64,000 nt of DNA from an uncultured Chitinophaga sp. (GTDB taxonomy: Bacteria; Bacteroidota; Bacteroidia; Cytophagales; Cyclobacteriaceae): contig CABHOK010000018.1 in assembly GCA_902168205.1 (NCBI GenBank), positions 124,001 through 188,000 of the forward strand. The letters are read 5' to 3'. Numbering within the stretch: position 1 is the first letter of the stretch; each line of letters opens with the position of its first letter. Below the pieces are notes generated by a model that saw only the letters and a program-made list of their open reading frames with translations, ran no database searches and was not told the DNA's origin. Below, piece after piece: positions 1-64,000 of this stretch. Made by a program: the position numbers and the translations under genes.

Positions 1-2
1 CA

Positions 3-611
3 TTGAAAACAGACGAAGGTGCTAAATACGATCAGGTATTAACCTATGATGCTGCAGATATAGCACCGATGATTACCTACGGAACCAATCCGGGTATGGG
101 TATAAAGGTTACAGACCGTATCCCTACCGTTGCAGAACTCAGCGACATCAGCGAACAAAATTCATTTACAAAGTCATTGGAGTATATGGGCCTTGAACAA
201 GGTTCACAACTTCTTGGTAAATCAGTTGACTATGTGTTCATCGGAAGCTGTACCAATGCGCGCATTGAAGACTTAAGACTTGTTGCTTCCATCGTGAAAG
301 GCAAGAAGAAAGCAGAAGGCGTTGAAGTATGGGTAGTGCCTGGTTCAAAACAAGTAGAAGAGCAGGCGCGCAAAGAAGGTCTGCACAAAATATTTGAAGA
401 AGCAGGTTTTGAATTACGCGAACCCGGATGTTCAGCTTGCCTTGGTATGAACGAAGATAAAATTCCTGCCGGCAAATATTGCATCAGTACATCGAACCGA
501 AACTTCGAAGGGAGACAAGGACCGAAGTCCAGAACATTCCTGGCAAGTCCGCTAAGTGCAGCCGCTGCGGCTATAACAGGAAAAGTGACAGACGTACGCG
601 AACTGGTATAA
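3..611 (+). CDS. leuC: 3-isopropylmalate dehydratase large subunit, C-terminal part
   Basis: Last 202 residues of the aconitase-type subunit that, with LeuD, isomerises 2-isopropylmalate to 3-isopropylmalate in leucine synthesis. The gene enters from the left edge, so its true start is outside the window and position 3 is not a start. The 4Fe-4S ligands are visible: Cys83 in [12 protein letters not shown] and Cys143/Cys146 in [10 protein letters not shown] (numbering within this fragment). The [12 protein letters not shown] stretch typical of the family's substrate site follows. leuD begins 40 nt downstream, and leuB and leuA follow on the same strand, so this is the tail of a leu operon. Confidence 0.97.
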
Positions 612-646
612 TTACGATTAACGTTTAACGAATAACTGATAACGAA
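611..646. repeat. Family A intergenic repeat (TAACG/GATAACG units)
   Basis: The leuC-leuD gap is made almost wholly of degenerate units such as ATTAACG, TTTAACG, AATAACTG and ATAACGAA. The same words recur at 2481-2494, 3728-3846, 41811-41928 and 42423-42484, always between genes. Confidence 0.6.
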
Positions 647-650
647 CATC

Positions 651-1238
651 ATGGCAAAAGAGAAATTCACAACGTTAAAAAGTCGCGCAGTACCGCTGTC
701 GATTGAAAATATAGATACTGACCAGATCATTCCTGCACGTTTCCTGAAAGCTACTACACGCGATGGCTTCGGAGAAAATTTATTCAGAGACTGGCGCTAT
801 AACAGCGACAATACTCCGAAAGCAGATTTTGTTCTGAACGATAATACATACTCCGGACAAATACTGGTAGCCGGCAAAAACTTCGGCTGTGGCAGTAGTC
901 GTGAGCACGCAGCGTGGGCTATAGCTGACTATGGCTTTCGCGTAGTGATCTCCAGCTTCTTTGCAGACATATTCAAGAACAATGCATTGAACAACGCTAC
1001 ACTTCCGGTACAGGTAACAGATGCATTTCTGAAAAAAATATTTGCAGCGATCGAGAAAAATCCTGCCACTACCATCACTGTAGATCTCGAAAATCAGAAA
1101 GTAACACTTGAAGATGGCTCATCCGAATCATTTGATATCAATGCCTATAAAAAGATCTGTCTTGCAAATGGCTACGATGATATCGACTATCTGCTAAGCC
1201 TTCGCGAAGAAATAAAACAATTCGAAACCGCGCGCTAG
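651..1238 (+). CDS. leuD: 3-isopropylmalate dehydratase small subunit
   Basis: A 195-residue swivel-domain subunit, normal length for LeuD, which pairs with LeuC in the cytoplasm. The N-terminal [13 protein letters not shown] segment and the [21 protein letters not shown] motif are hallmark LeuD sequences. The Ser-Ser-Arg loop contacts substrate in this family. It starts at ATG after a 39-nt gap filled by repeat. Operon position between leuC and leuB fits the assignment, and I see no realistic alternative. Confidence 0.98.
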
Positions 1239-1270
1239 GTATATACTGGCATCAACACACTCACATTACT

Positions 1271-1300
1271 CGAAGCTCGCAACTGGCAGCTCACAGCTTA
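1271..1300. repeat. Family D intergenic repeat (AGCTCGCAACTGGCAGC)
   Basis: Short segment between leuD and leuB with the words GAAGCTCGCAACTGGCAGCT and CACAGCT. Related words (CTGCAAGCTACTGGCTAC, CAGCAGCCG, CGCAGCTCACGGCTGG) occur at 10043-10215 and 39721-39876. Confidence 0.45.
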
Positions 1301-1314
1301 AAAAGAATTTTGTA

Positions 1315-2415
1315 ATGAAAAAGAAAATCGTAATACTCCCCGGAGACGGAATCGGAAAAGAAGTAACGGCTTGTGGCAAGAAAGTGCTCGAGCAGGTAGC
1401 CGAATGCTTTGGGCATCAATTTTCATTTGACTATGCTACGATCGGTCACGAAGCCATCGAAGCTACTGGCAATCCTCTGCCGGATGAATCGCTTGAGAAA
1501 ATGAAGAACTCGGATGCTATACTCTTCGGAGCTGTAGGACATCCTAAATATGATAACGACCCTACTGCAAAGGTTCGTCCGGAGCAAGGTCTTTTGAAGA
1601 TGCGTAAAGAATTGGGACTATATGCCAACCTTCGCCCGATAAAACTTTTTGATGAACTCCTCGCAGCTTCCAGCATCAAACCTGAGATTCTGAAAGGTGC
1701 CGATATACTCTTCTTCCGTGAACTTACCGGAGATGTATACTTTGGTGAGCGCGGACGCAAGGAGCAAGGTGCAACAGCGTACGATACAATGATATACTCT
1801 CGCTACGAAGTAGAGCGTATAGCTCACAAAGCTTTTAAAGCTGCGCTTACACGTGGAAAGAAAGTTACATCCGTTGATAAGGCTAACGTACTGGAAAGCT
1901 CACGACTGTGGAGAGAAGTAGTGCAGGAAGTTGCCAAGCAATATCCGGATGTAACGGTAGAGCACATGTTTGTAGATGCTGCTGCCATGAAGCTCATTCA
2001 GAACCCACGCAGCTTTGATGTAGTGGTAACCGGAAACCTCTTTGGAGATATACTTACCGATGAAGCATCGCAGATCGCGGGCTCTATGGGTATGCTTGCC
2101 TCCGCATCTGTAGGTGATACAGTAGGGCTTTACGAACCCATTCACGGAAGTGCACATGATATTACTGGTAAAGGTATAGCGAACCCGCTGGCATCTATAC
2201 TTTCCGCTGCATTGTTGCTTGATATATCATTCGGATTAAAAGAAGAATCTGAAACAGTTATCAAAGCAGTAGAACAAACACTGCGCGATGGATACAGAAC
2301 ACGCGACATCGCAGATGCTTCTACAGCCCATGAGAAAATACTGGGTACAGAAGTAATGGGTAATGTAGTATGTAACAACGCTCGTATGCTGGTAAACTGC
2401 CAGGTAGCAGTATAA
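1315..2415 (+). CDS. leuB: 3-isopropylmalate dehydrogenase
   Basis: 366-residue NAD-dependent beta-decarboxylating dehydrogenase that oxidises and decarboxylates 3-isopropylmalate to 2-oxoisocaproate. Visible landmarks are the N-terminal LPGDGIGKEV, FRELTGDVYFGERGR with the Arg/Tyr active-site region, VDKANVLESSRLWREV, NLFGDILTDEASQIAGSMGMLASAS with metal-binding aspartates, and EPIHGSAHDITGKGIANPLA. The usual GSAPDI is GSAHDI here. Length is standard. It sits between leuD and leuA on the same strand. Confidence 0.98.
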   Translation: MKKKIVILPGDGIGKEVTACGKKVLEQVAECFGHQFSFDYATIGHEAIEATGNPLPDESLEKMKNSDAILFGAVGHPKYDNDPTAKVRPEQGLLKMRKELGLYANLRPIKLFDELLAASSIKPEILKGADILFFRELTGDVYFGERGRKEQGATAYDTMIYSRYEVERIAHKAFKAALTRGKKVTSVDKANVLESSRLWREVVQEVAKQYPDVTVEHMFVDAAAMKLIQNPRSFDVVVTGNLFGDILTDEASQIAGSMGMLASASVGDTVGLYEPIHGSAHDITGKGIANPLASILSAALLLDISFGLKEESETVIKAVEQTLRDGYRTRDIADASTAHEKILGTEVMGNVVCNNARMLVNCQVAV

Positions 2416-2480
2416 AATAAAGAGATATATAGTATAGGCACTTGATTAAGTGTCGTATCCCAATCCCAATAAAAAACAAT

Positions 2481-2494
2481 AAACGGATAACGAA
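2481..2494. repeat. Family A repeat remnant before leuA
   Basis: AAACGGATAACGAA directly precedes the leuA ATG at 2498, matching the family A word that is common elsewhere in the window. Confidence 0.4.
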
Positions 2495-2497
2495 ACC

Positions 2498-3661
2498 ATG
2501 AGCAGAAAAATTGAAATCTTCGACACTACGCTTCGCGATGGCGAGCAAGTGCCCGGCTGTCAGTTATCAACCGATGAAAAGGTCGTGATTGCACGGGAGC
2601 TTGAGCTACTCGGAGTAGATGTTATTGAAGCGGGTTTCCCGATATCCAGTCCCGGTGATTTTCTTTCCGTAGTAGAGCTGTCCAAGGCAGTAAATGTAGG
2701 CGTATGTGCGCTGACACGCTCGAAGAAGGAAGATATAGATGTAGCAGGAGAAGCGCTGCATCATGCCAAACGCGGACGCATCCATACCGGTATTGGTTCT
2801 TCAGACATTCACATCAAGCATAAATTCAACACCACACGCGAGAAGGTTCTCGAACAAGCCGTGTGGGCTGTAGGTTATGCCAAATCAAAAGGTGTTGAAG
2901 TAGAATTCTTTGCCGAAGATGCGGGACGCGCTGACCTCGCGTTTTTAGCACAGATGGTGGAAGCTGTGATTGCTGCCGGTGCAGATGTAGTAAATATACC
3001 TGACACTACCGGCTATTGCTTACCACATTTATATGGCAAGCGTATTCAATACTTGTTCGATCATGTAAAGAATATACATAAGGCGACTATATCCGTACAC
3101 TGTCATAACGATCTTGGTCTTGCTACCGCGAATACGATAGCAGGTTTGATGGCGGGCGCAGGACAAGCCGAAGTAACGATCAACGGTATTGGCGAACGTG
3201 CCGGTAATACTTCGCTGGAAGAAGTTGCCATGATCATCAAGACACACAAAGATCTTGGTTTACACACCAACCTGAAATCAGAAAAACTATATGCAATCAG
3301 CACACTGGTTTCGGATATGATGCGCATGCCGGTGCAACCGAACAAAGCTATTGTAGGTGCCAACGCATTTGCTCACTCATCCGGAATTCACCAGGATGGC
3401 TTTCTGAAGAACTCAGAGAACTATGAGATCATTAACCCGGCAGACGTAGGTGTGCCAACATCATCTATATTATTAACGGCACGTAGCGGCCGTGCTGCGC
3501 TGAAGCACAGACTTGAATTGCTCGGCTACCAGCCAAACAAAACAGAGCTCGATCAATTGTATGAGAATTTCCTGATCGTGGCTGACGAGAAGAAAAGCGT
3601 TAACGATGAAGACCTGGTTGCCATCGTAGCCAACACACCGCTGCTCGTTCAAAGCAAATAG
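2498..3661 (+). CDS. leuA: 2-isopropylmalate synthase, short form without regulatory domain
   Basis: Condenses acetyl-CoA with 2-oxoisovalerate, the committed step to leucine. The 387 residues contain the HMGL-like TIM barrel ([12 protein letters not shown] near residue 8, the metal ligands in [14 protein letters not shown], and [10 protein letters not shown]) and the linker HSSGIHQDG. The protein ends at about residue 387, whereas E. coli LeuA is roughly 520 residues. The C-terminal LeuA dimer domain that binds leucine is therefore absent. No frameshifted remnant is visible: a terminator begins about 30 nt later. The family also contains homocitrate and citramalate synthases, but the leuCDB neighbours favour LeuA. 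Confidence 0.93.
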
Positions 3662-3691
3662 AAACCAAACCAAATCGTTTATACCTCGGAG

Positions 3692-3723
3692 AGCGTCATC
3701 GTATGGTGACGCTTTTTTTTTTT
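3692..3723 (+). terminator. Intrinsic terminator of the leu operon
   Basis: AGCGTCA (3692-3698) pairs perfectly with TGACGCT (3707-3713) across an 8-nt loop and runs into about 11 T residues. Confidence 0.92.
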
Positions 3724-3727
3724 GGAG

Positions 3728-3846
3728 CCGTTATCCGTGAATCGTTATCCGTTATTCGTAACCTGGACGGAAAGTTTGATCTGTTGTTTAAACCTCTTGA
3801 AAATTAACTCCTGATAACGAATAACGGTTAATAGATAACGGTTAAC
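3728..3846. repeat. Family A repeat cluster
   Basis: The leu-to-3914 gap holds CCGTTATCCGTGAATCG, TTATCCGTTATTCGTA and, in reverse orientation, GATAACGAATAACGGTTAA and GATAACGGTTAACG. CCGTTATTCG at 3749-3758 and CGAATAACGG at 3818-3827 are an exact inverted pair, so the cluster could fold when transcribed. Confidence 0.65.
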
Positions 3847-3913
3847 GTCCGTAACTCCCACTTATCGATTGTTTCTTCAGAGAGTTTATTTATCTTGAAG
3901 AAGATTTTTCTCT

Positions 3914-4747
3914 ATGCAATCCTCTCTAAAAAAAATCCTGGTATCACTCTTGGTGTTGGCCAGCCTTTCGTCTTTTGCGCAGGAAATAGGACTTCAGCTT
4001 TATAGCCTGCGAAACCAGTTTGCCAAAGATGTACCCGGTACAATGGCCAAAATCAGATCCTTCGGAATAAAAGAAATCGAAATAGGAGATACCTACGGAT
4101 TGTCCTTTCCCGAATTCATCAAGCTCATCGCACAAAATCAGTTGCAGGTTGTAAGCTATGGAACCGACTTTGAAAGACTCATGAATTTTCCGCAGTCTGT
4201 AGCGGACGATGCGCGCGCGTACGGAGCCAAGTTTGTTGTTTGCTACTGGATTCCACACAAAGGCGATACATTAACCCTGGAAGATATAAACAAAGCAGCA
4301 GCGGTCTTTAACAAGGCCGGAAAGGTGCTTGCTCAAAACGGATTGCTGCTATGCTATCACCCGCACGGCTATGAATTTCAGCCGCACGAAAAGGGAACGT
4401 TGTTCGACTATATGGTAGATACTTTTGATGCCCGCTATGTATACCTGCAAATGGATGTATTCTGGATCAAGCAGGCCGGGCAAGATCCTGTTGCATTGCT
4501 AAAACGATATGCTAACCGTTGGATCATGCTTCATTTAAAAGATCGTAAACCCGGCACCCCCGGTAGTAAAAACGGACGGGTAGATGTAGAGACTAATGTG
4601 ATCTTAGGACAAGGCGATGTAGGGATTGATGCCATCATGCGAACAGCCAAGTCTATCGGTATAAAACATTACTTTATCGAAGATGAATCTTCGCGCTCGG
4701 AAGAACAAATCCCGGCAAGTCTTCGCTATTTGAAGTCGTTGAAGTAA
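3914..4747 (+). CDS. Secreted sugar phosphate isomerase/epimerase-like TIM-barrel protein
   Basis: 277 residues with a clear signal peptide (KKILVSLLVLASLSSFAQ, cleavage probably after SFA-Q), so exported to the periplasm or beyond. The mature part begins EIGLQLYSLRNQF, characteristic of the xylose isomerase-like TIM barrel family (AP_endonuc_2). Candidate metal ligands are visible in EIEIGDTYG, LCYHPHGYEF, QMDVFWIKQAG and MLHLKDRKPG. The true substrate cannot be told; exported members in Bacteroidota are usually annotated only as sugar phosphate isomerase/epimerase. It is monocistronic and convergent with the thioesterase at 4862. Confidence 0.85.
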   Translation: MQSSLKKILVSLLVLASLSSFAQEIGLQLYSLRNQFAKDVPGTMAKIRSFGIKEIEIGDTYGLSFPEFIKLIAQNQLQVVSYGTDFERLMNFPQSVADDARAYGAKFVVCYWIPHKGDTLTLEDINKAAAVFNKAGKVLAQNGLLLCYHPHGYEFQPHEKGTLFDYMVDTFDARYVYLQMDVFWIKQAGQDPVALLKRYANRWIMLHLKDRKPGTPGSKNGRVDVETNVILGQGDVGIDAIMRTAKSIGIKHYFIEDESSRSEEQIPASLRYLKSLK

Positions 4748-4750
4748 TAG

Positions 4751-4800
4751 AAAGTTGGGAGACGGAAAGTCCGAAGGTCGGGAAGCCTGAAAGTTTCGGG
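4751..4800. repeat. Family B intergenic repeat (GACGGAAAGTCCGAAGG)
   Basis: Between convergent genes: GAGACGGAAAGTCCGAAGG followed by GTCGGGAAGCCTGAAAG. The same vocabulary, often in the opposite orientation, is found at 15095-15161, 34549-34675 and 43695-43880. Confidence 0.6.
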
Positions 4801-4861
4801 GTAAACATACTATATCTATACCTGTCACATTAAGAATATAAAGGAATTATAATCTTCAGAA

Positions 4862-5293
4862 TTACTGTTTTAGTTTTTGTAATAGAATCTCCGGTATAGC
4901 TGCTATTTTTCTTTTCTCATAGTCAAAACATACTATACCTGTTTTGCCGCGGGCTACTTCTTTGCCGGTTTCTGTGTTTTCCAGCAAGTAATACATATCA
5001 AATCCGAAACGGGTAAACTCATCAATAGCAATTTTGACGGTAAGGCGATCGCCTAAAAATGCCTCCGACTTATATTGAATAGCGGCATCGGCTATAATTT
5101 GTCCGGTACTTCCTTCAAAGCTGATCTCATCTTTGAATCCGAGTGTGCGATATAAGACAATGCGTGCTTCCTGCATGATGGTGAGAACAGAGTCATTGCC
5201 CACATGCGCACCATAGTTGAGATCGGAAGCACGAACGGTAAGTTCGGTCGTGAAGATAAATGCATCCGGTAGAGTAATTTGTATACGAGCCAT
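4862..5293 (-). CDS. Acyl-CoA thioesterase, hotdog (4HBT) family
   Basis: 143-residue single hotdog domain. It has the 4HBT pattern: RASDLNYGAHVGNDSVLTIMQEARIVLYRTLGF near residues 22-52, then a beta-sheet-rich half (IIADAAIQYKSEAFLGDRLTVKIAIDEF, ARGKTGIVCFDYEKRKIAAIPE). Family members hydrolyse acyl-CoA thioesters in the cytoplasm; the chain length is unknown. The start codon (complement of 5291-5293) lies inside a perfect 11-bp hairpin, suggesting translational control. The upstream neighbour on the same strand is the aspartyl protease ending at 5350. Confidence 0.88.
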   Translation of the reverse strand: MARIQITLPDAFIFTTELTVRASDLNYGAHVGNDSVLTIMQEARIVLYRTLGFKDEISFEGSTGQIIADAAIQYKSEAFLGDRLTVKIAIDEFTRFGFDMYYLLENTETGKEVARGKTGIVCFDYEKRKIAAIPEILLQKLKQ

Positions 5294-5321
5294 GGCGTGA
5301 AGTTATAAATTTCACGCCATG
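5291..5321 (-). promoter_or_regulatory. Perfect hairpin burying the thioesterase start codon
   Basis: CATGGCGTGAA (5291-5301) and TTCACGCCATG (5311-5321) are exact reverse complements around a 9-nt AT-rich loop. On the minus-strand transcript the AUG of the 4862-5293 gene forms the end of the 3' arm. There is no T-run after it, so it is not a standard terminator for the upstream protease gene. Confidence 0.6.
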
Positions 5322-5349
5322 TGTATAGGGATTAAATCAGATAGACAGG

Positions 5350-6261
5350 TTAGGCTTTCTTAAAGCCTGCGTATCCTTTACAGTAATTCAATACGAAGGT
5401 ATATTCCTTTAATATACTCATGCCGATGGATGCATGGTTATGCCACGGAGAATGAATGATACCCGTTTGAAGATTCGTCATTTCAAGCGAGGCGAGTTCA
5501 AGTCGGTCGGTTACAGTCTCAAACCCTTCAATCTCACCATTCAACCCGCGTCCCAGAATTTTTGTCGTTGCTCTGATGGAATAATTCTCCAGGTCGGTTG
5601 TTTTTAACAAGAGAGCAAGTGTAGAGCCGGTATCAATCATAAGGTCGCACACATGAGTTTTGTTTTTGTCTAGTACCACGCGGCAATCAATAATCGGCCT
5701 TGCATCGCTAATGCGTATCGGTACATGTATATATTCTGAACTCAGTGTAGCTGTTGATGCAGGCCGAAATGTAATCAATTGCTGGCGCGGGTTAAGCTCA
5801 ACCTCAAATTTGGTAAAGATGTCGTACCCGATAACGCCATGCACATTATTATATACTCTGAAAAGATTCTGGTTGGGAATAATGATTACCGGAATTTTTT
5901 CGCCTAGCACTTTATCAATAGAAACCTTATTGTTTAAAGAGAGCGCACCATTAACAGGTCGGCCGGAACCGAGCCCTGAAAATTGTATCTTCTTGTCAGG
6001 TTCAAGGCTGAATAATTTCTGAAAGCGCTTTCCGAACAGCACCAGATTTCTGCATCCTGTATCCAGTATAAGGTTTACATGAATGGAGTCATTAATAATG
6101 ACGGGCAGTAAAATGAGCTCATCTATATTCTTGTATCGGAATGATACTTCGTCTATATGATCAGGTATATAAAACCCTGCCCGGTTAGGAGCAGAGAACG
6201 ATGGGAGGAACGAAACCAACAGCACATATGCTGCAACGAAATTTGTAAAGAACGCCTTCAT
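5350..6261 (-). CDS. Secreted retropepsin-like aspartyl protease with two DTG motifs
   Basis: 303 residues with an N-terminal signal peptide (MKAFFTNFVAAYVLLVSFLPSFSA). Two catalytic-type motifs are present: NLILDTGCRNLVLF with Asp67 and DLMIDTGSTLALLL with Asp210. Each is followed by hydrophobic beta-strands and, in the first half, HGVIGYDIF. This is the aspartyl_protease family common in Bacteroidota, where both halves of a pepsin-like fold are in one chain. No PDZ domain is present at the C-terminus, unlike many relatives. Substrate unknown; location is likely periplasmic. A 9-bp hairpin lies just upstream of the start. Confidence 0.85.
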   Translation of the reverse strand: MKAFFTNFVAAYVLLVSFLPSFSAPNRAGFYIPDHIDEVSFRYKNIDELILLPVIINDSIHVNLILDTGCRNLVLFGKRFQKLFSLEPDKKIQFSGLGSGRPVNGALSLNNKVSIDKVLGEKIPVIIIPNQNLFRVYNNVHGVIGYDIFTKFEVELNPRQQLITFRPASTATLSSEYIHVPIRISDARPIIDCRVVLDKNKTHVCDLMIDTGSTLALLLKTTDLENYSIRATTKILGRGLNGEIEGFETVTDRLELASLEMTNLQTGIIHSPWHNHASIGMSILKEYTFVLNYCKGYAGFKKA

Positions 6262-6265
6262 ACCA

Positions 6266-6292
6266 GGTAGCTTTTAGTATAGGAAAGCTACC
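6266..6292 (-). promoter_or_regulatory. Leader hairpin before the aspartyl protease start
   Basis: GGTAGCTTT (6266-6274) and AAAGCTACC (6284-6292) are exact reverse complements with a 9-nt loop. The stem ends 4 nt from the ATG at 6261 on the minus strand, where it could modulate ribosome entry. Confidence 0.45.
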
Positions 6293-6454
6293 CGTAAGTA
6301 TAGTGCGGGGGCACACGCGTAAAGGCGGATTTTGAAATATAGGATAAGAATCGATTGCTGTTGAATTAATCAGGGTTACACTATAAGTCGGTATGCACAT
6401 CGGTAATTATATAGTAACTCTATACCACCAGGCGTGTGATTTTTTGAGTACAGA

Positions 6455-6495
6455 CAATAAAAAAATGCTGAAGATTTTTTTCTTCAGCATTTTTT
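6455..6495 (-). terminator. Intrinsic terminator of the subtilase gene
   Basis: AAAAATGCTGAAGA (6461-6474) pairs with TCTTCAGCATTTTT (6481-6494). Read on the minus strand, the stem is followed by a T-run. It lies 40 nt after the stop codon of the gene ending at 6535. Confidence 0.88.
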
Positions 6496-6534
6496 ACAGC
6501 CTAAACGTCCCGTTATCGGACGATTTATGTACGC

Positions 6535-8223
6535 TTATTTCTCTACAGGTTTACCTTTTAAGGTTTGTGCGAGCTTTACAGCTTCATATACATTTACCAA
6601 ACCTCCGGTACTGCTCAATTCACTGAACGAAACCTGATCCTGCGAACCTGGCTTTGTTACTTTCAGGCCATCAAACTTCCGTGTTGACTTACGGATAATG
6701 TCTTTGACTTCAGAAGCATTCAGATCCGGGAAGTAGGAAAACAGAACAGCCGCTACACCCGCTGTTGCCGGGCTTGCCATACTGGTACCTTGCAGATCTT
6801 CGTATGTGTTATCAGGTGTTGTAGAGTATATCTGTACACCCGGAGAGAAAAGGTCAACTGATTTTTTTCCGTAGTTGGAGAATGAACCCACAAAGTTTTG
6901 ATCAGCTCCCCATGATGATGCCCCGATCTCTAACCATGTTTTGGCTTCACCACCTTTTAAGAATTTACGGTTTGGATAGTTTGACTCAACATCTGTGTTG
7001 TCGCCATCATTACCAGCAGCATGCACCAGCAATACACCTTTTGACTCAGCGTATTTTACAGCCTTGTCAACAAGCTCTTTATTAGGAGAGAACGCTTTAC
7101 CAAAACTCATATTGATCACTTTCGCACCGTTATCTACTGCATAAATAATAGCGTTGGCTATATCTTTATCGCGTTCGTCACCATTCGGTACAGCGCGCAC
7201 AGACATGATGCGTACGTTATCAGCAATACCTTTTATACCTATATCATTTTTACGGTTGGCACCAATGATACCCGCTACGTGCGTACCGTGGCGCGCATCA
7301 GGACCTTTTACATCGTTGTTACCATAATTTTTCTCCGTAAGATTTTTAGGATCATCGCCCACCACTGTTCTTGAGTTGAACGTAAGGTTATAGCCATACT
7401 CTACAGCCACGCGGTAGTGGTCAACGCCTTCTCCCAACTGACCGATATAGCCATTGAGCTCTTCAATGAATTCACTTACCATGATATCGCCATCCACATT
7501 CTCCAATACTTTAGAAAGCGTTTCTTTAGCAAAGCGAAGTGTATCATCCGTAGCATTGATTGTAGCTAAAGAAGATTTACTTACAGGCTTACCGGTTTTT
7601 GCTTCCAGTAAGCTATCGCAGAAAGCGATGGTAGCGGCAGCATTTTTATAGAGTTCGAATTGCTGATTGTATTGATCGTATTGAGTTTTGTTGAATTCGA
7701 AATCGCGATCATATTTCGTTTTTACTTTCTTCCAGTAATCATACTCAGCCTTATTTTTTTTGCCGACACTCTTCTCATCAACATTCTCGTACTTCGGTTT
7801 CAGGCGTGCGTATTCACGTGTTACCTCGTACGTATCTTCATTTACGTTTCCGTTTTTCCCACCGATGAAATTCCATCCGTGTATATCATCTATATACCCG
7901 TTCTTGTCATCATCAATACCATTGCCCGGAATTTCATCTTCGTTTACCCACATAATGTCTTTCAGATCTTCGTGGTCTGCATCAATTCCAGAATCAATTA
8001 CTGCTACCAATACCGTTTTGGAAGGCTTGTCTTTTAGTAATGTACTATATGTTTTTTCAACACTTAGCCCTTGTACATGGTCCGTTGCGGGATCGCGTAA
8101 GAACCAATCCTGCGGAGCAGTAATTGTGTCTGCCTGTGAAGTTTCTGTCTGAAAAGCATAGCTGGTGGTGCCTAACAGGCCCGCTGCCGCAAAGAGCATG
8201 AGCCGCAAAGTTTGATTTATCAT
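6535..8223 (-). CDS. Secreted subtilisin-like serine peptidase (S8)
   Basis: 562 residues starting at MINQTLRLMLF, because the signal peptide (LMLFAAAGLLGTTSYAFQ) follows directly; an ATG 33 nt upstream would add a non-hydrophobic extension. The triad is visible: Asp77 in VIDSGIDADHEDL, His312 in ARHGTHVAGI, and Ser481 in GTSMASPATAG. The Asp-to-His distance is about 235 residues, against roughly 30-40 in subtilisin BPN'. The extra segment is charged and probably helical (residues ~120-300). No C-terminal sorting domain is seen. It probably acts in the periplasm or at the surface. Confidence 0.93.
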   Translation of the reverse strand: MINQTLRLMLFAAAGLLGTTSYAFQTETSQADTITAPQDWFLRDPATDHVQGLSVEKTYSTLLKDKPSKTVLVAVIDSGIDADHEDLKDIMWVNEDEIPGNGIDDDKNGYIDDIHGWNFIGGKNGNVNEDTYEVTREYARLKPKYENVDEKSVGKKNKAEYDYWKKVKTKYDRDFEFNKTQYDQYNQQFELYKNAAATIAFCDSLLEAKTGKPVSKSSLATINATDDTLRFAKETLSKVLENVDGDIMVSEFIEELNGYIGQLGEGVDHYRVAVEYGYNLTFNSRTVVGDDPKNLTEKNYGNNDVKGPDARHGTHVAGIIGANRKNDIGIKGIADNVRIMSVRAVPNGDERDKDIANAIIYAVDNGAKVINMSFGKAFSPNKELVDKAVKYAESKGVLLVHAAGNDGDNTDVESNYPNRKFLKGGEAKTWLEIGASSWGADQNFVGSFSNYGKKSVDLFSPGVQIYSTTPDNTYEDLQGTSMASPATAGVAAVLFSYFPDLNASEVKDIIRKSTRKFDGLKVTKPGSQDQVSFSELSSTGGLVNVYEAVKLAQTLKGKPVEK

Positions 8224-8593
8224 AATACGTTGGTTTTCAAGTAAACAAGGGTGCAATTTAAACAGTTGAGGTTTAAATAGAATTCGATTTACACAGGTGG
8301 TTTTAAGTTTCCAAAAAATGCAAAAGCCTTGCCGAACTTACTTCAGTGAGAGATGAAAGAAGAGGCATAGGTGCGACAAAAATAGTAAGACCATCTTTGA
8401 TATTGAATTCTAACCGCTACAGCTTATGGTATATGTCTTTATCTCAGTGATATGCTTTTTCGGGCTGTTTTTCTGGCAAGTAGGTAAACTTGCAAGTAAA
8501 AATATCGAGTAGATTCTGTTGAGGAAAATTTTCTTCAACTCGCAGCTCTAAGGTATAAGAATATATTTTCAGGGAAGAAACGTGCAAGGTTGA
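8224..8593. other. Intergenic stretch between the subtilase and mocR-like genes
   Basis: 370 nt without a gene. It holds a near-perfect palindrome at 8518-8539 (GTTGAGGAAAA / TTTTCTTCAAC, one G-U mismatch). On the minus strand there is a TATTTTTG (8377-8384) that fits the Bacteroidota -7 consensus, about 150 nt upstream of the subtilase; no well-spaced -33 TTG was found, so that promoter is tentative. Confidence 0.4.
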
Positions 8594-10033
8594 TTATTTC
8601 CACTCTCTTACAAGCCTGCCCAGCGTTTTAATTCCTTCTTCGATGGTGTCGTCCCATGGAGCACCATAGCTTAATCTAAAGCAGTTCTCAAATCGCCCTT
8701 GTGTTGAAAAAATTTGCCCGGGCGCAATACCAATGTTATGTTTCAATGCGCGCTTGTGTAATTTAAACGCATTGACCTTTTTATTCATTTCGATCCATAG
8801 CGTAAATCCTCCCTGCGGACGTGTTACCCGCGTATCATCCGGAAAATATTCTGATACCGCCTGCAGGTAACGAAGCGATTGTGTATGCAAAGCCTTTCGT
8901 AGATGCCGGAGATGTAATTCATACCGACCGTTGCTTAGAAAATTAGCAATGGCTGCCTGCGTAAGTGTATTGGTAGAAACAGAGTGCATGCGCTTAAGCC
9001 GCATAACACGTTCTTTAAATTTACCCGGTATAGTCCAGCCGATACGATAACCCGGAGCCAGTGATTTTGAGAATGATGCACAGTGAAGTACAAGTCCTTT
9101 CTTATCAAACGTCTTGCACGTCTTCGGGCGAGTCTTGCCGAAATATAGCTCGCCATATATATCGTCCTCAATGAGAGGTATATCTTTCTTGGCCAGCATA
9201 TCCACCAGTTTCTTCTTGCGATCATCCGGCATACAACTGCCGAGTGGATTATTAAAGTTATTCACGAACAGGCAAGCCTTGATGTCAAAGCGTGGTATAG
9301 CTTGTTCAAGATAATCTATATCAATGCCCAGCAGCGGGTCTGTTGGTATTTCTACTACCTTTAGTCCATGACTTTCCATCACCTGGAAAATGGCATAGTA
9401 GGTTGGTGTTTCGATAGCAACTGTATCACCTGGTTTGGTAACAGCTTTAATACAGAGTGACATGGCTTCAACAGCACCAGCCGTAACCACTATATCATCT
9501 TCACTCGGTGCACCGCCCCAGTTAAAAGCTTGCCGCGCAATCTGCTTGCGCAATGCAGCATTACCTTGCACATTTTCATAGTTGAGACAACAGGTTGGTG
9601 ACTCGCGTATAGCCTGCAGCGCAGCTTTATTCAATTTGGCAGTCGGGAGTAATTTGATGGAAGGCGTAGCCAATGAAAAGTTAGTAACACCCTTTGCATT
9701 CAGGTCGCGGTATACACTGTTGATCATGTCATCAACACTTACCGGCACAGCATCATCCGAAGGCTCGCATACCTGTGGTATATCTAATGTATGTTCGCGT
9801 GAATATTTAACATAGTACCCTGACTGCGGACGTGCTTCGATCAATCCTTTACTCTCTAAAAGATAATATGCCTGAAAGGCCGTACTTAGACTTATACCCT
9901 GCTCTTTGCTAAGCGCACGTACCGATAGAAGTTTATCGCCAACCTTCAGCACTTTCTTCTCAATGAGCGATTCTATCCGTTCTGCCACCTCGGTATATTT
10001 GTGATCGGTTTTTACTTCGAGTACGTCTTTCAT
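8594..10033 (-). CDS. MocR/GntR-type transcriptional regulator with aminotransferase domain
   Basis: 479 residues. The N-terminal winged-helix GntR domain (~residues 8-75: KYTEVAERIESLIEKKVLKVGDKLLSVRALSKEQGIS) is fused to a fold-type I PLP aminotransferase-like domain (~115-475). The PLP lysine is Lys323 in SFSKSLAPGYRIGW; NNFNNPLGS and EDDIYGELYF are also typical. MocR proteins such as PdxR and GabR sense PLP or amino acid aldimines and regulate vitamin B6, GABA or transport genes. The target here is unknown. The divergent neighbour at 10235 (DUF817) is a candidate. Confidence 0.92.
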   Translation of the reverse strand: MKDVLEVKTDHKYTEVAERIESLIEKKVLKVGDKLLSVRALSKEQGISLSTAFQAYYLLESKGLIEARPQSGYYVKYSREHTLDIPQVCEPSDDAVPVSVDDMINSVYRDLNAKGVTNFSLATPSIKLLPTAKLNKAALQAIRESPTCCLNYENVQGNAALRKQIARQAFNWGGAPSEDDIVVTAGAVEAMSLCIKAVTKPGDTVAIETPTYYAIFQVMESHGLKVVEIPTDPLLGIDIDYLEQAIPRFDIKACLFVNNFNNPLGSCMPDDRKKKLVDMLAKKDIPLIEDDIYGELYFGKTRPKTCKTFDKKGLVLHCASFSKSLAPGYRIGWTIPGKFKERVMRLKRMHSVSTNTLTQAAIANFLSNGRYELHLRHLRKALHTQSLRYLQAVSEYFPDDTRVTRPQGGFTLWIEMNKKVNAFKLHKRALKHNIGIAPGQIFSTQGRFENCFRLSYGAPWDDTIEEGIKTLGRLVREWK

Positions 10034-10042
10034 AAAATAGTT

Positions 10043-10215
10043 TTAAGCTGCGAGCGTTTTAAAGGCAACTGGCTGCAAGCTACTGGCTACAGGAAATAGC
10101 CGTGAGTTTTTAGTTTCGAGCCTTTTGGCGACTCCACAAAAATACGCAGCTAAGAGCCGTAAAGTTTCTTTAACAGAAAAACTTCTTGCAACGGGCAGCT
10201 AGTAACCAGTAGCTA
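10043..10215. repeat. Family D repeat cluster
   Basis: The divergent gap contains AAGCTGCGAGCG, AACTGGCTGCAAGCTACTGG, GAGCCTTTTGGCGAC, AAGAGCCGTAAAG, CAACGGGCAGCTAG and AACCAGTAGCTAA. These share the CTGGCTGC/GCAGCTAG vocabulary of 1271-1300 and 39721-39876. They are degenerate and partly inverted. Confidence 0.5.
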
Positions 10216-10234
10216 ATTTACGCTGTTTTGTTTC

Positions 10235-11140
10235 ATGCAACAACGGGTAAATGTTTTACGTTTGGCTTCGTTAATTAATCTTTTCTTTTTGAAACAGCTT
10301 CATCAGGCAATCGAGAATCAATTTGCGTTGCACGGTTCGGAAACGAAGTTTGTGTCGTTTGTAAAACAGTTCGTATGGTTTGGATATTTGCAGGCTGTGT
10401 CGTGCATCTTTCCGGTGTTGATTTTTATTTCGCTTGCGCTGTCATCGCCTTTGCACCTGGGTATACCGCGTTACGATCTTTTGCTGATCGTCTGTATCAT
10501 CGCGCAGGTAATCATGTACAAGACTGGTCTCGAAACACGAGACGAAGTTCTGGTGATTACACTTTTTCATTTGTTGGGACTGGTGATGGAGCTGCACAAA
10601 GTACACCGCGGATCATGGTCATACCCGGAACATGCGTACACCAAAGTTATAGGCGTGCCGCTATATGCCGGCTTTATGTATGCCAGTGTGGGAAGCTATA
10701 TCTGCCAGGCATGGCGCAACCTCAAACTTGACACTGTATATTGGCCCAATAGTATATATACAATCGGGGTGGGGGCAGCTATATATCTTAATTTTTTTAC
10801 CAATGCCTTTATTGCCGATCTGCGACTTTACATTGCGCTTGTGCTGATCGCGGTTTTCTGGAGGACTAGATTCTCTTTTAGACTCCATCAGAAAATATAC
10901 TATATATCAGCACTGCTTTCGTTCACTATTATTGGCTTCTTTATATGGCTTGCTGAAAACATTGCGACCTTCTTTGGTGCATGGAAATATGCCTACCAGC
11001 ACAAAGGCTGGCAGATAGTAACGTGGCACAAAATTACTTCGTGGAGTTTGATGGTAATTGTAAGTATAATTATCGTGGGCGAATTGAAGCGGCTAAAGGA
11101 GAAACGATCTGATCAAAGCACGTCAAAACTCCAGGAATAG
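10235..11140 (+). CDS. DUF817 family integral membrane protein
   Basis: 301 residues with about eight hydrophobic segments. The diagnostic stretch HRGSWSYPEHAYTKVIGVPLYAGFMYASVGSYICQAWR (~residues 122-160, cited for its conserved Trp, Tyr and Gly positions) matches the DUF817/YoaT family as I know it. The function of that family is not established. N-terminal residues 1-40 look amphipathic. It is divergently transcribed from the MocR-type regulator, which may control it. No RBS is evident, as is usual for this lineage. Confidence 0.8.
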   Translation: MQQRVNVLRLASLINLFFLKQLHQAIENQFALHGSETKFVSFVKQFVWFGYLQAVSCIFPVLIFISLALSSPLHLGIPRYDLLLIVCIIAQVIMYKTGLETRDEVLVITLFHLLGLVMELHKVHRGSWSYPEHAYTKVIGVPLYAGFMYASVGSYICQAWRNLKLDTVYWPNSIYTIGVGAAIYLNFFTNAFIADLRLYIALVLIAVFWRTRFSFRLHQKIYYISALLSFTIIGFFIWLAENIATFFGAWKYAYQHKGWQIVTWHKITSWSLMVIVSIIIVGELKRLKEKRSDQSTSKLQE

Positions 11141-11296
11141 GACGAATCGAAGCTGATGTTAAGCTGGTTACGCTCCGACCAATCAACGTTTTTCAACGAT
11201 AAGCCGTCAAAAGCATAAACGATGGACTCCCGGTAAAGTCGTAAATTGCATATCCCGGAATGTTTATACATAGGCATTTCGACTTATTCTACAGCT

Positions 11297-12118
11297 ATGA
11301 GACAGGCTCTTACCTCCCGGACCCTTATCCGCACCACGGTGTTGCTGTTGCTCTCAACAGTATCAGGCTGTGATAAAAGCAGAACCTTTACCGTTCGTAC
11401 CGAGACTATAAAAGTAGAATCGCTTGACCAGATTGTGCTGGTAGCTGATGCTGTGGTAAAACCTCTTTTATATACCCATGTTTCAGGCCTTGAAAAACTT
11501 CCGGTGCGAAAAGCGAAAGCGAAATTTATATCGGCTGTATTACCTTCTATACTGGTTGCCAAGCATGAAATCGAGCAGCGTAGAATTAGAATTGAGACAC
11601 TGCGCGCAAAGAAATCCTGGAACGAAACTGACAGCGCGCTCTACATTGATTTAAAGAATCGGTATCGCGCCAAAGATATTGATGATTTGTTGGTGCGAAC
11701 ACATACACTACCCACAAGCATTGTTTTGGCGCAAGCTGCCGTGGAAAGCGGCTGGGGTAAATCCCGCTTTTTTCTGCAGGCAAACAATTTGTTTGGTGTG
11801 TGGTCTTTCAACACAAATGAATCGCGCATCGTAGCAAGACGTACACGCGAGAACAAACGTATATACCTGCGCGCGTATCCGGATATGTCCAAATCAATTA
11901 TCGATTACTTCGAGATACTCGCACGATCACGTTCCTATAAAAGTCTGCGCGAAGCACGCAAACAAACGGAAGACCCACTGGAGCTACTTCCGCATTTGAA
12001 AAATTACTCCGAACGGAGATCAGCCTATACCAATCAATTGAAGAAGATAATTCTGCGCAATAACCTCAAGCAATTTGATAGTTATGTGATCGACCCGCAG
12101 TACCTGGTTGAAGATTGA
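11297..12118 (+). CDS. Bax-like glucosaminidase lipoprotein
   Basis: 273 residues from ATG 11297. The signal segment TLIRTTVLLLLSTVSGC with lipobox Cys follows directly, whereas an upstream ATG at 11246 gives a non-hydrophobic leader. The C-terminal domain is of the Bax/FlgJ-like N-acetylglucosaminidase type: IVLAQAAVESGWGKSRFFLQANNLFGVWSF with likely catalytic Glu150, then YPDMSKSIIDYFEILARSRSY and the YAT/AYTNQL-like end. It probably cleaves peptidoglycan glycan strands from a membrane anchor. The following deacetylase begins 43 nt downstream, so the two wall-associated enzymes may share a transcript. Confidence 0.87.
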   Translation: MRQALTSRTLIRTTVLLLLSTVSGCDKSRTFTVRTETIKVESLDQIVLVADAVVKPLLYTHVSGLEKLPVRKAKAKFISAVLPSILVAKHEIEQRRIRIETLRAKKSWNETDSALYIDLKNRYRAKDIDDLLVRTHTLPTSIVLAQAAVESGWGKSRFFLQANNLFGVWSFNTNESRIVARRTRENKRIYLRAYPDMSKSIIDYFEILARSRSYKSLREARKQTEDPLELLPHLKNYSERRSAYTNQLKKIILRNNLKQFDSYVIDPQYLVED

Positions 12119-12161
12119 TCTGGTTTATACGTTCATTCTTTTCAAATATACCCCTCTCGCT

Positions 12162-13217
12162 ATGCCGCGTTTTCATATTTCTCTTTTATTCATTCTTATT
12201 CTTTCCTGCTCTGGTAAACCTGTATCGAATAGCACAGAGGAAATTGTAAGCAGCGACAAGGAGGTTGTCTGCTTTATATACCATCGGTTTGGCGATTCAC
12301 GTTACCCATCTACCAACACACCGGTAAAAGATTTTGAAGCCCATCTCGCATACCTGAAGAAGAATAATTTTCAGTTGCTTACTTTCTCGGAAGCAATTGA
12401 ATATTTGCAATCAGATAAGCCCGCACGTAAAACAGCTGTGATCACTATCGATGATGCCTATAAGACTTTCTACGAACGTGGGCTACCGCTACTGAAAAAA
12501 TATAGTATACCGGCTACACTTTTTATCAATACGAAAACCGTTGGCGGAGGTGACTATATGAACTGGGCGCAACTGGAAGATGCAATCAAACATAAAGTTG
12601 AAATCGGCAACCATACCCACTCGCATGATTTCTTCCTGAATCAGTCAGCAGCAACACGCTATAAAACTTTTAAGGATGAGATTGAATTAAGTCAAACGAT
12701 CATCAGCGAAAAACTCAACACGAAGCCCATAGTATTTTCATATCCTTACGGTGAGTTCGATACAAAGATGAAAGACATTGTGAAAGAGGTCGGATTTATA
12801 GCAGCAGCAGCACAGAATTCAGGTGTAATGTATAGTGGCGATGATCTTTTTGAATGTCCGCGTTTTCCGATGTCCGAGTCGTATTCTGCGAAAGATAAAT
12901 TTATAGAGAAAGCCTCCATGAAAGCATTGCGTGTAAAGAAGCGTTCGCCCAATGACTATATAATGCCGAAAGGTAATCAGCCACTGTTAACCTTAACGTT
13001 TGATGGTGAAGGATTGCGCCTGAACCAACTACAGTGTTTTGTGCAGGGAGGTGAGTGCGCACTCGATGTTGTCGACAAGCAAAAAGTAGTGGTAACCCTC
13101 CAGGCTGCTAAACCCATGACGAAGAAAAGAAGAACCCTCTACACTATAACAGTTCCTGATAAGCAGGGTATATGGCATTGGTATAGTCACTTGTGGATAA
13201 ATACTGCGGTAGACTAA
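12162..13217 (+). CDS. Polysaccharide deacetylase (NodB domain) lipoprotein
   Basis: 351 residues from ATG 12162, chosen because MPRFHISLLFILILSC gives a lipoprotein signal with Cys; the longer frame has no ATG. The NodB homology domain (~residues 60-250) shows AVITIDDAYKTF with Asp97/Asp98, ATLFINTKTVGG, and the metal-binding GNHTHSHDF with His151 and His155, then FSYPYGEFD. The C-terminal ~90 residues form a beta-rich tail with no recognised name. Family enzymes de-N-acetylate exopolysaccharide or peptidoglycan. It lies behind a Bax-like glucosaminidase. Confidence 0.9.
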   Translation: MPRFHISLLFILILSCSGKPVSNSTEEIVSSDKEVVCFIYHRFGDSRYPSTNTPVKDFEAHLAYLKKNNFQLLTFSEAIEYLQSDKPARKTAVITIDDAYKTFYERGLPLLKKYSIPATLFINTKTVGGGDYMNWAQLEDAIKHKVEIGNHTHSHDFFLNQSAATRYKTFKDEIELSQTIISEKLNTKPIVFSYPYGEFDTKMKDIVKEVGFIAAAAQNSGVMYSGDDLFECPRFPMSESYSAKDKFIEKASMKALRVKKRSPNDYIMPKGNQPLLTLTFDGEGLRLNQLQCFVQGGECALDVVDKQKVVVTLQAAKPMTKKRRTLYTITVPDKQGIWHWYSHLWINTAVD

Positions 13218-13531
13218 ATTGTATTGATGAAAGGCGTTGGAAGGATATAAAATTTTGTTGCAGGATCGCTAAGCAAATTGCAGTCTACATCGCAATGCGT
13301 TGCGATGTAAGTAAATTTCGCTGTCAAAATATATTTTAATTTTTGTCATCCTATAGGAACCAATCTGCGTTTAACTAAGTGAAATTCGAAAATGAAACTC
13401 ACCGGTAAAAAAAGTATAGAACCCGGTTTCCTTCTGAGCATATTTCGAATAGAGTAAAGATTATGAACACGTCCATGTAAAGAGTACACCAGTTGTAAAA
13501 ACAAGTAAGCCGATTAAAGGCGAACCTTATT
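13218..13531. other. Intergenic stretch with a perfect 10-bp hairpin
   Basis: No gene seen. TACATCGCAA (13286-13295) and TTGCGATGTA (13300-13309) are exact complements with a TGCG loop and no following T-run, so the hairpin may be an RNA processing signal or protein site rather than a simple terminator. Confidence 0.5.
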
Positions 13532-13547
13532 TCTCTCTCTCTCTCTC
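13532..13547 (+). repeat. (TC)8 microsatellite
   Basis: Eight uninterrupted TC dinucleotides followed by a T5 run, ending 29 nt before the ATG at 13577. Length change by slippage could alter leader or promoter spacing. Confidence 0.9.
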
Positions 13548-13576
13548 TTTTTCAAATATACATTTTAAAATAAAAT

Positions 13577-13714
13577 ATGATTAGACTGACAATTGCGGTC
13601 GGGTTTCTGACCGTGTTCGGTATAGTAGGCTATGCTTTGGTACTACTGCTGACAAATTATTTCGAACAGAAAAATAAACCTAGTAATAACAAATCTAACC
13701 AAACAACTATCTAA
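13577..13714 (+). CDS. 45-residue single-pass membrane protein, uncharacterised
   Basis: A small ORF beginning ATG ATT AGA CTG and ending TAA at 13714, two nucleotides before the band-7 ATG at 13717. The peptide has one strong hydrophobic segment (IAVGFLTVFGIVGYALVLLL, about residues 6-25) and a polar, Asn/Lys/Gln-rich tail (EQKNKPSNNKSNQTTI). The near-contact with the next gene argues for co-translation and against chance. I recognise no family. It may be a small partner of the band-7 protein; that is inference. Confidence 0.65.
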   Translation: MIRLTIAVGFLTVFGIVGYALVLLLTNYFEQKNKPSNNKSNQTTI

Positions 13715-13716
13715 AC

Positions 13717-14949
13717 ATGAATCCATCACTTAAACCCAAGATTGTACTGGCTGTAGTGCTTATTTTCAGTATGGTGTTATTCTTCATCGTCAATCCATTT
13801 TCATGGAATGATGCGGGTAACCGTACCGTTGTAGAACGTACTACCGGTGAACAGATCGTACAGTTTGCTCCCGGTATATTTTATGCCGGCTTCTTTGCCA
13901 AAGAGAAGGAGTGGCCGAACCAGATCTCCGTTACATACCAGGAAGAAAATCCTAAACTTGACCTGGAAGACAACGGTATAGAGGTAGGCAAGATCATGAT
14001 CCGTTTCAGCGATGCCACTACAGCTGATGTAAAGGGTATCACGCAGTTTATTCTGCCATCGGATGAAAAAGAAATGATCCTGATTCACAACACACACCGT
14101 ACACCGCAGTCGCTGGTGGTAAAGCGACTTGCTCCTTATACCAAAGAGTGTTTGCAATCATCGGCTCAGTTGATGAGCAGTGAGAAACACTACGGAGGTG
14201 GTCGTGCGCAGATGGCGCAGGATTTTATGGATCAGCTTAAAGAAGGCGTATACCTGTTGAAAACTGAAGAGAATGTAGTATTCGATTCGTTGGAACAGGA
14301 GAAGAAAAGAATATATCAGACCGAAATCCAATTCGACAAAAAAGATGGTGCTCCGAAACGTAAGCTATCTTCTATAAAAGAATATGGTATTACGGTAGCC
14401 GATGCAGCGATCACCGATGTTGACTACGAAGATAAAGTTGACCAGAAGCTTACCAAGATCATCGATGCCGTTACAAAGTCTTCAATCTCTAAACAAGAGT
14501 TGATGACGGCCCAACAGCAAACCTTGACAGCGAAAGCGAAAGGTGAACAAGCGCTCGTTGAAATTGAGTATCAACAGAAACAGGATCAGATCAAGCAGGT
14601 TGTAGAAGCTGAAACAAAAGTAAAAGTTGCTGAACAGGATAAGCAACAGCAGAAGATCGCCTACGAAGGTGCTATACTGGAGTCTAAGAAAATAAAGGAG
14701 CTCGCAGATGCCCAGGCATATGCACGCGCCAAGATCATGCAGGCTGACGGTGCATTGGAAATGAAACTGAAAGCACAGGTAGAAGTACAAAAAGTCTGGG
14801 CCGATGCCTTTAGTAAATATACCGGTGCAATTGTACCCCAGATACAAACAGGCGGTACCGGCACAACCAACGGTGCACTTAACTTCATGGACCTGATGAC
14901 AGCCAAAACAGCCAAAGACTTCGCACTAGATCTGAAGAACAAAAATTAA
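13717..14949 (+). CDS. SPFH/band-7 (prohibitin-like) membrane protein
   Basis: 410 residues. One N-terminal transmembrane helix (IVLAVVLIFSMVLFFIV, ~9-26) is followed by a band-7-like domain (RTVVERTTGEQIVQFAPGIFYAGFFAKEKEWPNQ onwards, ~35-250). A long Gln/Lys/Glu/Ala-rich coiled coil (~255-360) and a Gly/Thr-rich C-terminus complete it. SPFH proteins oligomerise into ring or raft scaffolds that organise proteases or other membrane proteins. The specific role is not visible here. A 45-residue membrane ORF is immediately upstream and a strong terminator follows. Confidence 0.88.
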   Translation: MNPSLKPKIVLAVVLIFSMVLFFIVNPFSWNDAGNRTVVERTTGEQIVQFAPGIFYAGFFAKEKEWPNQISVTYQEENPKLDLEDNGIEVGKIMIRFSDATTADVKGITQFILPSDEKEMILIHNTHRTPQSLVVKRLAPYTKECLQSSAQLMSSEKHYGGGRAQMAQDFMDQLKEGVYLLKTEENVVFDSLEQEKKRIYQTEIQFDKKDGAPKRKLSSIKEYGITVADAAITDVDYEDKVDQKLTKIIDAVTKSSISKQELMTAQQQTLTAKAKGEQALVEIEYQQKQDQIKQVVEAETKVKVAEQDKQQQKIAYEGAILESKKIKELADAQAYARAKIMQADGALEMKLKAQVEVQKVWADAFSKYTGAIVPQIQTGGTGTTNGALNFMDLMTAKTAKDFALDLKNKN

Positions 14950-14975
14950 TAATAGTATCTATACTATATATCCTC

Positions 14976-15011
14976 AAAAGAGCGGAAGCAATTCCGCTCT
15001 TTTTTGTTTTT
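14976..15011 (+). terminator. Intrinsic terminator of the band-7 gene
   Basis: A 12-bp perfect stem (AAAAGAGCGGAA with TTCCGCTCTTTT) closes on a GCAA tetraloop and continues into a T-rich tract. Confidence 0.95.
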
Positions 15012-15057
15012 ATAATATATACCCTTTTTCAATCACTCACACTCACCTCTGCATTTT

Positions 15058-15161
15058 ACTTCTTACTCCTTGCTCCTTACTTCCAACTCCTCACTCCTTC
15101 CAACTTTTGACTTCCAGACTTCCCGACTTCTTTAACTTCCCGACTTTCGGACCTCCGAAAC
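15058..15161. repeat. Family B repeat cluster with TTACTCCTTGCTCC units
   Basis: Degenerate runs such as CTTACTCCTTGCTCCTTAC, ACTTCCAACTCC, TTGACTTCCAGACTTCCCGA, AACTTCCCGACTTTCGGACC. The second half is the reverse orientation of the 4751-4800 element. The remainder of the gap (15162-15254) shows nothing I can name. Confidence 0.6.
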
Positions 15162-15254
15162 TGATCTGGTCAAAATAAACAAAACTGAAACTGTTTTTTT
15201 TACGTAATAACTTCAAGATTTGAGTCACAGTTCACACACTTTAACCCTACGTAC

Positions 15255-16178
15255 TTGAAAAAAGAACTACTATTTGCGTACATCGCCTTGGCTGCAATCT
15301 GCATCATCTGGGGAACCACCTATTTGGTGATGCGAATGGCTGTTGTTGAATTTCCTCCGTTCCTGTTTGTTTCGGTTCGTCAAATCATTGCCGGATTGAT
15401 CCTCGCAGGTTTCATGCTTACTATTGGTAAGGTAAAATTGCCGGCCGGCAGTGCATATCTTATACGTCAGGCTATTGCAGGGTTCTTCATGATTACACTC
15501 GGCAATGGTTTGGTAGCGTGGGCTGAAGTACATATACCCAGCGGTGTGGCAGCAGTAATCTGTTCGCTGATGCCCGTCACAGTAATTCTTATTAATCTCT
15601 CTATAAATAAAGACGAACGTCCTACGGTACCCATTATGCTCGGGGTCGCCATTGGTATGGTCGGAATAGTTCTCATCTTCAGTGAACACATCGGTGAGTT
15701 TACACGCATTGAATATATACTCGGTATCATCGTGACATTTGTAGCCGTATTGAGCTGGGCCAGTGCCAGTATATGGATGAAGAAGCAGAACACTGAAAAT
15801 TCGAATCCATTTTTAAACGCAGGTCTTCAAATGTTTTTCGGAGGTATATGGATGATTCCGCTGTCGCTGATCTTTGATGATCTGAGTGATGTGCAGTGGA
15901 CAGCATCGGTTGTATATCCGCTTATATATCTGATCGCGCTAGGATCGATTGTAGCGTATGCGTGTTACTCGTACGCCCTTCGAAAATTACCCATGACCAT
16001 CGTATCGCTCTACGCATACGTGAATCCGCTGGTAGCCGTAGTGTTGGGCTGGGTAGTACTTGATGAGAAACTCAACATGAAGATCTGGGTAGCCATTCTG
16101 CTAACCGTAGCCGGTATATATATCGTTAACCGGGGCTATCAGTTACGCGATGCCTGGAAAGCACAATTCAGTCGATAG
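15255..16178 (+). CDS. EamA/DMT-family transporter, TTG start
   Basis: 307 residues, ten predicted membrane segments in two EamA repeats (~1-140 and ~150-295). It opens LKKELLFAYIALAAICIIWGTTYLVMRMAV, the normal N-terminus of this family. There is no ATG that would retain helix 1: TTG at 15255 is the only start that includes it, and the next ATG would remove about 25 residues. These proteins export or import small metabolites such as amino acids or nucleosides; the substrate cannot be told. The gene begins a dense same-strand run, with the cupin gene starting 2 nt after its stop. Confidence 0.9.
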   Translation: MKKELLFAYIALAAICIIWGTTYLVMRMAVVEFPPFLFVSVRQIIAGLILAGFMLTIGKVKLPAGSAYLIRQAIAGFFMITLGNGLVAWAEVHIPSGVAAVICSLMPVTVILINLSINKDERPTVPIMLGVAIGMVGIVLIFSEHIGEFTRIEYILGIIVTFVAVLSWASASIWMKKQNTENSNPFLNAGLQMFFGGIWMIPLSLIFDDLSDVQWTASVVYPLIYLIALGSIVAYACYSYALRKLPMTIVSLYAYVNPLVAVVLGWVVLDEKLNMKIWVAILLTVAGIYIVNRGYQLRDAWKAQFSR

Positions 16179-16180
16179 CC

Positions 16181-16561
16181 ATGGAATCCATATTGTTTCA
16201 GACTACTGACTGGACAACCGTACCAGTCACGGAGCACCGTGGCGAACAAGGTATAGCGCTGTGGCAAACAAAACAGTATAATGGCTTGCGCATACGACTT
16301 GTGGAGTATTCCGTGGGGTACAGAGCTGATCATTGGTGCAAGGCCGGCCATATTGTATATTGTATAGAAGGTGAAATGATTTCGGAGCTTGCGGATGGAA
16401 GAATATTTATACTGTCTAAAGGAATGACGTATCAGGTTTCTGATAACGTCAGCATGCATCGCTCGTATTCCGAGAACGGAGTGAAGCTGCTGATTATCGA
16501 TGGCGACTTTCTGAAAGCAAAGAATAACGCAAACCTGGCCTCTAATCCCTGGAAAATATAG
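16181..16561 (+). CDS. DHCW-motif cupin-fold protein
   Basis: 126 residues, a single beta-barrel cupin. It carries YRADHWCKAGHIVYCIEGEMISELADGR, recognisable as the DHCW-type cupin signature (Asp-His-Trp-Cys with a following His and Glu as probable metal ligands). No function is established for the family. The gene lies 2 nt after the EamA transporter and 7 nt before a GNAT gene, so it is probably part of the same transcript. Confidence 0.8.
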   Translation: MESILFQTTDWTTVPVTEHRGEQGIALWQTKQYNGLRIRLVEYSVGYRADHWCKAGHIVYCIEGEMISELADGRIFILSKGMTYQVSDNVSMHRSYSENGVKLLIIDGDFLKAKNNANLASNPWKI

Positions 16562-16568
16562 TCTGACG

Positions 16569-16988
16569 ATGAATATAAAACTGGCAACAACAAAAGAAGA
16601 TATACTGAAATGCTGGGATGTGATAAACGTACTGCGACCACATCTGCAACCGGAAGCATTTGCTGATACCGTACTGGAGATGTTGCAGGAAGGTTACAAA
16701 CTTGCGTTTATCGAGAAAGATGGAAAGGGCGCTGCTGCGATTGGCTATCGCTATCAGAACTTTCTGTATAATGGCAAACATATATACATCGATGATCTGG
16801 TAACACTTCCGGCTTATCGTAAACAGGGACTTGCCGCAGCATTGCTTGACTTTGTGGATGCCGAAGCGCGTGCGAACGGATATAAATGTGTAACGCTTGA
16901 TTCCGGGCATCACCGAAATGATGCGCACAGACTATATCTAAACAAAGGATTTATAATAAGCAGTCATCATTTTTTAAAGAATTTATAG
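16569..16988 (+). CDS. GNAT family N-acetyltransferase
   Basis: 139 residues. It shows YIDDLVTLPAYRKQGLAAALLDFVDAEARANGYKCVTLDSGHHRNDAHRLYLNKGFI, with the acetyl-CoA pyrophosphate loop YRKQGLAAAL (Q/RxxGxA type) and the C-terminal LYLNKGF strand. The substrate is unknown. First of four consecutive GNAT genes separated by 7, -4 and 6 nt, which suggests co-expression. The four are quite divergent from one another, so recent tandem duplication is not evident. Confidence 0.9.
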   Translation: MNIKLATTKEDILKCWDVINVLRPHLQPEAFADTVLEMLQEGYKLAFIEKDGKGAAAIGYRYQNFLYNGKHIYIDDLVTLPAYRKQGLAAALLDFVDAEARANGYKCVTLDSGHHRNDAHRLYLNKGFIISSHHFLKNL

Positions 16989-16995
16989 TGAGTGT

Positions 16996-17469
16996 ATGAT
17001 ACAGGTGAGTACGACCATATCCGTTCGTGAATACGAACCCCAACATCAACCGTGGTTTGAGAAATTCAACCGCGCATGGATCGAACGCTATTTCTGGATG
17101 GAGCCTATTGATTTTGAAGTGTTGCAGCATCCCGACAAACACATCCTCGCCCACGGTGGCGCTATACTCATGGCCTATGCCGGTGAAGATGTAGCCGGTA
17201 CTGTTGCGTTAAAATATGTGTCACCCGGTATATATGAATTTACCAAGATGGCCGTGGACGAAAAATTTCAGGGACTGAAGATCGGACGACTGCTCGCGGA
17301 GACTGCCATTGTAAAAGCAAAGTCGATGGGAGCGCACAAGATCATTCTCTATTCGCATACAAGCCTCGCGACTGCTATCGGGTTGTATAGAAAGTTAGGT
17401 TTTATAGAAGTACCCGTGGATGGTCCCTATAAACGGAGTGATATCAAAATGGAGTTAACGGCATTATGA
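16996..17469 (+). CDS. GNAT family N-acetyltransferase
   Basis: 157 residues. The N-terminal half (EYEPQHQPWFEKFNRAWIERYFWMEPIDFEVLQHPDKHIL) is the form seen in single-domain relatives of MarR-GNAT proteins. The acetyl-CoA motif is KMAVDEKFQGLKIGRLLAETAIVKAKSMG, and the C-terminal strand reads LYRKLGFIEVP. The substrate is not predictable, possibly an amino acid or small amine. It overlaps the next GNAT gene by 4 nt (ATGA), indicating translational coupling. Confidence 0.9.
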   Translation: MIQVSTTISVREYEPQHQPWFEKFNRAWIERYFWMEPIDFEVLQHPDKHILAHGGAILMAYAGEDVAGTVALKYVSPGIYEFTKMAVDEKFQGLKIGRLLAETAIVKAKSMGAHKIILYSHTSLATAIGLYRKLGFIEVPVDGPYKRSDIKMELTAL

Positions 17470-17984
17470 GTATAGAAACAAGAAGAGCAACTCTGAATGA
17501 TAAAAGTGCCCTCTGTGTACTGGGTATAAAAACGTTTAAAGACACGTTTGATGAGCACAATACTGCTGAAGATATGGAGCGGTATATAGCCGAGGCTTTT
17601 TCGGATGAGCAGATTGAGAAAGAACTACAGGAAGAAAAAACAGTTTTCTTTCTGGCAGAAGATGGCGACCGTGTTGCCGGCTATGCCAAAGTACGCGAAG
17701 GCGAGAAACAGGATGCGCTTGGCAATAGGCGGGCGCTGGAGCTCCATCGCATTTATGTAGATAAAGATTACCTGGGCAAACGAATCGGAAATATACTGCT
17801 CGAGGCATGTCTTGACTATGCAAAAAAGACAGGGTATGAAACGGTATGGCTTGGCGTATGGGAGCACAACCACCGGGCTATTGCTTTTTATACTAAACAT
17901 GGTTTTAAAAAATTCGGCGAGCACGTGTTTGTATTGGGTGCCGATGAGCAAACGGACTGGTTATTAAGGAAAGATATAGTATAG
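17466..17984 (+). CDS. GNAT family N-acetyltransferase
   Basis: 172 residues. The central LHRIYVDKDYLGKRIGNILLEACLDYAKKTGYETVWLGVWEHNHRAIAFYTKHGFKKFGEHVF contains the loop LGKRIGNIL and the WEHNxRAIxFYxKxGF strand. That strand is typical of GNATs annotated as spermine/spermidine or diamine acetyltransferase-like; this remains a loose similarity. The start overlaps the stop of the preceding GNAT gene (ATGA). Confidence 0.9.
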   Translation: MSIETRRATLNDKSALCVLGIKTFKDTFDEHNTAEDMERYIAEAFSDEQIEKELQEEKTVFFLAEDGDRVAGYAKVREGEKQDALGNRRALELHRIYVDKDYLGKRIGNILLEACLDYAKKTGYETVWLGVWEHNHRAIAFYTKHGFKKFGEHVFVLGADEQTDWLLRKDIV

Positions 17985-17990
17985 AATTAG

Positions 17991-18491
17991 ATGATTCGAT
18001 TTCGAGAGGCAACGCTGCACGATCTGCCGGTGATTGTTGCTATCTACAACACAACCATTGCAGGCAGAATGGTAACGGCCGATACAGAGCCGATAACAGC
18101 AGAGAGCAGAATAAAATGGTTTGAAGACCATTCACCGGCAGCACGGCCGTTGTGGATGGTGGAAGATGAAAGTGGTGAAGCGGTAGGGTGGGTAAGTATA
18201 CGCTCGTTTTATGGACGCCCCGCCTATAAGGCAACAACGGAGATCGCCATATACCTGAAACCGGAATGCCGGGGAAGAGGAGTGGGTAAAATAGTTTTGC
18301 AGGAAGCTATAGAGCGGTGTCGCACGTTGGGAATTAAGACATTGCTCGGTTTCATATTTGCGCACAATGAGCCAAGTCTGAAACTGTTTAAGCAATACGG
18401 TTTTGAACAATGGGCCTTGCTGCCAGATGTAGCCGAACTGGATGGTATACAACGAAGTTTAGTGATACTAGGAAAACGAATAGCAGATTAA
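17991..18491 (+). CDS. GNAT acetyltransferase of the phosphinothricin/methionine sulfoximine type
   Basis: 166 residues. It resembles the YncA/PAT subgroup: IRFREATLHDLPVIVAIYNTTI at the start, EDESGEAVGWVSIRSFYGRPAYKATTEIAIYLKPECRGRGVGKIVLQEAIERC in the middle, and FAHNEPSLKLFKQYGFE towards the end. The acetyl-CoA loop CRGRGVGKIVL is textbook. Subgroup enzymes acetylate methionine sulfone/sulfoximine or phosphinothricin. The natural substrate here is unknown, and chromosomal copies need not give resistance. DinB starts 2 nt downstream. Confidence 0.87.
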   Translation: MIRFREATLHDLPVIVAIYNTTIAGRMVTADTEPITAESRIKWFEDHSPAARPLWMVEDESGEAVGWVSIRSFYGRPAYKATTEIAIYLKPECRGRGVGKIVLQEAIERCRTLGIKTLLGFIFAHNEPSLKLFKQYGFEQWALLPDVAELDGIQRSLVILGKRIAD

Positions 18492-18493
18492 AC

Positions 18494-18997
18494 ATGAAGA
18501 AACTTGCCTGGTTCGAAAGACAATTTACCTTCGGTTTACCGCCGGGCATGCTTCCGTTTTACCTGGAGCGACTCAGTGGTACAGCAGTTCGCATAGCCGG
18601 AAAGGTAAAAGATATTTCAGAAGATATACTTTCTGAAAAGCTGAATGACAAGTGGAGTATAAAGCAAAATATAGGACACCTGGCGGAGGTAGATGAGATT
18701 GCCTTGCAACGGATAGACCAGATGTTGCAAGGAGTGCCGGTAATGTTGCCTGCTGTGTTTGAACCGAAAGATTATAACCCGTTGCCAGTACGTGAAGTGT
18801 TGCAATACTTTGAAGAAAACAGGAAGAAGAATCTTGCAAAGTATGAAAGTCTGCAGGATGAAGACTTGATAAAGTCATCGCTTCACCCGCGACTGCAGGT
18901 ACAAATGACTCCGGTAGATCTCGCGTTCTTTGATGCCGAACATGACGACCACCACCTCGTGATGATCCATGAAATTCTTGAGGCGAAGAAGCGCTAA
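18494..18997 (+). CDS. DinB-family four-helix protein
   Basis: 167 residues from ATG 18494, 2 nt after the GNAT stop. The longer open frame starting at 18410 would lie inside the GNAT gene and is not homologous. The DinB/YfiT-like metal-binding histidines are visible: NIGHLAEVDEIAL around residue 57 and FFDAEHDDHHLVMIHE near residue 150. Family members include bacillithiol transferases and damage-induced proteins of unknown role. A second DinB-like protein is encoded at 20214. Confidence 0.85.
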   Translation: MKKLAWFERQFTFGLPPGMLPFYLERLSGTAVRIAGKVKDISEDILSEKLNDKWSIKQNIGHLAEVDEIALQRIDQMLQGVPVMLPAVFEPKDYNPLPVREVLQYFEENRKKNLAKYESLQDEDLIKSSLHPRLQVQMTPVDLAFFDAEHDDHHLVMIHEILEAKKR

Positions 18998-19047
18998 AGG
19001 AACAGGAGTATATATAGTCTGAATTTCCACTACTCAACCATACACCG

Positions 19048-19626
19048 ATGTCCAGAAAAATTACAATTGTTGCGTTCGACAAATTTACAGATGTAGATGT
19101 ATACCTCGCCTGGGACCTGTTCAATCGGGTCAAACTGGTCGATGATTCGTGGCTTGTCAAGATTGTCGGTACAGAAAAGGTTCATACTTCTGTAACAGGA
19201 CTTCCCTTGCACATTCACGGTATGATTGAAGAATGCGCAACGGCCGATATAGTATTCTTCGCCAGCGGACCAGGCACACGAAAGTTAATTCGCGACAAGG
19301 AGTATTTGAGTCGCTTTACCCTCGACCCGAAGAAGCAATTGATCTGCTCCATGTGTTCAGGTTCGTTAATACTCGCGGGTTTGGGTTTACTCAATGATAT
19401 TACTGCTACCACCTATCCAACGGCTATTGAAGAATTGAAATCATTTGGCGTAACGGTAGAAGAGAAACCACTGGTAGTGCATGGAAATATAGCAACGGCA
19501 GCAGGATGTCTTGCCGCGATTGACCTGGTGGGTTGGGCCATCGAACGGACGCTTAACACACTGGCAAAAGATGAAGTGATAGCATCGGTTCAGCCGGTAG
19601 GTAAAGGATTGGAGTGTATATATTAA
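19048..19626 (+). CDS. DJ-1/PfpI family protein
   Basis: 192 residues with the flavodoxin-like DJ-1 fold. It begins KITIVAFDKFTDVDVYLAWDLFNRV. The nucleophile elbow is ICSMCSGSLILAGLGLL with Cys103. The C-terminus VVHGNIATAAGCLAAIDLVGWAIERTLN is typical of GATase-like AraC-sensor and DJ-1 proteins. Candidate roles are glyoxalase III, deglycase or isonitrile hydratase-like; sequence alone does not decide. No DNA-binding domain is attached. Confidence 0.88.
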   Translation: MSRKITIVAFDKFTDVDVYLAWDLFNRVKLVDDSWLVKIVGTEKVHTSVTGLPLHIHGMIEECATADIVFFASGPGTRKLIRDKEYLSRFTLDPKKQLICSMCSGSLILAGLGLLNDITATTYPTAIEELKSFGVTVEEKPLVVHGNIATAAGCLAAIDLVGWAIERTLNTLAKDEVIASVQPVGKGLECIY

Positions 19627-19648
19627 TGAATCTGAAATATAGTCTCGC

Positions 19649-20221
19649 ATGAACAACGTAGCACTGATCATAGTCGATTTTCAAAATGGCTTTGACGAGG
19701 TAGACTATTGGGGAGGTAATCGAAACAATCCGAAAGCCGAAGAGAACGCAAGAAGACTGCTGGATGTGTGGCGCGAACGAAAGTTACCACTTTTCCATAT
19801 CAAGCACGATTCGATCAATATTAAATCCAAACTGGCGCCCGGTCAATGGGGAAACGAGATCAAGGAGATTGTCAAGCCGTTACCCGGAGAATTAGTTATC
19901 TCCAAAAGTGTGAATAGCGCTTTTATAGGTACTGACCTGAAGCTGCGACTGGATGCACAAAAAATAAAATCGGTGGTGATCGTGGGATTACAAACGGATC
20001 ACTGCGTATCAACGACTGCGCGTATGGCTGGTAATTTTGGTTATGATACCATTGTGATTTCTGATGCAACAGCAACTTTTGACCGCGTTGGAATTGACGG
20101 TGTAAAAATTCCTTCATCTGTAATTCACACTGTCCATCTTTCAAGTTTAAACGTTGAGTTCGCTACCGTACTCACCACCGGAGAATTACTTCAGAAAATT
20201 CAAATAGAAACGTATGCTTAA
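19649..20221 (+). CDS. Isochorismatase-family cysteine hydrolase
   Basis: 190 residues. The catalytic set of the family is visible: Asp10 in LIIVDFQNGF, Lys86 in LVISKSVNSAF and Cys119 in GLQTDHCVSTTARMAGN, with the expected cis-peptide region before the cysteine. Enzymes with this triad hydrolyse amides or vinyl ethers (nicotinamidase, N-carbamoyl amidases, isochorismatase). No nicotinamidase metal-site histidines are evident. It overlaps the DinB-like gene by 8 nt, so it is probably translationally coupled. Confidence 0.9.
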   Translation: MNNVALIIVDFQNGFDEVDYWGGNRNNPKAEENARRLLDVWRERKLPLFHIKHDSINIKSKLAPGQWGNEIKEIVKPLPGELVISKSVNSAFIGTDLKLRLDAQKIKSVVIVGLQTDHCVSTTARMAGNFGYDTIVISDATATFDRVGIDGVKIPSSVIHTVHLSSLNVEFATVLTTGELLQKIQIETYA

Positions 20222-20669
20222 CCAGGTTCTCAAAACTATATTCAACCGCGATCTCACCAAACTCCGAACAGAGATTGCATCCTATAAACAGGAGGCTAAC
20301 CTGTGGAAAATTGAGAAAGATATCGCAAATCCTGCCGGTAATCTTTGTCTTCACCTGGTTGGCAATCTCAATACGTATATAGGTGCTATACTGGGCAACT
20401 CGGGCTATATACGAAACCGTGACCTGGAGTTCTCAGCCAGAGATATACCCAAAGAAGAGTTGCTTCGTAAAATAGACGAAACAATAAAAGTAGTAGAACG
20501 CGTACTTGATACGTTAACACCGGATCAATTGAAGGAAGAATATCCGCAGTTGGTTCTGGCTGAAAAGACTACAACGGAATTTTTCCTTGTTCATTTGGCA
20601 ACGCACCTCACGTATCATCTCGGACAGGTTAATTACCACCGCAGATTGATTGATAGTGATAAGAAGTAA
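20214..20669 (+). CDS. DinB-like (DUF1572-type) protein
   Basis: 151 residues. A four-helix bundle with candidate metal ligands in NLCLHLVGNLNTYIGAIL (~44-60) and TEFFLVHLATHLTYHLGQVNYHRRLI (~122-147). The HLxxHLxYHLGQVNYHRR ending is characteristic of this DinB subgroup. Biochemical role unknown; related proteins act in thiol transfer. It overlaps the upstream isochorismatase gene by 8 nt. Confidence 0.85.
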   Translation: MLNQVLKTIFNRDLTKLRTEIASYKQEANLWKIEKDIANPAGNLCLHLVGNLNTYIGAILGNSGYIRNRDLEFSARDIPKEELLRKIDETIKVVERVLDTLTPDQLKEEYPQLVLAEKTTTEFFLVHLATHLTYHLGQVNYHRRLIDSDKK

Positions 20670-20693
20670 GTATATAAATTAATTGGTACCAGC

Positions 20694-21317
20694 ATGTACA
20701 CGCCAAAATATTTCAGGAACGAAGACGAACACGCTGTAAAGGAATTTATCCGGCAGAATGGCTTTGGCATTTTGATAAGCGCAGCAAATGGGAATCTTTT
20801 GGCAACACATATACCATTGGAGTTATCGGCAGATGGTACAAAACTCTCGGGCCATATCTCGAAGGGTAATGCACAGGGGAAAGATTTGTTAAAAGCAATG
20901 GAAGTGCTGGTGATCTTTAGTGGTCCGCATACCTATATATCTTCTTCGTGGTACGATCATGCCAACGTGCCAACCTGGAATTATATAGCGGTACATGTGT
21001 ATGGAACTATTCGCCTGATAGAAGGGGAAGAACTGTTTCATTCGCTGGAGCAATTGATGAATAAGTATGAAAGACATTCTGCTGATCCGGTTACGGTAGA
21101 AAAACTTACACCTGCCTATATGCAACAGGCTATGAAGGGTGTAACGGGATTTGAGATCAACATCACGAAGATTGAAGCAACTCACAAACTTTCGCAGAAT
21201 CGTGATCGTAAAAACTATGCAAACATTATTCATGAATTGGACCAGCGTGGCGATCATGATTCCGCAGCGATAGCAGATGCTATGCGCGCTAGTCAATCAT
21301 CCTTGTTCAAAGACTAA
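20694..21317 (+). CDS. PaiB-type FMN-binding protein
   Basis: 207 residues. The split-barrel FMN-binding family of Bacillus PaiB: MYTPKYFRNEDEHAVKEFIRQNGFGILIS, TKLSGHISKGNAQ, FSGPHTYISSSWYDHANVPTWNYIAVHVYGTIRLIE, and a C-terminal GVTGFEINITKIEATHKLSQNRDRKNY. PaiB was described in Bacillus as a negative regulator of sporulation and protease genes and is linked with the acetyltransferase PaiA. Here the neighbouring GNATs make a PaiA-PaiB-like relation conceivable but unproven. Confidence 0.88.
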   Translation: MYTPKYFRNEDEHAVKEFIRQNGFGILISAANGNLLATHIPLELSADGTKLSGHISKGNAQGKDLLKAMEVLVIFSGPHTYISSSWYDHANVPTWNYIAVHVYGTIRLIEGEELFHSLEQLMNKYERHSADPVTVEKLTPAYMQQAMKGVTGFEINITKIEATHKLSQNRDRKNYANIIHELDQRGDHDSAAIADAMRASQSSLFKD

Positions 21318-21330
21318 ATTAAATTCAGCG

Positions 21331-22740
21331 ATGCATCAACTTTTAGAGAACGATAAAAAACAATTCAAAGCTATACTGCAGGACGCGGTGAAGGTGGCGG
21401 AAGAATATCTGGAACGGCAAAATTCGCTGCCACCCGGCCGATTTGTTAAAGATATAGTACTGGAAGATTTACCCTTGAAGGGTGAAAATGCTTTGAAGAC
21501 TATACAATACTTCAAACAGCACTACGCTCCGTATATAACAAATAGTGCAGGGCCGCGATACTTTGGTTTTGTAACCGGAGGTTCTACACCGGCAGCCGTT
21601 GCCGGTGATTGGCTGGTAAGTGCTTTCGATCAAAATGCTTGTGGCAGCAACGATACGATAGCACCGCAGGTAGAGCGCCAGACTATACATTACTTTAAAC
21701 AACTCTTTGGTCTTGACGATGCTTACTTCGGCAGCTTTGTTACAGGAGCAACCGTGTCCAATCAGGTAGGCCTCACGTTGGGGCGTCAGTGGGTAGGCGA
21801 GCAGTTGGGTATAGATTTTAGTCTCGAAGGTGTATACGGTGTTGCACCGGTAAAGGTCGTGAGCGCTACGCCACATTCCAGTGTGCTCAAGTCAATGGCC
21901 GTGCTGGGTATGGGGAAGAATACACTTGTTAAAATTGATACACTTCCCGATCGCGAGGCAATAGATATACTGGCGCTTGAAAAATATCTGCAGTCAGTGA
22001 ATTCCCCGGTTATAGTGGTTGCCAATGCAGGTACGGTGAATACAGTTGACTTCGATGACCTGGAGGCGATCGGTAAATTGAAAGCAAAGTATAATTTCTG
22101 GTTGCATGTAGATGCTGCTTTCGGTGGCTTTGCTGCGCTCTCTGAAAAGTATGCGCACCTCATGCAAGGTATAAATCATGCTGATAGTATAACGATCGAT
22201 GCACACAAATGGCTAAATGTACCATACGATGCCGCGATGCAGTTTACACGCCACAAAAAACTACAACTGAAAGTATTTCAGAACAGCGCGGCATACCTTG
22301 GTGATCCTGAGCAAAGTCCGGATTACTTTCACTATACTCCCGAGAACTCACGCAGGTGGCGCGCGCTGCCCTCATGGTTTACAATCAAGGCCTATGGTAA
22401 GGAAGGGCATCGTGAAATTGTAGAACGAAATTCTGCATCAGCATATAGCCTTGGAGAAAAGATAAAGCACTCGGAAGATTTTAAACTGCTGGCACCCGTG
22501 CGCATGAATGTAGTTTGCTTTACGCTGAAGAAAACAACGAGCTTCGATGAAGTGCGTGCATTCCTCAACGCAGTTCGCGATGATGGTCGCGTATTCTTTA
22601 CACCAACGCTATATAAAGGTACGCCCGCGATCCGTGCAGCGATATCGAACTGGCAAACAACGGAGGCCGATATACAACTTGCTTTTGATGTGCTGAAAGA
22701 AGTGCTGCACGCAAAAAAGAAGATAACAGTAAGCACGTAA
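21331..22740 (+). CDS. PLP-dependent group II amino acid decarboxylase family protein
   Basis: 469 residues from ATG 21331; the longer frame overlaps the PaiB gene and lacks homology. Fold-type I enzyme of the aromatic L-amino acid/glutamate decarboxylase family. NSAGPRYFGFVTGGSTPAA is near the N-terminus and HVDAAFGGFA is in the middle. The PLP lysine is Lys293 in SITIDAHKWLNVPYD, the canonical DAHKW box. The substrate is uncertain (tyrosine/tryptophan, glutamate or aspartate). It lies in the small-enzyme cluster, 166 nt before ilvE. Confidence 0.87.
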   Translation: MHQLLENDKKQFKAILQDAVKVAEEYLERQNSLPPGRFVKDIVLEDLPLKGENALKTIQYFKQHYAPYITNSAGPRYFGFVTGGSTPAAVAGDWLVSAFDQNACGSNDTIAPQVERQTIHYFKQLFGLDDAYFGSFVTGATVSNQVGLTLGRQWVGEQLGIDFSLEGVYGVAPVKVVSATPHSSVLKSMAVLGMGKNTLVKIDTLPDREAIDILALEKYLQSVNSPVIVVANAGTVNTVDFDDLEAIGKLKAKYNFWLHVDAAFGGFAALSEKYAHLMQGINHADSITIDAHKWLNVPYDAAMQFTRHKKLQLKVFQNSAAYLGDPEQSPDYFHYTPENSRRWRALPSWFTIKAYGKEGHREIVERNSASAYSLGEKIKHSEDFKLLAPVRMNVVCFTLKKTTSFDEVRAFLNAVRDDGRVFFTPTLYKGTPAIRAAISNWQTTEADIQLAFDVLKEVLHAKKKITVST

Positions 22741-22775
22741 ACACGTATAAACGTAAAAACATAAACACGAAAAAA
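22731..22775. repeat. ACGTAAACACGTATAAACG low-complexity repeat at a gene end
   Basis: GCACGTAAACACGTATAAACG, then TAAAAACATAAACACG: a degenerate tandem of ACGTAAAC units that includes the decarboxylase stop codon. Other than this, the 22741-22906 gap shows a TAAGTTTG at 22791 without a matching -33. Confidence 0.4.
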
Positions 22776-22906
22776 GCTACTTTGCGAAATTAAGTTTGCT
22801 CTTTTGGCGGAATACAAAAGATTTATGGTCTGCAGCATAAAATATAGCTTCAGGCAGGGATATGTCGCCAATAATTGTGAAATTTCACCCAGTAACTCTT
22901 TAAATC

Positions 22907-23980
22907 ATGACAACATTAACAACTTCAATCCCAGTGCAGCGTGTTGCAAAATCAAGAATCAAAGAAGTTGATTTTAACAACCTGGAATTTGGTAAATACA
23001 TTGCCGATCACATGGTGATGGCCGATTTTAAAGATGGTAAATGGCATGAACCCGCAATTGTGCCGTTCGGTGATATACTCATGAGTCCGGCCATGTTATC
23101 ACTACACTATGGTCAGGCAGTGTTCGAAGGCATGAAGGCTTTCTATATGAATGATGGTAACATCAATATATTCCGTCCGCAAAGACACCATCAGCGTTTA
23201 AACAGATCTCTTGATCGCATGTGCATGCCACAGGTCAGTGAGGAAATGTTTTTACAATCGCTGCGCGCGTTGATTGAATTGGACAGAGAATGGATACCGA
23301 AAGCTGAAGGTTCATCATTCTATATCCGTCCGTTCATGTTCGCGTATGAGGCACGCCTCGGTGTTAAAGTAGCCGATCATTTTAAATTCTTTATCATCAA
23401 CAGTCCGGTAGCAGCATACCAGGCTAAACCATATCGCCTGAAAGTAGAGGATACGTATGTACGTACAGCGGAAGGCGGAACCGGTTTTGCTAAATGTGCC
23501 GGTAACTATGGCGGAGCTTTCTACCCGACCCAGATCGCGCGTGAAGAAGGCTTTGATCAGATCCTGTGGACCGATCACAAAGAACATAAGTATATAGATG
23601 AAGTAGGCATGATGAACGTGATGTTCGTGATCAACGGAAAACTCGTTACACCCAAACTTACTACTGCTATATTGGATGGTGTGACCCGCGATACAATCCT
23701 TACGCTTGCCAAAGATATGGGGGTAACGGTAGAGGAACGCAGAGTAAGCATCGATGAAATTGAAGCAGGCTTGAAAGATGGTTCGGTAACCGAAGCCTTC
23801 GGAACAGGTACCGCAGCCGTTGTGGCTCCGATTGCCGTGATCAAGATCAAAGGAAATGATCTTACTGTACCGGTGGCTGGTCCTGACAGCTTCCAGCTTC
23901 GCGCCAAGAAAAAACTGAATGATATTCGCATGGGTGCTGAACCTGATAAGCACGGTTGGAACTATATCATCCATGTATAA
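22907..23980 (+). CDS. ilvE: Branched-chain amino acid aminotransferase
   Basis: 357 residues, the longer class II form. The fold-type IV PLP motifs are present: LHYGQAVFEGMKAF, FRPQRHHQRLNRS, and the PLP lysine Lys196 in GGTGFAKCAGNYGG. EVGMMNVMFVI, GVTRDTILTLA and EAFGTGTAAVV follow. It performs the last transamination to valine, leucine and isoleucine and so completes the leucine pathway whose other genes end at 3661. It has its own terminator. Confidence 0.96.
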   Translation: MTTLTTSIPVQRVAKSRIKEVDFNNLEFGKYIADHMVMADFKDGKWHEPAIVPFGDILMSPAMLSLHYGQAVFEGMKAFYMNDGNINIFRPQRHHQRLNRSLDRMCMPQVSEEMFLQSLRALIELDREWIPKAEGSSFYIRPFMFAYEARLGVKVADHFKFFIINSPVAAYQAKPYRLKVEDTYVRTAEGGTGFAKCAGNYGGAFYPTQIAREEGFDQILWTDHKEHKYIDEVGMMNVMFVINGKLVTPKLTTAILDGVTRDTILTLAKDMGVTVEERRVSIDEIEAGLKDGSVTEAFGTGTAAVVAPIAVIKIKGNDLTVPVAGPDSFQLRAKKKLNDIRMGAEPDKHGWNYIIHV

Positions 23981-24005
23981 CAGATAGAAGAGAAATTTTT
24001 GTGTG

Positions 24006-24069
24006 GACCTCATCCTAACATGTTCTCTTTTCGCAGGAGAATATGACTCAGGGGTGAGGTCTTCTTTTT
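24006..24069 (+). terminator. Terminator after ilvE with nested stem
   Basis: GACCTCATCC (24006-24015) pairs with GGGTGAGGTC (24052-24061, one G-U) and runs into TTCTTTTT. The interior contains a second small stem (TTCTC / GAGAA). Confidence 0.82.
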
Positions 24070-24084
24070 GACTATAAAGTATAT

Positions 24085-25104
24085 ATGTTCGGATCGAAAA
24101 AAAGAGCTGTCCTTTTTAAAGGCAAAGATTATCCCCTCGAAATTCAGGAAATAAAAAAGCCCAGACTGGTAAAAGACCAGGTACTGGTGCGTATACATCA
24201 CGCGGCATTGAATCACCGTGATATATGGATCACGAAAGAACAGGCGCAGCATTTTCCGGATGGAATTGTTTTGGGTTCTGATGGCTGTGGTGTTATTGAA
24301 GATGTAGGGGAGGATGCTGATCCGATGCTGGTGGGACTTGAGGTGGTAATCAACCCGAGTCTCGAGTGGGGCGATAACCCGATGGTGCAAGGCGATAAAT
24401 TCAAAATACTCGGCTTCCCGGATAACGGAACCTTCGGTGAATACCTCGCCATCTCCAAGAAGTATATATTTGAAAAACCGGAGCATTTGTCATCCGAGCA
24501 ATCGGCAGCTGTACCGTTGTCGGGATTGACTGCGTATCGTGCGTTGTTCTCCAAAGCCCGCATGCGATCAAAAGAGAAAGTATTGATCACCGGTATAGGG
24601 GGTGGTGCAGCGTTGTGGGCCTTGCAATTTGCCACAGCTTACCACGGAAGAGTATATGTAACATCAGGCTCCGATGAAAAGATTGAAAAAGCAAAAGCAC
24701 TAGGAGCGATTGGTGGATTTAACTATAAAGATCCCGAGTGGGCTATAAAGGCACAGAAAGAAACCGGTGGCGGATTTGATATCATTATCGACAGCGCGGG
24801 TGGTGATCAATTCAATAAACTTATCGAACTCGCTTTGCCAGGCGGACGCATTGTAAACTTTGGCCGCACGGCTGGTAACATCACAGAAGTTGCTACACGT
24901 CTGCTATACTGGAAACAACTCTCTATTCATGGTACTACGATGGGTACACGCGATGAATTTTTGTCGATGCTTGACTTTGTAGAAGGCCGCAAGATTATAC
25001 CGGTAATAGATAAGGTATATCCAATGGACCAGGTACACGAAGCTTTTGCGCGCATGGAGAATGGCGATCAGTTTGGAAAGATTGTATTGAAGATTGGTAA
25101 ATAA
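24085..25104 (+). CDS. MDR-superfamily zinc-type alcohol dehydrogenase/quinone oxidoreductase-like protein
   Basis: 339 residues. A GroES-like N-terminal domain (VLVRIHHAALNHRDIWITKEQ, LGSDGCGVIEDVG) is followed by a Rossmann domain with VLITGIGGGAALWALQFA (~165-182) and FGRTAGNITEV. The structural four-Cys zinc site of classical ADH is not visible, and the catalytic Cys/His ligands look altered (NHRDIW), so a zinc-free NADPH oxidoreductase is likely. Substrate unknown. The GNAT at 25106 starts 1 nt after its stop. Confidence 0.87.
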   Translation: MFGSKKRAVLFKGKDYPLEIQEIKKPRLVKDQVLVRIHHAALNHRDIWITKEQAQHFPDGIVLGSDGCGVIEDVGEDADPMLVGLEVVINPSLEWGDNPMVQGDKFKILGFPDNGTFGEYLAISKKYIFEKPEHLSSEQSAAVPLSGLTAYRALFSKARMRSKEKVLITGIGGGAALWALQFATAYHGRVYVTSGSDEKIEKAKALGAIGGFNYKDPEWAIKAQKETGGGFDIIIDSAGGDQFNKLIELALPGGRIVNFGRTAGNITEVATRLLYWKQLSIHGTTMGTRDEFLSMLDFVEGRKIIPVIDKVYPMDQVHEAFARMENGDQFGKIVLKIGK

Positions 25105-25105
25105 G

Positions 25106-25558
25106 ATGAATATACTGAAAGAATATATCGCTGATGGTTTTACGTACAGCTCCGATCGTACAAAGATTGATATAGCGTATGTGCATCGCATAGTATCAAC
25201 ACAATTATACTGGGCTAAAGGTATACCGTTTGATACGGTGAAACGCTCCGTTGAGAATTCGCTCAGCTTTGGTATATATACTAATGGACAACAGGTTGGT
25301 TTCGCCAGACTGGTAACAGATTACGCCACCTTTGGATACCTGGCCGATGTATTTGTGGATGAGCAATACCGCGGCCGCGGCCTGTCGAAGACGTTGATGG
25401 AATTTATTTTCGGTATAGACGAGCTGAAAGTCTTCAGACGAATGGTGCTCGTAACGCGCGATGCACACACACTATACGAACGCTATGGTTTTACATCGCT
25501 GAAGACTCCGGACACCTATATGGAGTTACACAGACCTGAAGTATATAGTCAAACATAA
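25106..25558 (+). CDS. GNAT family N-acetyltransferase
   Basis: 150 residues from ATG 25106, immediately after the MDR stop; an ATG 12 nt earlier overlaps that gene. The motif YLADVFVDEQYRGRGLSKTLMEFIFG carries a standard acetyl-CoA loop, followed by TRDAHTLYERYGF. The form with an N-terminal DIAYVHRIVSTQLYWAKGIPFDTVKRSVENSLSFG resembles the YafP/YjdJ-like GNATs often annotated only as N-acetyltransferase. Confidence 0.9.
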   Translation: MNILKEYIADGFTYSSDRTKIDIAYVHRIVSTQLYWAKGIPFDTVKRSVENSLSFGIYTNGQQVGFARLVTDYATFGYLADVFVDEQYRGRGLSKTLMEFIFGIDELKVFRRMVLVTRDAHTLYERYGFTSLKTPDTYMELHRPEVYSQT

Positions 25559-25568
25559 AATATCCGCC

Positions 25569-26210
25569 ATGGAAAAATTCCCGATTACCGATAGAACAGA
25601 GATCACGCGTCTTGCGAAAAGAGGTATATATGATAAGGACACCGTTTACGCTATACTGGATGAGGCTATGTTTTGCACGATCGCGTATGTGCGCGATGGA
25701 ATGCCTTTTCAAATTCCAACAGGCTTTTGCAGGATTGGTGACAAGCTATATGTACACGGCTCGGTGGGGAGTTTTTACATGCGCGAGCTGGCCGAGAAAA
25801 AATTGCCGGTGTGTATCACCGTTACGTTTATGGATGGCTTGGTGTTAGCGCGGTCGGCTTTTCATCATTCGGTAAATTACCGTTCGGTGGTAGTTTTCAG
25901 TGAAGCTAAAAAAGTTGAAGACCAGGATGAATTATACCTGGCGCTGGAAGTGTTTACCAATAAGCTACAGCCCGGCCGTTGGGACGACATACGCAAGCCC
26001 AATGCTGGCGAATGGAAGGCAACGATGGTGTTGTCGTTTGATATACAGGAAGCTTCTGCTAAAGTAAGAACCGGAGGCCCGAAAGATGATGAGGAAGATT
26101 ATAGCCTGGATATATGGGCAGGTGTTGTGCCGTTAACAACAACGCGCCTGCAACCTGTGCCGGATGATTTGTTGAAAGCAGGTATAGCTATACCAGGATA
26201 CCTGAAATGA
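25569..26210 (+). CDS. Pyridoxamine 5'-phosphate oxidase-like flavin-binding protein
   Basis: 213 residues. A split beta-barrel of the FMN/F420-binding type: DAILDEAMFCTIAYV-like strand 1 (YAILDEAMFCTIAYVRDGMPFQIPTGFCRIG), LYVHGSVGSFYMRELAEKKLPVCITVTFMDGLVLARSAFHHSVNYRSVVVFSEA. This resembles the NimA/flavin-nucleotide-binding group rather than true PdxH. The physiological reaction is unknown. It overlaps the following GNAT gene by 4 nt. Confidence 0.86.
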   Translation: MEKFPITDRTEITRLAKRGIYDKDTVYAILDEAMFCTIAYVRDGMPFQIPTGFCRIGDKLYVHGSVGSFYMRELAEKKLPVCITVTFMDGLVLARSAFHHSVNYRSVVVFSEAKKVEDQDELYLALEVFTNKLQPGRWDDIRKPNAGEWKATMVLSFDIQEASAKVRTGGPKDDEEDYSLDIWAGVVPLTTTRLQPVPDDLLKAGIAIPGYLK

Positions 26211-26650
26211 AAGAGGATGAAGCATTGATTCGCGAAGCACAATCACAGGATTTCCCTGCGGTCTATGATTTTATCAATGCATTGGAAAATATAGTCTTTG
26301 ATAAAGACAAACAACGTTTGCTTTTTGAAAGCAATATTCAGGACAAAGACTATTGTTATCGGGTAGCATTACTTAACGACAAAGTTGCGGGGTATATCAG
26401 TTGTCATACACAAATGTTACTTCATCACGGTGGGCGTATCGGGGAGATTCAGGAACTGTTTGTGGCTGCCGATAAACGAAACTATGGTATCGGTAAATTG
26501 TTAGTAAATGCGGTGAAGCTGTGGGCACAACAAAATGAAGTGCTTCAGTTGGAAGTGACTGCTAACAATGATCGTCTCCAAACGCATCAATTCTATACCC
26601 GCGAAGGGTTTGTGCATACGCATAAAAAATTTGTTTACGGAATTTTTTAG
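26207..26650 (+). CDS. GNAT family N-acetyltransferase
   Basis: 147 residues; the sixth GNAT of the 16.5-26.7 kb stretch. ReAQSQDFPAVYDFINALEN at the start, GEIQELFVAADKRNYGIGKLLVNAVKLWAQQNEVLQLEVTANNDRLQTHQFYTREGFVHTHKKF at the end; the loop NYGIGKLL replaces the more usual RGxGxG. Start and upstream stop overlap (ATGA). Confidence 0.88.
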   Translation: MKEDEALIREAQSQDFPAVYDFINALENIVFDKDKQRLLFESNIQDKDYCYRVALLNDKVAGYISCHTQMLLHHGGRIGEIQELFVAADKRNYGIGKLLVNAVKLWAQQNEVLQLEVTANNDRLQTHQFYTREGFVHTHKKFVYGIF

Positions 26651-26810
26651 CCCGTTCCGGTAACTATCGAGACAGATCTTTTTGCAGAGAAAATACAAAG
26701 GGGGTTTATGTAATTTAGACAGCAGGCTATAGCTTTTTATTTAAAGTAAAACGAAGAAAGGCAGACAAAATTCATCTGCGTATATCCGTCCCGATAGTTA
26801 CCGGGACGGG
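26651..26810. repeat. Gap flanked by a 23-bp inverted repeat
   Basis: CCCGTTCCGGTAACTATCGA (26651-26670, arm continues to 26673) and its near reverse complement ending CCGGGACGGG (26787-26809) match at 21 of 23 positions. The interior 113 nt are AT-rich and non-coding. Size and termini resemble a very small MITE-like or paired palindromic element; no target duplication was identified. Confidence 0.55.
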
Positions 26811-26820
26811 CAAAAAAAAT

Positions 26821-27210
26821 ATGAAAATAGAACACATCGCCATTTGGGTAAACGACCTGGAGAACATGAAATCCTTCTATGAAAAGTATTTCCATGTTAC
26901 GGCAGGAGACAAGTATATCAATACCAAAAAGAATTTCGAATCGTACTTTTTAAGTTTTGAAAGTGGTTGTCGGCTGGAGATTATGAAGATGCCCGGTATA
27001 CCTGCAAGTACCAATGATATTTACAAACAATTCACCGGACTCATTCACGTTGCCATTACCACGGGCAGTAAACAACACGTAGATGTACTCACCGAACAAC
27101 TGCGGGCCGATGGCTATGAAGTAGTAGGAGAACCGCGCACCACCGGAGACGGTTATTACGAAAGCGTAGTGCTCGACCCCGAAGGCAATCGAATTGAAAT
27201 AACAGCGTAA
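26821..27210 (+). CDS. VOC-family protein (glyoxalase/bleomycin resistance fold)
   Basis: 129 residues, a single vicinal-oxygen-chelate unit of two beta-alpha-beta-beta-beta modules. [22 protein letters not shown] begins module 1 with a potential metal His. [56 protein letters not shown] forms module 2, ending in the Glu ligand. The reaction is unknown. The inverted repeat described above lies in its upstream region. Confidence 0.88.
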
Positions 27211-27317
27211 TTCAAACACCAGCGTCTTTTCAAAGAGTATAGCATCCGGTCATACTTTTATTCATTCTCCTGTTTGGGTAAATTTTGTATTTTCACCGTC
27301 TAATAATTGTCCAGCGT

Positions 27318-27725
27318 ATGACCCAAACTCGCAGAACATTCATCGCCAGCGCAGCTGTATTAACAGCCGGAGTGGCTTCAGGTATGTCATTAACAACTAT
27401 GGAAACAAAAACAAAAAAACAACTTGCTCACCATGTGTTCTTCTGGTTGAAGAACCCGGACTCAAAAGAAGATCTCAACAAACTTTTGGAAGGACTCAAT
27501 ACACTTCGTAAAATTGAATCAGTGCGCAGCATACACATCGGTGTACCGGCCAGCACGGAGAAACGCGATGTGGTAGATGCAAGCTACGCAGCTTCTGAAT
27601 TGATTTTCTTCGATGATGTTGCCGGACAAGATGCTTACCAGGTACATCCTATACATAAGAAATTCGTAGAAAATTACTCACACCTCTGGTCGAAGGTAAT
27701 TGTTTACGATTCAATTGACTTATAG
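27318..27725 (+). CDS. Exported Dabb-domain protein
   Basis: 135 residues from ATG 27318. The N-terminus MTQTRRTFIASAAVLTAGVASG has a twin-arginine motif and hydrophobic stretch, typical of a Tat signal; the upstream ATG adds only a non-conserved extension. The mature part (LAHHVFFWLKNPDSKEDLNKLLEGLNTLRKIESVRSIHIGVP to the end) is a stress-responsive A/B barrel (Dabb) ferredoxin-like domain. Function of exported Dabb proteins is unknown. Confidence 0.85.
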   Translation: MTQTRRTFIASAAVLTAGVASGMSLTTMETKTKKQLAHHVFFWLKNPDSKEDLNKLLEGLNTLRKIESVRSIHIGVPASTEKRDVVDASYAASELIFFDDVAGQDAYQVHPIHKKFVENYSHLWSKVIVYDSIDL

Positions 27726-27734
27726 TATACTTAT

Positions 27735-27808
27735 AGAAGTAAGAAGCCAGGAGTAAGAAGAGATTATCTTAACTCTGCTCGTTACTCCTGGCTTTTATTT
27801 TTACTTCT
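27735..27808. terminator. Bidirectional nested terminator
   Basis: AAGCCAGGAGTAA (27744-27756) pairs exactly with TTACTCCTGGCTT (27782-27794). An outer pair AGAAGTAA/TTACTTCT (27735-27742 and 27801-27808) extends it. It separates the convergent genes ending at 27725 and 27817. Confidence 0.85.
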
Positions 27809-27816
27809 GAAAAAGA

Positions 27817-28383
27817 TTACTTCTTCCGAATCGTACATCCCACCGGTCTCACCTCCGGAGTTTGTACCGCCTGATTGGCCAGCATAATATCAATAGCATC
27901 TTTCAGGTGATGATGACGTACATCGGCTTCTACCTGGGCATTGTCATCAATCGCACCTTTATATACAATGGTAAATTTACCGCCATTGTTTTTCAGTAAA
28001 TATACCGCAGGGCTTTTAGTCGCCCCCAACGCATTCATCAATGTCTGATCTTTATCAGCAAGGTATGGCAATGATATACCAGCCTGCTGTGCTTTCTTTA
28101 CCATGGCATCGGTTGATTCGTTGGTATCAACGTGCGAGTTCACCAGCAGCACAGGTACTTTGTCCTGGTAATCACGCGAAAGTTTGTTAATACGTGCACG
28201 GTAGTATTCGTCATAAGGACACGCGTTGCTGGTAAAGATTATAACCAGTCCTTCGCACGAAGGATATGTCTCCAGCGATACCGTATTACCGTTCACTACA
28301 TTTACCAGTTTAAAGTCTTGCACAGTTTGCGCGTTAGCAGCGAAACATACAACCAGTGCCAACAGGGCGATGAGCTTTCTCAT
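27817..28383 (-). CDS. Exported thioredoxin-fold (redoxin/AhpC-TSA type) protein
   Basis: 188 residues with signal peptide MRKLIALLALVVCFAANAQ. The thioredoxin-like domain shows GLVIIFTSNACPYDEYYRARINKLSRDYQDKVPVLLVNSH, with a single cysteine in NACPYDEYY rather than CxxC, then LPYLADKDQTLMNALGATKSPAVYLL with the cis-Pro loop. This suggests a peroxiredoxin-like or thiol-sensing role in the periplasm. It overlaps the upstream phosphopantetheinyl transferase by 4 nt, although the functional link is not obvious. Confidence 0.86.
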   Translation of the reverse strand: MRKLIALLALVVCFAANAQTVQDFKLVNVVNGNTVSLETYPSCEGLVIIFTSNACPYDEYYRARINKLSRDYQDKVPVLLVNSHVDTNESTDAMVKKAQQAGISLPYLADKDQTLMNALGATKSPAVYLLKNNGGKFTIVYKGAIDDNAQVEADVRHHHLKDAIDIMLANQAVQTPEVRPVGCTIRKK

Positions 28384-29015
28384 GATGCGTTACGTTTGTT
28401 CAATACTACTACAAAGTTCGGGTAAACGATGTAGTATAAAGGTATTATCGTTTCTATATCCTTGACAATAATTTTGCCAAGAATATGTCCTTCGTTTTGC
28501 CGCGTAAACGGACTTATAATCAGGTTTTCAGCGAGCGTCAGGTCTTTCTTTCCATATATTTTTATCAGTGCTTCCTTGGCGCACCAGTAAATGCAGCACT
28601 TCACAATATCATGGCCGGCATCGGTTAGTTCGTCTTTATGAAATACCCGGGGGGCTACACGCAGAAGTTTTTCCTGTGGCTGCTCCAGGTCAATGCCCAC
28701 CGAAATTTCACGATCGATCAATGCACCAACGTATGGATACGAGTGACTGAGAGAAAGCTGAAAGTCATGTGCTTTTGGAAAGGGCTTTCCGAATTCATCC
28801 TTCACAATTCCTTTAAACGACAGGCCAAGTCTTTCCATAATTGTTTTCACAACTACGCGACCGCCAAACCACTCCATGCGTTTTTTCGGATTATGTATGG
28901 AAGGAGGGAGTTCATCTACCGTTCCAACCATGCGCTGCAACGTTTCTTCGTCTTCTTCAATCTTCCACAGCGCCCAGCCTCCGGTATCAGTAATAACTAT
29001 TTTCTCTAATGCCAT
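28380..29015 (-). CDS. 4'-phosphopantetheinyl transferase superfamily protein
   Basis: 211 residues, Sfp-type length. Magnesium-binding residues are visible in VGIDLEQ (Asp109, Glu111) and the WCAKEALIKIYGK motif (Glu148). The N-terminal half contains KRMEWFGGRVVVKTIMERLGLSF, the usual adaptor region. It would transfer phosphopantetheine from CoA to acyl or peptidyl carrier proteins. No carrier protein, PKS or NRPS gene lies in the window. The thioredoxin-fold gene follows with a 4-nt overlap. Confidence 0.9.
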   Translation of the reverse strand: MALEKIVITDTGGWALWKIEEDEETLQRMVGTVDELPPSIHNPKKRMEWFGGRVVVKTIMERLGLSFKGIVKDEFGKPFPKAHDFQLSLSHSYPYVGALIDREISVGIDLEQPQEKLLRVAPRVFHKDELTDAGHDIVKCCIYWCAKEALIKIYGKKDLTLAENLIISPFTRQNEGHILGKIIVKDIETIIPLYYIVYPNFVVVLNKRNAS

Positions 29016-29147
29016 TCGGTTAAGGTAAAGATCTGAGCTTGCCTTTGTCTGTATGCGTTGACAAAAACACGGATCATGTGGATTTAATCAAATTTTATTT
29101 TCATAAAACATTCCGAAAGTTAGAACTTTGGCCGTTTAATTCAGGGA

Positions 29148-30056
29148 ATGTCGAAGATAGAAGTAGTAAAACGCCATACACTTACGGGGCACAACGATTG
29201 TGTTTATACCCTGGAGCGATCTGATGTTGATTCTATCTTCTTCTCTGCCGCAGGTGACGGTATGGTTGTGGCATGGAATTTAAGCGATCCGGAGAACGGA
29301 GCACTGATTGCCAAACTTCCCAACTCGATATATGCTTTACATCATCACTCGTTGAGTGGATTGTTATTGGCAGGCCACAACTACGAGGGCATTCATGTAT
29401 TGGACTGGAAGAATAAAACGGAAGTAGGATCGTTACAAATAACAAAGGCGTCAATCTTTGATATACAGTCTGTTAATGATGACGTATTCATTGCCACTGG
29501 AGAGGGCGCAGTAATAAAAATCGCGTTGTCTACCTTGAGTGTCCTGGCAAAGAATCAGTCTTCCGAAAAGAGCGCCCGTACTATTGCTATACATCCGCGA
29601 AGCGGAGATATAGTGGTGGGCTATAGCGATAACTATATTCGAGTATTCGATACCGACCTGAATCTGAAGCATGCCTGGCAGGCGCACGCTAACTCGGTTT
29701 TTACCATTCGCTTTACTCCGGATGGAAATTTTTTAATGAGTGGCTCGCGCGATGCACGGTTGAAAGCCTGGGATGTAAACAGCAACTATACCCAGGTAGC
29801 CGAAGTGGTGGCGCACATGTATGCGATAAATCACCTCGATTTTAGTCCGGATAACAAACATTTCGTAACTTGTAGCATGGATAAGTCCTTAAAAGTGTGG
29901 AAGTTGGATGAGCTGAGGCTGCTCAAGGTGATAGACCGCGCGCGGCACGCAGGGCATGGAACTTCTGTGAACAAGGTTTTATGGACCAGCCATGAAGATC
30001 AACTGGTGAGTGCCAGCGATGATCGAACCATTTCCATCTGGAATATCATTTTTTAA
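29148..30056 (+). CDS. WD40 repeat protein
   Basis: 302 residues, cytoplasmic (no signal), consisting of about seven WD-type blades: LTGHNDCVYTLERSDVD...VVAWNLSD, IHVLDWKN, IRVFDTDLNLKHAWQAHANSVFTIRFTPDGNFLMSGSRDARLKAWDVNS, INHLDFSPDNKHFVTCSMDKSLKVWKL, and NKVLWTSHEDQLVSASDDRTISIWNIIF. Such stand-alone propellers are scaffolds; the partner is unknown. The DivIVA-domain gene begins 11 nt downstream and folB overlaps that, so the three probably form one transcript. Confidence 0.92.
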   Translation: MSKIEVVKRHTLTGHNDCVYTLERSDVDSIFFSAAGDGMVVAWNLSDPENGALIAKLPNSIYALHHHSLSGLLLAGHNYEGIHVLDWKNKTEVGSLQITKASIFDIQSVNDDVFIATGEGAVIKIALSTLSVLAKNQSSEKSARTIAIHPRSGDIVVGYSDNYIRVFDTDLNLKHAWQAHANSVFTIRFTPDGNFLMSGSRDARLKAWDVNSNYTQVAEVVAHMYAINHLDFSPDNKHFVTCSMDKSLKVWKLDELRLLKVIDRARHAGHGTSVNKVLWTSHEDQLVSASDDRTISIWNIIF

Positions 30057-30067
30057 ACTTTAGTATT

Positions 30068-30871
30068 ATGAGAGTAACACCACTAGACATCCGGCAGAAG
30101 ACGTTCGAGAAGAACTTTCGCGGATACCAGACAGATGAAGTTAATGCTTTTTTGCTCACGCTGTCGCAGGAATGGGAGCGCGTTATGGACGAGAACAAAG
30201 AGCTTCGTATAAAACTCGAAGCCACAGAACGCGAAGTGACCAAGCTTCGTGAAGTTGAAAGTTCGCTCTACAAAACTTTAAAGACGGCAGAAGATACCGG
30301 TGCCAATGTTATTGAACAGGCGCGCTATGCTGCGGATCTGCATCTGAAAGAAACACAGATGAAAGCTGATGCTTTACTGCATGAGGCGAAAACAAAAGCC
30401 CGTGATACGATTGAAGAATCAGACGTGCGCGCAAAAGAAATTGTAGCCGAGATGGAAGACCGCCTCAAGATGATGGTGGAAAACTATAAGAAGCTCGAGT
30501 CGCATCGCGAAGATTTACTCGCAGATTTGAAACGTCTTTCCAATGATACCATCGATCGTGTAGAGCGTGCCCGCGCGCATACAAAAGACTTCGATCCGGA
30601 TCAGCACTTAGCCATGGCGAAACGTGAAGCGAAAAAGATAGCCTTCCCGAACCAGCATTACTTCGAAGAAAAACTCCCCACTCCTGTACAGGAAGAAATT
30701 CAACTTCTTCCAAAAGAACCTATAGCCGTAAAAGAGCCCGTTGTTATACAGCGCGAAATTGCCAAGGAACCTCCGTATACACCTCCCCCTGTATTGGAAG
30801 AGGTAAGTATAACGCCACCTCCGGCACCGGTTAAAAAAGTAATGAAATCTTTCTTTGACGAGATTGCATGA
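30068..30871 (+). CDS. DivIVA-domain coiled-coil protein
   Basis: 267 residues. The first ~50 residues (MRVTPLDIRQKTFEKNFRGYQTDEVNAFLLTLSQEWERVM) match the DivIVA/GpsB membrane-curvature-binding domain. A long coiled coil follows (~45-180, rich in Lys/Glu/Ala), then a Pro-rich C-terminal tail (PPYTPPPVLEEVSITPPPAPVKK) and a short final helix. In Gram-positives DivIVA marks poles and septa. Its role in Bacteroidota is poorly known. It is translationally coupled to folB by an ATGA overlap. Confidence 0.88.
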   Translation: MRVTPLDIRQKTFEKNFRGYQTDEVNAFLLTLSQEWERVMDENKELRIKLEATEREVTKLREVESSLYKTLKTAEDTGANVIEQARYAADLHLKETQMKADALLHEAKTKARDTIEESDVRAKEIVAEMEDRLKMMVENYKKLESHREDLLADLKRLSNDTIDRVERARAHTKDFDPDQHLAMAKREAKKIAFPNQHYFEEKLPTPVQEEIQLLPKEPIAVKEPVVIQREIAKEPPYTPPPVLEEVSITPPPAPVKKVMKSFFDEIA

Positions 30872-31227
30872 GCGGACGCGTAGCGCTCGAAGGTCTTGAG
30901 TTTCATGCCTACCACGGTTTATATCCCCATGAACGCGAATCCGGAAACTGGTTCGAAGTAGATATAGCAGTGGATACTGATTTTACGGAAGCAGCCGAGC
31001 ATGACGACCTGATGGGCACCATCAATTATGAAACACTCTTCCGTATTGTAAAAGAAGAGATGGCCAAGCCTTCCAAACTGCTGGAAACTGTAGCCGGAAA
31101 AATTGCTGATGATGTATTGAAAGCTTTACCCGCTGCCAAAGTTGTAGAGTTGAAAATATCCAAGCTGAATCCGCCTATAGGAGGAAAGTGCAGAAGGGCA
31201 ACAGTAAGTCTCATTCGGAAGCGCTGA
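30868..31227 (+). CDS. folB: Dihydroneopterin aldolase
   Basis: 119 residues, standard FolB length. GRVALEGLEFHAYHGLYPHERESGNWFEVDI at the N-terminus carries the HAYHGxxxxE family signature with catalytic Tyr. The conserved TINYETLFRIVKEEM segment, the Glu-containing KLLETVAGKIADDVL and the C-terminal VVELKISKLNPPIGG carrying the catalytic Lys follow. It cleaves dihydroneopterin to 6-hydroxymethyl-dihydropterin in folate synthesis. It overlaps the DivIVA-like gene by 4 nt. Confidence 0.95.
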   Translation: MSGRVALEGLEFHAYHGLYPHERESGNWFEVDIAVDTDFTEAAEHDDLMGTINYETLFRIVKEEMAKPSKLLETVAGKIADDVLKALPAAKVVELKISKLNPPIGGKCRRATVSLIRKR

Positions 31228-31272
31228 TCTATATTCTTTCACTAAAAAACATAACCTATTTCTCCCTTCTCT

Positions 31273-32127
31273 ATGCGTTTTGTAGCCGTTGTATTTTTGC
31301 TGTTAGCCTCACCGGTCATTGCTCAGGATAAACCAGCCTACAAGGTCTTTACCCAAGAAGGTAAAGCTATTGCTTACGATAAGATGATAAAGGACGTAAG
31401 TAAAAACGACATCGTGTTGTTTGGTGAGCTGCACGATAATGCAATAGACCATTGGCTGGAGTTACAGGTAACAAAAGATATATATACTATACAACCTGAT
31501 CTTGTATTAGGTTTTGAAATGTTTGAAGCCGATGATCAGATTGTATTGAATGAATATCTGAATGGCACCATCGAAGAAAGACACCTGCTGAACGAAGCTA
31601 AAGTTTGGGATAACTATAAGAACGACTATAAACCATTGGTTGAATTTGCAAAGGAAAAGAAACTGCCTGCTATAGCCAGCAACATTCCGAGGCGCTATGC
31701 AAACCTGGTATATCGAAAAGGTATAGAGTCGTTGCAGACTTTACCAGACGAAGCGAAACAATGGATAGCTCCATTACCGATGGATATAGATCTGAACCTG
31801 CCGGGTTATAAAGGAATGATGTCAATGGGAGGACACCAACCCAGCGGTAGTGGCGAGAACATGGCCAAGTCTCAAGCCACGAAAGATGCTACCATGGCGC
31901 ACTTCATTCTCAAAAACAAAAAGACGATTACACTGCACTTCAACGGTGCATATCACTCTCAAAACTTCGAGGGTATAAACTGGTATTTAAAGAAAGCCGA
32001 TCCGAAGCTAAAGATCGTCACCATTCACTCTGTTGAACAAGACTCACTCGATAAGCTCGATGATGCCAATAAAAATACGGCAGACTATATCATCTGTATT
32101 CCCAAAGATATGACGAAGACATATTGA
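31273..32127 (+). CDS. ChaN-family exported protein
   Basis: 284 residues with signal peptide MRFVAVVFLLLASPVIAQ. The ChaN/Tiki-like fold signature NDIVLFGELHDNAIDHWLELQVTKDIY begins the domain, followed by LGFEMFEADDQIVLNEYL. PAIASNIPRRYANLVYRKGIESL is in the middle and LHFNGAYHSQNFEGINWYLKK is near the end. Campylobacter ChaN binds heme cofacially between two protomers; iron or heme uptake is therefore a plausible role here, with no TonB receptor nearby. Confidence 0.87.
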   Translation: MRFVAVVFLLLASPVIAQDKPAYKVFTQEGKAIAYDKMIKDVSKNDIVLFGELHDNAIDHWLELQVTKDIYTIQPDLVLGFEMFEADDQIVLNEYLNGTIEERHLLNEAKVWDNYKNDYKPLVEFAKEKKLPAIASNIPRRYANLVYRKGIESLQTLPDEAKQWIAPLPMDIDLNLPGYKGMMSMGGHQPSGSGENMAKSQATKDATMAHFILKNKKTITLHFNGAYHSQNFEGINWYLKKADPKLKIVTIHSVEQDSLDKLDDANKNTADYIICIPKDMTKTY

Positions 32128-32139
32128 GAGTTTTTGGCC

Positions 32140-32225
32140 CGCAGAAGACGCAGATTTGCGCGGAAAAAGACAGAACCCTGAGATGTCAGATAAAATATAT
32201 CTGCGGTAATCTGCAAAATCAACGG
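32140..32225. repeat. CGCAGATTTGCGCGGA / ATCTGCGGTAATCTGC inverted repeat
   Basis: CCCGCAGAAGACGCAGATTT precedes ATATCTGCGGTAATCTGC; GCAGA/TCTGC words in opposite orientation can pair. The element fills the gap between convergent genes and could act as a terminator, although the T-run is weak. Confidence 0.5.
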
Positions 32226-32248
32226 GAAAACAAAAAGTGGCTATGGTC

Positions 32249-32872
32249 TTAATCGTTTTTAGAAGCAGCCATCATGTTGGAAGTTCTCTTTTCTGTTACT
32301 ATAGTCTTAATTAAGCTATATAAAATCTCGGTGTGCCATTCGTTGTAGTCAATCCATATATGGAATTCAGGTTTGTCGCGTTTTGATAAAACAAAGAACC
32401 GCGTATAAGCTTTGAATTCAAGTTCCTCCCAGGTAAAGTTCAAGCCTGTTCCGGCAACATCAATACCCTGCTGATGTATGTTTAGTTTACCAATGTGTAC
32501 CGTTTCCTGATGCTCATAGAAACGGATCAGATATTGATCAACAACGTCTTTAAAGTAATGCTCCCAGAGTAGCGTTATCACCTCTGTAAAGATTTTGTCG
32601 TAATGATTTTTCTGCCAGAAGAAATTCTTGAATCGAATTGTCATCAGCTTGCCTTCTCTGTCTTTTATAGTGATTGTATACTTTCTTCCAACGGTTATGA
32701 GATCCCATCGAATAGGTTCTGCTATATATTTAAAATCGGCTACTTCGGATTTTAATATTTCATTGTAGCCGCGACTTTTCAGATCGAACTCATCATACCG
32801 GATTTTATCGGGGGCTATGGTGAGAGTCCTTGCCCTGTCAAACGGACCTGCTTTTAACGTATACTGTTTCAT
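32249..32872 (-). CDS. Uncharacterised protein, possible PH-like beta domains
   Basis: 207 residues, no signal peptide and no membrane segment. I do not recognise a family. The N-terminal ~95 residues alternate short strands (YTLKAGPFDRARTLTIAPDKIRYDEFDLKSRGYNEILKSEVADFKYIAEPIRW... KYTITIKDREGKLMTIRFKNFFWQKN). The second half repeats a similar pattern (IGKLNIHQQGIDVAGTGLNFTWEELEFKAYTRFFVLSKRDKPEFHIWIDYNEW). Two PH/GRAM-like or YcxB-like modules are my best structural guess. It overlaps the kinase-like gene by 4 nt and is probably coupled to it. Confidence 0.75.
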   Translation of the reverse strand: MKQYTLKAGPFDRARTLTIAPDKIRYDEFDLKSRGYNEILKSEVADFKYIAEPIRWDLITVGRKYTITIKDREGKLMTIRFKNFFWQKNHYDKIFTEVITLLWEHYFKDVVDQYLIRFYEHQETVHIGKLNIHQQGIDVAGTGLNFTWEELEFKAYTRFFVLSKRDKPEFHIWIDYNEWHTEILYSLIKTIVTEKRTSNMMAASKND

Positions 32873-33423
32873 TGCAAAAAACTAAAATGAGAATGTATAG
32901 CCTGCATCACAATTTTTACCCTGCTTTCAACAGATTTATTTCCACGAATTTCAACAACCGGGCAGTTTAATTTCTTCAACCACTCTTCATGAGCCTGCAG
33001 TGTTCTGCCACGTGCTATACCAGAGTCATAGCCGGAAGCCCAATCGATAAACTCGTTGAATAATCGATTTCGTTCTTCATTGGTATAGATTATTTCACCG
33101 TAGCGTTCTAACTCCCGCTGTTTCAACCGCTCTATTCGTATAGTAGACGGTATCCATAGAAAGACTACGAGGTCAAACGTTGTTAACCATTCATCGCCCC
33201 AACTTATAAATGAACCACCAAGCAATGCGTCTTTATACGGCACTATATCCTGTTGAAGCATTGCGTTACGCTTTGCCGGATCTCTGCGAATAGTGAAGGG
33301 AGGATTGGAGGGTTCCCAGTAATAATAATCGCTATCAAAATAAGGTATATTCAGCTCCCGCGACAGTTGTTCGCCCAGCGTTGTTACGCCACTTCCGGAT
33401 GCTCCTACAATGTTGATTTTCAT
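32869..33423 (-). CDS. P-loop kinase-like protein with altered Walker A
   Basis: 184 residues, related to adenylate or shikimate kinase-like P-loop proteins. The loop is INIVGASGSGVTTLGEQLS (residues 4-22); the position normally held by the Walker A lysine is Val. Relatives with GASGSGTTT exist, so the loss is probably a family feature rather than damage. DLVVFLWIPSTIRIERLKQRELERYG matches the LID/arginine region seen in the group. The nucleotide and acceptor substrate are unknown. Confidence 0.8.
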   Translation of the reverse strand: MKINIVGASGSGVTTLGEQLSRELNIPYFDSDYYYWEPSNPPFTIRRDPAKRNAMLQQDIVPYKDALLGGSFISWGDEWLTTFDLVVFLWIPSTIRIERLKQRELERYGEIIYTNEERNRLFNEFIDWASGYDSGIARGRTLQAHEEWLKKLNCPVVEIRGNKSVESRVKIVMQAIHSHFSFLQ

Positions 33424-33446
33424 GAAGCTATCTTATAAACGATGAT

Positions 33447-34061
33447 CTAGTCGAGCTCACCGGGAGCATAAGCAATATCTTTGTTCTGCAGTCTGTAAGC
33501 AACCTTTAATTGTTCCTGTTTACTTATACGGGTCGTAAATATATCCGGCCGGGGTAATCTCTTCTCGTACTTTTTGATGAGCTCCTTCTCCAACTCCTGA
33601 TGCGTTTTTAGCGAGCCATCTTTCATGATGTGAAGAACGTCAATACCATCCTGCACCAGCGCGGTCGACACCATTCCAAAACGATGACAATCTAACGGTT
33701 CTCCTTCAGCACACATCAACGCTATAGTATATCCTTTGGCAATACCTTGTTTCAGACGTTCGATGCCTTGTCTGAAGTGAGGTGCATGATGTACCTTTTC
33801 GAAATCAAGCTGTCCTGAATTGTCCAGTAATTCTTTGTCTGTTTGTCGCGCACCAAATTCCTTTGAAAAATGCAGGTATTTAATGTCATTGTTTTTGAGA
33901 AAGACAGACAGCATATCTTTATTATACTGTGGATTATAATTACTGGCAGCTACACTTCGCACATCTACCAGACAATTTATATGATGCATCTGCAGTAGTT
34001 TCAGAAAATATACCAGTTCGTGTGTGGAATGCCCAACCGTATATATACTACTCATCTGCAT
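33447..34061 (-). CDS. DUF488-family protein
   Basis: 204 residues. The family opens IYTVGHSTHELVYFLKLLQMHHINCLVDVRSVAASNYNPQYN and contains YLHFSKEFGAR and the conserved YTIALMCAEGEPLDCHRFGMVSTAL with Cys residues. The function of DUF488 is not established. It is on the same strand as the P-loop kinase but 23 nt upstream of its start, so a shared transcript is likely. Confidence 0.88.
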   Translation of the reverse strand: MQMSSIYTVGHSTHELVYFLKLLQMHHINCLVDVRSVAASNYNPQYNKDMLSVFLKNNDIKYLHFSKEFGARQTDKELLDNSGQLDFEKVHHAPHFRQGIERLKQGIAKGYTIALMCAEGEPLDCHRFGMVSTALVQDGIDVLHIMKDGSLKTHQELEKELIKKYEKRLPRPDIFTTRISKQEQLKVAYRLQNKDIAYAPGELD

Positions 34062-34066
34062 TTTAA

Positions 34067-34109
34067 CCTTTGTGACGCTTTGTGTCTCTTTCGTTCTCTG
34101 TGCAACTGG
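34067..34109. repeat. Family E repeat (CTTTGTGACGCTTTGTGTC)
   Basis: ACCTTTGTGACGCTTTGTGT, CTCTTTCGTTCTCTGTGCAA; the same CTTTGTG/TCTGTG words occur at 40594-40664 and 41835-41885. Confidence 0.5.
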
Positions 34110-34123
34110 ATTTTTCGATGAGC

Positions 34124-34441
34124 CTAGTCTTTCTTCACGGCTTCTTTCGGATCAACAAACATAAACCCGCGCGCATCTTCACCCTCAAAGAAATCAACTT
34201 CCTTTCCGATAATATACATCGTGTGGCGCTTGTCAATATATACAGGTATCCCTGATATCGTATAGACTATATCTGTCTCCTTCTGTTTATCAAACCCGAT
34301 GAGTAACGATACCCCACAGCCACCACCTTTAACACCCACCCGCAGACCATATCCATCCGGAATATTTTTAGTCTGCATAATCTTCAGGATCTCCTCCGCA
34401 GCACGGGGTGAAATAGTAACAGGTTGAATGTTGTCGAACAT
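34124..34441 (-). CDS. HesB/IscA-like protein lacking the C-terminal CxC
   Basis: 105 residues from ATG 34441. The longer frame to 34582 adds a Cys-containing leader that reads into repeat sequence and has no family match. PVTISPRAAEEILKIMQTKNIPDGYGLRVGVKGGGCGVSLLIGFD matches A-type Fe-S carriers, with Cys42 present. The C-terminus EDARGFMFVDPKEAVKKD lacks the normal CGCG ligand pair. It therefore may bind Fe-S poorly or play a different role in cluster assembly. Confidence 0.87.
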   Translation of the reverse strand: MFDNIQPVTISPRAAEEILKIMQTKNIPDGYGLRVGVKGGGCGVSLLIGFDKQKETDIVYTISGIPVYIDKRHTMYIIGKEVDFFEGEDARGFMFVDPKEAVKKD

Positions 34442-34548
34442 AAATTTACACCAAGGGTTCTGGCAGCTTAAACACCTCTTAACCTGTCCGGGTTCATAGA
34501 AGTGTGGAACAATCGCGAAATAACGACTTTGGCTGCAGGAGACAAAAA

Positions 34549-34675
34549 GTGGAGGTTGGAAAATCGGGAGTCGGGAAGTCAAGTAGTCCGAAAGGCTGGA
34601 AAGACGGAGTGTCTTAACAGCTTCCCGTCTTTCGGACTTCCGGACTTTCGATCTTCCCCCACGCAGACTTCCGCC
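34549..34675. repeat. Family B repeat, self-complementary copy
   Basis: Both orientations lie side by side: GGAGTCGGGAAGTCAAG, TAGTCCGAAAGGCTGG, then CTTCCCGTCTTTCGGACTTC. AAAGACGG (34600-34607) pairs with CCGTCTTT (34625-34632) and GTCCGAAAG with CTTTCGGAC, giving a foldable unit between divergent genes. Confidence 0.6.
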
Positions 34676-34726
34676 ATTTTTTAAGATATTTGATTTTTAA
34701 ACTAAACATTTGGCATAACATACGAT

Positions 34727-35248
34727 ATGAACGCCCTTATTGAATTTGGTAAAATCTTAATTCCCGCCTCCGTTGTTTTATATGCAGCGTACCTGCTGGT
34801 GCGTACGTTTATTCAGAAGGAGATTGAAATGAAAAAACTGGAAGTGCGCGGACGTAGCATTGAAACAGTACTGCCAAGCCGCCTGCAGGCATACGAACGG
34901 ATGACGCTTTTCCTCGAGCGCATCTCGCCTCAAAACCTGCTTATAAGACTCAACACCTCCGGAATGCCTGCCCGTGACTTCCACCAGTTGCTGTTATCGG
35001 AGATCAGGAACGAGTACAACCACAACGCATCGCAGCAGGTATATATGAGTGAGGAAGTATGGAGCCTGATAAAAAGCGCAAAGGAAGATTTGATCGTTAC
35101 GATAAACGATTCCTCCAGTGAAATGAACGTGGAGGCTACTAGTATAGAACTTTCCAAGAAGATTTTCGAGAAATCGATCAACAAAGCTGTTGATCCTATA
35201 GCACACGCACTCACAGAGCTCAAAAAAGAAATTCAACGAACTTTCTAG
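34727..35248 (+). CDS. Uncharacterised single-pass membrane protein
   Basis: 173 residues. One N-terminal membrane segment (FGKILIPASVVLYAAYLLVRTFI, ~7-29) is followed by a basic-acidic soluble helical part: RGRSIETVLPSRLQAYERMTLFLERISPQNLLIRLN, FHQLLLSEIRNEYNHNASQQVYMSEEVWSLIKSAKEDLI and a C-terminal helix. I believe similar proteins are widespread in Bacteroidota as hypothetical or DUF7935-like entries, but I know no function. Its sequence shows no catalytic motif. Confidence 0.85.
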   Translation: MNALIEFGKILIPASVVLYAAYLLVRTFIQKEIEMKKLEVRGRSIETVLPSRLQAYERMTLFLERISPQNLLIRLNTSGMPARDFHQLLLSEIRNEYNHNASQQVYMSEEVWSLIKSAKEDLIVTINDSSSEMNVEATSIELSKKIFEKSINKAVDPIAHALTELKKEIQRTF

Positions 35249-35288
35249 GCATACTTTTTTGTTTGTCTGGGAACTAAACAGCACGGCT

Positions 35289-35690
35289 ATGGCTAAAAAT
35301 GTTTTCTTCGACATGGCAGTAAAAAAAGCTTCTGGTATCCTCGGAAAAAAGGGACGCCTGGTGCTGCTCGTATCTAAACTGGCACTGAAACTTCGCTCCG
35401 TAAATTGGAAGGACGTGAAAGCCGGTGATGTAAAAGAAAAATTTTTTACGCTGGGCAGATTACTGAAAGCTTATGCTTTAGGACACTACCGTGAGATACC
35501 GTGGAAACCACTGCTGTTGCTCACTGCTGCTGTTATATACTTTGTAAACCCTATCGATTTTCTTCCGGATTTATTGCCGGTTGTAGGTCTCACCGATGAT
35601 ATAGGTATATTAATGTCTGTCTTTACATCGTTTAGCGGTGAGATCGAAAAATTTATAGCCTGGGAGAAATCCCGTGTGATTTCGGTATGA
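35289..35690 (+). CDS. YkvA/DUF1232 membrane protein
   Basis: 133 residues from ATG 35289 (an in-frame ATG 30 nt earlier gives an unlikely extension). The family signature is the C-terminal IPWKPLLLLTAAVIYFVNPIDFLPDLLPVVGLTDDIGILMSVFTSF, including the NPIDFLPDxLPxxGxxDD box. DUF1232 proteins are small membrane-associated proteins of unknown role. The stop overlaps the start of the next gene (ATGA). Confidence 0.9.
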   Translation: MAKNVFFDMAVKKASGILGKKGRLVLLVSKLALKLRSVNWKDVKAGDVKEKFFTLGRLLKAYALGHYREIPWKPLLLLTAAVIYFVNPIDFLPDLLPVVGLTDDIGILMSVFTSFSGEIEKFIAWEKSRVISV

Positions 35691-36331
35691 ACAAGACAGC
35701 ACTCATTGCCGGAAGCACCGGTTTAATTGGCGGCCAGTTGCTGCAATTGTTATTGGACAGTGATCGCTATAGTCGCGTGATTGCACTTACACGTCAGGAC
35801 TTACCAGTTCAGCATCCCAAGCTTACACAACTCAAAATAGATTTCTCAAAACTTGGCGAAAGCCTCGATGATTTCAAGGCCGATGATATTTACTGTTGCC
35901 TTGGTACAACCATGGCCAAGGCCGGTACAAAAGAGAATTTTTACCAGGTAGATTTCTACTACCCGTTGTTGTTGGCGAAGTCGGGCAAACAACGCGGAGC
36001 TAAACAGTATATGCTGGTATCGGCATTGGGTGCTGATAAAAATTCTTCGATATATTATAACCAGGTGAAAGGTGAAATAGAAGAAGCGATTACGAAGGAA
36101 CACTTCGATGCAACACACATCTTCAGACCTTCACTATTGTTAGGCGCGCGTTCTGAACAACGCACGGGTGAAGATGCCGCCAAGATCTTCTACAGGATTT
36201 TCGGATTTCTCATTCCGAAGAAATACAAGGCTATAGATTCAGCCAACGTTGCCCGCGCCATGCTACACTTTGCATCACAAGAGCAAAAAGGTACTCACAT
36301 CCACGAATCCAAAGACCTCCAGCAATTCTGA
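35687..36331 (+). CDS. NAD(P)-binding atypical SDR, HTATIP2-like
   Basis: 214 residues. Rossmann N-terminus TALIAGSTGLIGGQLLQLLL, then DDIYCCLGTTMAKAGTKENFYQVDFYYPLLLAKSGKQRGAKQYMLVSALGADKNSSIYYNQVKGEIEEAI, with Tyr and Lys in the YNQVKGE arrangement of HTATIP2/TIP30-like atypical SDRs. The loop FRPSLLLGARSEQRTGE completes it. Substrate unknown. It is translationally coupled to the DUF1232 gene. Confidence 0.9.
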   Translation: MNKTALIAGSTGLIGGQLLQLLLDSDRYSRVIALTRQDLPVQHPKLTQLKIDFSKLGESLDDFKADDIYCCLGTTMAKAGTKENFYQVDFYYPLLLAKSGKQRGAKQYMLVSALGADKNSSIYYNQVKGEIEEAITKEHFDATHIFRPSLLLGARSEQRTGEDAAKIFYRIFGFLIPKKYKAIDSANVARAMLHFASQEQKGTHIHESKDLQQF

Positions 36332-36386
36332 TTGCCCTAATTTTTTCTATTTTTAAAAGGTGAATGAGGTGAGTATCGCTGCATTT

Positions 36387-36426
36387 ACAATTTTTTCAAT
36401 CTTAGAATATTTTAATTTTTCAATCC
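36387..36426. repeat. Family G repeat (TTTTTTCAATCTTAGAATATT)
   Basis: ACAATTTTTTCAATCTTAG and TTTAATTTTTCAATCC immediately before dtd; a second copy of the same vocabulary is at 42534-42580. Confidence 0.45.
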
Positions 36427-36430
36427 AGGT

Positions 36431-36883
36431 ATGCTTGCAGTCGTTCAGCGTGTCACATCATCATCCGTAACCATCGGGGGCCAGGTAAAAGCATCGATTG
36501 GTAAAGGACTACTGATATTAGTTGGTATAGAAGATGCCGATACCCAGGAAGATATAGATTGGCTTTCGGCAAAGATTGTAAACCTGCGAATCTTTAATGA
36601 TGCGGAAGGCGTGATGAACGTAAGTGTAAAAGAAGACGGTGGTGATATTATAGTTGTGAGCCAGTTCACTCTTCACGCCAGCACCAAGAAGGGTAACAGA
36701 CCATCATACCTGAAGGCTTCCAGGCCCGACATTGCCATACCTTTATATACTAATTTTGTAACAGCCGTTGAAGCTGCTTTAGGAAAGTCCGTACAAACCG
36801 GAGAGTTTGGTGCCGACATGAAAGTAAGTTTATTGAACGATGGACCTGTAACCATCATCATCGATACCAAGAACAAAGTATGA
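36431..36883 (+). CDS. dtd: D-aminoacyl-tRNA deacylase
   Basis: 150 residues, standard Dtd length. [41 protein letters not shown] at the start, the active-site [21 protein letters not shown] in the middle and the C-terminal cross-subunit Gly-cisPro region [11 protein letters not shown]. It hydrolyses D-aminoacyl-tRNAs (and glycyl-tRNA-Ala) as a homodimer. It overlaps the macrodomain gene by 4 nt. Confidence 0.97.
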
Positions 36884-37395
36884 GTCGCTTAAAACTGATA
36901 CAAGGCGATATAACAAAACTGCAAGTCGATGCCATTGTAAATGCAGCCAACAGCAGTCTGTTAGGAGGAGGAGGTGTGGATGGTGCTATACATCGCGCGG
37001 GCGGACCTCAGATACTGGAAGAGTGTAGGCAGATACGCAATAAACAAGGTGGTTGTAAAGCCGGTGAAGCTGTAATTACCAGTGGTGGTAATTTAAAAGC
37101 GAAACATGTTATCCACACCGTTGGCCCAGTGTGGAATGGAGGTTCAAAAAACGAAGAGCAACTGCTGGCGAATGCCTATCGTAATTCCCTTCGGGTAGCC
37201 ATTGAAAATCGCGTCAGCACAATAGCCTTTCCGAATATCAGCACCGGTATATATGGATTTCCGAAAAGGCGAGCCGCAGAGATAGCAATTGAAACCGTTC
37301 AACAGTTTTTGCAGGTGAATGAATCGATTCGTGAAGTTATCTTTTGTTGTTTTGATGAAGAGAATACCAATCTATACCAACAACTTTTAAAATGA
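36880..37395 (+). CDS. Macrodomain O-acetyl-ADP-ribose deacetylase
   Basis: 171 residues, MacroD/YmdB type. [38 protein letters not shown] contains the adenine-binding Asp and the catalytic Asn/Asp loop. VIHTVGPVW and [24 protein letters not shown] form the phosphate loop. It removes ADP-ribose or acetyl from O-acetyl-ADP-ribose. It lies in an ATGA-coupled series with dtd and the M15 peptidase gene, suggesting a joint damage-repair or quality-control transcript. Confidence 0.95.
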
Positions 37396-38069
37396 TGAAG
37401 ACAATATATATCGTATTAGGCATGCTGCTTGCCATAACAACACAAGCGCAGTATAAATACGGATTGAAGGTAACAAACCTGAAAGAATACCAGACGAGTA
37501 TAAAACAGAATCCGAAGAAAGAACTGATCGATCTGGAACAATATATACCGGGCATTGTACTCGACATACGTTATGCCACTACGAATAACTTTACGGGCGA
37601 GAAGATATATAACCTGGCCAAAGCATATGCACGCAAACCAGTAGCGGATGCTGTAAAACGTGCACAGGCAGAGTTGCAGAAGCAAGGTTTGGGTATTAAG
37701 ATATTCGATGCTTACCGGCCCTACAAAGCTACTGTGAAGTTTTACGAAGTATATAAAGACACAACGTATGTAGCTTCACCGTATAGAGGCTCTCGCCATA
37801 ATCGAGGCTGCGCTATTGATATGACCATTATCAACCTGAAAACAGGCGAAGAGCTGAAGATGCCTACCGGATATGATTCGTTTCAAAAGGAAGCATGGCC
37901 TAAAACTCCCATCAAAGATCCGGAAGCACGGAAGAACCGCGCGCTCATTATACAGGTAATGGAGAAGCAAGGCTTTAAGGTAAACAGCTCCGAGTGGTGG
38001 CACTTCGATTTTATAGGATGGCGAAACTACGAAGTGCTCGATATAGACTTCGAGGAACTTGCGAAATGA
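37392..38069 (+). CDS. Exported D-alanyl-D-alanine dipeptidase (M15D, VanX/DdpX family)
   Basis: 225 residues with a signal peptide ([20 protein letters not shown]); ATG 37392 or 37395 both possible. Motifs of the zinc enzyme: YATTNNFTG near the start, [14 protein letters not shown] carrying His and Asp ligands, and EWWHFDF with the third His and catalytic Glu. These enzymes hydrolyse D-Ala-D-Ala or trim muropeptides. The periplasmic signal and the lack of vanH/vanA argue for wall recycling, not vancomycin resistance. Overlaps the macrodomain gene by 4 nt. Confidence 0.92.
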
Positions 38070-38127
38070 CAGCGATATGGCAGATTGATCATTTCATACT
38101 ATAATTTTGTAAACTATACTTTAACAC

Positions 38128-38454
38128 ATGACGATACAGGAAGCCCAGCAAAAGGTAGATGAGTGGATCAATACCACCGGTGTGCGATACTTTAATGAAC
38201 TTACCAACATGGCCATACTTACGGAAGAAGTAGGGGAGGTAGCGCGCATCATGGCCAGGCGTTATGGTGAACAATCGGAGAAAGAATCTGATAAGAATAA
38301 AGATCTGGGTGACGAACTTGCTGATGTTCTATGGGTAGTTATCTGCCTGGCTAACCAGACCGGTATAAATCTCACTGAAGCTTTTCACAAGAACCTGGAG
38401 AAGAAAACGCAACGCGATAAAGACCGGCACCAGCAAAACGATAAGTTGAAGTAA
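38128..38454 (+). CDS. MazG-like nucleotide pyrophosphohydrolase
   Basis: 108 residues, single domain. The alpha-helical NTP-PPase motif is visible: MAILTEEVGEVARIMARRYGEQ with the ExxE pair and KDLGDELADVLWVVICLANQ with the ExxD pair, giving four acidic magnesium ligands. It hydrolyses non-canonical or excess NTPs to NMP and PPi. Its monocistronic position after the M15 gene does not identify the substrate. Confidence 0.9.
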   Translation: MTIQEAQQKVDEWINTTGVRYFNELTNMAILTEEVGEVARIMARRYGEQSEKESDKNKDLGDELADVLWVVICLANQTGINLTEAFHKNLEKKTQRDKDRHQQNDKLK

Positions 38455-38595
38455 GGGTATAGCGGTCACTTAACTGTATATACTCTGGTATATCGGTTCT
38501 CCAGCGCTTATGTTTTTGCAAAATGTGTACGTGTGTGCTTGGAGCTCTCATAAATTTAAAGGAGTTTAGCATAGACCTAAATCTTTTTACTCGCT

Positions 38596-39711
38596 ATGGC
38601 AGAAAATCAACGTTTCCTGGCGCTCGATGTGTTTCGGGGCATGACGGTATGTTTCATGATCATCGTAAACTCCCCGGGTGACTGGAGTATAGCATACGCT
38701 CCACTCATGCATGCGCGGTGGCATGGATTTACACCCACTGATTTAGTATTTCCGTCTTTTCTGTTTGCTGTTGGCAATGCCATGGCATTTGTGATGTATA
38801 AATATGAAGCATTGGGCGACACTGTATTCTGGCAGAAAACACTCAAGCGATTCCTCATTATTTTCCTGTTGGGATATTTACTATACTGGTTCCCGTTCTA
38901 CGATTTTGAAGCAGGGGCATTTAAGCCGATCAGCACAACGCGTATTCTCGGAGTATTGCAGCGTATAGCATTATGTTATCTCATAGCTTCCGTGGTGTTG
39001 CACTATAGCTCGAAAAAGGTTGCGGTAGCATTCAGTGTCATTATATTGTTAGGATACTGGTTGTTGCTATATGTCAATGGCGATCCAAACGATCCTTATA
39101 GTCTCGCAGGGTATTGGGGTAATGCTCTTGATTTCTATGTGCTGGGTGAAAAACATTTATATCACGGCGAAGGCGTACCGTTTGACCCGGAAGGTATACT
39201 AAGCACGTTGCCTTCGGTAGTAAACGTGATCTTCGGCTATATAGCCGGTGACTATATCCGCAAGAAAGGCAACTCATACGAAACGATTGCCAAGTTACTC
39301 ATGACGGGTGCTGTATTGATTTTGCTGGCACTTACATGGAACATGGTGTTCCCCATCAACAAGAAAATCTGGACCAGTTCCTTTGTACTGCTAACCGTTG
39401 GACTTGATCTGCTGATATTACCAACCCTGATGTTCATCATCGAAATAGAGAAGCGCCAAAAGTGGACTTACTTCTTCGTTGTCTTCGGAAGAAACCCTTT
39501 GTTTATATACCTGCTATCTGAATTGTTGTTGATAACGCTATACCTGATTCCCGTAGGCGATGCAAGTCTGCAACGCTGGTTTTACAGAGATATATTCTCA
39601 AGCATAGCTAGTCCGAATCACGCATCGTTCCTATTCGCCCTATTCTTCATGCTAACGTGCTGGGCAGTAGGGTATATATTGGATAGAAAGAAGATCTACA
39701 TTCGAGTTTAG
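38596..39711 (+). CDS. HGSNAT-like (DUF1624/DUF5009) integral membrane acyltransferase
   Basis: 371 residues, about ten membrane segments. RFLALDVFRGMTVCFMIIVNSPGDWSIAYAPLMHARWHGFTPTDLVFPSFLFAVGNAMAF is characteristic of the heparan-alpha-glucosaminide N-acetyltransferase family, including the conserved His in the W-HGFTPTDLVFP loop. The family transfers acetyl groups across the membrane to sugars in eukaryotes; the bacterial acceptor is unknown, perhaps a periplasmic glycan amino sugar. Confidence 0.88.
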   Translation: MAENQRFLALDVFRGMTVCFMIIVNSPGDWSIAYAPLMHARWHGFTPTDLVFPSFLFAVGNAMAFVMYKYEALGDTVFWQKTLKRFLIIFLLGYLLYWFPFYDFEAGAFKPISTTRILGVLQRIALCYLIASVVLHYSSKKVAVAFSVIILLGYWLLLYVNGDPNDPYSLAGYWGNALDFYVLGEKHLYHGEGVPFDPEGILSTLPSVVNVIFGYIAGDYIRKKGNSYETIAKLLMTGAVLILLALTWNMVFPINKKIWTSSFVLLTVGLDLLILPTLMFIIEIEKRQKWTYFFVVFGRNPLFIYLLSELLLITLYLIPVGDASLQRWFYRDIFSSIASPNHASFLFALFFMLTCWAVGYILDRKKIYIRV

Positions 39712-39720
39712 CGATAGCAG

Positions 39721-39876
39721 CGAGGAAAGGCGTAGCTAGCTGCAAGTTGCTGGCCTCTGGCTTCCGGATGATTTTCTGTAGGTATAGATGCTGCTAATAG
39801 CCCCTGAGTAGGCTTTCGGCTGTATTTTCCTGTAGCCTGAAGCCAGCAGCCGTTTCTCGCAGCTCACGGCTGGTAA
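39721..39876. repeat. Family D repeat cluster overlapping the comB 3' end
   Basis: AGCGAGGAAAGGCGTAGCTA, GCTGCAAGTTGCTGGCCTC, TGTAGCCTGAAGCCAGCAGC, CTCGCAGCTCACGGCTGG. CTGGC/GCCAG words occur in both orientations. The last unit extends over the comB stop codon at 39864. Confidence 0.5.
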
Positions 39877-40574
39877 CTCACCAGTTTCCCTTCCTTCAGT
39901 ACAGGCACCACACCATACTGATCCAGCGTCAGGCAGTATTGGATGTCTTTGAAGATGTTTAGTTTGGCGAGGCGTCTTACGTGGCTCGAGTCTTTCAGAT
40001 AATCTACGAGGTCGTGTTTGGCTTGATTATATAATTGTCGTGCAGCTACAGGAGCATCGCATTCGGGTTGAACTTGATCTTTTAGTAAATCTACTACTGC
40101 ACCGGCGAACAATGTGTCTTCCAGATTTACTTTTCCTTTCCACCCGGCACAAACTACCAGGATGTTGTCGGTTCCGTTGGCCAGGTAATTTGTTACAGCA
40201 GTCAGGTTGAGAAATGAACCGATGATGATTTCACGTGCACCTGCAGATTTCGCTATAGCCTGCGTGCCATTCGTAGTTGTAAAAGCAATCTTCTGTCCTT
40301 TCAGTTTTTCGTCCATATACTCAAACGGAGAATTACCGAAATCAAAACCATCTACTTTTTTGCCATCACGTTCGCCTGCAGTGAAGTAGCCTTTGTCTTT
40401 CATCGCGAGGCAGTCTTCCATTTTGGCAAACGGAGTAATGCTGGCAATGCCATGGGCAAAAGCGGTTGTCATGCAGGAAGTAGCACGCAGTATATCTACT
40501 ACTACTACAGTGCGGTCGCTTACGGTATATAAATGCATCAGTTCGGGACTAACGCATACGTCAATGGTTCTCAT
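39864..40574 (-). CDS. comB: 2-phosphosulfolactate phosphatase family protein
   Basis: 236 residues from ATG 40574 (the longer frame adds a non-conserved 9-residue start). ComB features are TIDVCVSPELMHLYTVSDRTVVVVDILRATSCMTTAFAHGI, YFTAGERDGKKVDGFDFGNSPFEY, AFTTTNGTQAI and VCAGWKGKVNLEDTLFAGAVVDLL. ComB hydrolyses 2-phosphosulfolactate to sulfolactate, known in coenzyme M synthesis and in Bacillus spores. ComA, ComC, ComDE are not nearby, so the route in this organism is open. Confidence 0.93.
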   Translation of the reverse strand: MRTIDVCVSPELMHLYTVSDRTVVVVDILRATSCMTTAFAHGIASITPFAKMEDCLAMKDKGYFTAGERDGKKVDGFDFGNSPFEYMDEKLKGQKIAFTTTNGTQAIAKSAGAREIIIGSFLNLTAVTNYLANGTDNILVVCAGWKGKVNLEDTLFAGAVVDLLKDQVQPECDAPVAARQLYNQAKHDLVDYLKDSSHVRRLAKLNIFKDIQYCLTLDQYGVVPVLKEGKLVSYQP

Positions 40575-40593
40575 AGAAAGAATTATAAAAATC

Positions 40594-40664
40594 CATTGCA
40601 CAAAGGGACACGGAGGTTTACACAGAGTTACTCAAAGTATATATCTGTGCCCCTTGTGCAGGAG
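40594..40664. repeat. Family E repeat, foldable copy near gcvT end
   Basis: TTGCACAAAGGGACACGGAG at the left and CTGTGCCCCTTGTGCAGG at the right are imperfect reverse complements. Read on the minus strand the stem is followed by ATTTTTA, so it may terminate gcvT transcription. Confidence 0.55.
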
Positions 40665-40668
40665 TAGA

Positions 40669-41751
40669 TTATATCAATGGTAATTTGCTTACCTGGGCTT
40701 TCAGCGCGCGGCCGCGCACGTCAATATATATATCAGAGCCGACTGCTGTGTTGGCAGTTGTAACGTAACCAAGTCCTATACCGATACCCAATACTGGCGA
40801 CATGGTGCCTGAAGTAACTTTACCGATAATATTTCCGGTCGCATCTTTAATACTATAGTCGTGGCGTGGTATACCTTTATCAACCATTTTAAAACCAACC
40901 AGTTTTTTCGTTACACCTTCTTCTTTCTGCTTCTTGATAGTAGCAGAGTTGGTGAAGTCTTTTGTGAATTTGGTGATCCATCCAAGTCCGGCTTCCAATG
41001 GAGAAGTAGTATCATCAATGTCATTGCCGTATAAACAGAATCCCATCTCGAGGCGAAGTGTATCGCGTGCGCCTAAGCCGATCGGTTTGATGTTTTCATC
41101 TTTACCAGCCTCGAAGATATCGTTCCATACTTTTTCAGCGTATTGCTTGTTTACGTATATCTCAAATCCGCCAGCACCGGTATAGCCCGTGTTTGATATC
41201 ACCACATCTTTCACTCCGGCAAATTCGCCAATAGCAAAGTGATAATATTTTATAGCGCTGAGATCAGTCTTCGTTAACTTCTGAAGAACACCTGCAGCCT
41301 TCGGACCCTGCACAGCAAAGAGACAAATATCATCCGAGATATTTGTCATCTCAGCACCTTTCGTATTGAACTTGCTGATCCAATTCCAGTCCTTTTCAAT
41401 GTTGCTGGCATTAACAACAATCAGGTAGTCGTTGTCTTTTATTTTATATACAATGAGGTCGTCAACAATACCGCCTGTTTCGTTTGGCAAGCATGAATAT
41501 TGCGCCTGGCCGTCTACCAACTTAGATGCATCGTTGCTGGTTACACGTTGAATAAGATCAAGTGCCTGCGGACCTTTCACCGTAAACTCGCCCATGTGCG
41601 ATACATCGAACACACCTACACCGTTGCGCACAGCCATGTGTTCTTCAATGTCTGACGAATAACGAACCGGCATGTTATAACCGGCAAAAGGAACCATCTT
41701 GCCTCCCAACTTTGCGTGGAGGTCATTCAGGGGAATGTATTTTAAATCCAT
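40669..41751 (-). CDS. gcvT: Glycine cleavage system aminomethyltransferase (T protein)
   Basis: 360 residues, standard length. [40 protein letters not shown] at the N-terminus with the DVSHMG motif, [12 protein letters not shown], and [14 protein letters not shown] and [21 protein letters not shown] with the folate-binding region; the C-terminal domain has [21 protein letters not shown]. It transfers the methylene carbon from H-protein-bound aminomethyl lipoate to tetrahydrofolate. gcvH and gcvP are not in the window. Confidence 0.97.
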
Positions 41752-41810
41752 AATGCTCGTTTAGGTGCGCGAATGTACTGTTATCCTTTTAGGGTTCCAA
41801 AGCCGGTAGT

Positions 41811-41928
41811 CGTTATCCGTTAATTGTACCGGGATCAAAACTCTTTGTGTTCCTTGGAGTCTTCTCTGTGATTTCTTTGTGCAATTGTTTTTTTTGCATT
41901 CAACGATTAACTCTTAACGGATAACGGA
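41811..41928. repeat. Families A and E repeats between gcvT and the His-rich lipoprotein gene
   Basis: CGTTATCCGTTAATTG (41811-41826) and AACGATTAACTCTTAACGGA (41902-41921, unit continues to 41928) are family A in opposite orientation. Between them, AACTCTTTGTGTTCCTTGGA and CTTCTCTGTGATTTCTTTGT (41835-41885) are family E. Confidence 0.55.
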
Positions 41929-41933
41929 CAGAC

Positions 41934-42383
41934 TCAAAGTGCCTTCGCCTGTTCAATAGCCGCCAGCATATCTTCACGCACCTTCTTCACCTTCTCCATT
42001 TCATTATCCAGGTACTCGCGTTTTTTTGCTTCATCGGTAATGCCTTCCGGTTTGAACTCACGCATCCATACACGCATAGCTTTGTCAGCTTCATCCAATT
42101 TGGTAATGGCGCTTTCAATTTCATTTTTCTTATCACCGGCAGTGTTATCCTCAAGTTTCTTTTTAAGACCTTCTTTCAAAGTATAGATATCACCCATCTT
42201 CGGCATGACTTCATCGTGTATAGCCATCACCTCGCTATAGAGTTTAGTATTGGGAGATGCATCCGCAGAATCATGAGCATGATGATCGTGGTCATGACCA
42301 TGTTCATGATCATGCGATTTCTGTCCGCAAGCATATAACAATACCAGTAAAGCGAGTGACGATAGTTTTAATATAATTTTCAT
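41934..42383 (-). CDS. Lipoprotein with histidine-rich metal-binding stretch
   Basis: 149 residues. Signal II peptide MKIILKLSSLALLVLLYAC with lipobox Cys19. Immediately after come about ten histidines alternating with Asp/Glu (HDHEHGHDHDHHAHD, ~24-38), a probable zinc, nickel or copper-binding tail. The remaining ~100 residues are helical and charged (EVMAIHDEVMPKMGDIYTLKEGLKKKLED onwards). Relatives in Bacteroidota are uncharacterised, sometimes called viral A-type inclusion protein. Likely outer-membrane or periplasmic facing. Confidence 0.85.
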   Translation of the reverse strand: MKIILKLSSLALLVLLYACGQKSHDHEHGHDHDHHAHDSADASPNTKLYSEVMAIHDEVMPKMGDIYTLKEGLKKKLEDNTAGDKKNEIESAITKLDEADKAMRVWMREFKPEGITDEAKKREYLDNEMEKVKKVREDMLAAIEQAKAL

Positions 42384-42422
42384 ATATGTATAGATGTTAA
42401 AGTAATGATGCAGTAAATTTAG

Positions 42423-42484
42423 TAGTTAATCGGTAGCCGTTATCAGTTAACGTTAATGGTTATCTGTTATTCGTTATCCGTAAA
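42423..42484. repeat. Family A repeat cluster
   Basis: TAGCCGTTATCAGTTAACGT, TAATGGTTATCTGTTATTCG, TTATCCGTAAAG: consecutive approximations of GTTATCCGTTA, upstream of the aromatic operon and of the divergent lipoprotein gene. Confidence 0.6.
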
Positions 42485-42533
42485 GTATACATGCCAACAG
42501 AGATTTCATTAAGTATTATATTATAAGGCCGCT

Positions 42534-42580
42534 ACAATCTTGTAATCTTATAATTTTTCAATCTTGCAATTTTTGAATCC
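42534..42580. repeat. Family G repeat (AATCTTATAATTTTTCAATC)
   Basis: TACAATCTTGTAATCTTATA followed by TTTTTCAATCTTGCAATTTT; resembles 36387-36426. Confidence 0.45.
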
Positions 42581-42646
42581 TCCCGTAACTTGCTGACTAA
42601 CAATCATTAGTTCTAATAAATTTTCGAAAAAAGATTTAACGGTTGC

Positions 42647-42678
42647 TTGGAACTCCCCAAAAAATGATTTTATCTTTG
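42647..42678 (+). promoter_or_regulatory. Bacteroidota-type promoter of the aromatic operon
   Basis: TTG (42647-42649), a 21-nt spacer and TATCTTTG (42671-42678), which matches TAnnTTTG exactly. Transcription would start near 42684, leaving about 15 nt before the leader ATG. Confidence 0.75.
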
Positions 42679-42698
42679 GATCACAACAAGAGATACAA

Positions 42699-42761
42699 AT
42701 GAACGCAAATACCTTCTTTTACTTTTACTACTATTTTTTTAGACCCAAGACGGGACTCTAA
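42699..42761 (+). CDS. Phe/Tyr leader peptide of the pheA operon
   Basis: A 20-codon ORF (ATG AAC GCA AAT ACC, then nine consecutive aromatic codons FFYFYYYFF, then RPKTGL and TAA). Five Phe and four Tyr codons in a row are far beyond chance. The position fits a ribosome-mediated attenuation leader: promoter upstream, intrinsic terminator and pheA downstream. Codons 6-14 (42714-42740) are the control codons. The stop codon at 42759-42761 is directly beside CGGGACT, the candidate antiterminator arm. The peptide itself probably has no function. Confidence 0.9.
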   Translation: MNANTFFYFYYYFFRPKTGL

Positions 42762-42829
42762 GAGTGGTGTGTTGTTAAGAAGGATAACAGATAAACTCAG
42801 AAAAGTCCCGGCAAAACCGGGACTTTTTT
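42751..42829 (+). promoter_or_regulatory. Attenuator: terminator with competing antiterminator
   Basis: Terminator: AAAAGTCCCGG (42801-42811) pairs perfectly with CCGGGACTTTT (42817-42827) over a CAAAA loop and ends in a T-run. Antiterminator: CGGGACT (42751-42757), overlapping the end of the leader ORF, is exactly complementary to AGTCCCG (42804-42810) in the 5' terminator arm. A ribosome at the leader stop codon would mask CGGGACT and allow termination. A ribosome stalled on early Phe/Tyr codons would leave it free to antiterminate. Confidence 0.85.
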
Positions 42830-42851
42830 GCTTATAGAGACTTTTGGAAAA

Positions 42852-43694
42852 ATGGCGAAGAAGAAAAAATTAAAGATTGCAATTCAGGGTATCGCTACCA
42901 GCTTTCACGAAGTGGCTGCTCTTACCTATTTCAACGAACCGATTGAAACAGTAGAGTGTCTTTCGTTTCATCAGCTCTGCGAAAGCTTAAAGAATGGCGC
43001 CAGCGATTACGCTGTTATGGCAATAGAAAATTCGATTGCCGGAAGTATCTTACCTAACTACTTTCTGCTACAGGATTATCACTTTAATATAATAGGTGAA
43101 TTATACCTTCCGATTCACATGAATCTGCTGGTGTTACCCGGAACAAAAATTACCGATATAAAAACCATCGAGTCGCACCCGATGGCTATACGCCAGTGCT
43201 CGGAATTTTTACATTCTCTCAATGGTGTAGAGATTCGCGAAAGCGATGACACAGCGCTCTCTGCCAAACGGGTAAAAGAACTTAAACTCAAAAACACAGC
43301 GGCTATAGCAAATGAGTTTGCTGCGAAGAAATATGGTTTAACCATTCTCGAAAAACGAATTGAGACGCACAAGAAAAACTTTACACGCTTCCTCGTATTG
43401 GCGAAACGCAGCAACGGTAAAATTGAAAGTAATAAAGCTTCGTTGTGTTTTGAAGTAGCCAACGAAGTAGGAAGTCTGGCAGATGCACTGATGACTTTCA
43501 AGACCAACAGCATCAACTTAACAAAGATCCAATCTATACCGATCATCGGCAGACCAAGCGAATACTCCATACACATCGATGTAGAATGGAAAAGACGCAA
43601 GAACTACGACACTGCTATGCAGGAGATTATACGGCAAGTGAAGAATCTCAATGTGCTGGGAGAGTATAAGAAGGCGAAGATTGAGTATAGATAA
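42852..43694 (+). CDS. pheA: Prephenate dehydratase
   Basis: 280 residues from ATG 42852; the frame extends to the terminator T-run but has no earlier ATG. Monofunctional type. The PDT domain (~5-190) has IAIQGIATSFHEVAAL, YAVMAIENSIAGSI, IESHPMAIRQCSEFL and the catalytic NFTRFLVLAK (TRF motif). A C-terminal ACT domain (~200-278) contains EVGSLADALMTFKTNSINLTKIQSIPIIGRPSEY, in which the usual ESRP is GRPS, so Phe feedback may differ. It converts prephenate to phenylpyruvate. First structural gene after the attenuator. Confidence 0.96.
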   Translation: MAKKKKLKIAIQGIATSFHEVAALTYFNEPIETVECLSFHQLCESLKNGASDYAVMAIENSIAGSILPNYFLLQDYHFNIIGELYLPIHMNLLVLPGTKITDIKTIESHPMAIRQCSEFLHSLNGVEIRESDDTALSAKRVKELKLKNTAAIANEFAAKKYGLTILEKRIETHKKNFTRFLVLAKRSNGKIESNKASLCFEVANEVGSLADALMTFKTNSINLTKIQSIPIIGRPSEYSIHIDVEWKRRKNYDTAMQEIIRQVKNLNVLGEYKKAKIEYR

Positions 43695-43880
43695 AGTCGG
43701 GAAGAGCGAAAGACGGGAAGTCGGAAAGACGAATGCAGAACCGGAGTGAAATATATAGAATAATTAAAATATAGGTATAGGTAGTAAGGAAATTAGAAGA
43801 TGAACGAACCGGGAAGGTCTAAATGGTAACAAACCTTGAAACAACTTTCCGACTTCCGGACTCTTTAACTTTCGGACCCT
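43695..43880. repeat. Family B repeats inside the aromatic operon
   Basis: GGAAGTCGGAAAG (43716-43728) and CTTTCCGACTTCC (43845-43857) are an exact 13-nt inverted pair. Further units (AGTCGGGAAGAGCGAAAG, GGACTCTTTAACTTTCGGAC) flank them. The pair lies between pheA and the aminotransferase and is transcribed with both. Confidence 0.7.
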
Positions 43881-43954
43881 CTCAGAAAAAGATAGAAGCA
43901 TCAAGCCGTACGTACTACAAAAACAACTTTCTGTCTTCACAAAGAATAAGGAAC

Positions 43955-45151
43955 ATGATAAAAACAGCTAACAGAATCGCCAACGTTGAAGAATATTACT
44001 TCAGTAGAAAACTTGCTGAGGTGAGAGGATTGGATACACCAGAGTTGCGTGTTATCAACCTCGGTATAGGTAGTCCGGATCAGGCGCCATCGTCTAATGC
44101 TATAGATGCATTGATCGCGTCTGCGAAAAATCCGGCTAACCACGGCTACCAGAACTATAAAGGTATACCGGCATTCAGAAAAGCGATCGCTGATTTTTAC
44201 AAGACTACTTATAATACTTCAATCGATCCGGAGACCATGATCCTTCCGCTGATGGGATCGAAAGAAGGTATCATGCACATCGCCATGGCATTTGTAAATG
44301 AAGGTGAAGAAGTATTGATACCAAATCCCGGCTATCCTACGTATTCATCAGTAGCAAATTTAGTGGGTGCTAAACTTCGTCCGTACGATCTGCGCGAAGA
44401 CCTCAACTGGGGCATTGATATAGCAGCTCTGAAGAAAAGCGATCTCTCGAAAGTAAAGATCATGTGGGTAAATTTCCCGCACATGCCAACGGGTAGAGTA
44501 GCAACACGGGCTGAATTAAAGGAGCTCGTAGATCTGGCGCGTGAACACCAGTTCCTCATTGTAAATGATAACCCTTATAGTTTAGTGCTCAATGAAAATC
44601 CCATGAGTATACTTTCGATAGAAGGTGCTGATGAAGTGGCGTTGGAACTGAACTCCCTGAGTAAATCGCACAACATGGCAGGCTGGCGCCTTGGTTGGGT
44701 AGCTGGTAAAAAAGAATTTATCGATGCTGTGCTCAAGGTAAAAAGCAACATGGATTCAGGGATGTTTCTCGGCTTGCAGCATGCCGCTACGGAAGCATTG
44801 AATAATGGCAAAGAATGGTTTACATCATTGAATAAAGTATATGCTGAACGTAAAGAAGTTGCCAGGCAAATACTCGATGTACTCGGATGCACGTACTCAA
44901 ACGATCAGTCAGGATTGTTTGTGTGGGCAAAGGCTCCTGCGCATATAGCAGATGTTGAGAAGTGGATTGACGAAATCCTGTATGGAACAAAAGTATTCAT
45001 CACACCGGGTTTCATCTTTGGTGAAGGCGGCAGAAGATATATACGTATATCACTTTGCTGCACGGTTGAATCTCTGAACCAGGCGCTGAACCGGATCAAT
45101 GAATTTTTGAAAAAGTCGCCAGCAGAAAAACTGTCTGCGGCAAAAGCATAG
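43955..45151 (+). CDS. PLP aminotransferase for aromatic amino acids (class I)
   Basis: 398 residues from ATG 43955 (MIKTANRIANVEEYYFS). The longer frame from 43823 reads through repeat DNA, which decides the start. Fold-type I aminotransferase: INLGIGSPDQAPS, NHGYQNYKGIPAFRKAIADFY, PNPGYPTYSSVANLVGA, VNFPHMPTGRVA, and the PLP lysine Lys237 in NSLSKSHNMAGWRLGWVAG. From its operon position it should transaminate phenylpyruvate and 4-hydroxyphenylpyruvate (or prephenate to arogenate); similarity alone only places it near LL-DAP/alanine-type enzymes. Confidence 0.92.
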   Translation: MIKTANRIANVEEYYFSRKLAEVRGLDTPELRVINLGIGSPDQAPSSNAIDALIASAKNPANHGYQNYKGIPAFRKAIADFYKTTYNTSIDPETMILPLMGSKEGIMHIAMAFVNEGEEVLIPNPGYPTYSSVANLVGAKLRPYDLREDLNWGIDIAALKKSDLSKVKIMWVNFPHMPTGRVATRAELKELVDLAREHQFLIVNDNPYSLVLNENPMSILSIEGADEVALELNSLSKSHNMAGWRLGWVAGKKEFIDAVLKVKSNMDSGMFLGLQHAATEALNNGKEWFTSLNKVYAERKEVARQILDVLGCTYSNDQSGLFVWAKAPAHIADVEKWIDEILYGTKVFITPGFIFGEGGRRYIRISLCCTVESLNQALNRINEFLKKSPAEKLSAAKA

Positions 45152-45154
45152 TAT

Positions 45155-46075
45155 ATGAAAGTTACAGTTATAGGTTTGGGATTGATCGGAGGCTCCATCG
45201 CGATAGACTTGCGCAAGGCAGGTGTTGCTACGGAGTTAACCGGTGTTGACCTGAATGCTGAACACGGCCAGAAAGCAGTAGCCCTGGGGTTGGTTGACAA
45301 AGTGGAGACGGAGGATAAAGCACTGCAAAACGCTGATATCGTTATCCTCGCTATACCGGTTAACGCCATGTGCCAGTTGTTGCCTTCGTTACTGGATGCC
45401 GTTAAATCTACAGCTGTAGTGATCGATACCGGGTCAACCAAGAATCTCATTTGTCGCTCGGTAGCCAATCATCCGAAACGTGAGCAACTGGTAGCGGCAC
45501 ACCCGATCGCGGGTACTGAGAACTCCGGACCGGAAGCTGCCTTCAGCGGGTTGTTCCGTAACAAGACCAACATCATCTGCGAAAAAGAAAGATCATCCGA
45601 TCATTCATTGGAAGTTTCCATGCGTGTATTCAATGCGTTGGGTCTGCGTACCATCTTTATGGAACCGGAAGAGCACGATAAACACGTAGCGTATGTATCG
45701 CACTTGTCGCACGTGAGTTCGTTCCTGCTCGGACAAACTGTATTGGACATTGAGAAGGACGAGAAAAATATATTCGCCCTGGCAGGCAGCGGTTTTGCAT
45801 CGACTGTTCGTCTCGCGAAGAGCTCTCCTGAAATGTGGGCACCCATCTTTGAACAGAACCTTGAATATCTCAGTCAGGCATTGCTGGAGTATATCATGCA
45901 CCTGCAGCGGTTCCACTACTACCTGATGAAGCGCGACATAAAAGAACTCAATCGCATTATGTCGAGCGCCAACGAAATACGCAGGGTGCTCGATGGTATA
46001 GAGCTGAAAACAAAAAGTCAGCAAAGTGAAACACATATCATCGAGCCTAACAACAACGGATCAACTAAAAATTAA
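45155..46075 (+). CDS. tyrA: Prephenate dehydrogenase
   Basis: 306 residues. NAD(P)-binding start VTVIGLGLIGGSIAIDLRKAG; the prephenate domain shows VIDTGSTKNLICRSV, LVAAHPIAGTENSGPEAAFSGLFRNKTNIIC with His and Ser/Thr ligands, HDKHVAYVSHLSHVSSFLLG, and the helical dimer domain. It converts prephenate to 4-hydroxyphenylpyruvate for tyrosine. No ACT or chorismate mutase domain is fused. It starts 3 nt after the aminotransferase stop. Arogenate specificity cannot be excluded. Confidence 0.96.
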   Translation: MKVTVIGLGLIGGSIAIDLRKAGVATELTGVDLNAEHGQKAVALGLVDKVETEDKALQNADIVILAIPVNAMCQLLPSLLDAVKSTAVVIDTGSTKNLICRSVANHPKREQLVAAHPIAGTENSGPEAAFSGLFRNKTNIICEKERSSDHSLEVSMRVFNALGLRTIFMEPEEHDKHVAYVSHLSHVSSFLLGQTVLDIEKDEKNIFALAGSGFASTVRLAKSSPEMWAPIFEQNLEYLSQALLEYIMHLQRFHYYLMKRDIKELNRIMSSANEIRRVLDGIELKTKSQQSETHIIEPNNNGSTKN

Positions 46076-46112
46076 TATATACTATAAATAGTCTAACACT
46101 GCTCAAAATATT

Positions 46113-47216
46113 ATGAAACACTCTTTGAAACTCGAATCAATCTCTTCATGGTTACCAACCGCCAGCAAGCCTGTTATTATCAGCGGCCCTTGCAGTGCAG
46201 AAACCGAAGAGCAAACAGTAGCAACAGCAAAACAATTAGCAGCTACCGGTAAGGTGCATGCATTGCGCGCAGGTATCTGGAAACCACGTACAAGACCTGG
46301 TCAGTACGAAGGTTCCGGTGAAGAAGGATTGAAGTGGCTGGCACAAGCCAAGAAAGAAACAGGCTTACCAATCACTACCGAGGTAGCAAACGCAGCACAC
46401 GTAGAAGCAGCATTGAAAGCAGGTGTAGATATACTTTGGATCGGTGCCCGCACAACGGTAAACCCGTTCTCGGTACAAGAGGTTGCAGACTCTTTGAAAG
46501 GTGTAGATATACCGGTAATGGTAAAGAACCCGATCAACCCGGATCTTGAACTTTGGATCGGTGCCCTTGAGCGTCTTAACAAAGCAGGTATTACCAAGAT
46601 GGCAGCTATACACCGCGGATTCTCTTCATTCGAAAAAGGTCCGTTCCGTAACGCTCCGATGTGGGACATGGGCATTGAACTGAAAACCCGTATTCCTGAA
46701 TTGGACATCATCTGTGATCCTAGTCACATCGCAGGTAACCGCGAACTCATTGCATTGATCTCTCAAAAAGCACTTGACCTTGATATGGCTGGTTTAATGA
46801 TCGAAAGTCATATTAACCCGGATGCTGCATGGAGCGATGCGAAACAACAAGTGACACCTTCTGTGCTGGGTAAAATTGTGGAAGGCCTGGTGGTGCGTAC
46901 CGTTTCTTCTGACAACAAAACATTCAAAGATACCCTGAGTGTATTGCGTGAACAGATCGACCATTTAGATGATGAGATCATGTCGAAGCTTGCGTCTCGC
47001 ATGAAGATCTCCGAGAAAATAGGACAGTATAAAAAGGACAACAACGTTACGATCCTGCAGGTAAACCGCTGGGAAGAGATCATTCAAACCCGCATTACAC
47101 TTGGTAAGGCAATGGGACTGAATGAACAATTTACAAGCGAACTGTTGAAATTGATCCACAATGAATCGATCCAGATTCAGACAAAAGTGATGAACAAAGT
47201 AGAAGAGCGCGTTTAG
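46113..47216 (+). CDS. Bifunctional DAHP synthase / chorismate mutase
   Basis: 367 residues. N-terminal type I-beta DAHP synthase (~1-265): SKPVIISGPCSAETEEQ, ALRAGIWKPRTRPGQYEGSGEEGLKWL, DILWIGARTTVNPFSVQ, VKNPINPD, CDPSHIAGNRELI. C-terminal AroQ chorismate mutase (~270-367): LREQIDHLDDEIMSKLASRMKISEKIGQYKK with the catalytic Arg/Lys/Glu helix. Fusing the first enzyme of the shikimate pathway with the branch-point mutase lets chorismate or prephenate control carbon entry. Last gene of the Phe/Tyr operon. Confidence 0.95.
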   Translation: MKHSLKLESISSWLPTASKPVIISGPCSAETEEQTVATAKQLAATGKVHALRAGIWKPRTRPGQYEGSGEEGLKWLAQAKKETGLPITTEVANAAHVEAALKAGVDILWIGARTTVNPFSVQEVADSLKGVDIPVMVKNPINPDLELWIGALERLNKAGITKMAAIHRGFSSFEKGPFRNAPMWDMGIELKTRIPELDIICDPSHIAGNRELIALISQKALDLDMAGLMIESHINPDAAWSDAKQQVTPSVLGKIVEGLVVRTVSSDNKTFKDTLSVLREQIDHLDDEIMSKLASRMKISEKIGQYKKDNNVTILQVNRWEEIIQTRITLGKAMGLNEQFTSELLKLIHNESIQIQTKVMNKVEERV

Positions 47217-47241
47217 TTACGCGATTAAACACCTATAGATT

Positions 47242-47276
47242 GAAGCGGGTTGCGTATGCGGCCCGCTTCTTTTTTT
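47242..47276 (+). terminator. Intrinsic terminator of the aromatic operon
   Basis: GAAGCGGG (47242-47249) pairs with CCCGCTTC (47262-47269) and is followed by seven T residues. Confidence 0.93.
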
Positions 47277-47376
47277 AACAGGATTCAATTGCTTTTGCAA
47301 GAAAATATTACACCCGGCCGGAGTCATCGTATCTCTTTTATTATTTTGAGTAATAAATCTACCGTAAGATACCTCT

Positions 47377-50300
47377 ATGATCCGCTACCTGTTGCTGGCA
47401 ATAAGCGTTGCGCTTACCCTTGCCGTTAATGCTCAGAAAATTCCGCTTATTAATTCCGGTGAAGTAATCGAACGAGCTACTGCCTTGTACGACTCCGGTA
47501 AATATGACGATGCGATTGCTAAATTCCTGACTGTCCCAAAGCGTGATACAAACTATGTATATATGCTTTCGGAACTTGCGCTGGCGTATACGGCAAACAA
47601 ACAATACGAGAAAGCAATCGCAGTGTGTGAAGAAGCACTGGCGAAGCCTTCGCTCTATAAAGCACACTTGCTGAAATCGCAGGCTATCGCTACCGATAAG
47701 AAAGGCGACTTTGATAAATCGGTAGTGCTGTTCAACAAAGCGATTGAACAATACCCGTTCGATGTCTCATTCGTCTATAACCTGGGTATAACCTATTACA
47801 ATCATAAAGATTACGATAAAGCCATCGACTGCTTTTTTAAAGTACTTAACGTAAATCCGTTTCATGCCGGAAGTCACCTGAACCTGGGCCGTATAGCGGT
47901 AGGACAAGGCCGTAAAACACATGCTATGTTTTCATTTGGTATGTACCTCGGTGTAAGCAACACCGATAACTCGGTGCTGGTATATGCCGATAAATTTTTG
48001 TCGAACCAGATACAGGATGAAAGTACGTTACCGGCTATAGGTACCAACGGCTGTGAAAAGCTGGACCAGATCATTCGCGCCAAAGTTGCTATGGAAGAAA
48101 AATTCAAAACCAAGACAGGTGTTTCTGCTCCTGTAGTAAAACAATATGAAATGTTCTTCGAGCAGCTTGGTATCATCAATACATCAACCGATGATCGTTG
48201 GGTAAATTACTATCTGCCGATCTATAAAGCCATTAAAGAAAGTAATATGATGGAGCCATTCCTCTTTCATATACTCGCTTCGGCCGACAATGATGTGGTA
48301 AAGAAGTGGCGCAAGAAAAATGAAAAATCACTAAACAGTTTCTACACAGTTGCCAATGTGGAGATGAAGAAGAAGCGCGAAATGCTGAATGCTCCACAGG
48401 CTGGCTTTGATAAGCCTATACCTGCGTGGTATGACGACAGCAACCGATTAGATGCACTGGGCGTAGAGCAAGGTGAAAAACGCATGGGCCACTGGGTATA
48501 TTTCCATAATAACTCAGAGCGCTCTGCCGAAGGACACTATAATAACAATGGCGACAAGATCGGTGTCTGGAAATATTACCTGAACACCGGTGCTCTGAAG
48601 AGTCTGGAAAATTATGATAACGGAGAAGTAACGCTCTATTACCCGGATGGTACCAAACGTCAGCACTTCTTTTTAAAGAGTGGAGAGATTGATGGAATCG
48701 TAGAGCTATACAATCGCTGTGGAGGTCTGCGTGAGAAACTGGTATATAAAGCCGGCAAACGCAACGGAAAAGGACAGTCGTTTTACCCGAATGGAAAAAC
48801 GGATATGTCGTATGAGTATATAGATGACAAAGGTACAGGTGAGTTTCTGGGATATTATGAAGGTGGTCAGCTCTTCAATAAAACCATCTATAAAAACGAT
48901 CTGCGCGAAGGTCCGTATGTAGAATACCACGCGAACGGCAAGGTGAAAATCAAAGGCAACTATATCAATAATAAATCAGAAGGCGAATGGAATTACTACT
49001 ATAGCAACGGTAAGCCGGAAAAGACCGGGCACTTCAAGGCGGGTAATTCTGTTGATGAATGGACGTTCTATAATACACATGGTGTAGTTATTGAAAAGAG
49101 AAAGCTTAATGCCGCCAGCGAATTTCACGGTGATGATATATTCTACGCTGATGGAAAAGCATCGGCAGTGAAAACGTATAAGAACGATGTACTCGTGAAA
49201 GTGGTATACTATAATCCAGAGGGCAAAGAAATCGGTAAGTCGGAGAACAACAACGGCACATTTACCACAAAAAGTTATTATACCCATGGACAGTTAAGTG
49301 CTGAAGGTGCCTATAAAAAAGGACTCCCGGAGGGTACGTGGAAATATTATCAGCCGGAAGGACGCAAGTTCAGTGAGTATACGTATGTGAATGGGCTCGT
49401 GCAGGGAGAAGCTGTAGAGTACTTTCGCAACGGTCAGAAGAAATATATATTCAAGTACGTTGACGATCGTCTTCATGGTTATTTTCAGGAGTTTTATCCC
49501 AATGGTAAAATTAAAGAAGAAGGATGGATGCAGGATGGCGAGCGCCAACAGCAATGGCTGGCCTACTATCCGGATGGTGTCGTTGAATCCGATGCCTTCT
49601 ACCTGAACGGAGAATTGACCGGTGAGTATACGGAGTATAATACCGATGGAAAGATTGGCGCTGTAACGGTATATGATAACGGCTACATCGAAAACCTCAC
49701 AAACTACAATGCCAAAGGTGAAGCAATATCGCGCAAGCGCAAGGAAGATACGAAACAGGTATATGAAACGTTTTTTGCCTCCAAGAAGCCTGAGTCAAAG
49801 TTCGAGATACAATGCGGTAACTATACTGGTGCGGCTACGCGCTGGTTCCCGGATGGAAGCCTGTTCTATACCTACGGCATGCTTGGCGGAAAAAGACATG
49901 GTATGTATAAATATCATGAACTCAATGGACAGTTAAGTCATGAAGTGTTATACCTGAACGGACAGCGTGAAGGTATATGGAAATCGTATTACAGCAACGG
50001 CCAGCTGGATTACCAGGGCAAGTACGTGCAAGGCAATAGTGACAGCACCTGGACATTTTACTACATGCACGGCAAGGTTTCATCTACAATAGAATATGCA
50101 AAAGACGAACGCCATGGTATAGCACGCTATAATTCAGCTGAAGGTTCACCTGTACTGGAGAAACTGTACAGCGAAGGCGACCTTATCGCGTACCGTGCAG
50201 CTGATGCTGCCGGAGCATTTGGGGCGTGGATTCCGTTTACGGCAACCACAACCGAGATAAAGGCGACATTCCCGAACGGCACAACTGCGATTGAAGAACA

Positions 50301-50610
50301 CTATAAGGATGGCGCACTGGATGGTGCCAAGCGTATATACTTTGCCAACGGTAAACTATACAGTGAGTATAACTATAAATATGGTGATTACGAAGGCGCT
50401 TATGCGATATACTACCCGAGCGGAAAGATCCGTGAGAAAGGCGAGTATAAAGATGATGAGTTCCATGGCGTTGTGGAAGAGTATAACGAGGACGGCTCAC
50501 TGTTGAAATTGGAAACTTTTCAGAGAGGCATTCGCAACGGTAAGGCTGTTGTAAACAAGAAAGGAGCGAAGTCTCAAACCATTAATTTCTGGTGGGGTAT
50601 ACCGGAATAG
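47377..50610 (+). CDS. Large exported TPR and MORN-repeat protein
   Basis: 1077 residues with signal peptide MIRYLLLAISVALTLAVNAQ. Residues ~25-190 contain TPR repeats (ALYDSGKYDDAIAKFLTV, ALAYTANKQYEKAIAVCEEAL, LGITYYNHKDYDKAIDCFFKVLNVNP). From ~365 to ~1065 there are about thirty MORN_2-type repeats of roughly 23 residues, each with the core (Y/F)YxNGxxxxxxxYxxGxxxGxW/Y (for example EGEWNYYYSNGKPEKTGHF, HGYFQEFYPNGKIKEEG). These proteins are surface or periplasmic scaffolds of unknown role; related repeats were annotated as YwqK antitoxins, which I do not apply here. Confidence 0.87.
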   Translation: MIRYLLLAISVALTLAVNAQKIPLINSGEVIERATALYDSGKYDDAIAKFLTVPKRDTNYVYMLSELALAYTANKQYEKAIAVCEEALAKPSLYKAHLLKSQAIATDKKGDFDKSVVLFNKAIEQYPFDVSFVYNLGITYYNHKDYDKAIDCFFKVLNVNPFHAGSHLNLGRIAVGQGRKTHAMFSFGMYLGVSNTDNSVLVYADKFLSNQIQDESTLPAIGTNGCEKLDQIIRAKVAMEEKFKTKTGVSAPVVKQYEMFFEQLGIINTSTDDRWVNYYLPIYKAIKESNMMEPFLFHILASADNDVVKKWRKKNEKSLNSFYTVANVEMKKKREMLNAPQAGFDKPIPAWYDDSNRLDALGVEQGEKRMGHWVYFHNNSERSAEGHYNNNGDKIGVWKYYLNTGALKSLENYDNGEVTLYYPDGTKRQHFFLKSGEIDGIVELYNRCGGLREKLVYKAGKRNGKGQSFYPNGKTDMSYEYIDDKGTGEFLGYYEGGQLFNKTIYKNDLREGPYVEYHANGKVKIKGNYINNKSEGEWNYYYSNGKPEKTGHFKAGNSVDEWTFYNTHGVVIEKRKLNAASEFHGDDIFYADGKASAVKTYKNDVLVKVVYYNPEGKEIGKSENNNGTFTTKSYYTHGQLSAEGAYKKGLPEGTWKYYQPEGRKFSEYTYVNGLVQGEAVEYFRNGQKKYIFKYVDDRLHGYFQEFYPNGKIKEEGWMQDGERQQQWLAYYPDGVVESDAFYLNGELTGEYTEYNTDGKIGAVTVYDNGYIENLTNYNAKGEAISRKRKEDTKQVYETFFASKKPESKFEIQCGNYTGAATRWFPDGSLFYTYGMLGGKRHGMYKYHELNGQLSHEVLYLNGQREGIWKSYYSNGQLDYQGKYVQGNSDSTWTFYYMHGKVSSTIEYAKDERHGIARYNSAEGSPVLEKLYSEGDLIAYRAADAAGAFGAWIPFTATTTEIKATFPNGTTAIEEHYKDGALDGAKRIYFANGKLYSEYNYKYGDYEGAYAIYYPSGKIREKGEYKDDEFHGVVEEYNEDGSLLKLETFQRGIRNGKAVVNKKGAKSQTINFWWGIPE

Positions 50611-50687
50611 TATACGGCTACGTTCATATTCACACGCACACATCGGTTGGCCGGGCAAGGTGCCCGCTATGTTAATCATTGAAGTAT

Positions 50688-52616
50688 ATGAAAAAAATAA
50701 TCCTCGCGTGCATCCTGGTAACGGGGTGCATCCTGGTAAGCCGGGCACAATCAACGGATCTGTGGCAGCAGTTCAAGGAGCGCTTCCCGGATGAACCGGC
50801 AGTATTTATAGAGCGCTCGGAAGTATTAAATATCACGCAGGACGGAGATTCGCTGCGTGCATTTCTCGATGTAAGCGAAGATGTACTTCATCTGAAAGAA
50901 CAAACCGATATGTTGTCGGGTAAACGTGTATATGGATCGCACTTCAACCAGGTGGCGAACATCAAAGCGAAAACACTGGTGTGGGACAAGAACCGCTATA
51001 AAGAAATGGTGGTGTCCAATTTCAAAAAGAACAGCGATCGCAGTGCTGGTATATTTTACGATGATTCATATTACTATTCATTTGATTTTCCTTCGATCGC
51101 TTCACGCAACCGTACGCAGCTGGAGTATCGTGAAAATATGAAAGACGTTCGGTTCATTCATGGCTATGTATTCAGTTCGTACCTCCCGCAGGGAAAAACC
51201 ACCTATACGATTAAGACAACGAAAGATGTTGACCTGGCATATCAAGTGTTAAATGACGATAAGAAGCAGATACAATTCCGTAAAACAGAAAAAGGAAACT
51301 CCGTTACCTACGAGTGGACAGCGCAGTACCTGCCGGCACTCAAGTCGGAAGATAAAAGTCCTTCCCTGCGTTACTATGCTCCGCATGTTATCTGCTATGT
51401 AAAGTCTTACAAAACGAAAAAGGGCAACGTAAAGGTATTGTCTAACCTGGACGATCTCTATCGCTGGTATTACACCTTTATCGAGAAACTCAATAAAGAA
51501 AATTCACCGGAGCTTGTAGCCATAGCCGAGAAGATCAAAGCTGAAAGTAAATCAGAGCTTGAAACGGTTAAGAAAGTTTATTACTGGGTGCAGAACAATA
51601 TACAGTATATAGCTTTTGAACAAGGCATGCGCGGTCTTATACCGCACAGTGGTTCGTATGTATGTGAGAAACGTTACGGTGATTGCAAAGATATGGCCAA
51701 CCTGATCGTGAACATGCTGCAGCTAACCGGTATAAAAGCATATCATACCTGGATCGGTACACGCGATATACCCTATCGCTATACCGAGGTGCCTACTCCG
51801 TTGGTGGACAATCACATGATTGCAACCTATATTTCCAAAGATGGTCAATATTATTTCCTCGATGGTACCAGCGATCATACCGCGTTCGGGTATCCTTCAT
51901 CGATGATACAAGGTAAAGAAGCACTTATTGGTATAGATGCCAATCGTTACGAAATAAAAGAAGTGCCTGTTATTGCGAAGGAAAAAAATGTGATGACCGA
52001 CTCGATGACCATTCGTATAGATGGCGCGCAATTGATAGGCAGTGGTACAAGCACCTTGTCTGGTTTCCCAAAAGTGTTTGGCGGTTACGAACTCGATCGT
52101 TCCGAGAAAGACGATGTGAAGCGTTACGTTACCAAACTCGTGGGCAAGGGCAGCAACAAGTTCTACCTGGATAAATATACGTTGGCTTCGCTGGATGATC
52201 ATGACAAACCAACGCGCATTCAGTATGATTTCCGGTTGAGCGATTACTTCCAGAAGCTGGGCGATGAATTATACATCAACCTCAATCTGAATAAAGATTA
52301 CTATAACGATGTGATCAACATAACATCACGTACGTCTCCGCGCGAATCGGAGTATAAGTATATAAAATATGAAGTGATCGAAATGGCAATTCCCGAAGGA
52401 TACACCGTAGAGTATTTGCCGCCCGATGCCAGGATCAATGGTCCGCTGATAGGCTGCGATATAACCTACCAATCAAAAGCCGGAAAGATAACCGCTTCGA
52501 AGAAATTTTACCTTGACTATATATTGTTGCAACCCGATCAGTTTGCTGCGTGGAATGAAGCAGTGAAGCACATCAGTGAAACATATAAAGAGTCCATCAT
52601 CCTGAAGAAAAAATAA
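50688..52616 (+). CDS. DUF3857-transglutaminase protein, catalytically complete
   Basis: 642 residues from ATG 50688 (an upstream TTG would add MKY only). Signal peptide KKIILACILVTGCILVSRAQ. DUF3857 domain ~40-260, then a transglutaminase-like core with triad Cys333 in RYGDCKDMANLIVNML, His376 in DNHMIATY and Asp392 in FLDGTSD, then a DUF3858-like C-terminal domain. Widespread in Bacteroidota and often in pairs; substrate and partner are unknown. The second DUF3857 gene follows 17 nt downstream. Confidence 0.9.
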   Translation: MKKIILACILVTGCILVSRAQSTDLWQQFKERFPDEPAVFIERSEVLNITQDGDSLRAFLDVSEDVLHLKEQTDMLSGKRVYGSHFNQVANIKAKTLVWDKNRYKEMVVSNFKKNSDRSAGIFYDDSYYYSFDFPSIASRNRTQLEYRENMKDVRFIHGYVFSSYLPQGKTTYTIKTTKDVDLAYQVLNDDKKQIQFRKTEKGNSVTYEWTAQYLPALKSEDKSPSLRYYAPHVICYVKSYKTKKGNVKVLSNLDDLYRWYYTFIEKLNKENSPELVAIAEKIKAESKSELETVKKVYYWVQNNIQYIAFEQGMRGLIPHSGSYVCEKRYGDCKDMANLIVNMLQLTGIKAYHTWIGTRDIPYRYTEVPTPLVDNHMIATYISKDGQYYFLDGTSDHTAFGYPSSMIQGKEALIGIDANRYEIKEVPVIAKEKNVMTDSMTIRIDGAQLIGSGTSTLSGFPKVFGGYELDRSEKDDVKRYVTKLVGKGSNKFYLDKYTLASLDDHDKPTRIQYDFRLSDYFQKLGDELYINLNLNKDYYNDVINITSRTSPRESEYKYIKYEVIEMAIPEGYTVEYLPPDARINGPLIGCDITYQSKAGKITASKKFYLDYILLQPDQFAAWNEAVKHISETYKESIILKKK

Positions 52617-52633
52617 CGGAAGAAAATAAATCT

Positions 52634-54607
52634 ATGAATAAGAAGTTTTGGGCGATCGTTTGCCTCGTGGTTTTTGCAAGCGCTGCATTTGCAGCCGATA
52701 TAAAACCGTATGAGTGGGAAAAGAACCGCAGCCGCTATACGCTTGCTGCCGGTGACAAAGACCTGACCGAACTGATTCTGAAACAACACGCACAATACGA
52801 GTACGTGTTGGAAGACAATCAGTTCCTGATGTATTCTACTATCCACCGCATTGTTCTGGTAAACAACGATGAGGCTATACAAAAACATAACCGCATTGTT
52901 ATTTCCATGAACAATACCATTGAACTGATCGAACTGAAAGCGCGTGCCATCAACAAAGATGGAAAAGCGATTTACTTCGATAAGTCCAATCTCAAGGAAT
53001 TGAAAGAAGAAGAAAGCGGAAACGCTTACCGCATCTTTGCCATTGAAGGTGTAGAGATGGGCAGTGAGATTGAATATTACTTTACGCGTAAAATGCGCGC
53101 CAGTGTATTCGACAGAGTATATATGCAGTATGATGTGCCGGTAAAGGCAAGCTCGTTCTTACTCACCTGCCCGGGACATTTGAAATTTGATTTCAAGGCA
53201 TACCAGGGATTTCCCGAGGTAAAGCAGGAAGAGAACGGCAACAAAGAACTGAATCAATATACGGCTGCGATGAAAGATGTACCGGCCATGAAAGAGGAGG
53301 CTTTTTCCTACTTTGACGCAAATCGTAAGCGTATAGAATTTAAATTGGCTTACAACACAGCACGTTCGCAGGCCCGTTTATATACCTGGGATGAAGCCGC
53401 TAAAACATTCTACTCGGTTCTATATACCACATCGAAAGATGATGACAAAGCACTGGAGAAATTTGCCAAGACATTAGGTGACGATCCATCAAAACCGGCT
53501 GTGACACGCATTCGTAACATTGAGCAGAAAATTAAATCGAGTGTAAAAGTAAATACCGAGCGCAGTGACGAATCATTGTCTCAGGTTACAGCAATCATTA
53601 AAAGTAAACTTGCTTCACGCGAGGGAATGACCAAGCTACTCATCAAAACATTCGAGAAGGCCGGCATAAAATGTTACCCGGTAATAACCTGCAGTCGTGA
53701 GCAGTTAAAGTTTGATGGAACTTTCGATTCATGGTCGTACCTCGATGAATATTTACTTTACTTTCCGGACACAAAAGGCTTCATTGCTCCGTATGTTTTT
53801 GAAACGCGATACCCGCTGGTGCCCGCAGAATTTACCGCTACCAAAGGATTATTTATAGAGCCGTTTGCTGTAGGTGAAATGAAATCAGCACTGGCTTCCG
53901 TTGAAGAAATTCCGGCCCTGGATTATCAGCTCAGCAGTGATAACCTAGATATGCAGGTGAGCTTTGCAGACGATCTGTCAACAGTAAATATCAAGCAGAA
54001 GAGAATATTCGGTGGGTATAATGCTATATACTTCGGTCCGTATTATGATTTGATGACGGAAGAGCAGCGCACCCGCATGATTGAAGAACTTACCAAGCAG
54101 ACTGCTCCAGATGCTGCTATAAAGAAATGGACTGCGAAAGCATTGGAAGAGAAGGCTGATAATTTCGAGATCAATGTAGATTTCAATTCATCGCACTTCC
54201 TGGAGAAAGCCGGACCGCGCATTTTATTCAAGGCAGGTGAGTTGATCGGACCGCAGGTTGAAATGTACCGCGATGATAAGCGCGTAAATGAAGTGGAGAA
54301 TGAATTTAACCGCGGCTACGATCGCATCATCAGAATTCAAATCCCTTCCGGATATACTATAAAAAATCCGCAAGACCTGAAGATCGACATTACCTATAAG
54401 GATAAAGACAAGACACCGTTCCTCTTCCAGTCAGACTATGCCATAAAAGATAACATACTCGAGATCTCGATTAAGGAATATTACAAAGAGATTTTTGCTC
54501 CGCTGGCACGTTATGAAGATTTCAGAAAAGTGATCAACGCATCCGCAGATTTTAATAAAGTTACGCTCGTGTTGGAAAAAGGATCGCAAGTGCTGGACAA
54601 GAAGTAA
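52634..54607 (+). CDS. DUF3857 protein with degenerate transglutaminase core
   Basis: 657 residues with signal peptide KKFWAIVCLVVFASAAFA. N-terminal DUF3857 domain (~20-270) resembles its neighbour. The region matching the catalytic Cys segment reads KSKLASREGMTKLLIKTFEKAGIKCYPVI, where GDCKD is replaced by ASREG; the His region reads SWSYLDEYLLYFPDTKG with no NH-M. The catalytic Cys and His are thus absent. It is probably a pseudoenzyme binding the same partner as the 50688 product or regulating it. Confidence 0.85.
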   Translation: MNKKFWAIVCLVVFASAAFAADIKPYEWEKNRSRYTLAAGDKDLTELILKQHAQYEYVLEDNQFLMYSTIHRIVLVNNDEAIQKHNRIVISMNNTIELIELKARAINKDGKAIYFDKSNLKELKEEESGNAYRIFAIEGVEMGSEIEYYFTRKMRASVFDRVYMQYDVPVKASSFLLTCPGHLKFDFKAYQGFPEVKQEENGNKELNQYTAAMKDVPAMKEEAFSYFDANRKRIEFKLAYNTARSQARLYTWDEAAKTFYSVLYTTSKDDDKALEKFAKTLGDDPSKPAVTRIRNIEQKIKSSVKVNTERSDESLSQVTAIIKSKLASREGMTKLLIKTFEKAGIKCYPVITCSREQLKFDGTFDSWSYLDEYLLYFPDTKGFIAPYVFETRYPLVPAEFTATKGLFIEPFAVGEMKSALASVEEIPALDYQLSSDNLDMQVSFADDLSTVNIKQKRIFGGYNAIYFGPYYDLMTEEQRTRMIEELTKQTAPDAAIKKWTAKALEEKADNFEINVDFNSSHFLEKAGPRILFKAGELIGPQVEMYRDDKRVNEVENEFNRGYDRIIRIQIPSGYTIKNPQDLKIDITYKDKDKTPFLFQSDYAIKDNILEISIKEYYKEIFAPLARYEDFRKVINASADFNKVTLVLEKGSQVLDKK

Positions 54608-54626
54608 AAAATAAATGTCGATAAGA

Positions 54627-54674
54627 CACAAGCCTTGCATTGAAGATAGACATCGATGCAAGGCTTGTGCTTTT
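54627..54674. terminator. Bidirectional terminator
   Basis: CACAAGCCTTGCAT (54627-54640) pairs perfectly with ATGCAAGGCTTGTG (54656-54669), a 14-bp stem ending in CTTTT. It separates the convergent DUF3857 and L,D-transpeptidase genes. Confidence 0.9.
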
Positions 54675-55401
54675 AATAGGAGTACCGTCCACGGGCGTTT
54701 ACTTTTACCGTGTTTACCTGTTTTGTTTTTTCAAAGTCAAGGTAAACAGACTGAAGATTGCTCCAGAAATCAACCAGCGAAGGTGCGTGGCTATAGTCTG
54801 TCTTAAGCTGGTTAAAGTTAGCATCATCCAGTTTTGTCGGGAAAATATGAACCGGTATAGCGAGCTGTCCGTTGTTACGCGCTTCAATGGCCAGTATATA
54901 TAGCTCTTTAATCTTGTCGTCTGTTATGGGTATACATCCAATCGTAACGCAGTCGCCATGTATATAAATAGCACCGCCTGGCCGCTGGCGGTCACTTAAA
55001 ATCTTGTCAGACGCATTGGGATAATTTATGCCAAGCGACAAATGAAAATTACTGGCAGGGTTAAAATGGTTTACCTGGTAAACGCCTTCCGGAATTTGCT
55101 TGTCGCCTTCCTTGCGTTTCGGTCCAAGTACACCCGATGTCGAGCAGAAGTCGTACGTAGTGAGCAGCGCATACTCCTGTTTATTCTTTTCGCGGATCCA
55201 TACCTCGAGTTTCTTTTCTTTTTTAAAAGCCTGAATAAAAAGATGAAAACCGTTCGCCTTGAAATGTTTTTGGGTAAAGTATTGTTTTATGGTGGCTTCC
55301 TTTTCGTTGTAAGCGTTTTTTACCCGTTCAAAATTTTGTTGTTGTTGCTTAAATGAAGCAGTTTGAAAAAAAATTGAGGCCATAATGAAAAGGGCGTTCA
55401 T
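54673..55401 (-). CDS. Exported L,D-transpeptidase (YkuD)
   Basis: 242 residues with a short hydrophobic leader (MNALFIMASIFFQTASF). The YkuD catalytic motif is AIYIHGDCVTIGCIPIT with His148 and Cys156; the family arrangement is HGxxxxxxxSxGC, and Thr occurs at the Ser position here. The preceding KKLEVWIREKNKQEYALL and PEGVYQVNHFNP strands fit. It forms 3-3 peptidoglycan cross-links or attaches proteins to the wall. It is convergent with the DUF3857 genes. Confidence 0.9.
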   Translation of the reverse strand: MNALFIMASIFFQTASFKQQQQNFERVKNAYNEKEATIKQYFTQKHFKANGFHLFIQAFKKEKKLEVWIREKNKQEYALLTTYDFCSTSGVLGPKRKEGDKQIPEGVYQVNHFNPASNFHLSLGINYPNASDKILSDRQRPGGAIYIHGDCVTIGCIPITDDKIKELYILAIEARNNGQLAIPVHIFPTKLDDANFNQLKTDYSHAPSLVDFWSNLQSVYLDFEKTKQVNTVKVNARGRYSY

Positions 55402-55559
55402 GACTTCTGAAAGTTTGAATAAACGTTTAAATTACAAAGGTTTTAGAAGTGAATTGGCCGTTTGGGAGAGATTAATAGCTGGCGCCATATAAACCGTAAA
55501 AGCATAGAGGTACTTCTTTACTAACTAACCGAAATCAAACGACAAATCAAGTTAGCAAT

Positions 55560-56375
55560 ATGATTGCAATTTACATTTTAGTGGCGTTAGCCAGTTCAGG
55601 TGTAACCGCTTTGGTTTTTTATTGGCTTGAGAAAAGAAAAGAAATGAGGCGGGCTGTGCAGGTTAATGACTCTACTGTGGAGCATATACCCTGGTCGCGG
55701 GTGAATGAATTTATTGAACACGATCGCCAGCGTATATCCAGTGACTTGCACGATGACTTGGGAACGGTATTGAGTCTGATACATCTTGACCTCGATCTTG
55801 TGATGCGTGAAGCTGATGCTCTACCCCCGCACATCGAAGCCAAGCTTATTGTTGTGAAGCGCAATCTTAACCGCACCATCGAAAGTATCCGCAATATCAT
55901 CTGGAATCTTTCTCCGGATTTTATAGAAGGCATGAGTCTGAATTTTGCCATTCGTGAACTCTGCCACAAACTCGATGCGCTGAAAGGAACACACATGCAC
56001 TTTGTGCAAAGCGGCAACCCGGTGCCGATCAATCAACGACAAAAACTAAACTTGTTCAGAATGGTGCAGGAGTTATTCTCCAATGCCATCAAGCATTCAA
56101 ACGCCTGGAATATTTCGGTACATCTGCATTGGGAAGATGAGTTGCTCACTATTACCGTAGAAGACGATGGTTCTGACTATAGACGTAAAGAGAACGAAGA
56201 AAAATCTTCCGGCATGGGCACCATCAATCTTGCGAAACGTGCTAAAAGTATAGGGGCTACATTTCGCAGAGAGCCTATATCTCCGAGAGGCTTACGCGTT
56301 ATTATAGAATTCAATCCGCGTCAAAAAGACAGTGCCGATAAATTTCCGGTTATGCCGCTTACGGCATCAGCCTAG
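55560..56375 (+). CDS. Sensor histidine kinase (HisKA_3/NarX-type)
   Basis: 271 residues, one N-terminal membrane helix (AIYILVALASSGVTALVFYWL, ~3-23) and no large sensor domain. His64 in QRISSDLHDDLGTVLSL is the phospho-acceptor of the NarX/DegS class. HATPase_c: VQELFSNAIKHSN, VEDDGSDYRR, GMGTINLAKRAKSIGATF. Short-sensor kinases of this class usually read a partner protein or membrane state. The convergent LuxR-type regulator at 56367 is the evident partner, and the two coding ends overlap by 9 nt. Confidence 0.93.
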   Translation: MIAIYILVALASSGVTALVFYWLEKRKEMRRAVQVNDSTVEHIPWSRVNEFIEHDRQRISSDLHDDLGTVLSLIHLDLDLVMREADALPPHIEAKLIVVKRNLNRTIESIRNIIWNLSPDFIEGMSLNFAIRELCHKLDALKGTHMHFVQSGNPVPINQRQKLNLFRMVQELFSNAIKHSNAWNISVHLHWEDELLTITVEDDGSDYRRKENEEKSSGMGTINLAKRAKSIGATFRREPISPRGLRVIIEFNPRQKDSADKFPVMPLTASA

Positions 56376-56999
56376 TACACCATTTTTATAGGCGTACGAG
56401 ATCAGCTCCGCTACATTACTGGTTTGTGTTTTCCGCAGCATGTCTTCACGATAGCTGTTGATCGTATTTTCTTTCAGCGATAATCGTTCGGCAATTTCTT
56501 TGCTGGATTTACCAAGCTTCAGGTACATCAGTATATCTGCTTCGCGTTTGCTGAAGCGTACAGATGGAGCGTTGGTGGCTTTTTCATCTTTCAGTAAAGA
56601 TGGATGGATCATGGTGGTAATATACTGCTTGCCGCTCAGCACCGTATCAATTGCTTTCTTGATTTCCTGCGAGCCACTGTTCTTCAACAGAAAACCATGT
56701 ACGCCTGCCTGCACCAGGTGCGTGATCATAGCTTCGCCATTGTATTGCGTGAGTATAATAATGTGAGTAGAAGGATGATCGAGCATAACCTGCTTGGCTA
56801 CTTCCATGCCGTTCATGCCGGGCATACCAATGTCCAGCAGCAGAAGATCAAAAACATGATTGCTCATCAGATCAAAAGCTTCAGGACCACTGCTGGCCTG
56901 CTTTACTTTCGCGGTCGGGTACAGTTTATTCAACACCAACGTAAGTCCTTCACGAAATAGTGCCTGATCGTCAACAGTAAGGATGGATAACGGTTTCAT
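56367..56999 (-). CDS. LuxR/NarL-type response regulator
   Basis: 210 residues. Receiver domain ~1-120: LTVDDQALFREGL, the phospho-acceptor Asp56 in LLLLDIGMPGMNG, FLLKNSGSQEI with the conserved Lys. C-terminal LuxR HTH (~145-205): RFSKREADILMYLKLGKSSKEIAERLSLKENTINSYREDML. Downstream genes are unknown. It is convergent with, and overlaps, the gene of the kinase that probably phosphorylates it. Confidence 0.95.
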   Translation of the reverse strand: MKPLSILTVDDQALFREGLTLVLNKLYPTAKVKQASSGPEAFDLMSNHVFDLLLLDIGMPGMNGMEVAKQVMLDHPSTHIIILTQYNGEAMITHLVQAGVHGFLLKNSGSQEIKKAIDTVLSGKQYITTMIHPSLLKDEKATNAPSVRFSKREADILMYLKLGKSSKEIAERLSLKENTINSYREDMLRKTQTSNVAELISYAYKNGVLG

Positions 57000-57038
57000 G
57001 AAATTATTTTTCGAAAAAGTTTTCCTCCAATATTACCT

Positions 57039-57046
57039 CAAAAATA
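57039..57046 (-). promoter_or_regulatory. Possible -7 box of the response regulator gene
   Basis: Minus-strand TATTTTTG matches TAnnTTTG about 40 nt upstream of the ATG at 56999. No -33 TTG at a suitable distance was found, so this is tentative. Confidence 0.3.
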
Positions 57047-57212
57047 AGGTAAATCGCCACCGGATTTTTAAGGTTAAACTATAATTTTTTTCAAACTACA
57101 AATTGCAGCCTGTGTTCAAGGCAATACAGAGGGGTATATTTCAGATGATATCCGGCAGTTTAAAGCAATAGGTTCATCAATAACGAACGAACAAACTTAT
57201 AGTGCGCTGGGT

Positions 57213-58334
57213 TCAGCTTTGCAATGTGGTTTCTTTTTCCCGATTCTGCATGTGATTGTTGACATGTGTATCAGTATCAGGCTCCGGAGAAGGCGGTGCC
57301 GTGGAGACATGCAGTGTGTTTACAAAGTAAATTTCATCTTTCTGCAACGCTTCGTATAGCTGTATATTAATATTCTGTTGAATGTCCATGTACTTGTTAT
57401 AGTCGGGATCAAGCACAAAGTAAACCACCTCAAACCGCAGGCTCCAGTCACCGAACGATGCAAAATGCGCACGGTCGAATCGTACCGGTTGCTGTTGCTC
57501 GATGATGGAGCGAACCATACCTGGAATGGTCTTGATCTTTTCAATCGTAGTTTTATAATCAATATTGAAAGTAAATACAACCCTGCGATTAACCTGCCGC
57601 TTGAAGTTGTGAATGCGTGAGTTTGTAAGATTCGCGTTACCGATCACGATCTGCTCTCCGGAAAGACTCCGCAGTCGCGTAGTCTTCAACCCGATATACT
57701 CGATCGAGCCGAGTTTATCATCCACCACAATAAAATCACCAACCTCAAAAGGTCTGTCGAAGAAGATAACGAAATAGTTGAACAAGTCGCCCAGTATATT
57801 TTGAGCCGCGAGTGCTACAGCAATACCGCCTATACCCAGACCGGTAATAATGGTAGTAACGTTATAGCCCAGGTTATCAATCAGAAAGACAATGCCCAAC
57901 ACCCATACAACAATGTTGACGAGTAACATAACACCCGCCAGTTGTTTTACCTTTTCTTCACCATTCTCCTGTTGCCTGATATAGCTTTGAAGAATCAGCA
58001 GAATGGTTGATGAAAGAAGTCTCAATACGAAGAAAGTAATTACCACGGCAGTAGCAATTCGAAGCACCTGCTCCGTTTTAACAGAAAGCTGCAGGTAGTT
58101 AAGCCCCGCATAAATAATGAAATAGTATAGAGCAGGCACCCCGAACCGATCGATACTGTCAATAATGAAATTATCGCCCCTGTTGGAGGTACGATCCGAA
58201 AACTTTTTAAGCTGTCGTAAAAGCGTTTGTTTAAAAAGCTTTACAGCTGCCAGACCAAAAAAGATAATGGCGGCGGCAATGAGGTAATCCTGCACGGTAT
58301 TGTGAAAATATTCCTGCTTCAAAAACTCATTCAT
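57213..58334 (-). CDS. MscS-family mechanosensitive channel
   Basis: 373 residues from ATG 58334; the longer frame adds a 21-residue non-conserved extension. Four to five membrane helices. The pore helix TM3 and following beta domain are typical: GLGIGGIAVALAAQNILGDLFNYFVIFFDRPFEVGDFIVVDDKLGSIEYIGLKTTRLRSLSGEQIVIGNANLTNSRIHNF. The C-terminal domain is of the usual alpha/beta vestibule type. It acts as an osmotic release valve in the inner membrane. Confidence 0.93.
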   Translation of the reverse strand: MNEFLKQEYFHNTVQDYLIAAAIIFFGLAAVKLFKQTLLRQLKKFSDRTSNRGDNFIIDSIDRFGVPALYYFIIYAGLNYLQLSVKTEQVLRIATAVVITFFVLRLLSSTILLILQSYIRQQENGEEKVKQLAGVMLLVNIVVWVLGIVFLIDNLGYNVTTIITGLGIGGIAVALAAQNILGDLFNYFVIFFDRPFEVGDFIVVDDKLGSIEYIGLKTTRLRSLSGEQIVIGNANLTNSRIHNFKRQVNRRVVFTFNIDYKTTIEKIKTIPGMVRSIIEQQQPVRFDRAHFASFGDWSLRFEVVYFVLDPDYNKYMDIQQNINIQLYEALQKDEIYFVNTLHVSTAPPSPEPDTDTHVNNHMQNREKETTLQS

Positions 58335-58484
58335 AACACAAAGGCATTGGTGCTGAAAAAGAATAAGTATGTATGTCGTAAAAATGAATGCCAACACGTT
58401 GTTTTAGTAAAAGTAAAAAGTGCACTTCCGCTTACCATTTCCAAAAAAATCTCAATCTTTAGGCTTCTAACCTGATCTTTACAC

Positions 58485-61400
58485 ATGAACAGTTTACCCT
58501 GGAAAAAAATCGCCATCGGCACGGTGGCCGTTATCATTGCTATTGCCGGTATATTCTATTTTAGAGCCAGTAAGGGAACCAAGCCAGGCCCCAGCTTCAT
58601 CAACCCCGCCTTCGGTGAATATATATCATCCTATACGGCAGGGGTGTTGCCTTCCGGTACAACGGTGCGAATCATATTGGCGAAGGAGGCTGTAGACTCT
58701 GCCATGATCGGTCAGGAAAGCTCCGTAAAACTATTTTCGTTCAGCCCTTCTATCAGTGGAAAAACCGTATGGCTCGACAGACGTACTGTGGAGTTTACTC
58801 CGGAAGCGCGTCTTACATCGGGGCAGGTATATGAAGTTAGCTTTGCGTTGTCCAAATTGATGGAAGTACCTTCCGAACTCAGCACATTTGAATATACATT
58901 TCAGGTTATACCTCAAAATTTTGAAGTATCGGTTGATAACATCAAGCCGTATATAAAAACAGAATTGAAGAGACAGAAGATTGAAGGTACACTCTTCACG
59001 GCCGACTATGCCGAGAATGCTTCGGTAGAAAAAATGGTATCGCCCGAGCAGGAAGGTAAAAATCTGAATGTTACCTGGACACACAATCCGGATGGCAAGC
59101 AACATTCCTTTGTGGTAGAAGATGTAGCGCGTAAAGATCAGGCGAGTAAAGTAAAGCTTAGTGTGAATGGTAATCCCATCGGTATAGATAGAACGGAAGA
59201 TGAAGAAGTTGAGATTCCTTCCCTGAGTGATTTTAAATTGATGACTGCCAAAGTGGTGCAGAATCCAAATCAATATGTAGTGCTTCAATTCTCCGATCCG
59301 TTAAAAGAAAAACAAACACTCGAAGGCCTCATCACCATTGCCGATCTCGCCAGTCTTGAATTTGAAATTCATGATAATGAAATATGGGTATATCCACCGG
59401 TACGTCAGTCAGGTTCGAAGACGGTTCGTATTGAAGCCGGTATTCGAAATATACTCGACTATAAAATGAAAGCAGCTACTACCGCTGAGGTTGTATTTGA
59501 GCAAGTGGCACCAGCGGTGCGCTTTACCGGCAAAGGTTCTATCCTGCCAAGCACCGATGGCCTCGTGTTACCGTTCGAAGCGGTTAGTCTGAATGCTGTA
59601 GATGTTACCATCGTAAAAATATTTGAGAACAACATTCTGCAATTCTTCCAGGTAAATAATCTGGATGGAAACCGTGAGTTGCGCAGAGTAGGAAAGAGGT
59701 TGTTGACCAAAACGATTCAACTGGACAACACCGGTGTAACCGATCTTGGTAAATGGAACCGTTTTACACTCGATCTTTCCAAACTCATAAGTGCAGAACC
59801 CGGTGCTATATACCAGGTAAAGATGAGTTTCAAAAAATCATACTCAACCTATAACTGCGATGGTGAAGAAGAGAGTGGCGAAGAAAGCTCCGGACAGTTT
59901 GATGAGTATGATGAAGAGTACGGCTATGAATACGAAGGTGGTTATTACGATTCGTACGATGAATACTATTACGCGGATGATTACGATTGGGAGCAACGCG
60001 ATAATCCATGTCACTCATCATATTATACGAACAATCGCGCCATTCAACGCAACGTCCTCGCTTCTGACTTGGGGTTGACTGCGAAGGGCGGTGATGATGG
60101 CAACCTGTTAATATTCGTAAACGACCTGAAGACAACGCAACCCCTATCCGGTGTGCAACTGGAAGTATATGATTTCCAGCAGCAGCTTATCGGCTCTGTT
60201 ACGACAGACTCAGAAGGTAAAGCTGGCATCACTTCCAAAGAACAGCCTTTTGCAATTGTAGCGAAGAGCGGCTTGCAACGCGGCTACCTGAAAGTAACGA
60301 ATGGCGATGCACTTTCAGTAAGTAACTTTGATGTATCTGGCGAGGTGGTGCAACGTGGTATAAAAGGATTTTTATATGGCGACCGCGGTGTGTGGCGCCC
60401 GGGCGATTCGTTATACTTAACCTTTATCCTGGAAGATAAAAATAAACTGTTGCCTCCATCACATCCCGTTGTATTTGAAATGTCTAATCCGCAAGGTCAG
60501 GTCGTAAATCGGTTGGTGCGCTCATCTTCTGAAAATGGTTTCTACAAGTTTGCTACTGCTACCAGTGCAGATGCTCCTACCGGTAATTGGACAGGGCGCG
60601 TAAAAGTTGGTGGTACGGAGTTCTCACAGACACTGAAGATTGAAACCGTAAAACCGAACCGGTTAAAAATAAATCTTGATTTTGGTACAGAGCGTTTCAC
60701 ATCAACCAATGTAACAGGTAAGCTGGATGTAAAGTGGCTGCACGGTGCACCGGGAAGAAACCTGAAAGCAGAATTTGATATGCTGCTGCAGAAAGTTCCG
60801 ACCGAGTTTGCAAAATACCCGGAGTATATATTTGAAGATCCGGCCAGAACATTCTATAGCGAAGCAACTCCTGTATTTGAAGGACTGACGGATGACGAAG
60901 GTAAAGCAACGGTAAACATAAGCCTGGAGTCCAGCTACGCAGCCCCCGGATTCCTGAATGCAGTATTCCGTGGAAAAGTGTTTGAAGAGAGTGGTAACTT
61001 CAGTATCGATCGTTTCAGTATACCATATTCTCCCTACGAAAGCTATGTTGGTATGAAAACTCCGGAAGGAGAGAAATATAGCGGTATACTATATTTTGAT
61101 ACACCGCATAAGATTGATTTCGTAACGCTTGATCCCTTGGGTAACCCGGTGTCGCGCAACAATGTTGAGATCAACGTGTATAAACTTGACTGGCGCTGGT
61201 GGTGGGACAACTCCGAAGAAAGCCTCGCTAATTATGTAGAGGGTTCATATTCTAAACTCATCAAGAGCGGTAAAGTAAATACCGTTAACGGTAAAGGCTC
61301 GTGGACCTTTGAAATGAAAATGGGTCAGCAGGAATATGGCCGTTACTTTGTTCGTGCATGCGATCCGGTATCAGGGCATTGCACCGGACAAATTATATAT

Positions 61401-64000
61401 ATAGATGAACCGGGCTGGTATAGCCGCAGTCGCGGAGATGATTCGCGCGGAGGTGCTACCATGCTGTCGTTCGCTACAGATAAATCTTCTTATAACATTG
61501 GTGAGAAAGTAAATCTGACCATTCCCGGTGGAGCGCAGGGTGGTCGTGCCCTGGTAAGTATTGAGAATGGAAGTAAAGTATTGCAGACATACTGGGTTGA
61601 GACACAACAGGGCGAAACTAAATTCAGCTTTGATGTAACAAGCCAGATGGCGCCCAATGTATATGTGCATGTTGCGTTGCTGCAGCCGCATTCACAAACT
61701 ATAAATGATTTGCCGATACGCTTGTATGGTGTGGCTTCCATTCGCGTAGAAGATCCAAACACACATCTGGAACCGGTTATTACCATGCCGGAGGTACTGG
61801 AGCCTGGTCAGGAAGTAACGATCAAAGTCTCTGAGAAGAACAAGCGTAAGATGACATATACCATTGCCGTTGTGGACGAAGGCTTACTGGACATTACACG
61901 CTTTAAGACACCGGATGCATGGAGCCGTTTCTATGCACGCGAAGCATTGGGCGTACATACGTGGGATGTATTCGATGATGTGATGGGAGCTTTCGGTGCA
62001 CGCATTGAACGACTGCTTGCTGTAGGTGGTGATGCCGAAGGTGCGGCCAAAGAAGATGATGCGCGTGCAAATCGGTTCAAACCTGTCGTGAAATTCTTTG
62101 GTCCGTTTACACTCGATGGAAGTTCAGACGAACACAAGTTTACCATGCCACAATATATAGGCTCCGTAAGAACGATGGTGGTAGCTGGTTACGAAGGTGC
62201 TTATGGTAAAGCCGAAAAGGCAACACCAGTACGTAAACCGCTGATGGTACTCGCTACATTACCACGCGTGTTAGGACCTGAAGAGACATTGAAATTGCCA
62301 ATAACATTGTTTACGCAGGAGAAAGGTATACGCAACGTAAAGATTGATGTAAAAGCGACAGGGCCTATAACAGTAGCGGGTGGTACAAGCAAATCGGTAG
62401 CGATGCCAGCGAGTGGTGACCTTACCGTTGATTTTGATATAGCAGTAAAATCAGAAGCAGGTATAGCGAAGGTTGAAGTGACTGCCAGCTCGGGTAAATT
62501 CAGCGCTACCGATGTAATCGAGATCGAAGTGCGCAATCCGAATTTGCCGGTAACAAAAATAACGGAGTCGCTACTGGACGCAGGGAAGTCGTGGACAGCC
62601 GAAGCTGTACCGTATGGTATAGCCGGAACGAATACAGCTGTGCTGGAGATATCGAATATGCCTCCGATCAACCTCGGTTCGCGCTTGCGTTACCTGATTC
62701 AATATCCGCACGGATGTATCGAGCAGACTACATCATCTGTATTGCCGCAGCTATACCTGAGCCAGGTAAAAGTGCTTACCGAGATTGAGCAGAAAAATGT
62801 TCAGCGTAATGTTACTGCCGGTATAGAACGACTCAAGTCGTTTATACAACGTGATGGTGGCTTTGGTTATTGGCCGGGGGCTGAAGTGTCCGATCCATGG
62901 GGAACAACGTATGCCGGTCACTTCCTCATTGAAGCAGAGGCAAAAGGTTACTATGTACCTGCCGATATGCTCAAACGCTGGAAGAAGTATCAAAAGAATA
63001 AAGCATTGGAATGGAGACGCAACGATACATACTATAACAGCGACCTGATGCAGGCGTATCGTTTATATACATTGGCACTTGCCGGTGCACCGGAAATGGG
63101 AGCGATGAACCGCCTGCGCGAGCAATCCAATCTTACCTCGACAGCCGTTTGGATGTTGGCTGCATCGTACGCGAAAGCCGGTCAGCCGGAAGCTGCGAAG
63201 AAGTTGATTACAAATCTCTCTACAAAAATTAAACCGTATAGAGAGTTGAGCTATAGCTATGGATCAGACGTCCGTGACAAAGCGTTGATACTGGAGACAC
63301 TCGTATTGCTGAATGATAAAACAAAAGCATTTGAGTTGCTGAAAGATATATCCAAATACCTGAGCGATTATGGTTACTGGATGAGCACGCAGGAAACTGC
63401 ATTCTGTTTGAAAGCCGTAGGTTCATTTGCAGGTTTGGATAAACGTGGTGAATTGAAGTTCTCCTATACTTTGAATGGCAAGAATGTAAATGCCAGTACA
63501 GAGTTGCCGATAGCACAGGTACAGATACCGATCAAAGGACTGAAGAAAGAAAGTATACAGATCGTGAATGAAAGCGGTGGTATGCTGTTCACACGTCTGA
63601 TACAGGAAGGCACACCGGCCCGTGGACAAGAAGAGGACGCACAAAGCAATCTCTCTATAAATGTTCACTATACCGATGCCGATGGAAATGAAATTGATCC
63701 TACGCGACTTGAACAAGGAGCCGAGTTCCTGGCAGAAGTTTCTGTAACACACACCGGTACACGTGCGTCATACGAGAACCTTGCGTTGAGTCAGGTGTTT
63801 CCGTCAGGATGGGAAATAAATAACCTTCGCTTGCAGGGGGATGACGAGTTTGTGAAATCATCGCCATTCGATTACCAGGATATCCGTGATGACCGGGTAT
63901 ATACATATTTCACCCTATATACCAACGAGCGCAGAACATTCCGCGTCATGCTCACAGCAAGCTATGCCGGTACATACTACCTGCCAGCCATAAGCTGCGA
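58485..64000 (+). CDS. Alpha-2-macroglobulin family protein, 5' part, thioester-type
   Basis: Starts at ATG 58485 and stays open to the right edge: 1838 codons are visible and the end is outside. One N-terminal membrane anchor (IAIGTVAVIIAIAGIFYF, ~9-26). A series of MG-type beta-sandwich domains follows. Residues ~460-515 contain an Asp/Glu/Tyr-rich insert (EYDEEYGYEYEGGYYDSY). The thioester motif is PHGCIEQTTS with Cys1411 and Gln1414, then a helical TED domain. Bacterial A2Ms trap proteases in the periplasm and are often paired with PBP1C; the downstream gene cannot be seen. The extracellular orientation is inferred. Confidence 0.92.
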   Translation, partial: MNSLPWKKIAIGTVAVIIAIAGIFYFRASKGTKPGPSFINPAFGEYISSYTAGVLPSGTTVRIILAKEAVDSAMIGQESSVKLFSFSPSISGKTVWLDRRTVEFTPEARLTSGQVYEVSFALSKLMEVPSELSTFEYTFQVIPQNFEVSVDNIKPYIKTELKRQKIEGTLFTADYAENASVEKMVSPEQEGKNLNVTWTHNPDGKQHSFVVEDVARKDQASKVKLSVNGNPIGIDRTEDEEVEIPSLSDFKLMTAKVVQNPNQYVVLQFSDPLKEKQTLEGLITIADLASLEFEIHDNEIWVYPPVRQSGSKTVRIEAGIRNILDYKMKAATTAEVVFEQVAPAVRFTGKGSILPSTDGLVLPFEAVSLNAVDVTIVKIFENNILQFFQVNNLDGNRELRRVGKRLLTKTIQLDNTGVTDLGKWNRFTLDLSKLISAEPGAIYQVKMSFKKSYSTYNCDGEEESGEESSGQFDEYDEEYGYEYEGGYYDSYDEYYYADDYDWEQRDNPCHSSYYTNNRAIQRNVLASDLGLTAKGGDDGNLLIFVNDLKTTQPLSGVQLEVYDFQQQLIGSVTTDSEGKAGITSKEQPFAIVAKSGLQRGYLKVTNGDALSVSNFDVSGEVVQRGIKGFLYGDRGVWRPGDSLYLTFILEDKNKLLPPSHPVVFEMSNPQGQVVNRLVRSSSENGFYKFATATSADAPTGNWTGRVKVGGTEFSQTLKIETVKPNRLKINLDFGTERFTSTNVTGKLDVKWLHGAPGRNLKAEFDMLLQKVPTEFAKYPEYIFEDPARTFYSEATPVFEGLTDDEGKATVNISLESSYAAPGFLNAVFRGKVFEESGNFSIDRFSIPYSPYESYVGMKTPEGEKYSGILYFDTPHKIDFVTLDPLGNPVSRNNVEINVYKLDWRWWWDNSEESLANYVEGSYSKLIKSGKVNTVNGKGSWTFEMKMGQQEYGRYFVRACDPVSGHCTGQIIYIDEPGWYSRSRGDDSRGGATMLSFATDKSSYNIGEKVNLTIPGGAQGGRALVSIENGSKVLQTYWVETQQGETKFSFDVTSQMAPNVYVHVALLQPHSQTINDLPIRLYGVASIRVEDPNTHLEPVITMPEVLEPGQEVTIKVSEKNKRKMTYTIAVVDEGLLDITRFKTPDAWSRFYAREALGVHTWDVFDDVMGAFGARIERLLAVGGDAEGAAKEDDARANRFKPVVKFFGPFTLDGSSDEHKFTMPQYIGSVRTMVVAGYEGAYGKAEKATPVRKPLMVLATLPRVLGPEETLKLPITLFTQEKGIRNVKIDVKATGPITVAGGTSKSVAMPASGDLTVDFDIAVKSEAGIAKVEVTASSGKFSATDVIEIEVRNPNLPVTKITESLLDAGKSWTAEAVPYGIAGTNTAVLEISNMPPINLGSRLRYLIQYPHGCIEQTTSSVLPQLYLSQVKVLTEIEQKNVQRNVTAGIERLKSFIQRDGGFGYWPGAEVSDPWGTTYAGHFLIEAEAKGYYVPADMLKRWKKYQKNKALEWRRNDTYYNSDLMQAYRLYTLALAGAPEMGAMNRLREQSNLTSTAVWMLAASYAKAGQPEAAKKLITNLSTKIKPYRELSYSYGSDVRDKALILETLVLLNDKTKAFELLKDISKYLSDYGYWMSTQETAFCLKAVGSFAGLDKRGELKFSYTLNGKNVNASTELPIAQVQIPIKGLKKESIQIVNESGGMLFTRLIQEGTPARGQEEDAQSNLSINVHYTDADGNEIDPTRLEQGAEFLAEVSVTHTGTRASYENLALSQVFPSGWEINNLRLQGDDEFVKSSPFDYQDIRDDRVYTYFTLYTNERRTFRVMLTASYAGTYYLPAISC

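Follow-up and report, generated by a model that had tools for sequence, protein, structure and literature searches.

The window, a 64,000-nt stretch of DNA, comes from the 7.3 Mb genome of a soil bacterium close to Ohtaekwangia: its pheA is 95% identical to that of O. koreensis and 98% identical, over 247 residues, to that of another locus, L042. Pfam matches identify an operon for Phe and Tyr biosynthesis (Table 1), and directly upstream of it lies a compact leader. A short open reading frame (ORF), predicted to be translated, carries a run of codons for the operon's own products, and between this ORF and the first gene lies a terminator, as predicted from structure and conservation. The sequence-only reading had listed a promoter, a 20-codon ORF, a nine-codon aromatic run, the arm CGGGACT and a terminator, and a base-for-base reading found each of them in place. 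As a separate observation, pheA and the aminotransferase gene are 260 nt apart (43695-43954), and in relatives this distance is 5-264 nt from the last sense codon, mostly below 65 nt (77 loci); a second promoter or an insertion could lie there.

Table 1. Leader elements and operon genes, in window coordinates
Feature	Position	Strand	Basis and details
Promoter, Bacteroidota-type (predicted): TTG, N21, TATCTTTG (TAnnTTTG -7 box)	42647..42678	+	Sequence reading; TTG 42647-42649, then N21, then TATCTTTG 42671-42678
Leader ORF, 20 codons, MNANTFFYFYYYFFRPKTGL	42699..42761	+	Sequence, counterpart in relatives; ATG 42699, stop TAA 42759-42761
Sensor, nine consecutive Phe/Tyr codons	42714..42740	+	Codon-run count
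CCC, arm 1 of small conserved hairpin with GGG 42752-42754	42744..42746	+	Relatives' spacers, alignment
Antiterminator arm CGGGACT, within 3' end of leader ORF	42751..42757	+	Sequence, complement to AGTCCCG, conservation
Linker hairpin, GAGT 42762-42765 with ACTC 42795-42798 plus inner stem; juxtaposes antiterminator arms	42762..42798	+	Predicted folding
Intrinsic terminator (predicted)	42804..42829	+	5' arm AGTCCCGG 42804-42811, loop CAAAA, 3' arm CCGGGACT 42817-42824, T-run to 42829
pheA, prephenate dehydratase	42852..43694	+	PF00800 4.7e-58
Aminotransferase class I/II	43955..45151	+	Pfam
tyrA, prephenate dehydrogenase	45155..46075	+	Pfam
DAHP synthase fused to chorismate mutase	46113..47216	+	Pfam

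We compared the leader with chance expectation. The window contains a single nine-codon TWY run, and none of 100 dinucleotide shuffles has one. An eight-codon run gave four matches at three sites in the 7.3 Mb genome, against one for the reversed-pattern control; the sites were the pheA leader (two overlapping matches) and two others, whose surroundings, judged by eye, do not have this layout. With its A/U pairs the terminator stem extends over 42798-42830 and folds at -21.6 kcal/mol (z -6.4), as well as none of 200 shuffles. A simple terminator scan of 42400-43000 returned no terminators, probably because the long A:T-extended stem consumes the T run. A sigma-70-hexamer promoter scan of the same interval returned one promoter-like site, not at the leader promoter, probably because it seeks sigma-70 hexamers and not the Bacteroidota type. 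An exact TAnnTTTG was present within 60 nt upstream in 14 of 78 leaders examined, in 11 of those 14 at -25 to -28.

Relatives were taken from one pattern-based scan of a species-level genome collection, from which we used the best 80 of 82 pheA loci. Loci L003-L010, which come from the same genomes as contig loci, were excluded before counting. Of the 80, L106 was also excluded because its contig begins inside pheA; the other 79 extend upstream of the gene. In 78 of these 79 (best 80 of 82) an aromatic leader ORF occurs together with a terminator and with an arm that can pair as CGGGACT does with AGTCCCG; the sole exception, L108, had no leader. In a search for ATG starts only, no leader was found within 450 nt upstream of pheA in L108 (and its copy L011), L012, L014 or L016; pheA is 41-52% identical in L012, L014 and L016. 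Loci L017-L031 resemble chorismate mutase-prephenate dehydratase fusions and are uninformative about a leader, because the DNA upstream of them is coding. The four operon genes stood in the same order in 71 of the 80 loci (again the best 80 of 82), the other nine being without one or more of them in the available stretch.

For quantitative comparison, the 78 loci (76 contig loci, the window and L013) were merged where identical over the first 40 nt past the run, giving 69 distinct loci. L075 and L078 were excluded from the alignment as an identical stretch, and L015, L079 and L109 were left out of both the alignment and the 69-locus tables. Runs were 6-9 aromatic residues long in the 69 loci, with Phe, Tyr or Trp at 539 of 554 run codons, and by eye the alignment shows run length varying chiefly in whole codons. 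Three of the 78 leaders start with TTG or GTG. Phe and Tyr both occurred near the end of the run in 89.9% of cases, compared with 77.6% in permuted runs, which is suggestive only of both being favoured there. Two side observations concern the run itself. Trp accounts for 17 of the 554 run codons, in keeping with an operon that ends in a gene supplying all three aromatic amino acids. One-base deletions occur in the run of three loci assembled from metagenomes (L059, L062 and L088), either assembly errors or decayed leaders.

In 47 of 69 loci the last aromatic codon is separated from the first G of the arm by 11 nt, and in 64 the spacing is 9-12 nt; the letters of this spacer vary. E. coli toeprints show that a bacterial ribosome shields about 15 nt on the 3' side of the first base in its P site. 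Using this footprint, we folded at equilibrium the RNA left free by the ribosome, taking the transcript as far as the last base of the 5' terminator arm. With codon 14 in the A site, the E. coli footprint puts the leading edge at 42750, and the arm begins at 42751. In the window, the equilibrium probability of the antiterminator was 1.00 at every aromatic codon; it dropped to 0.32 at codon 15 and was 0.00 for codon 16 and beyond. Across the loci, with the 5' terminator arm out, the mean fell from 0.98 when the A site holds the last aromatic codon to 0.32 one codon on and 0.02 two codons on; the value exceeded 0.5 in 69, 8 and 1 of 69 loci, respectively. Lengthening the edge by 1, 2 or 3 nt left the arm free at the last codon in 64, 55 or 8 of 69 loci, and shortening it by 1 or 2 nt freed the next codon in 55 or 64. 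At the last-but-one aromatic codon the arm was free in all 69 at all six edges tried. In these models the switch point falls no more than about one codon from where the run ends, and the antiterminator is computed to be free solely during the ribosome's stay on the sensing codons, a result obtained with the E. coli footprint and good to about one codon.

These computations run against the earlier proposal that stalls at codons 13-14 would partly mask the arm, so that the first aromatic codons matter most. With the E. coli footprint the arm was free at the last codon in all 69 loci; masking fails for codon 13 and holds for codon 14 only with a longer footprint, and in the window model the antiterminator persists longer during late stalls than during early ones. 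When the 3' terminator arm has emerged as well, the antiterminator probability is 0.00 for codons 1-21, and at equilibrium the terminator wins at any ribosome position. The switch must therefore be kinetic, with the antiterminator forming first.

The arm occupies all three reading frames of the leader (50, 11 and 8 of the 69 loci). On a pheA tree built by a quick method, with 14 of 66 inner branches starred, the frame of the arm changes at least nine times, although two of these changes (L059 and L088) may be one-base assembly deletions, and the stop position switches between near and far at least eight times. An arm found in three frames is therefore kept as RNA and not as peptide. We rejected the possibility that the leader peptide is kept for its own C-terminal sequence, since the frame shifts while the RNA arm stays.

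Complementarity of the arm scored 20.3 on average in the 69 distinct loci, compared with 11.2 (sd 2.6) for shuffled flanks. In a 76-sequence MAFFT alignment, the terminator together with the CCC:GGG hairpin was paired in 97.8% of cells and showed 54 two-sided changes, versus 10.5 in shuffles. The antiterminator together with the GAGT:ACTC helix was paired in 84.6% of cells, versus at most 53.9% in slid controls, with a covariation score of 0.141 versus at most 0.089; its two-sided changes (22 cells) were not above those of the slid controls (up to 26) in this alignment. The GAGT:ACTC linker helix was paired in 71.1% of cells. Evidence for the antiterminator is thus mostly conservation, because the core of the arm is nearly invariant. 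The type of the 5' terminator arm changed three times on the pheA tree, and there the antiterminator arm carries the change. Among independent pairs, only two supported ones show co-change and two more have no terminator-arm difference (p 0.5, underpowered). In a swap test, own arms scored 20.34, same-class swaps 20.53 and arms of other classes 17.34; in the 23 minority-type loci the own arm was better than the commonest in 8, equal in 5 and worse in 10, so that no locus-specific matching was found. Covariation of the switching arm is weak evidence. Of what the sequence-only reading had expected relatives to keep, the run, the terminator and the complement are thus retained, but the expected covariation of the arms is faint.

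That reading had also placed the leader stop codon beside the switching arm, which is true of the window but of only 30 of the 69 loci, where the stop lies within 8 nt past the arm. In these 30 a terminating ribosome would cover the arm, with a modelled antiterminator probability of 0.00. In 38 loci the stop is 13-22 nt past the arm, and the model lets the antiterminator re-form behind the stop ribosome, with a probability of 0.93. Masking alone therefore leaves the OFF state unexplained in far-stop loci, and timing or the small hairpin must help. The remaining locus, with a shifted frame, has its stop 80 nt off.

Leader-peptide attenuation is a textbook kind of control. On the anatomy and conservation described above, the pheA leader is very probably a ribosome-mediated attenuator of the pheA-aminotransferase-tyrA-DAHP synthase/chorismate mutase operon, with Phe-tRNA and Tyr-tRNA as the signals sensed; both the mode of control and the sensing of Phe and Tyr had been proposed earlier, and both are supported. 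The switching steps are those computed by equilibrium folding with the E. coli footprint. Bacteroidota start translation largely without Shine-Dalgarno sequences. RNA polymerase would initiate some 15-20 nt upstream of the leader ATG, and translation of the leader would begin with no Shine-Dalgarno sequence. When either Phe or Tyr runs short, the ribosome would linger on one of the nine sensor codons, with its edge at about 42750 at most; CGGGACT, left free, would pair with AGTCCCG, and this antiterminator would delay the terminator so that the operon is read. If Phe and Tyr are both plentiful, the ribosome should clear the run, cover the arm within a codon or two and sit there at the stop. 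With the arm covered, the terminator 5' arm would pair with its 3' arm, and the transcript would presumably end at about 145 nt. The CCC after the run would form a weak helix with the arm's GGG, and probably reduces leakage while the arm is free of ribosomes.

This CCC lies about four bases before the GGG. At least two of the three Gs find partners in the spacer in 66 of 69 loci, and in 56 all of them do, versus 61% and 33% under synonymous recoding and 71.5% and 39% under shuffling. In 59 of 69 loci the second codon past the run encodes Ser, Ala, Thr or Pro and has C in the middle, a bias that points to selection at the RNA level. RNAalifold picks CCC:GGG unprompted, with pairing in 95.6% of cells. 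The hairpin is nonetheless weak, with a mean of -3.7 kcal/mol versus -19.2 for the antiterminator fold. The claim that only two alternative structures are used therefore needs amending: a third is kept in nearly all loci, but at equilibrium it loses to the antiterminator. A downstream GAGT pairing with the arm was considered as a general pre-emptor and rejected, being inconsistent and averaging -2.2 kcal/mol.

How the attenuator is set may be read in two ways. One reading, less likely than not, is a default-ON attenuator set by a ruler: the resting leader would read through, and only a ribosome that has passed approximately the last aromatic codon would cover the arm and turn the operon OFF, first during translation and then from the stop codon beside the arm. 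If this is true, an untranslated leader would leave the operon ON, opposite to what superattenuation does in E. coli trp, and relatives would reach the same end by a stop 13-22 nt on or by two switches in series.

Alternatively, and in our judgement doubtfully, the classical three-hairpin logic dominates, in which CCC:GGG is the decisive pre-emptor and a stalled ribosome acts mainly by covering CCC. Only the last few aromatic codons would then induce, and an untranslated leader would be shut off (superattenuation). The retention of CCC:GGG beyond synonymous expectation and its unprompted recovery speak for this logic, as does the window model, in which, with the ribosome at codon 6 or 8, the hairpin keeps the arm paired (0.85-0.99) up to the emergence of the 5' terminator arm and then yields to the antiterminator. 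It also returns sooner after stalls at codons 6 and 8 than at codons 12 and 14, with the antiterminator at 0.34 versus 0.99 at position 42821. The trpE leader of the same genome, moreover, has a strong hairpin of this type. Weighing against it are the weakness of CCC:GGG noted above and the model without a ribosome, in which the antiterminator still reaches 0.84-0.99 in the window and exceeds 0.5 in 49 of 69 loci. Spacer folds amount to just 0.0 to -1.8 kcal/mol in seven loci that belong to other families and have their stop on the arm (L126, L128, L130-L133 and L136). Beyond the window's relatives, the CCC hairpin has a patchy distribution: of 15 loci, five have folds of about -3 to -4.5 kcal/mol and the rest -1.8 or weaker, except L138, whose -4.3 fold is a different one. 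Because of this patchiness we do not offer the hairpin as universal.

Two further explanations would replace attenuation altogether. A terminator that is constitutive or controlled by a protein, with the aromatic ORF as a by-product, is very improbable, given that ORF, spacing and complement are kept together in all but one of the 79 loci and that the arm persists across three frames. A T-box or other ligand-binding riboswitch would suit a position before an amino-acid operon with a terminator, but it is hardly credible, as no such family is among the five Rfam matches up to E 1 in 42400-43000 and a leader of about 145 nt, 63 of them ORF, would leave little room for a T-box. In that interval no Rfam family reached its cut-off; the five matches were SpF25, Phe_leader, Thr_leader, RsmY and MIR8024 (minus strand). 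Phe_leader (RF01859) scored 27.3 bits against a curated cut-off of 55, which places the leader outside that family, and the absence of T-box from matches up to E 1 likewise gives no grounds for membership.

We built a covariance model from the pheA leaders and ran it on 345 sampled genomes of the class (E<=0.01). It matched 60 genomes, the window's own included and false matches among them. Of 29 loci fetched besides that of the window, 24 had aromatic leaders by eye (20 before pheA and 4 before DAHP synthase) and 5 were unrelated terminators. The four leaders that precede DAHP synthase rather than pheA are L137, L138, L146 and L147; in L137 and L138 the arm pair is GAATCGG:CCGATTC, with other letters that are still complementary. 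A Hymenobacter-like family (the name is a guess), searched with its own pheA, matched in 21 of 31 genomes, and an aromatic leader was present in 20 of 20 loci read besides L015. Two Phe/Tyr leaders stand in series upstream of pheA in L015 (genome G036), L157, L158, L159 and L175. In the latter four, a terminator was detected after the first leader in all four and after the second in three; in L015 the second terminator was detected and the first was seen by eye. We know of no tandem attenuators that sense the same amino-acid pair twice. Tandem attenuators as such are described for Salmonella mgtCBR (PMC3641672).

The genome of the window (G000) holds other candidate leaders. A Trp leader, MIQFNNIAWWWHISKLDM (WWW; L154, contig 2), starts about 220 nt before a trpE domain match and is accompanied by a terminator; it has a strong pre-emptor hairpin, and its stop lies inside the likely antiterminator arm, as judged by eye. 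A His leader, MNNNITSGLHHHHHGNNTMRGTAF (five His; L153, contig 3, minus strand), is followed by a terminator and lies before hisG, with a switching arm identified by eye. A branched-chain leader ending LVIIVSILLVKPAGAIVV (L114, contig 18) lies about 10.5 kb left of the window start; it has the run-CCC-GGG-terminator layout, with the switching arm judged by eye, before an ilvE-like ORF, likewise named by eye, and matches the pheA model at E 0.089.

The pheA leader belongs to a known kind, with a distinctive layout. The E. coli pheA (pheL) attenuator likewise has a Phe-rich leader peptide, a terminator and an antiterminator before pheA. In contrast to E. coli pheA and RF01859, our leader combines Phe and Tyr codons in a single run, places the arm within the last part of the ORF and has a very small pre-emptor hairpin. 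The Salmonella his model of Elf and Ehrenberg assumes that a stall on any of several consecutive regulatory codons is antiterminating and proposes an extra hairpin that reduces basal read-through (PMC1183508). Our leader resembles it in its consecutive sensing codons and extra hairpin, which here is 3-4 bp and overlaps the antiterminator arm. Within the same phylum, sections of a 2021 study of Flavobacterium psychrophilum give strong clues for leader-peptide attenuation before amino-acid operons, report conserved structured 5' elements without Rfam hits before pheA and hisG, and mention the absence of Shine-Dalgarno sequences (PMC9723704). These elements concern the same genes, and the likeness is one of gene placement; the section on the pheA element gives no sequence or mechanism. 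Leader-peptide attenuators of amino-acid genes outside Proteobacteria are described for Actinobacteria (PMC1262725), a different phylum, and are likened here by kind. A Bacteroides map includes short ORFs resembling attenuator leader peptides (PMC7366714). The authors of a 2010 survey of premature terminators state that they knew of no leader-peptide system beyond Proteobacteria and Actinobacteria, ermC aside, before their own Firmicutes case (PMC2965389). In the literature searched, mostly the main texts of open-access papers, we found no sequence-level description of the pheA leader; the 2010 comparative attenuation study of Lopatovskaya and colleagues may already list Bacteroidota cases.

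Attenuation requires that the leading ribosome follow close behind RNA polymerase. A pheA attenuator conserved in many genomes of the class hence implies that ribosome-polymerase coupling is good enough there for a race of a few codons, and the pheA leader is a ready reporter for testing such coupling. The leader alignment also yields an RNA model, absent from Rfam 15, that finds the leaders of aromatic operons across the class.
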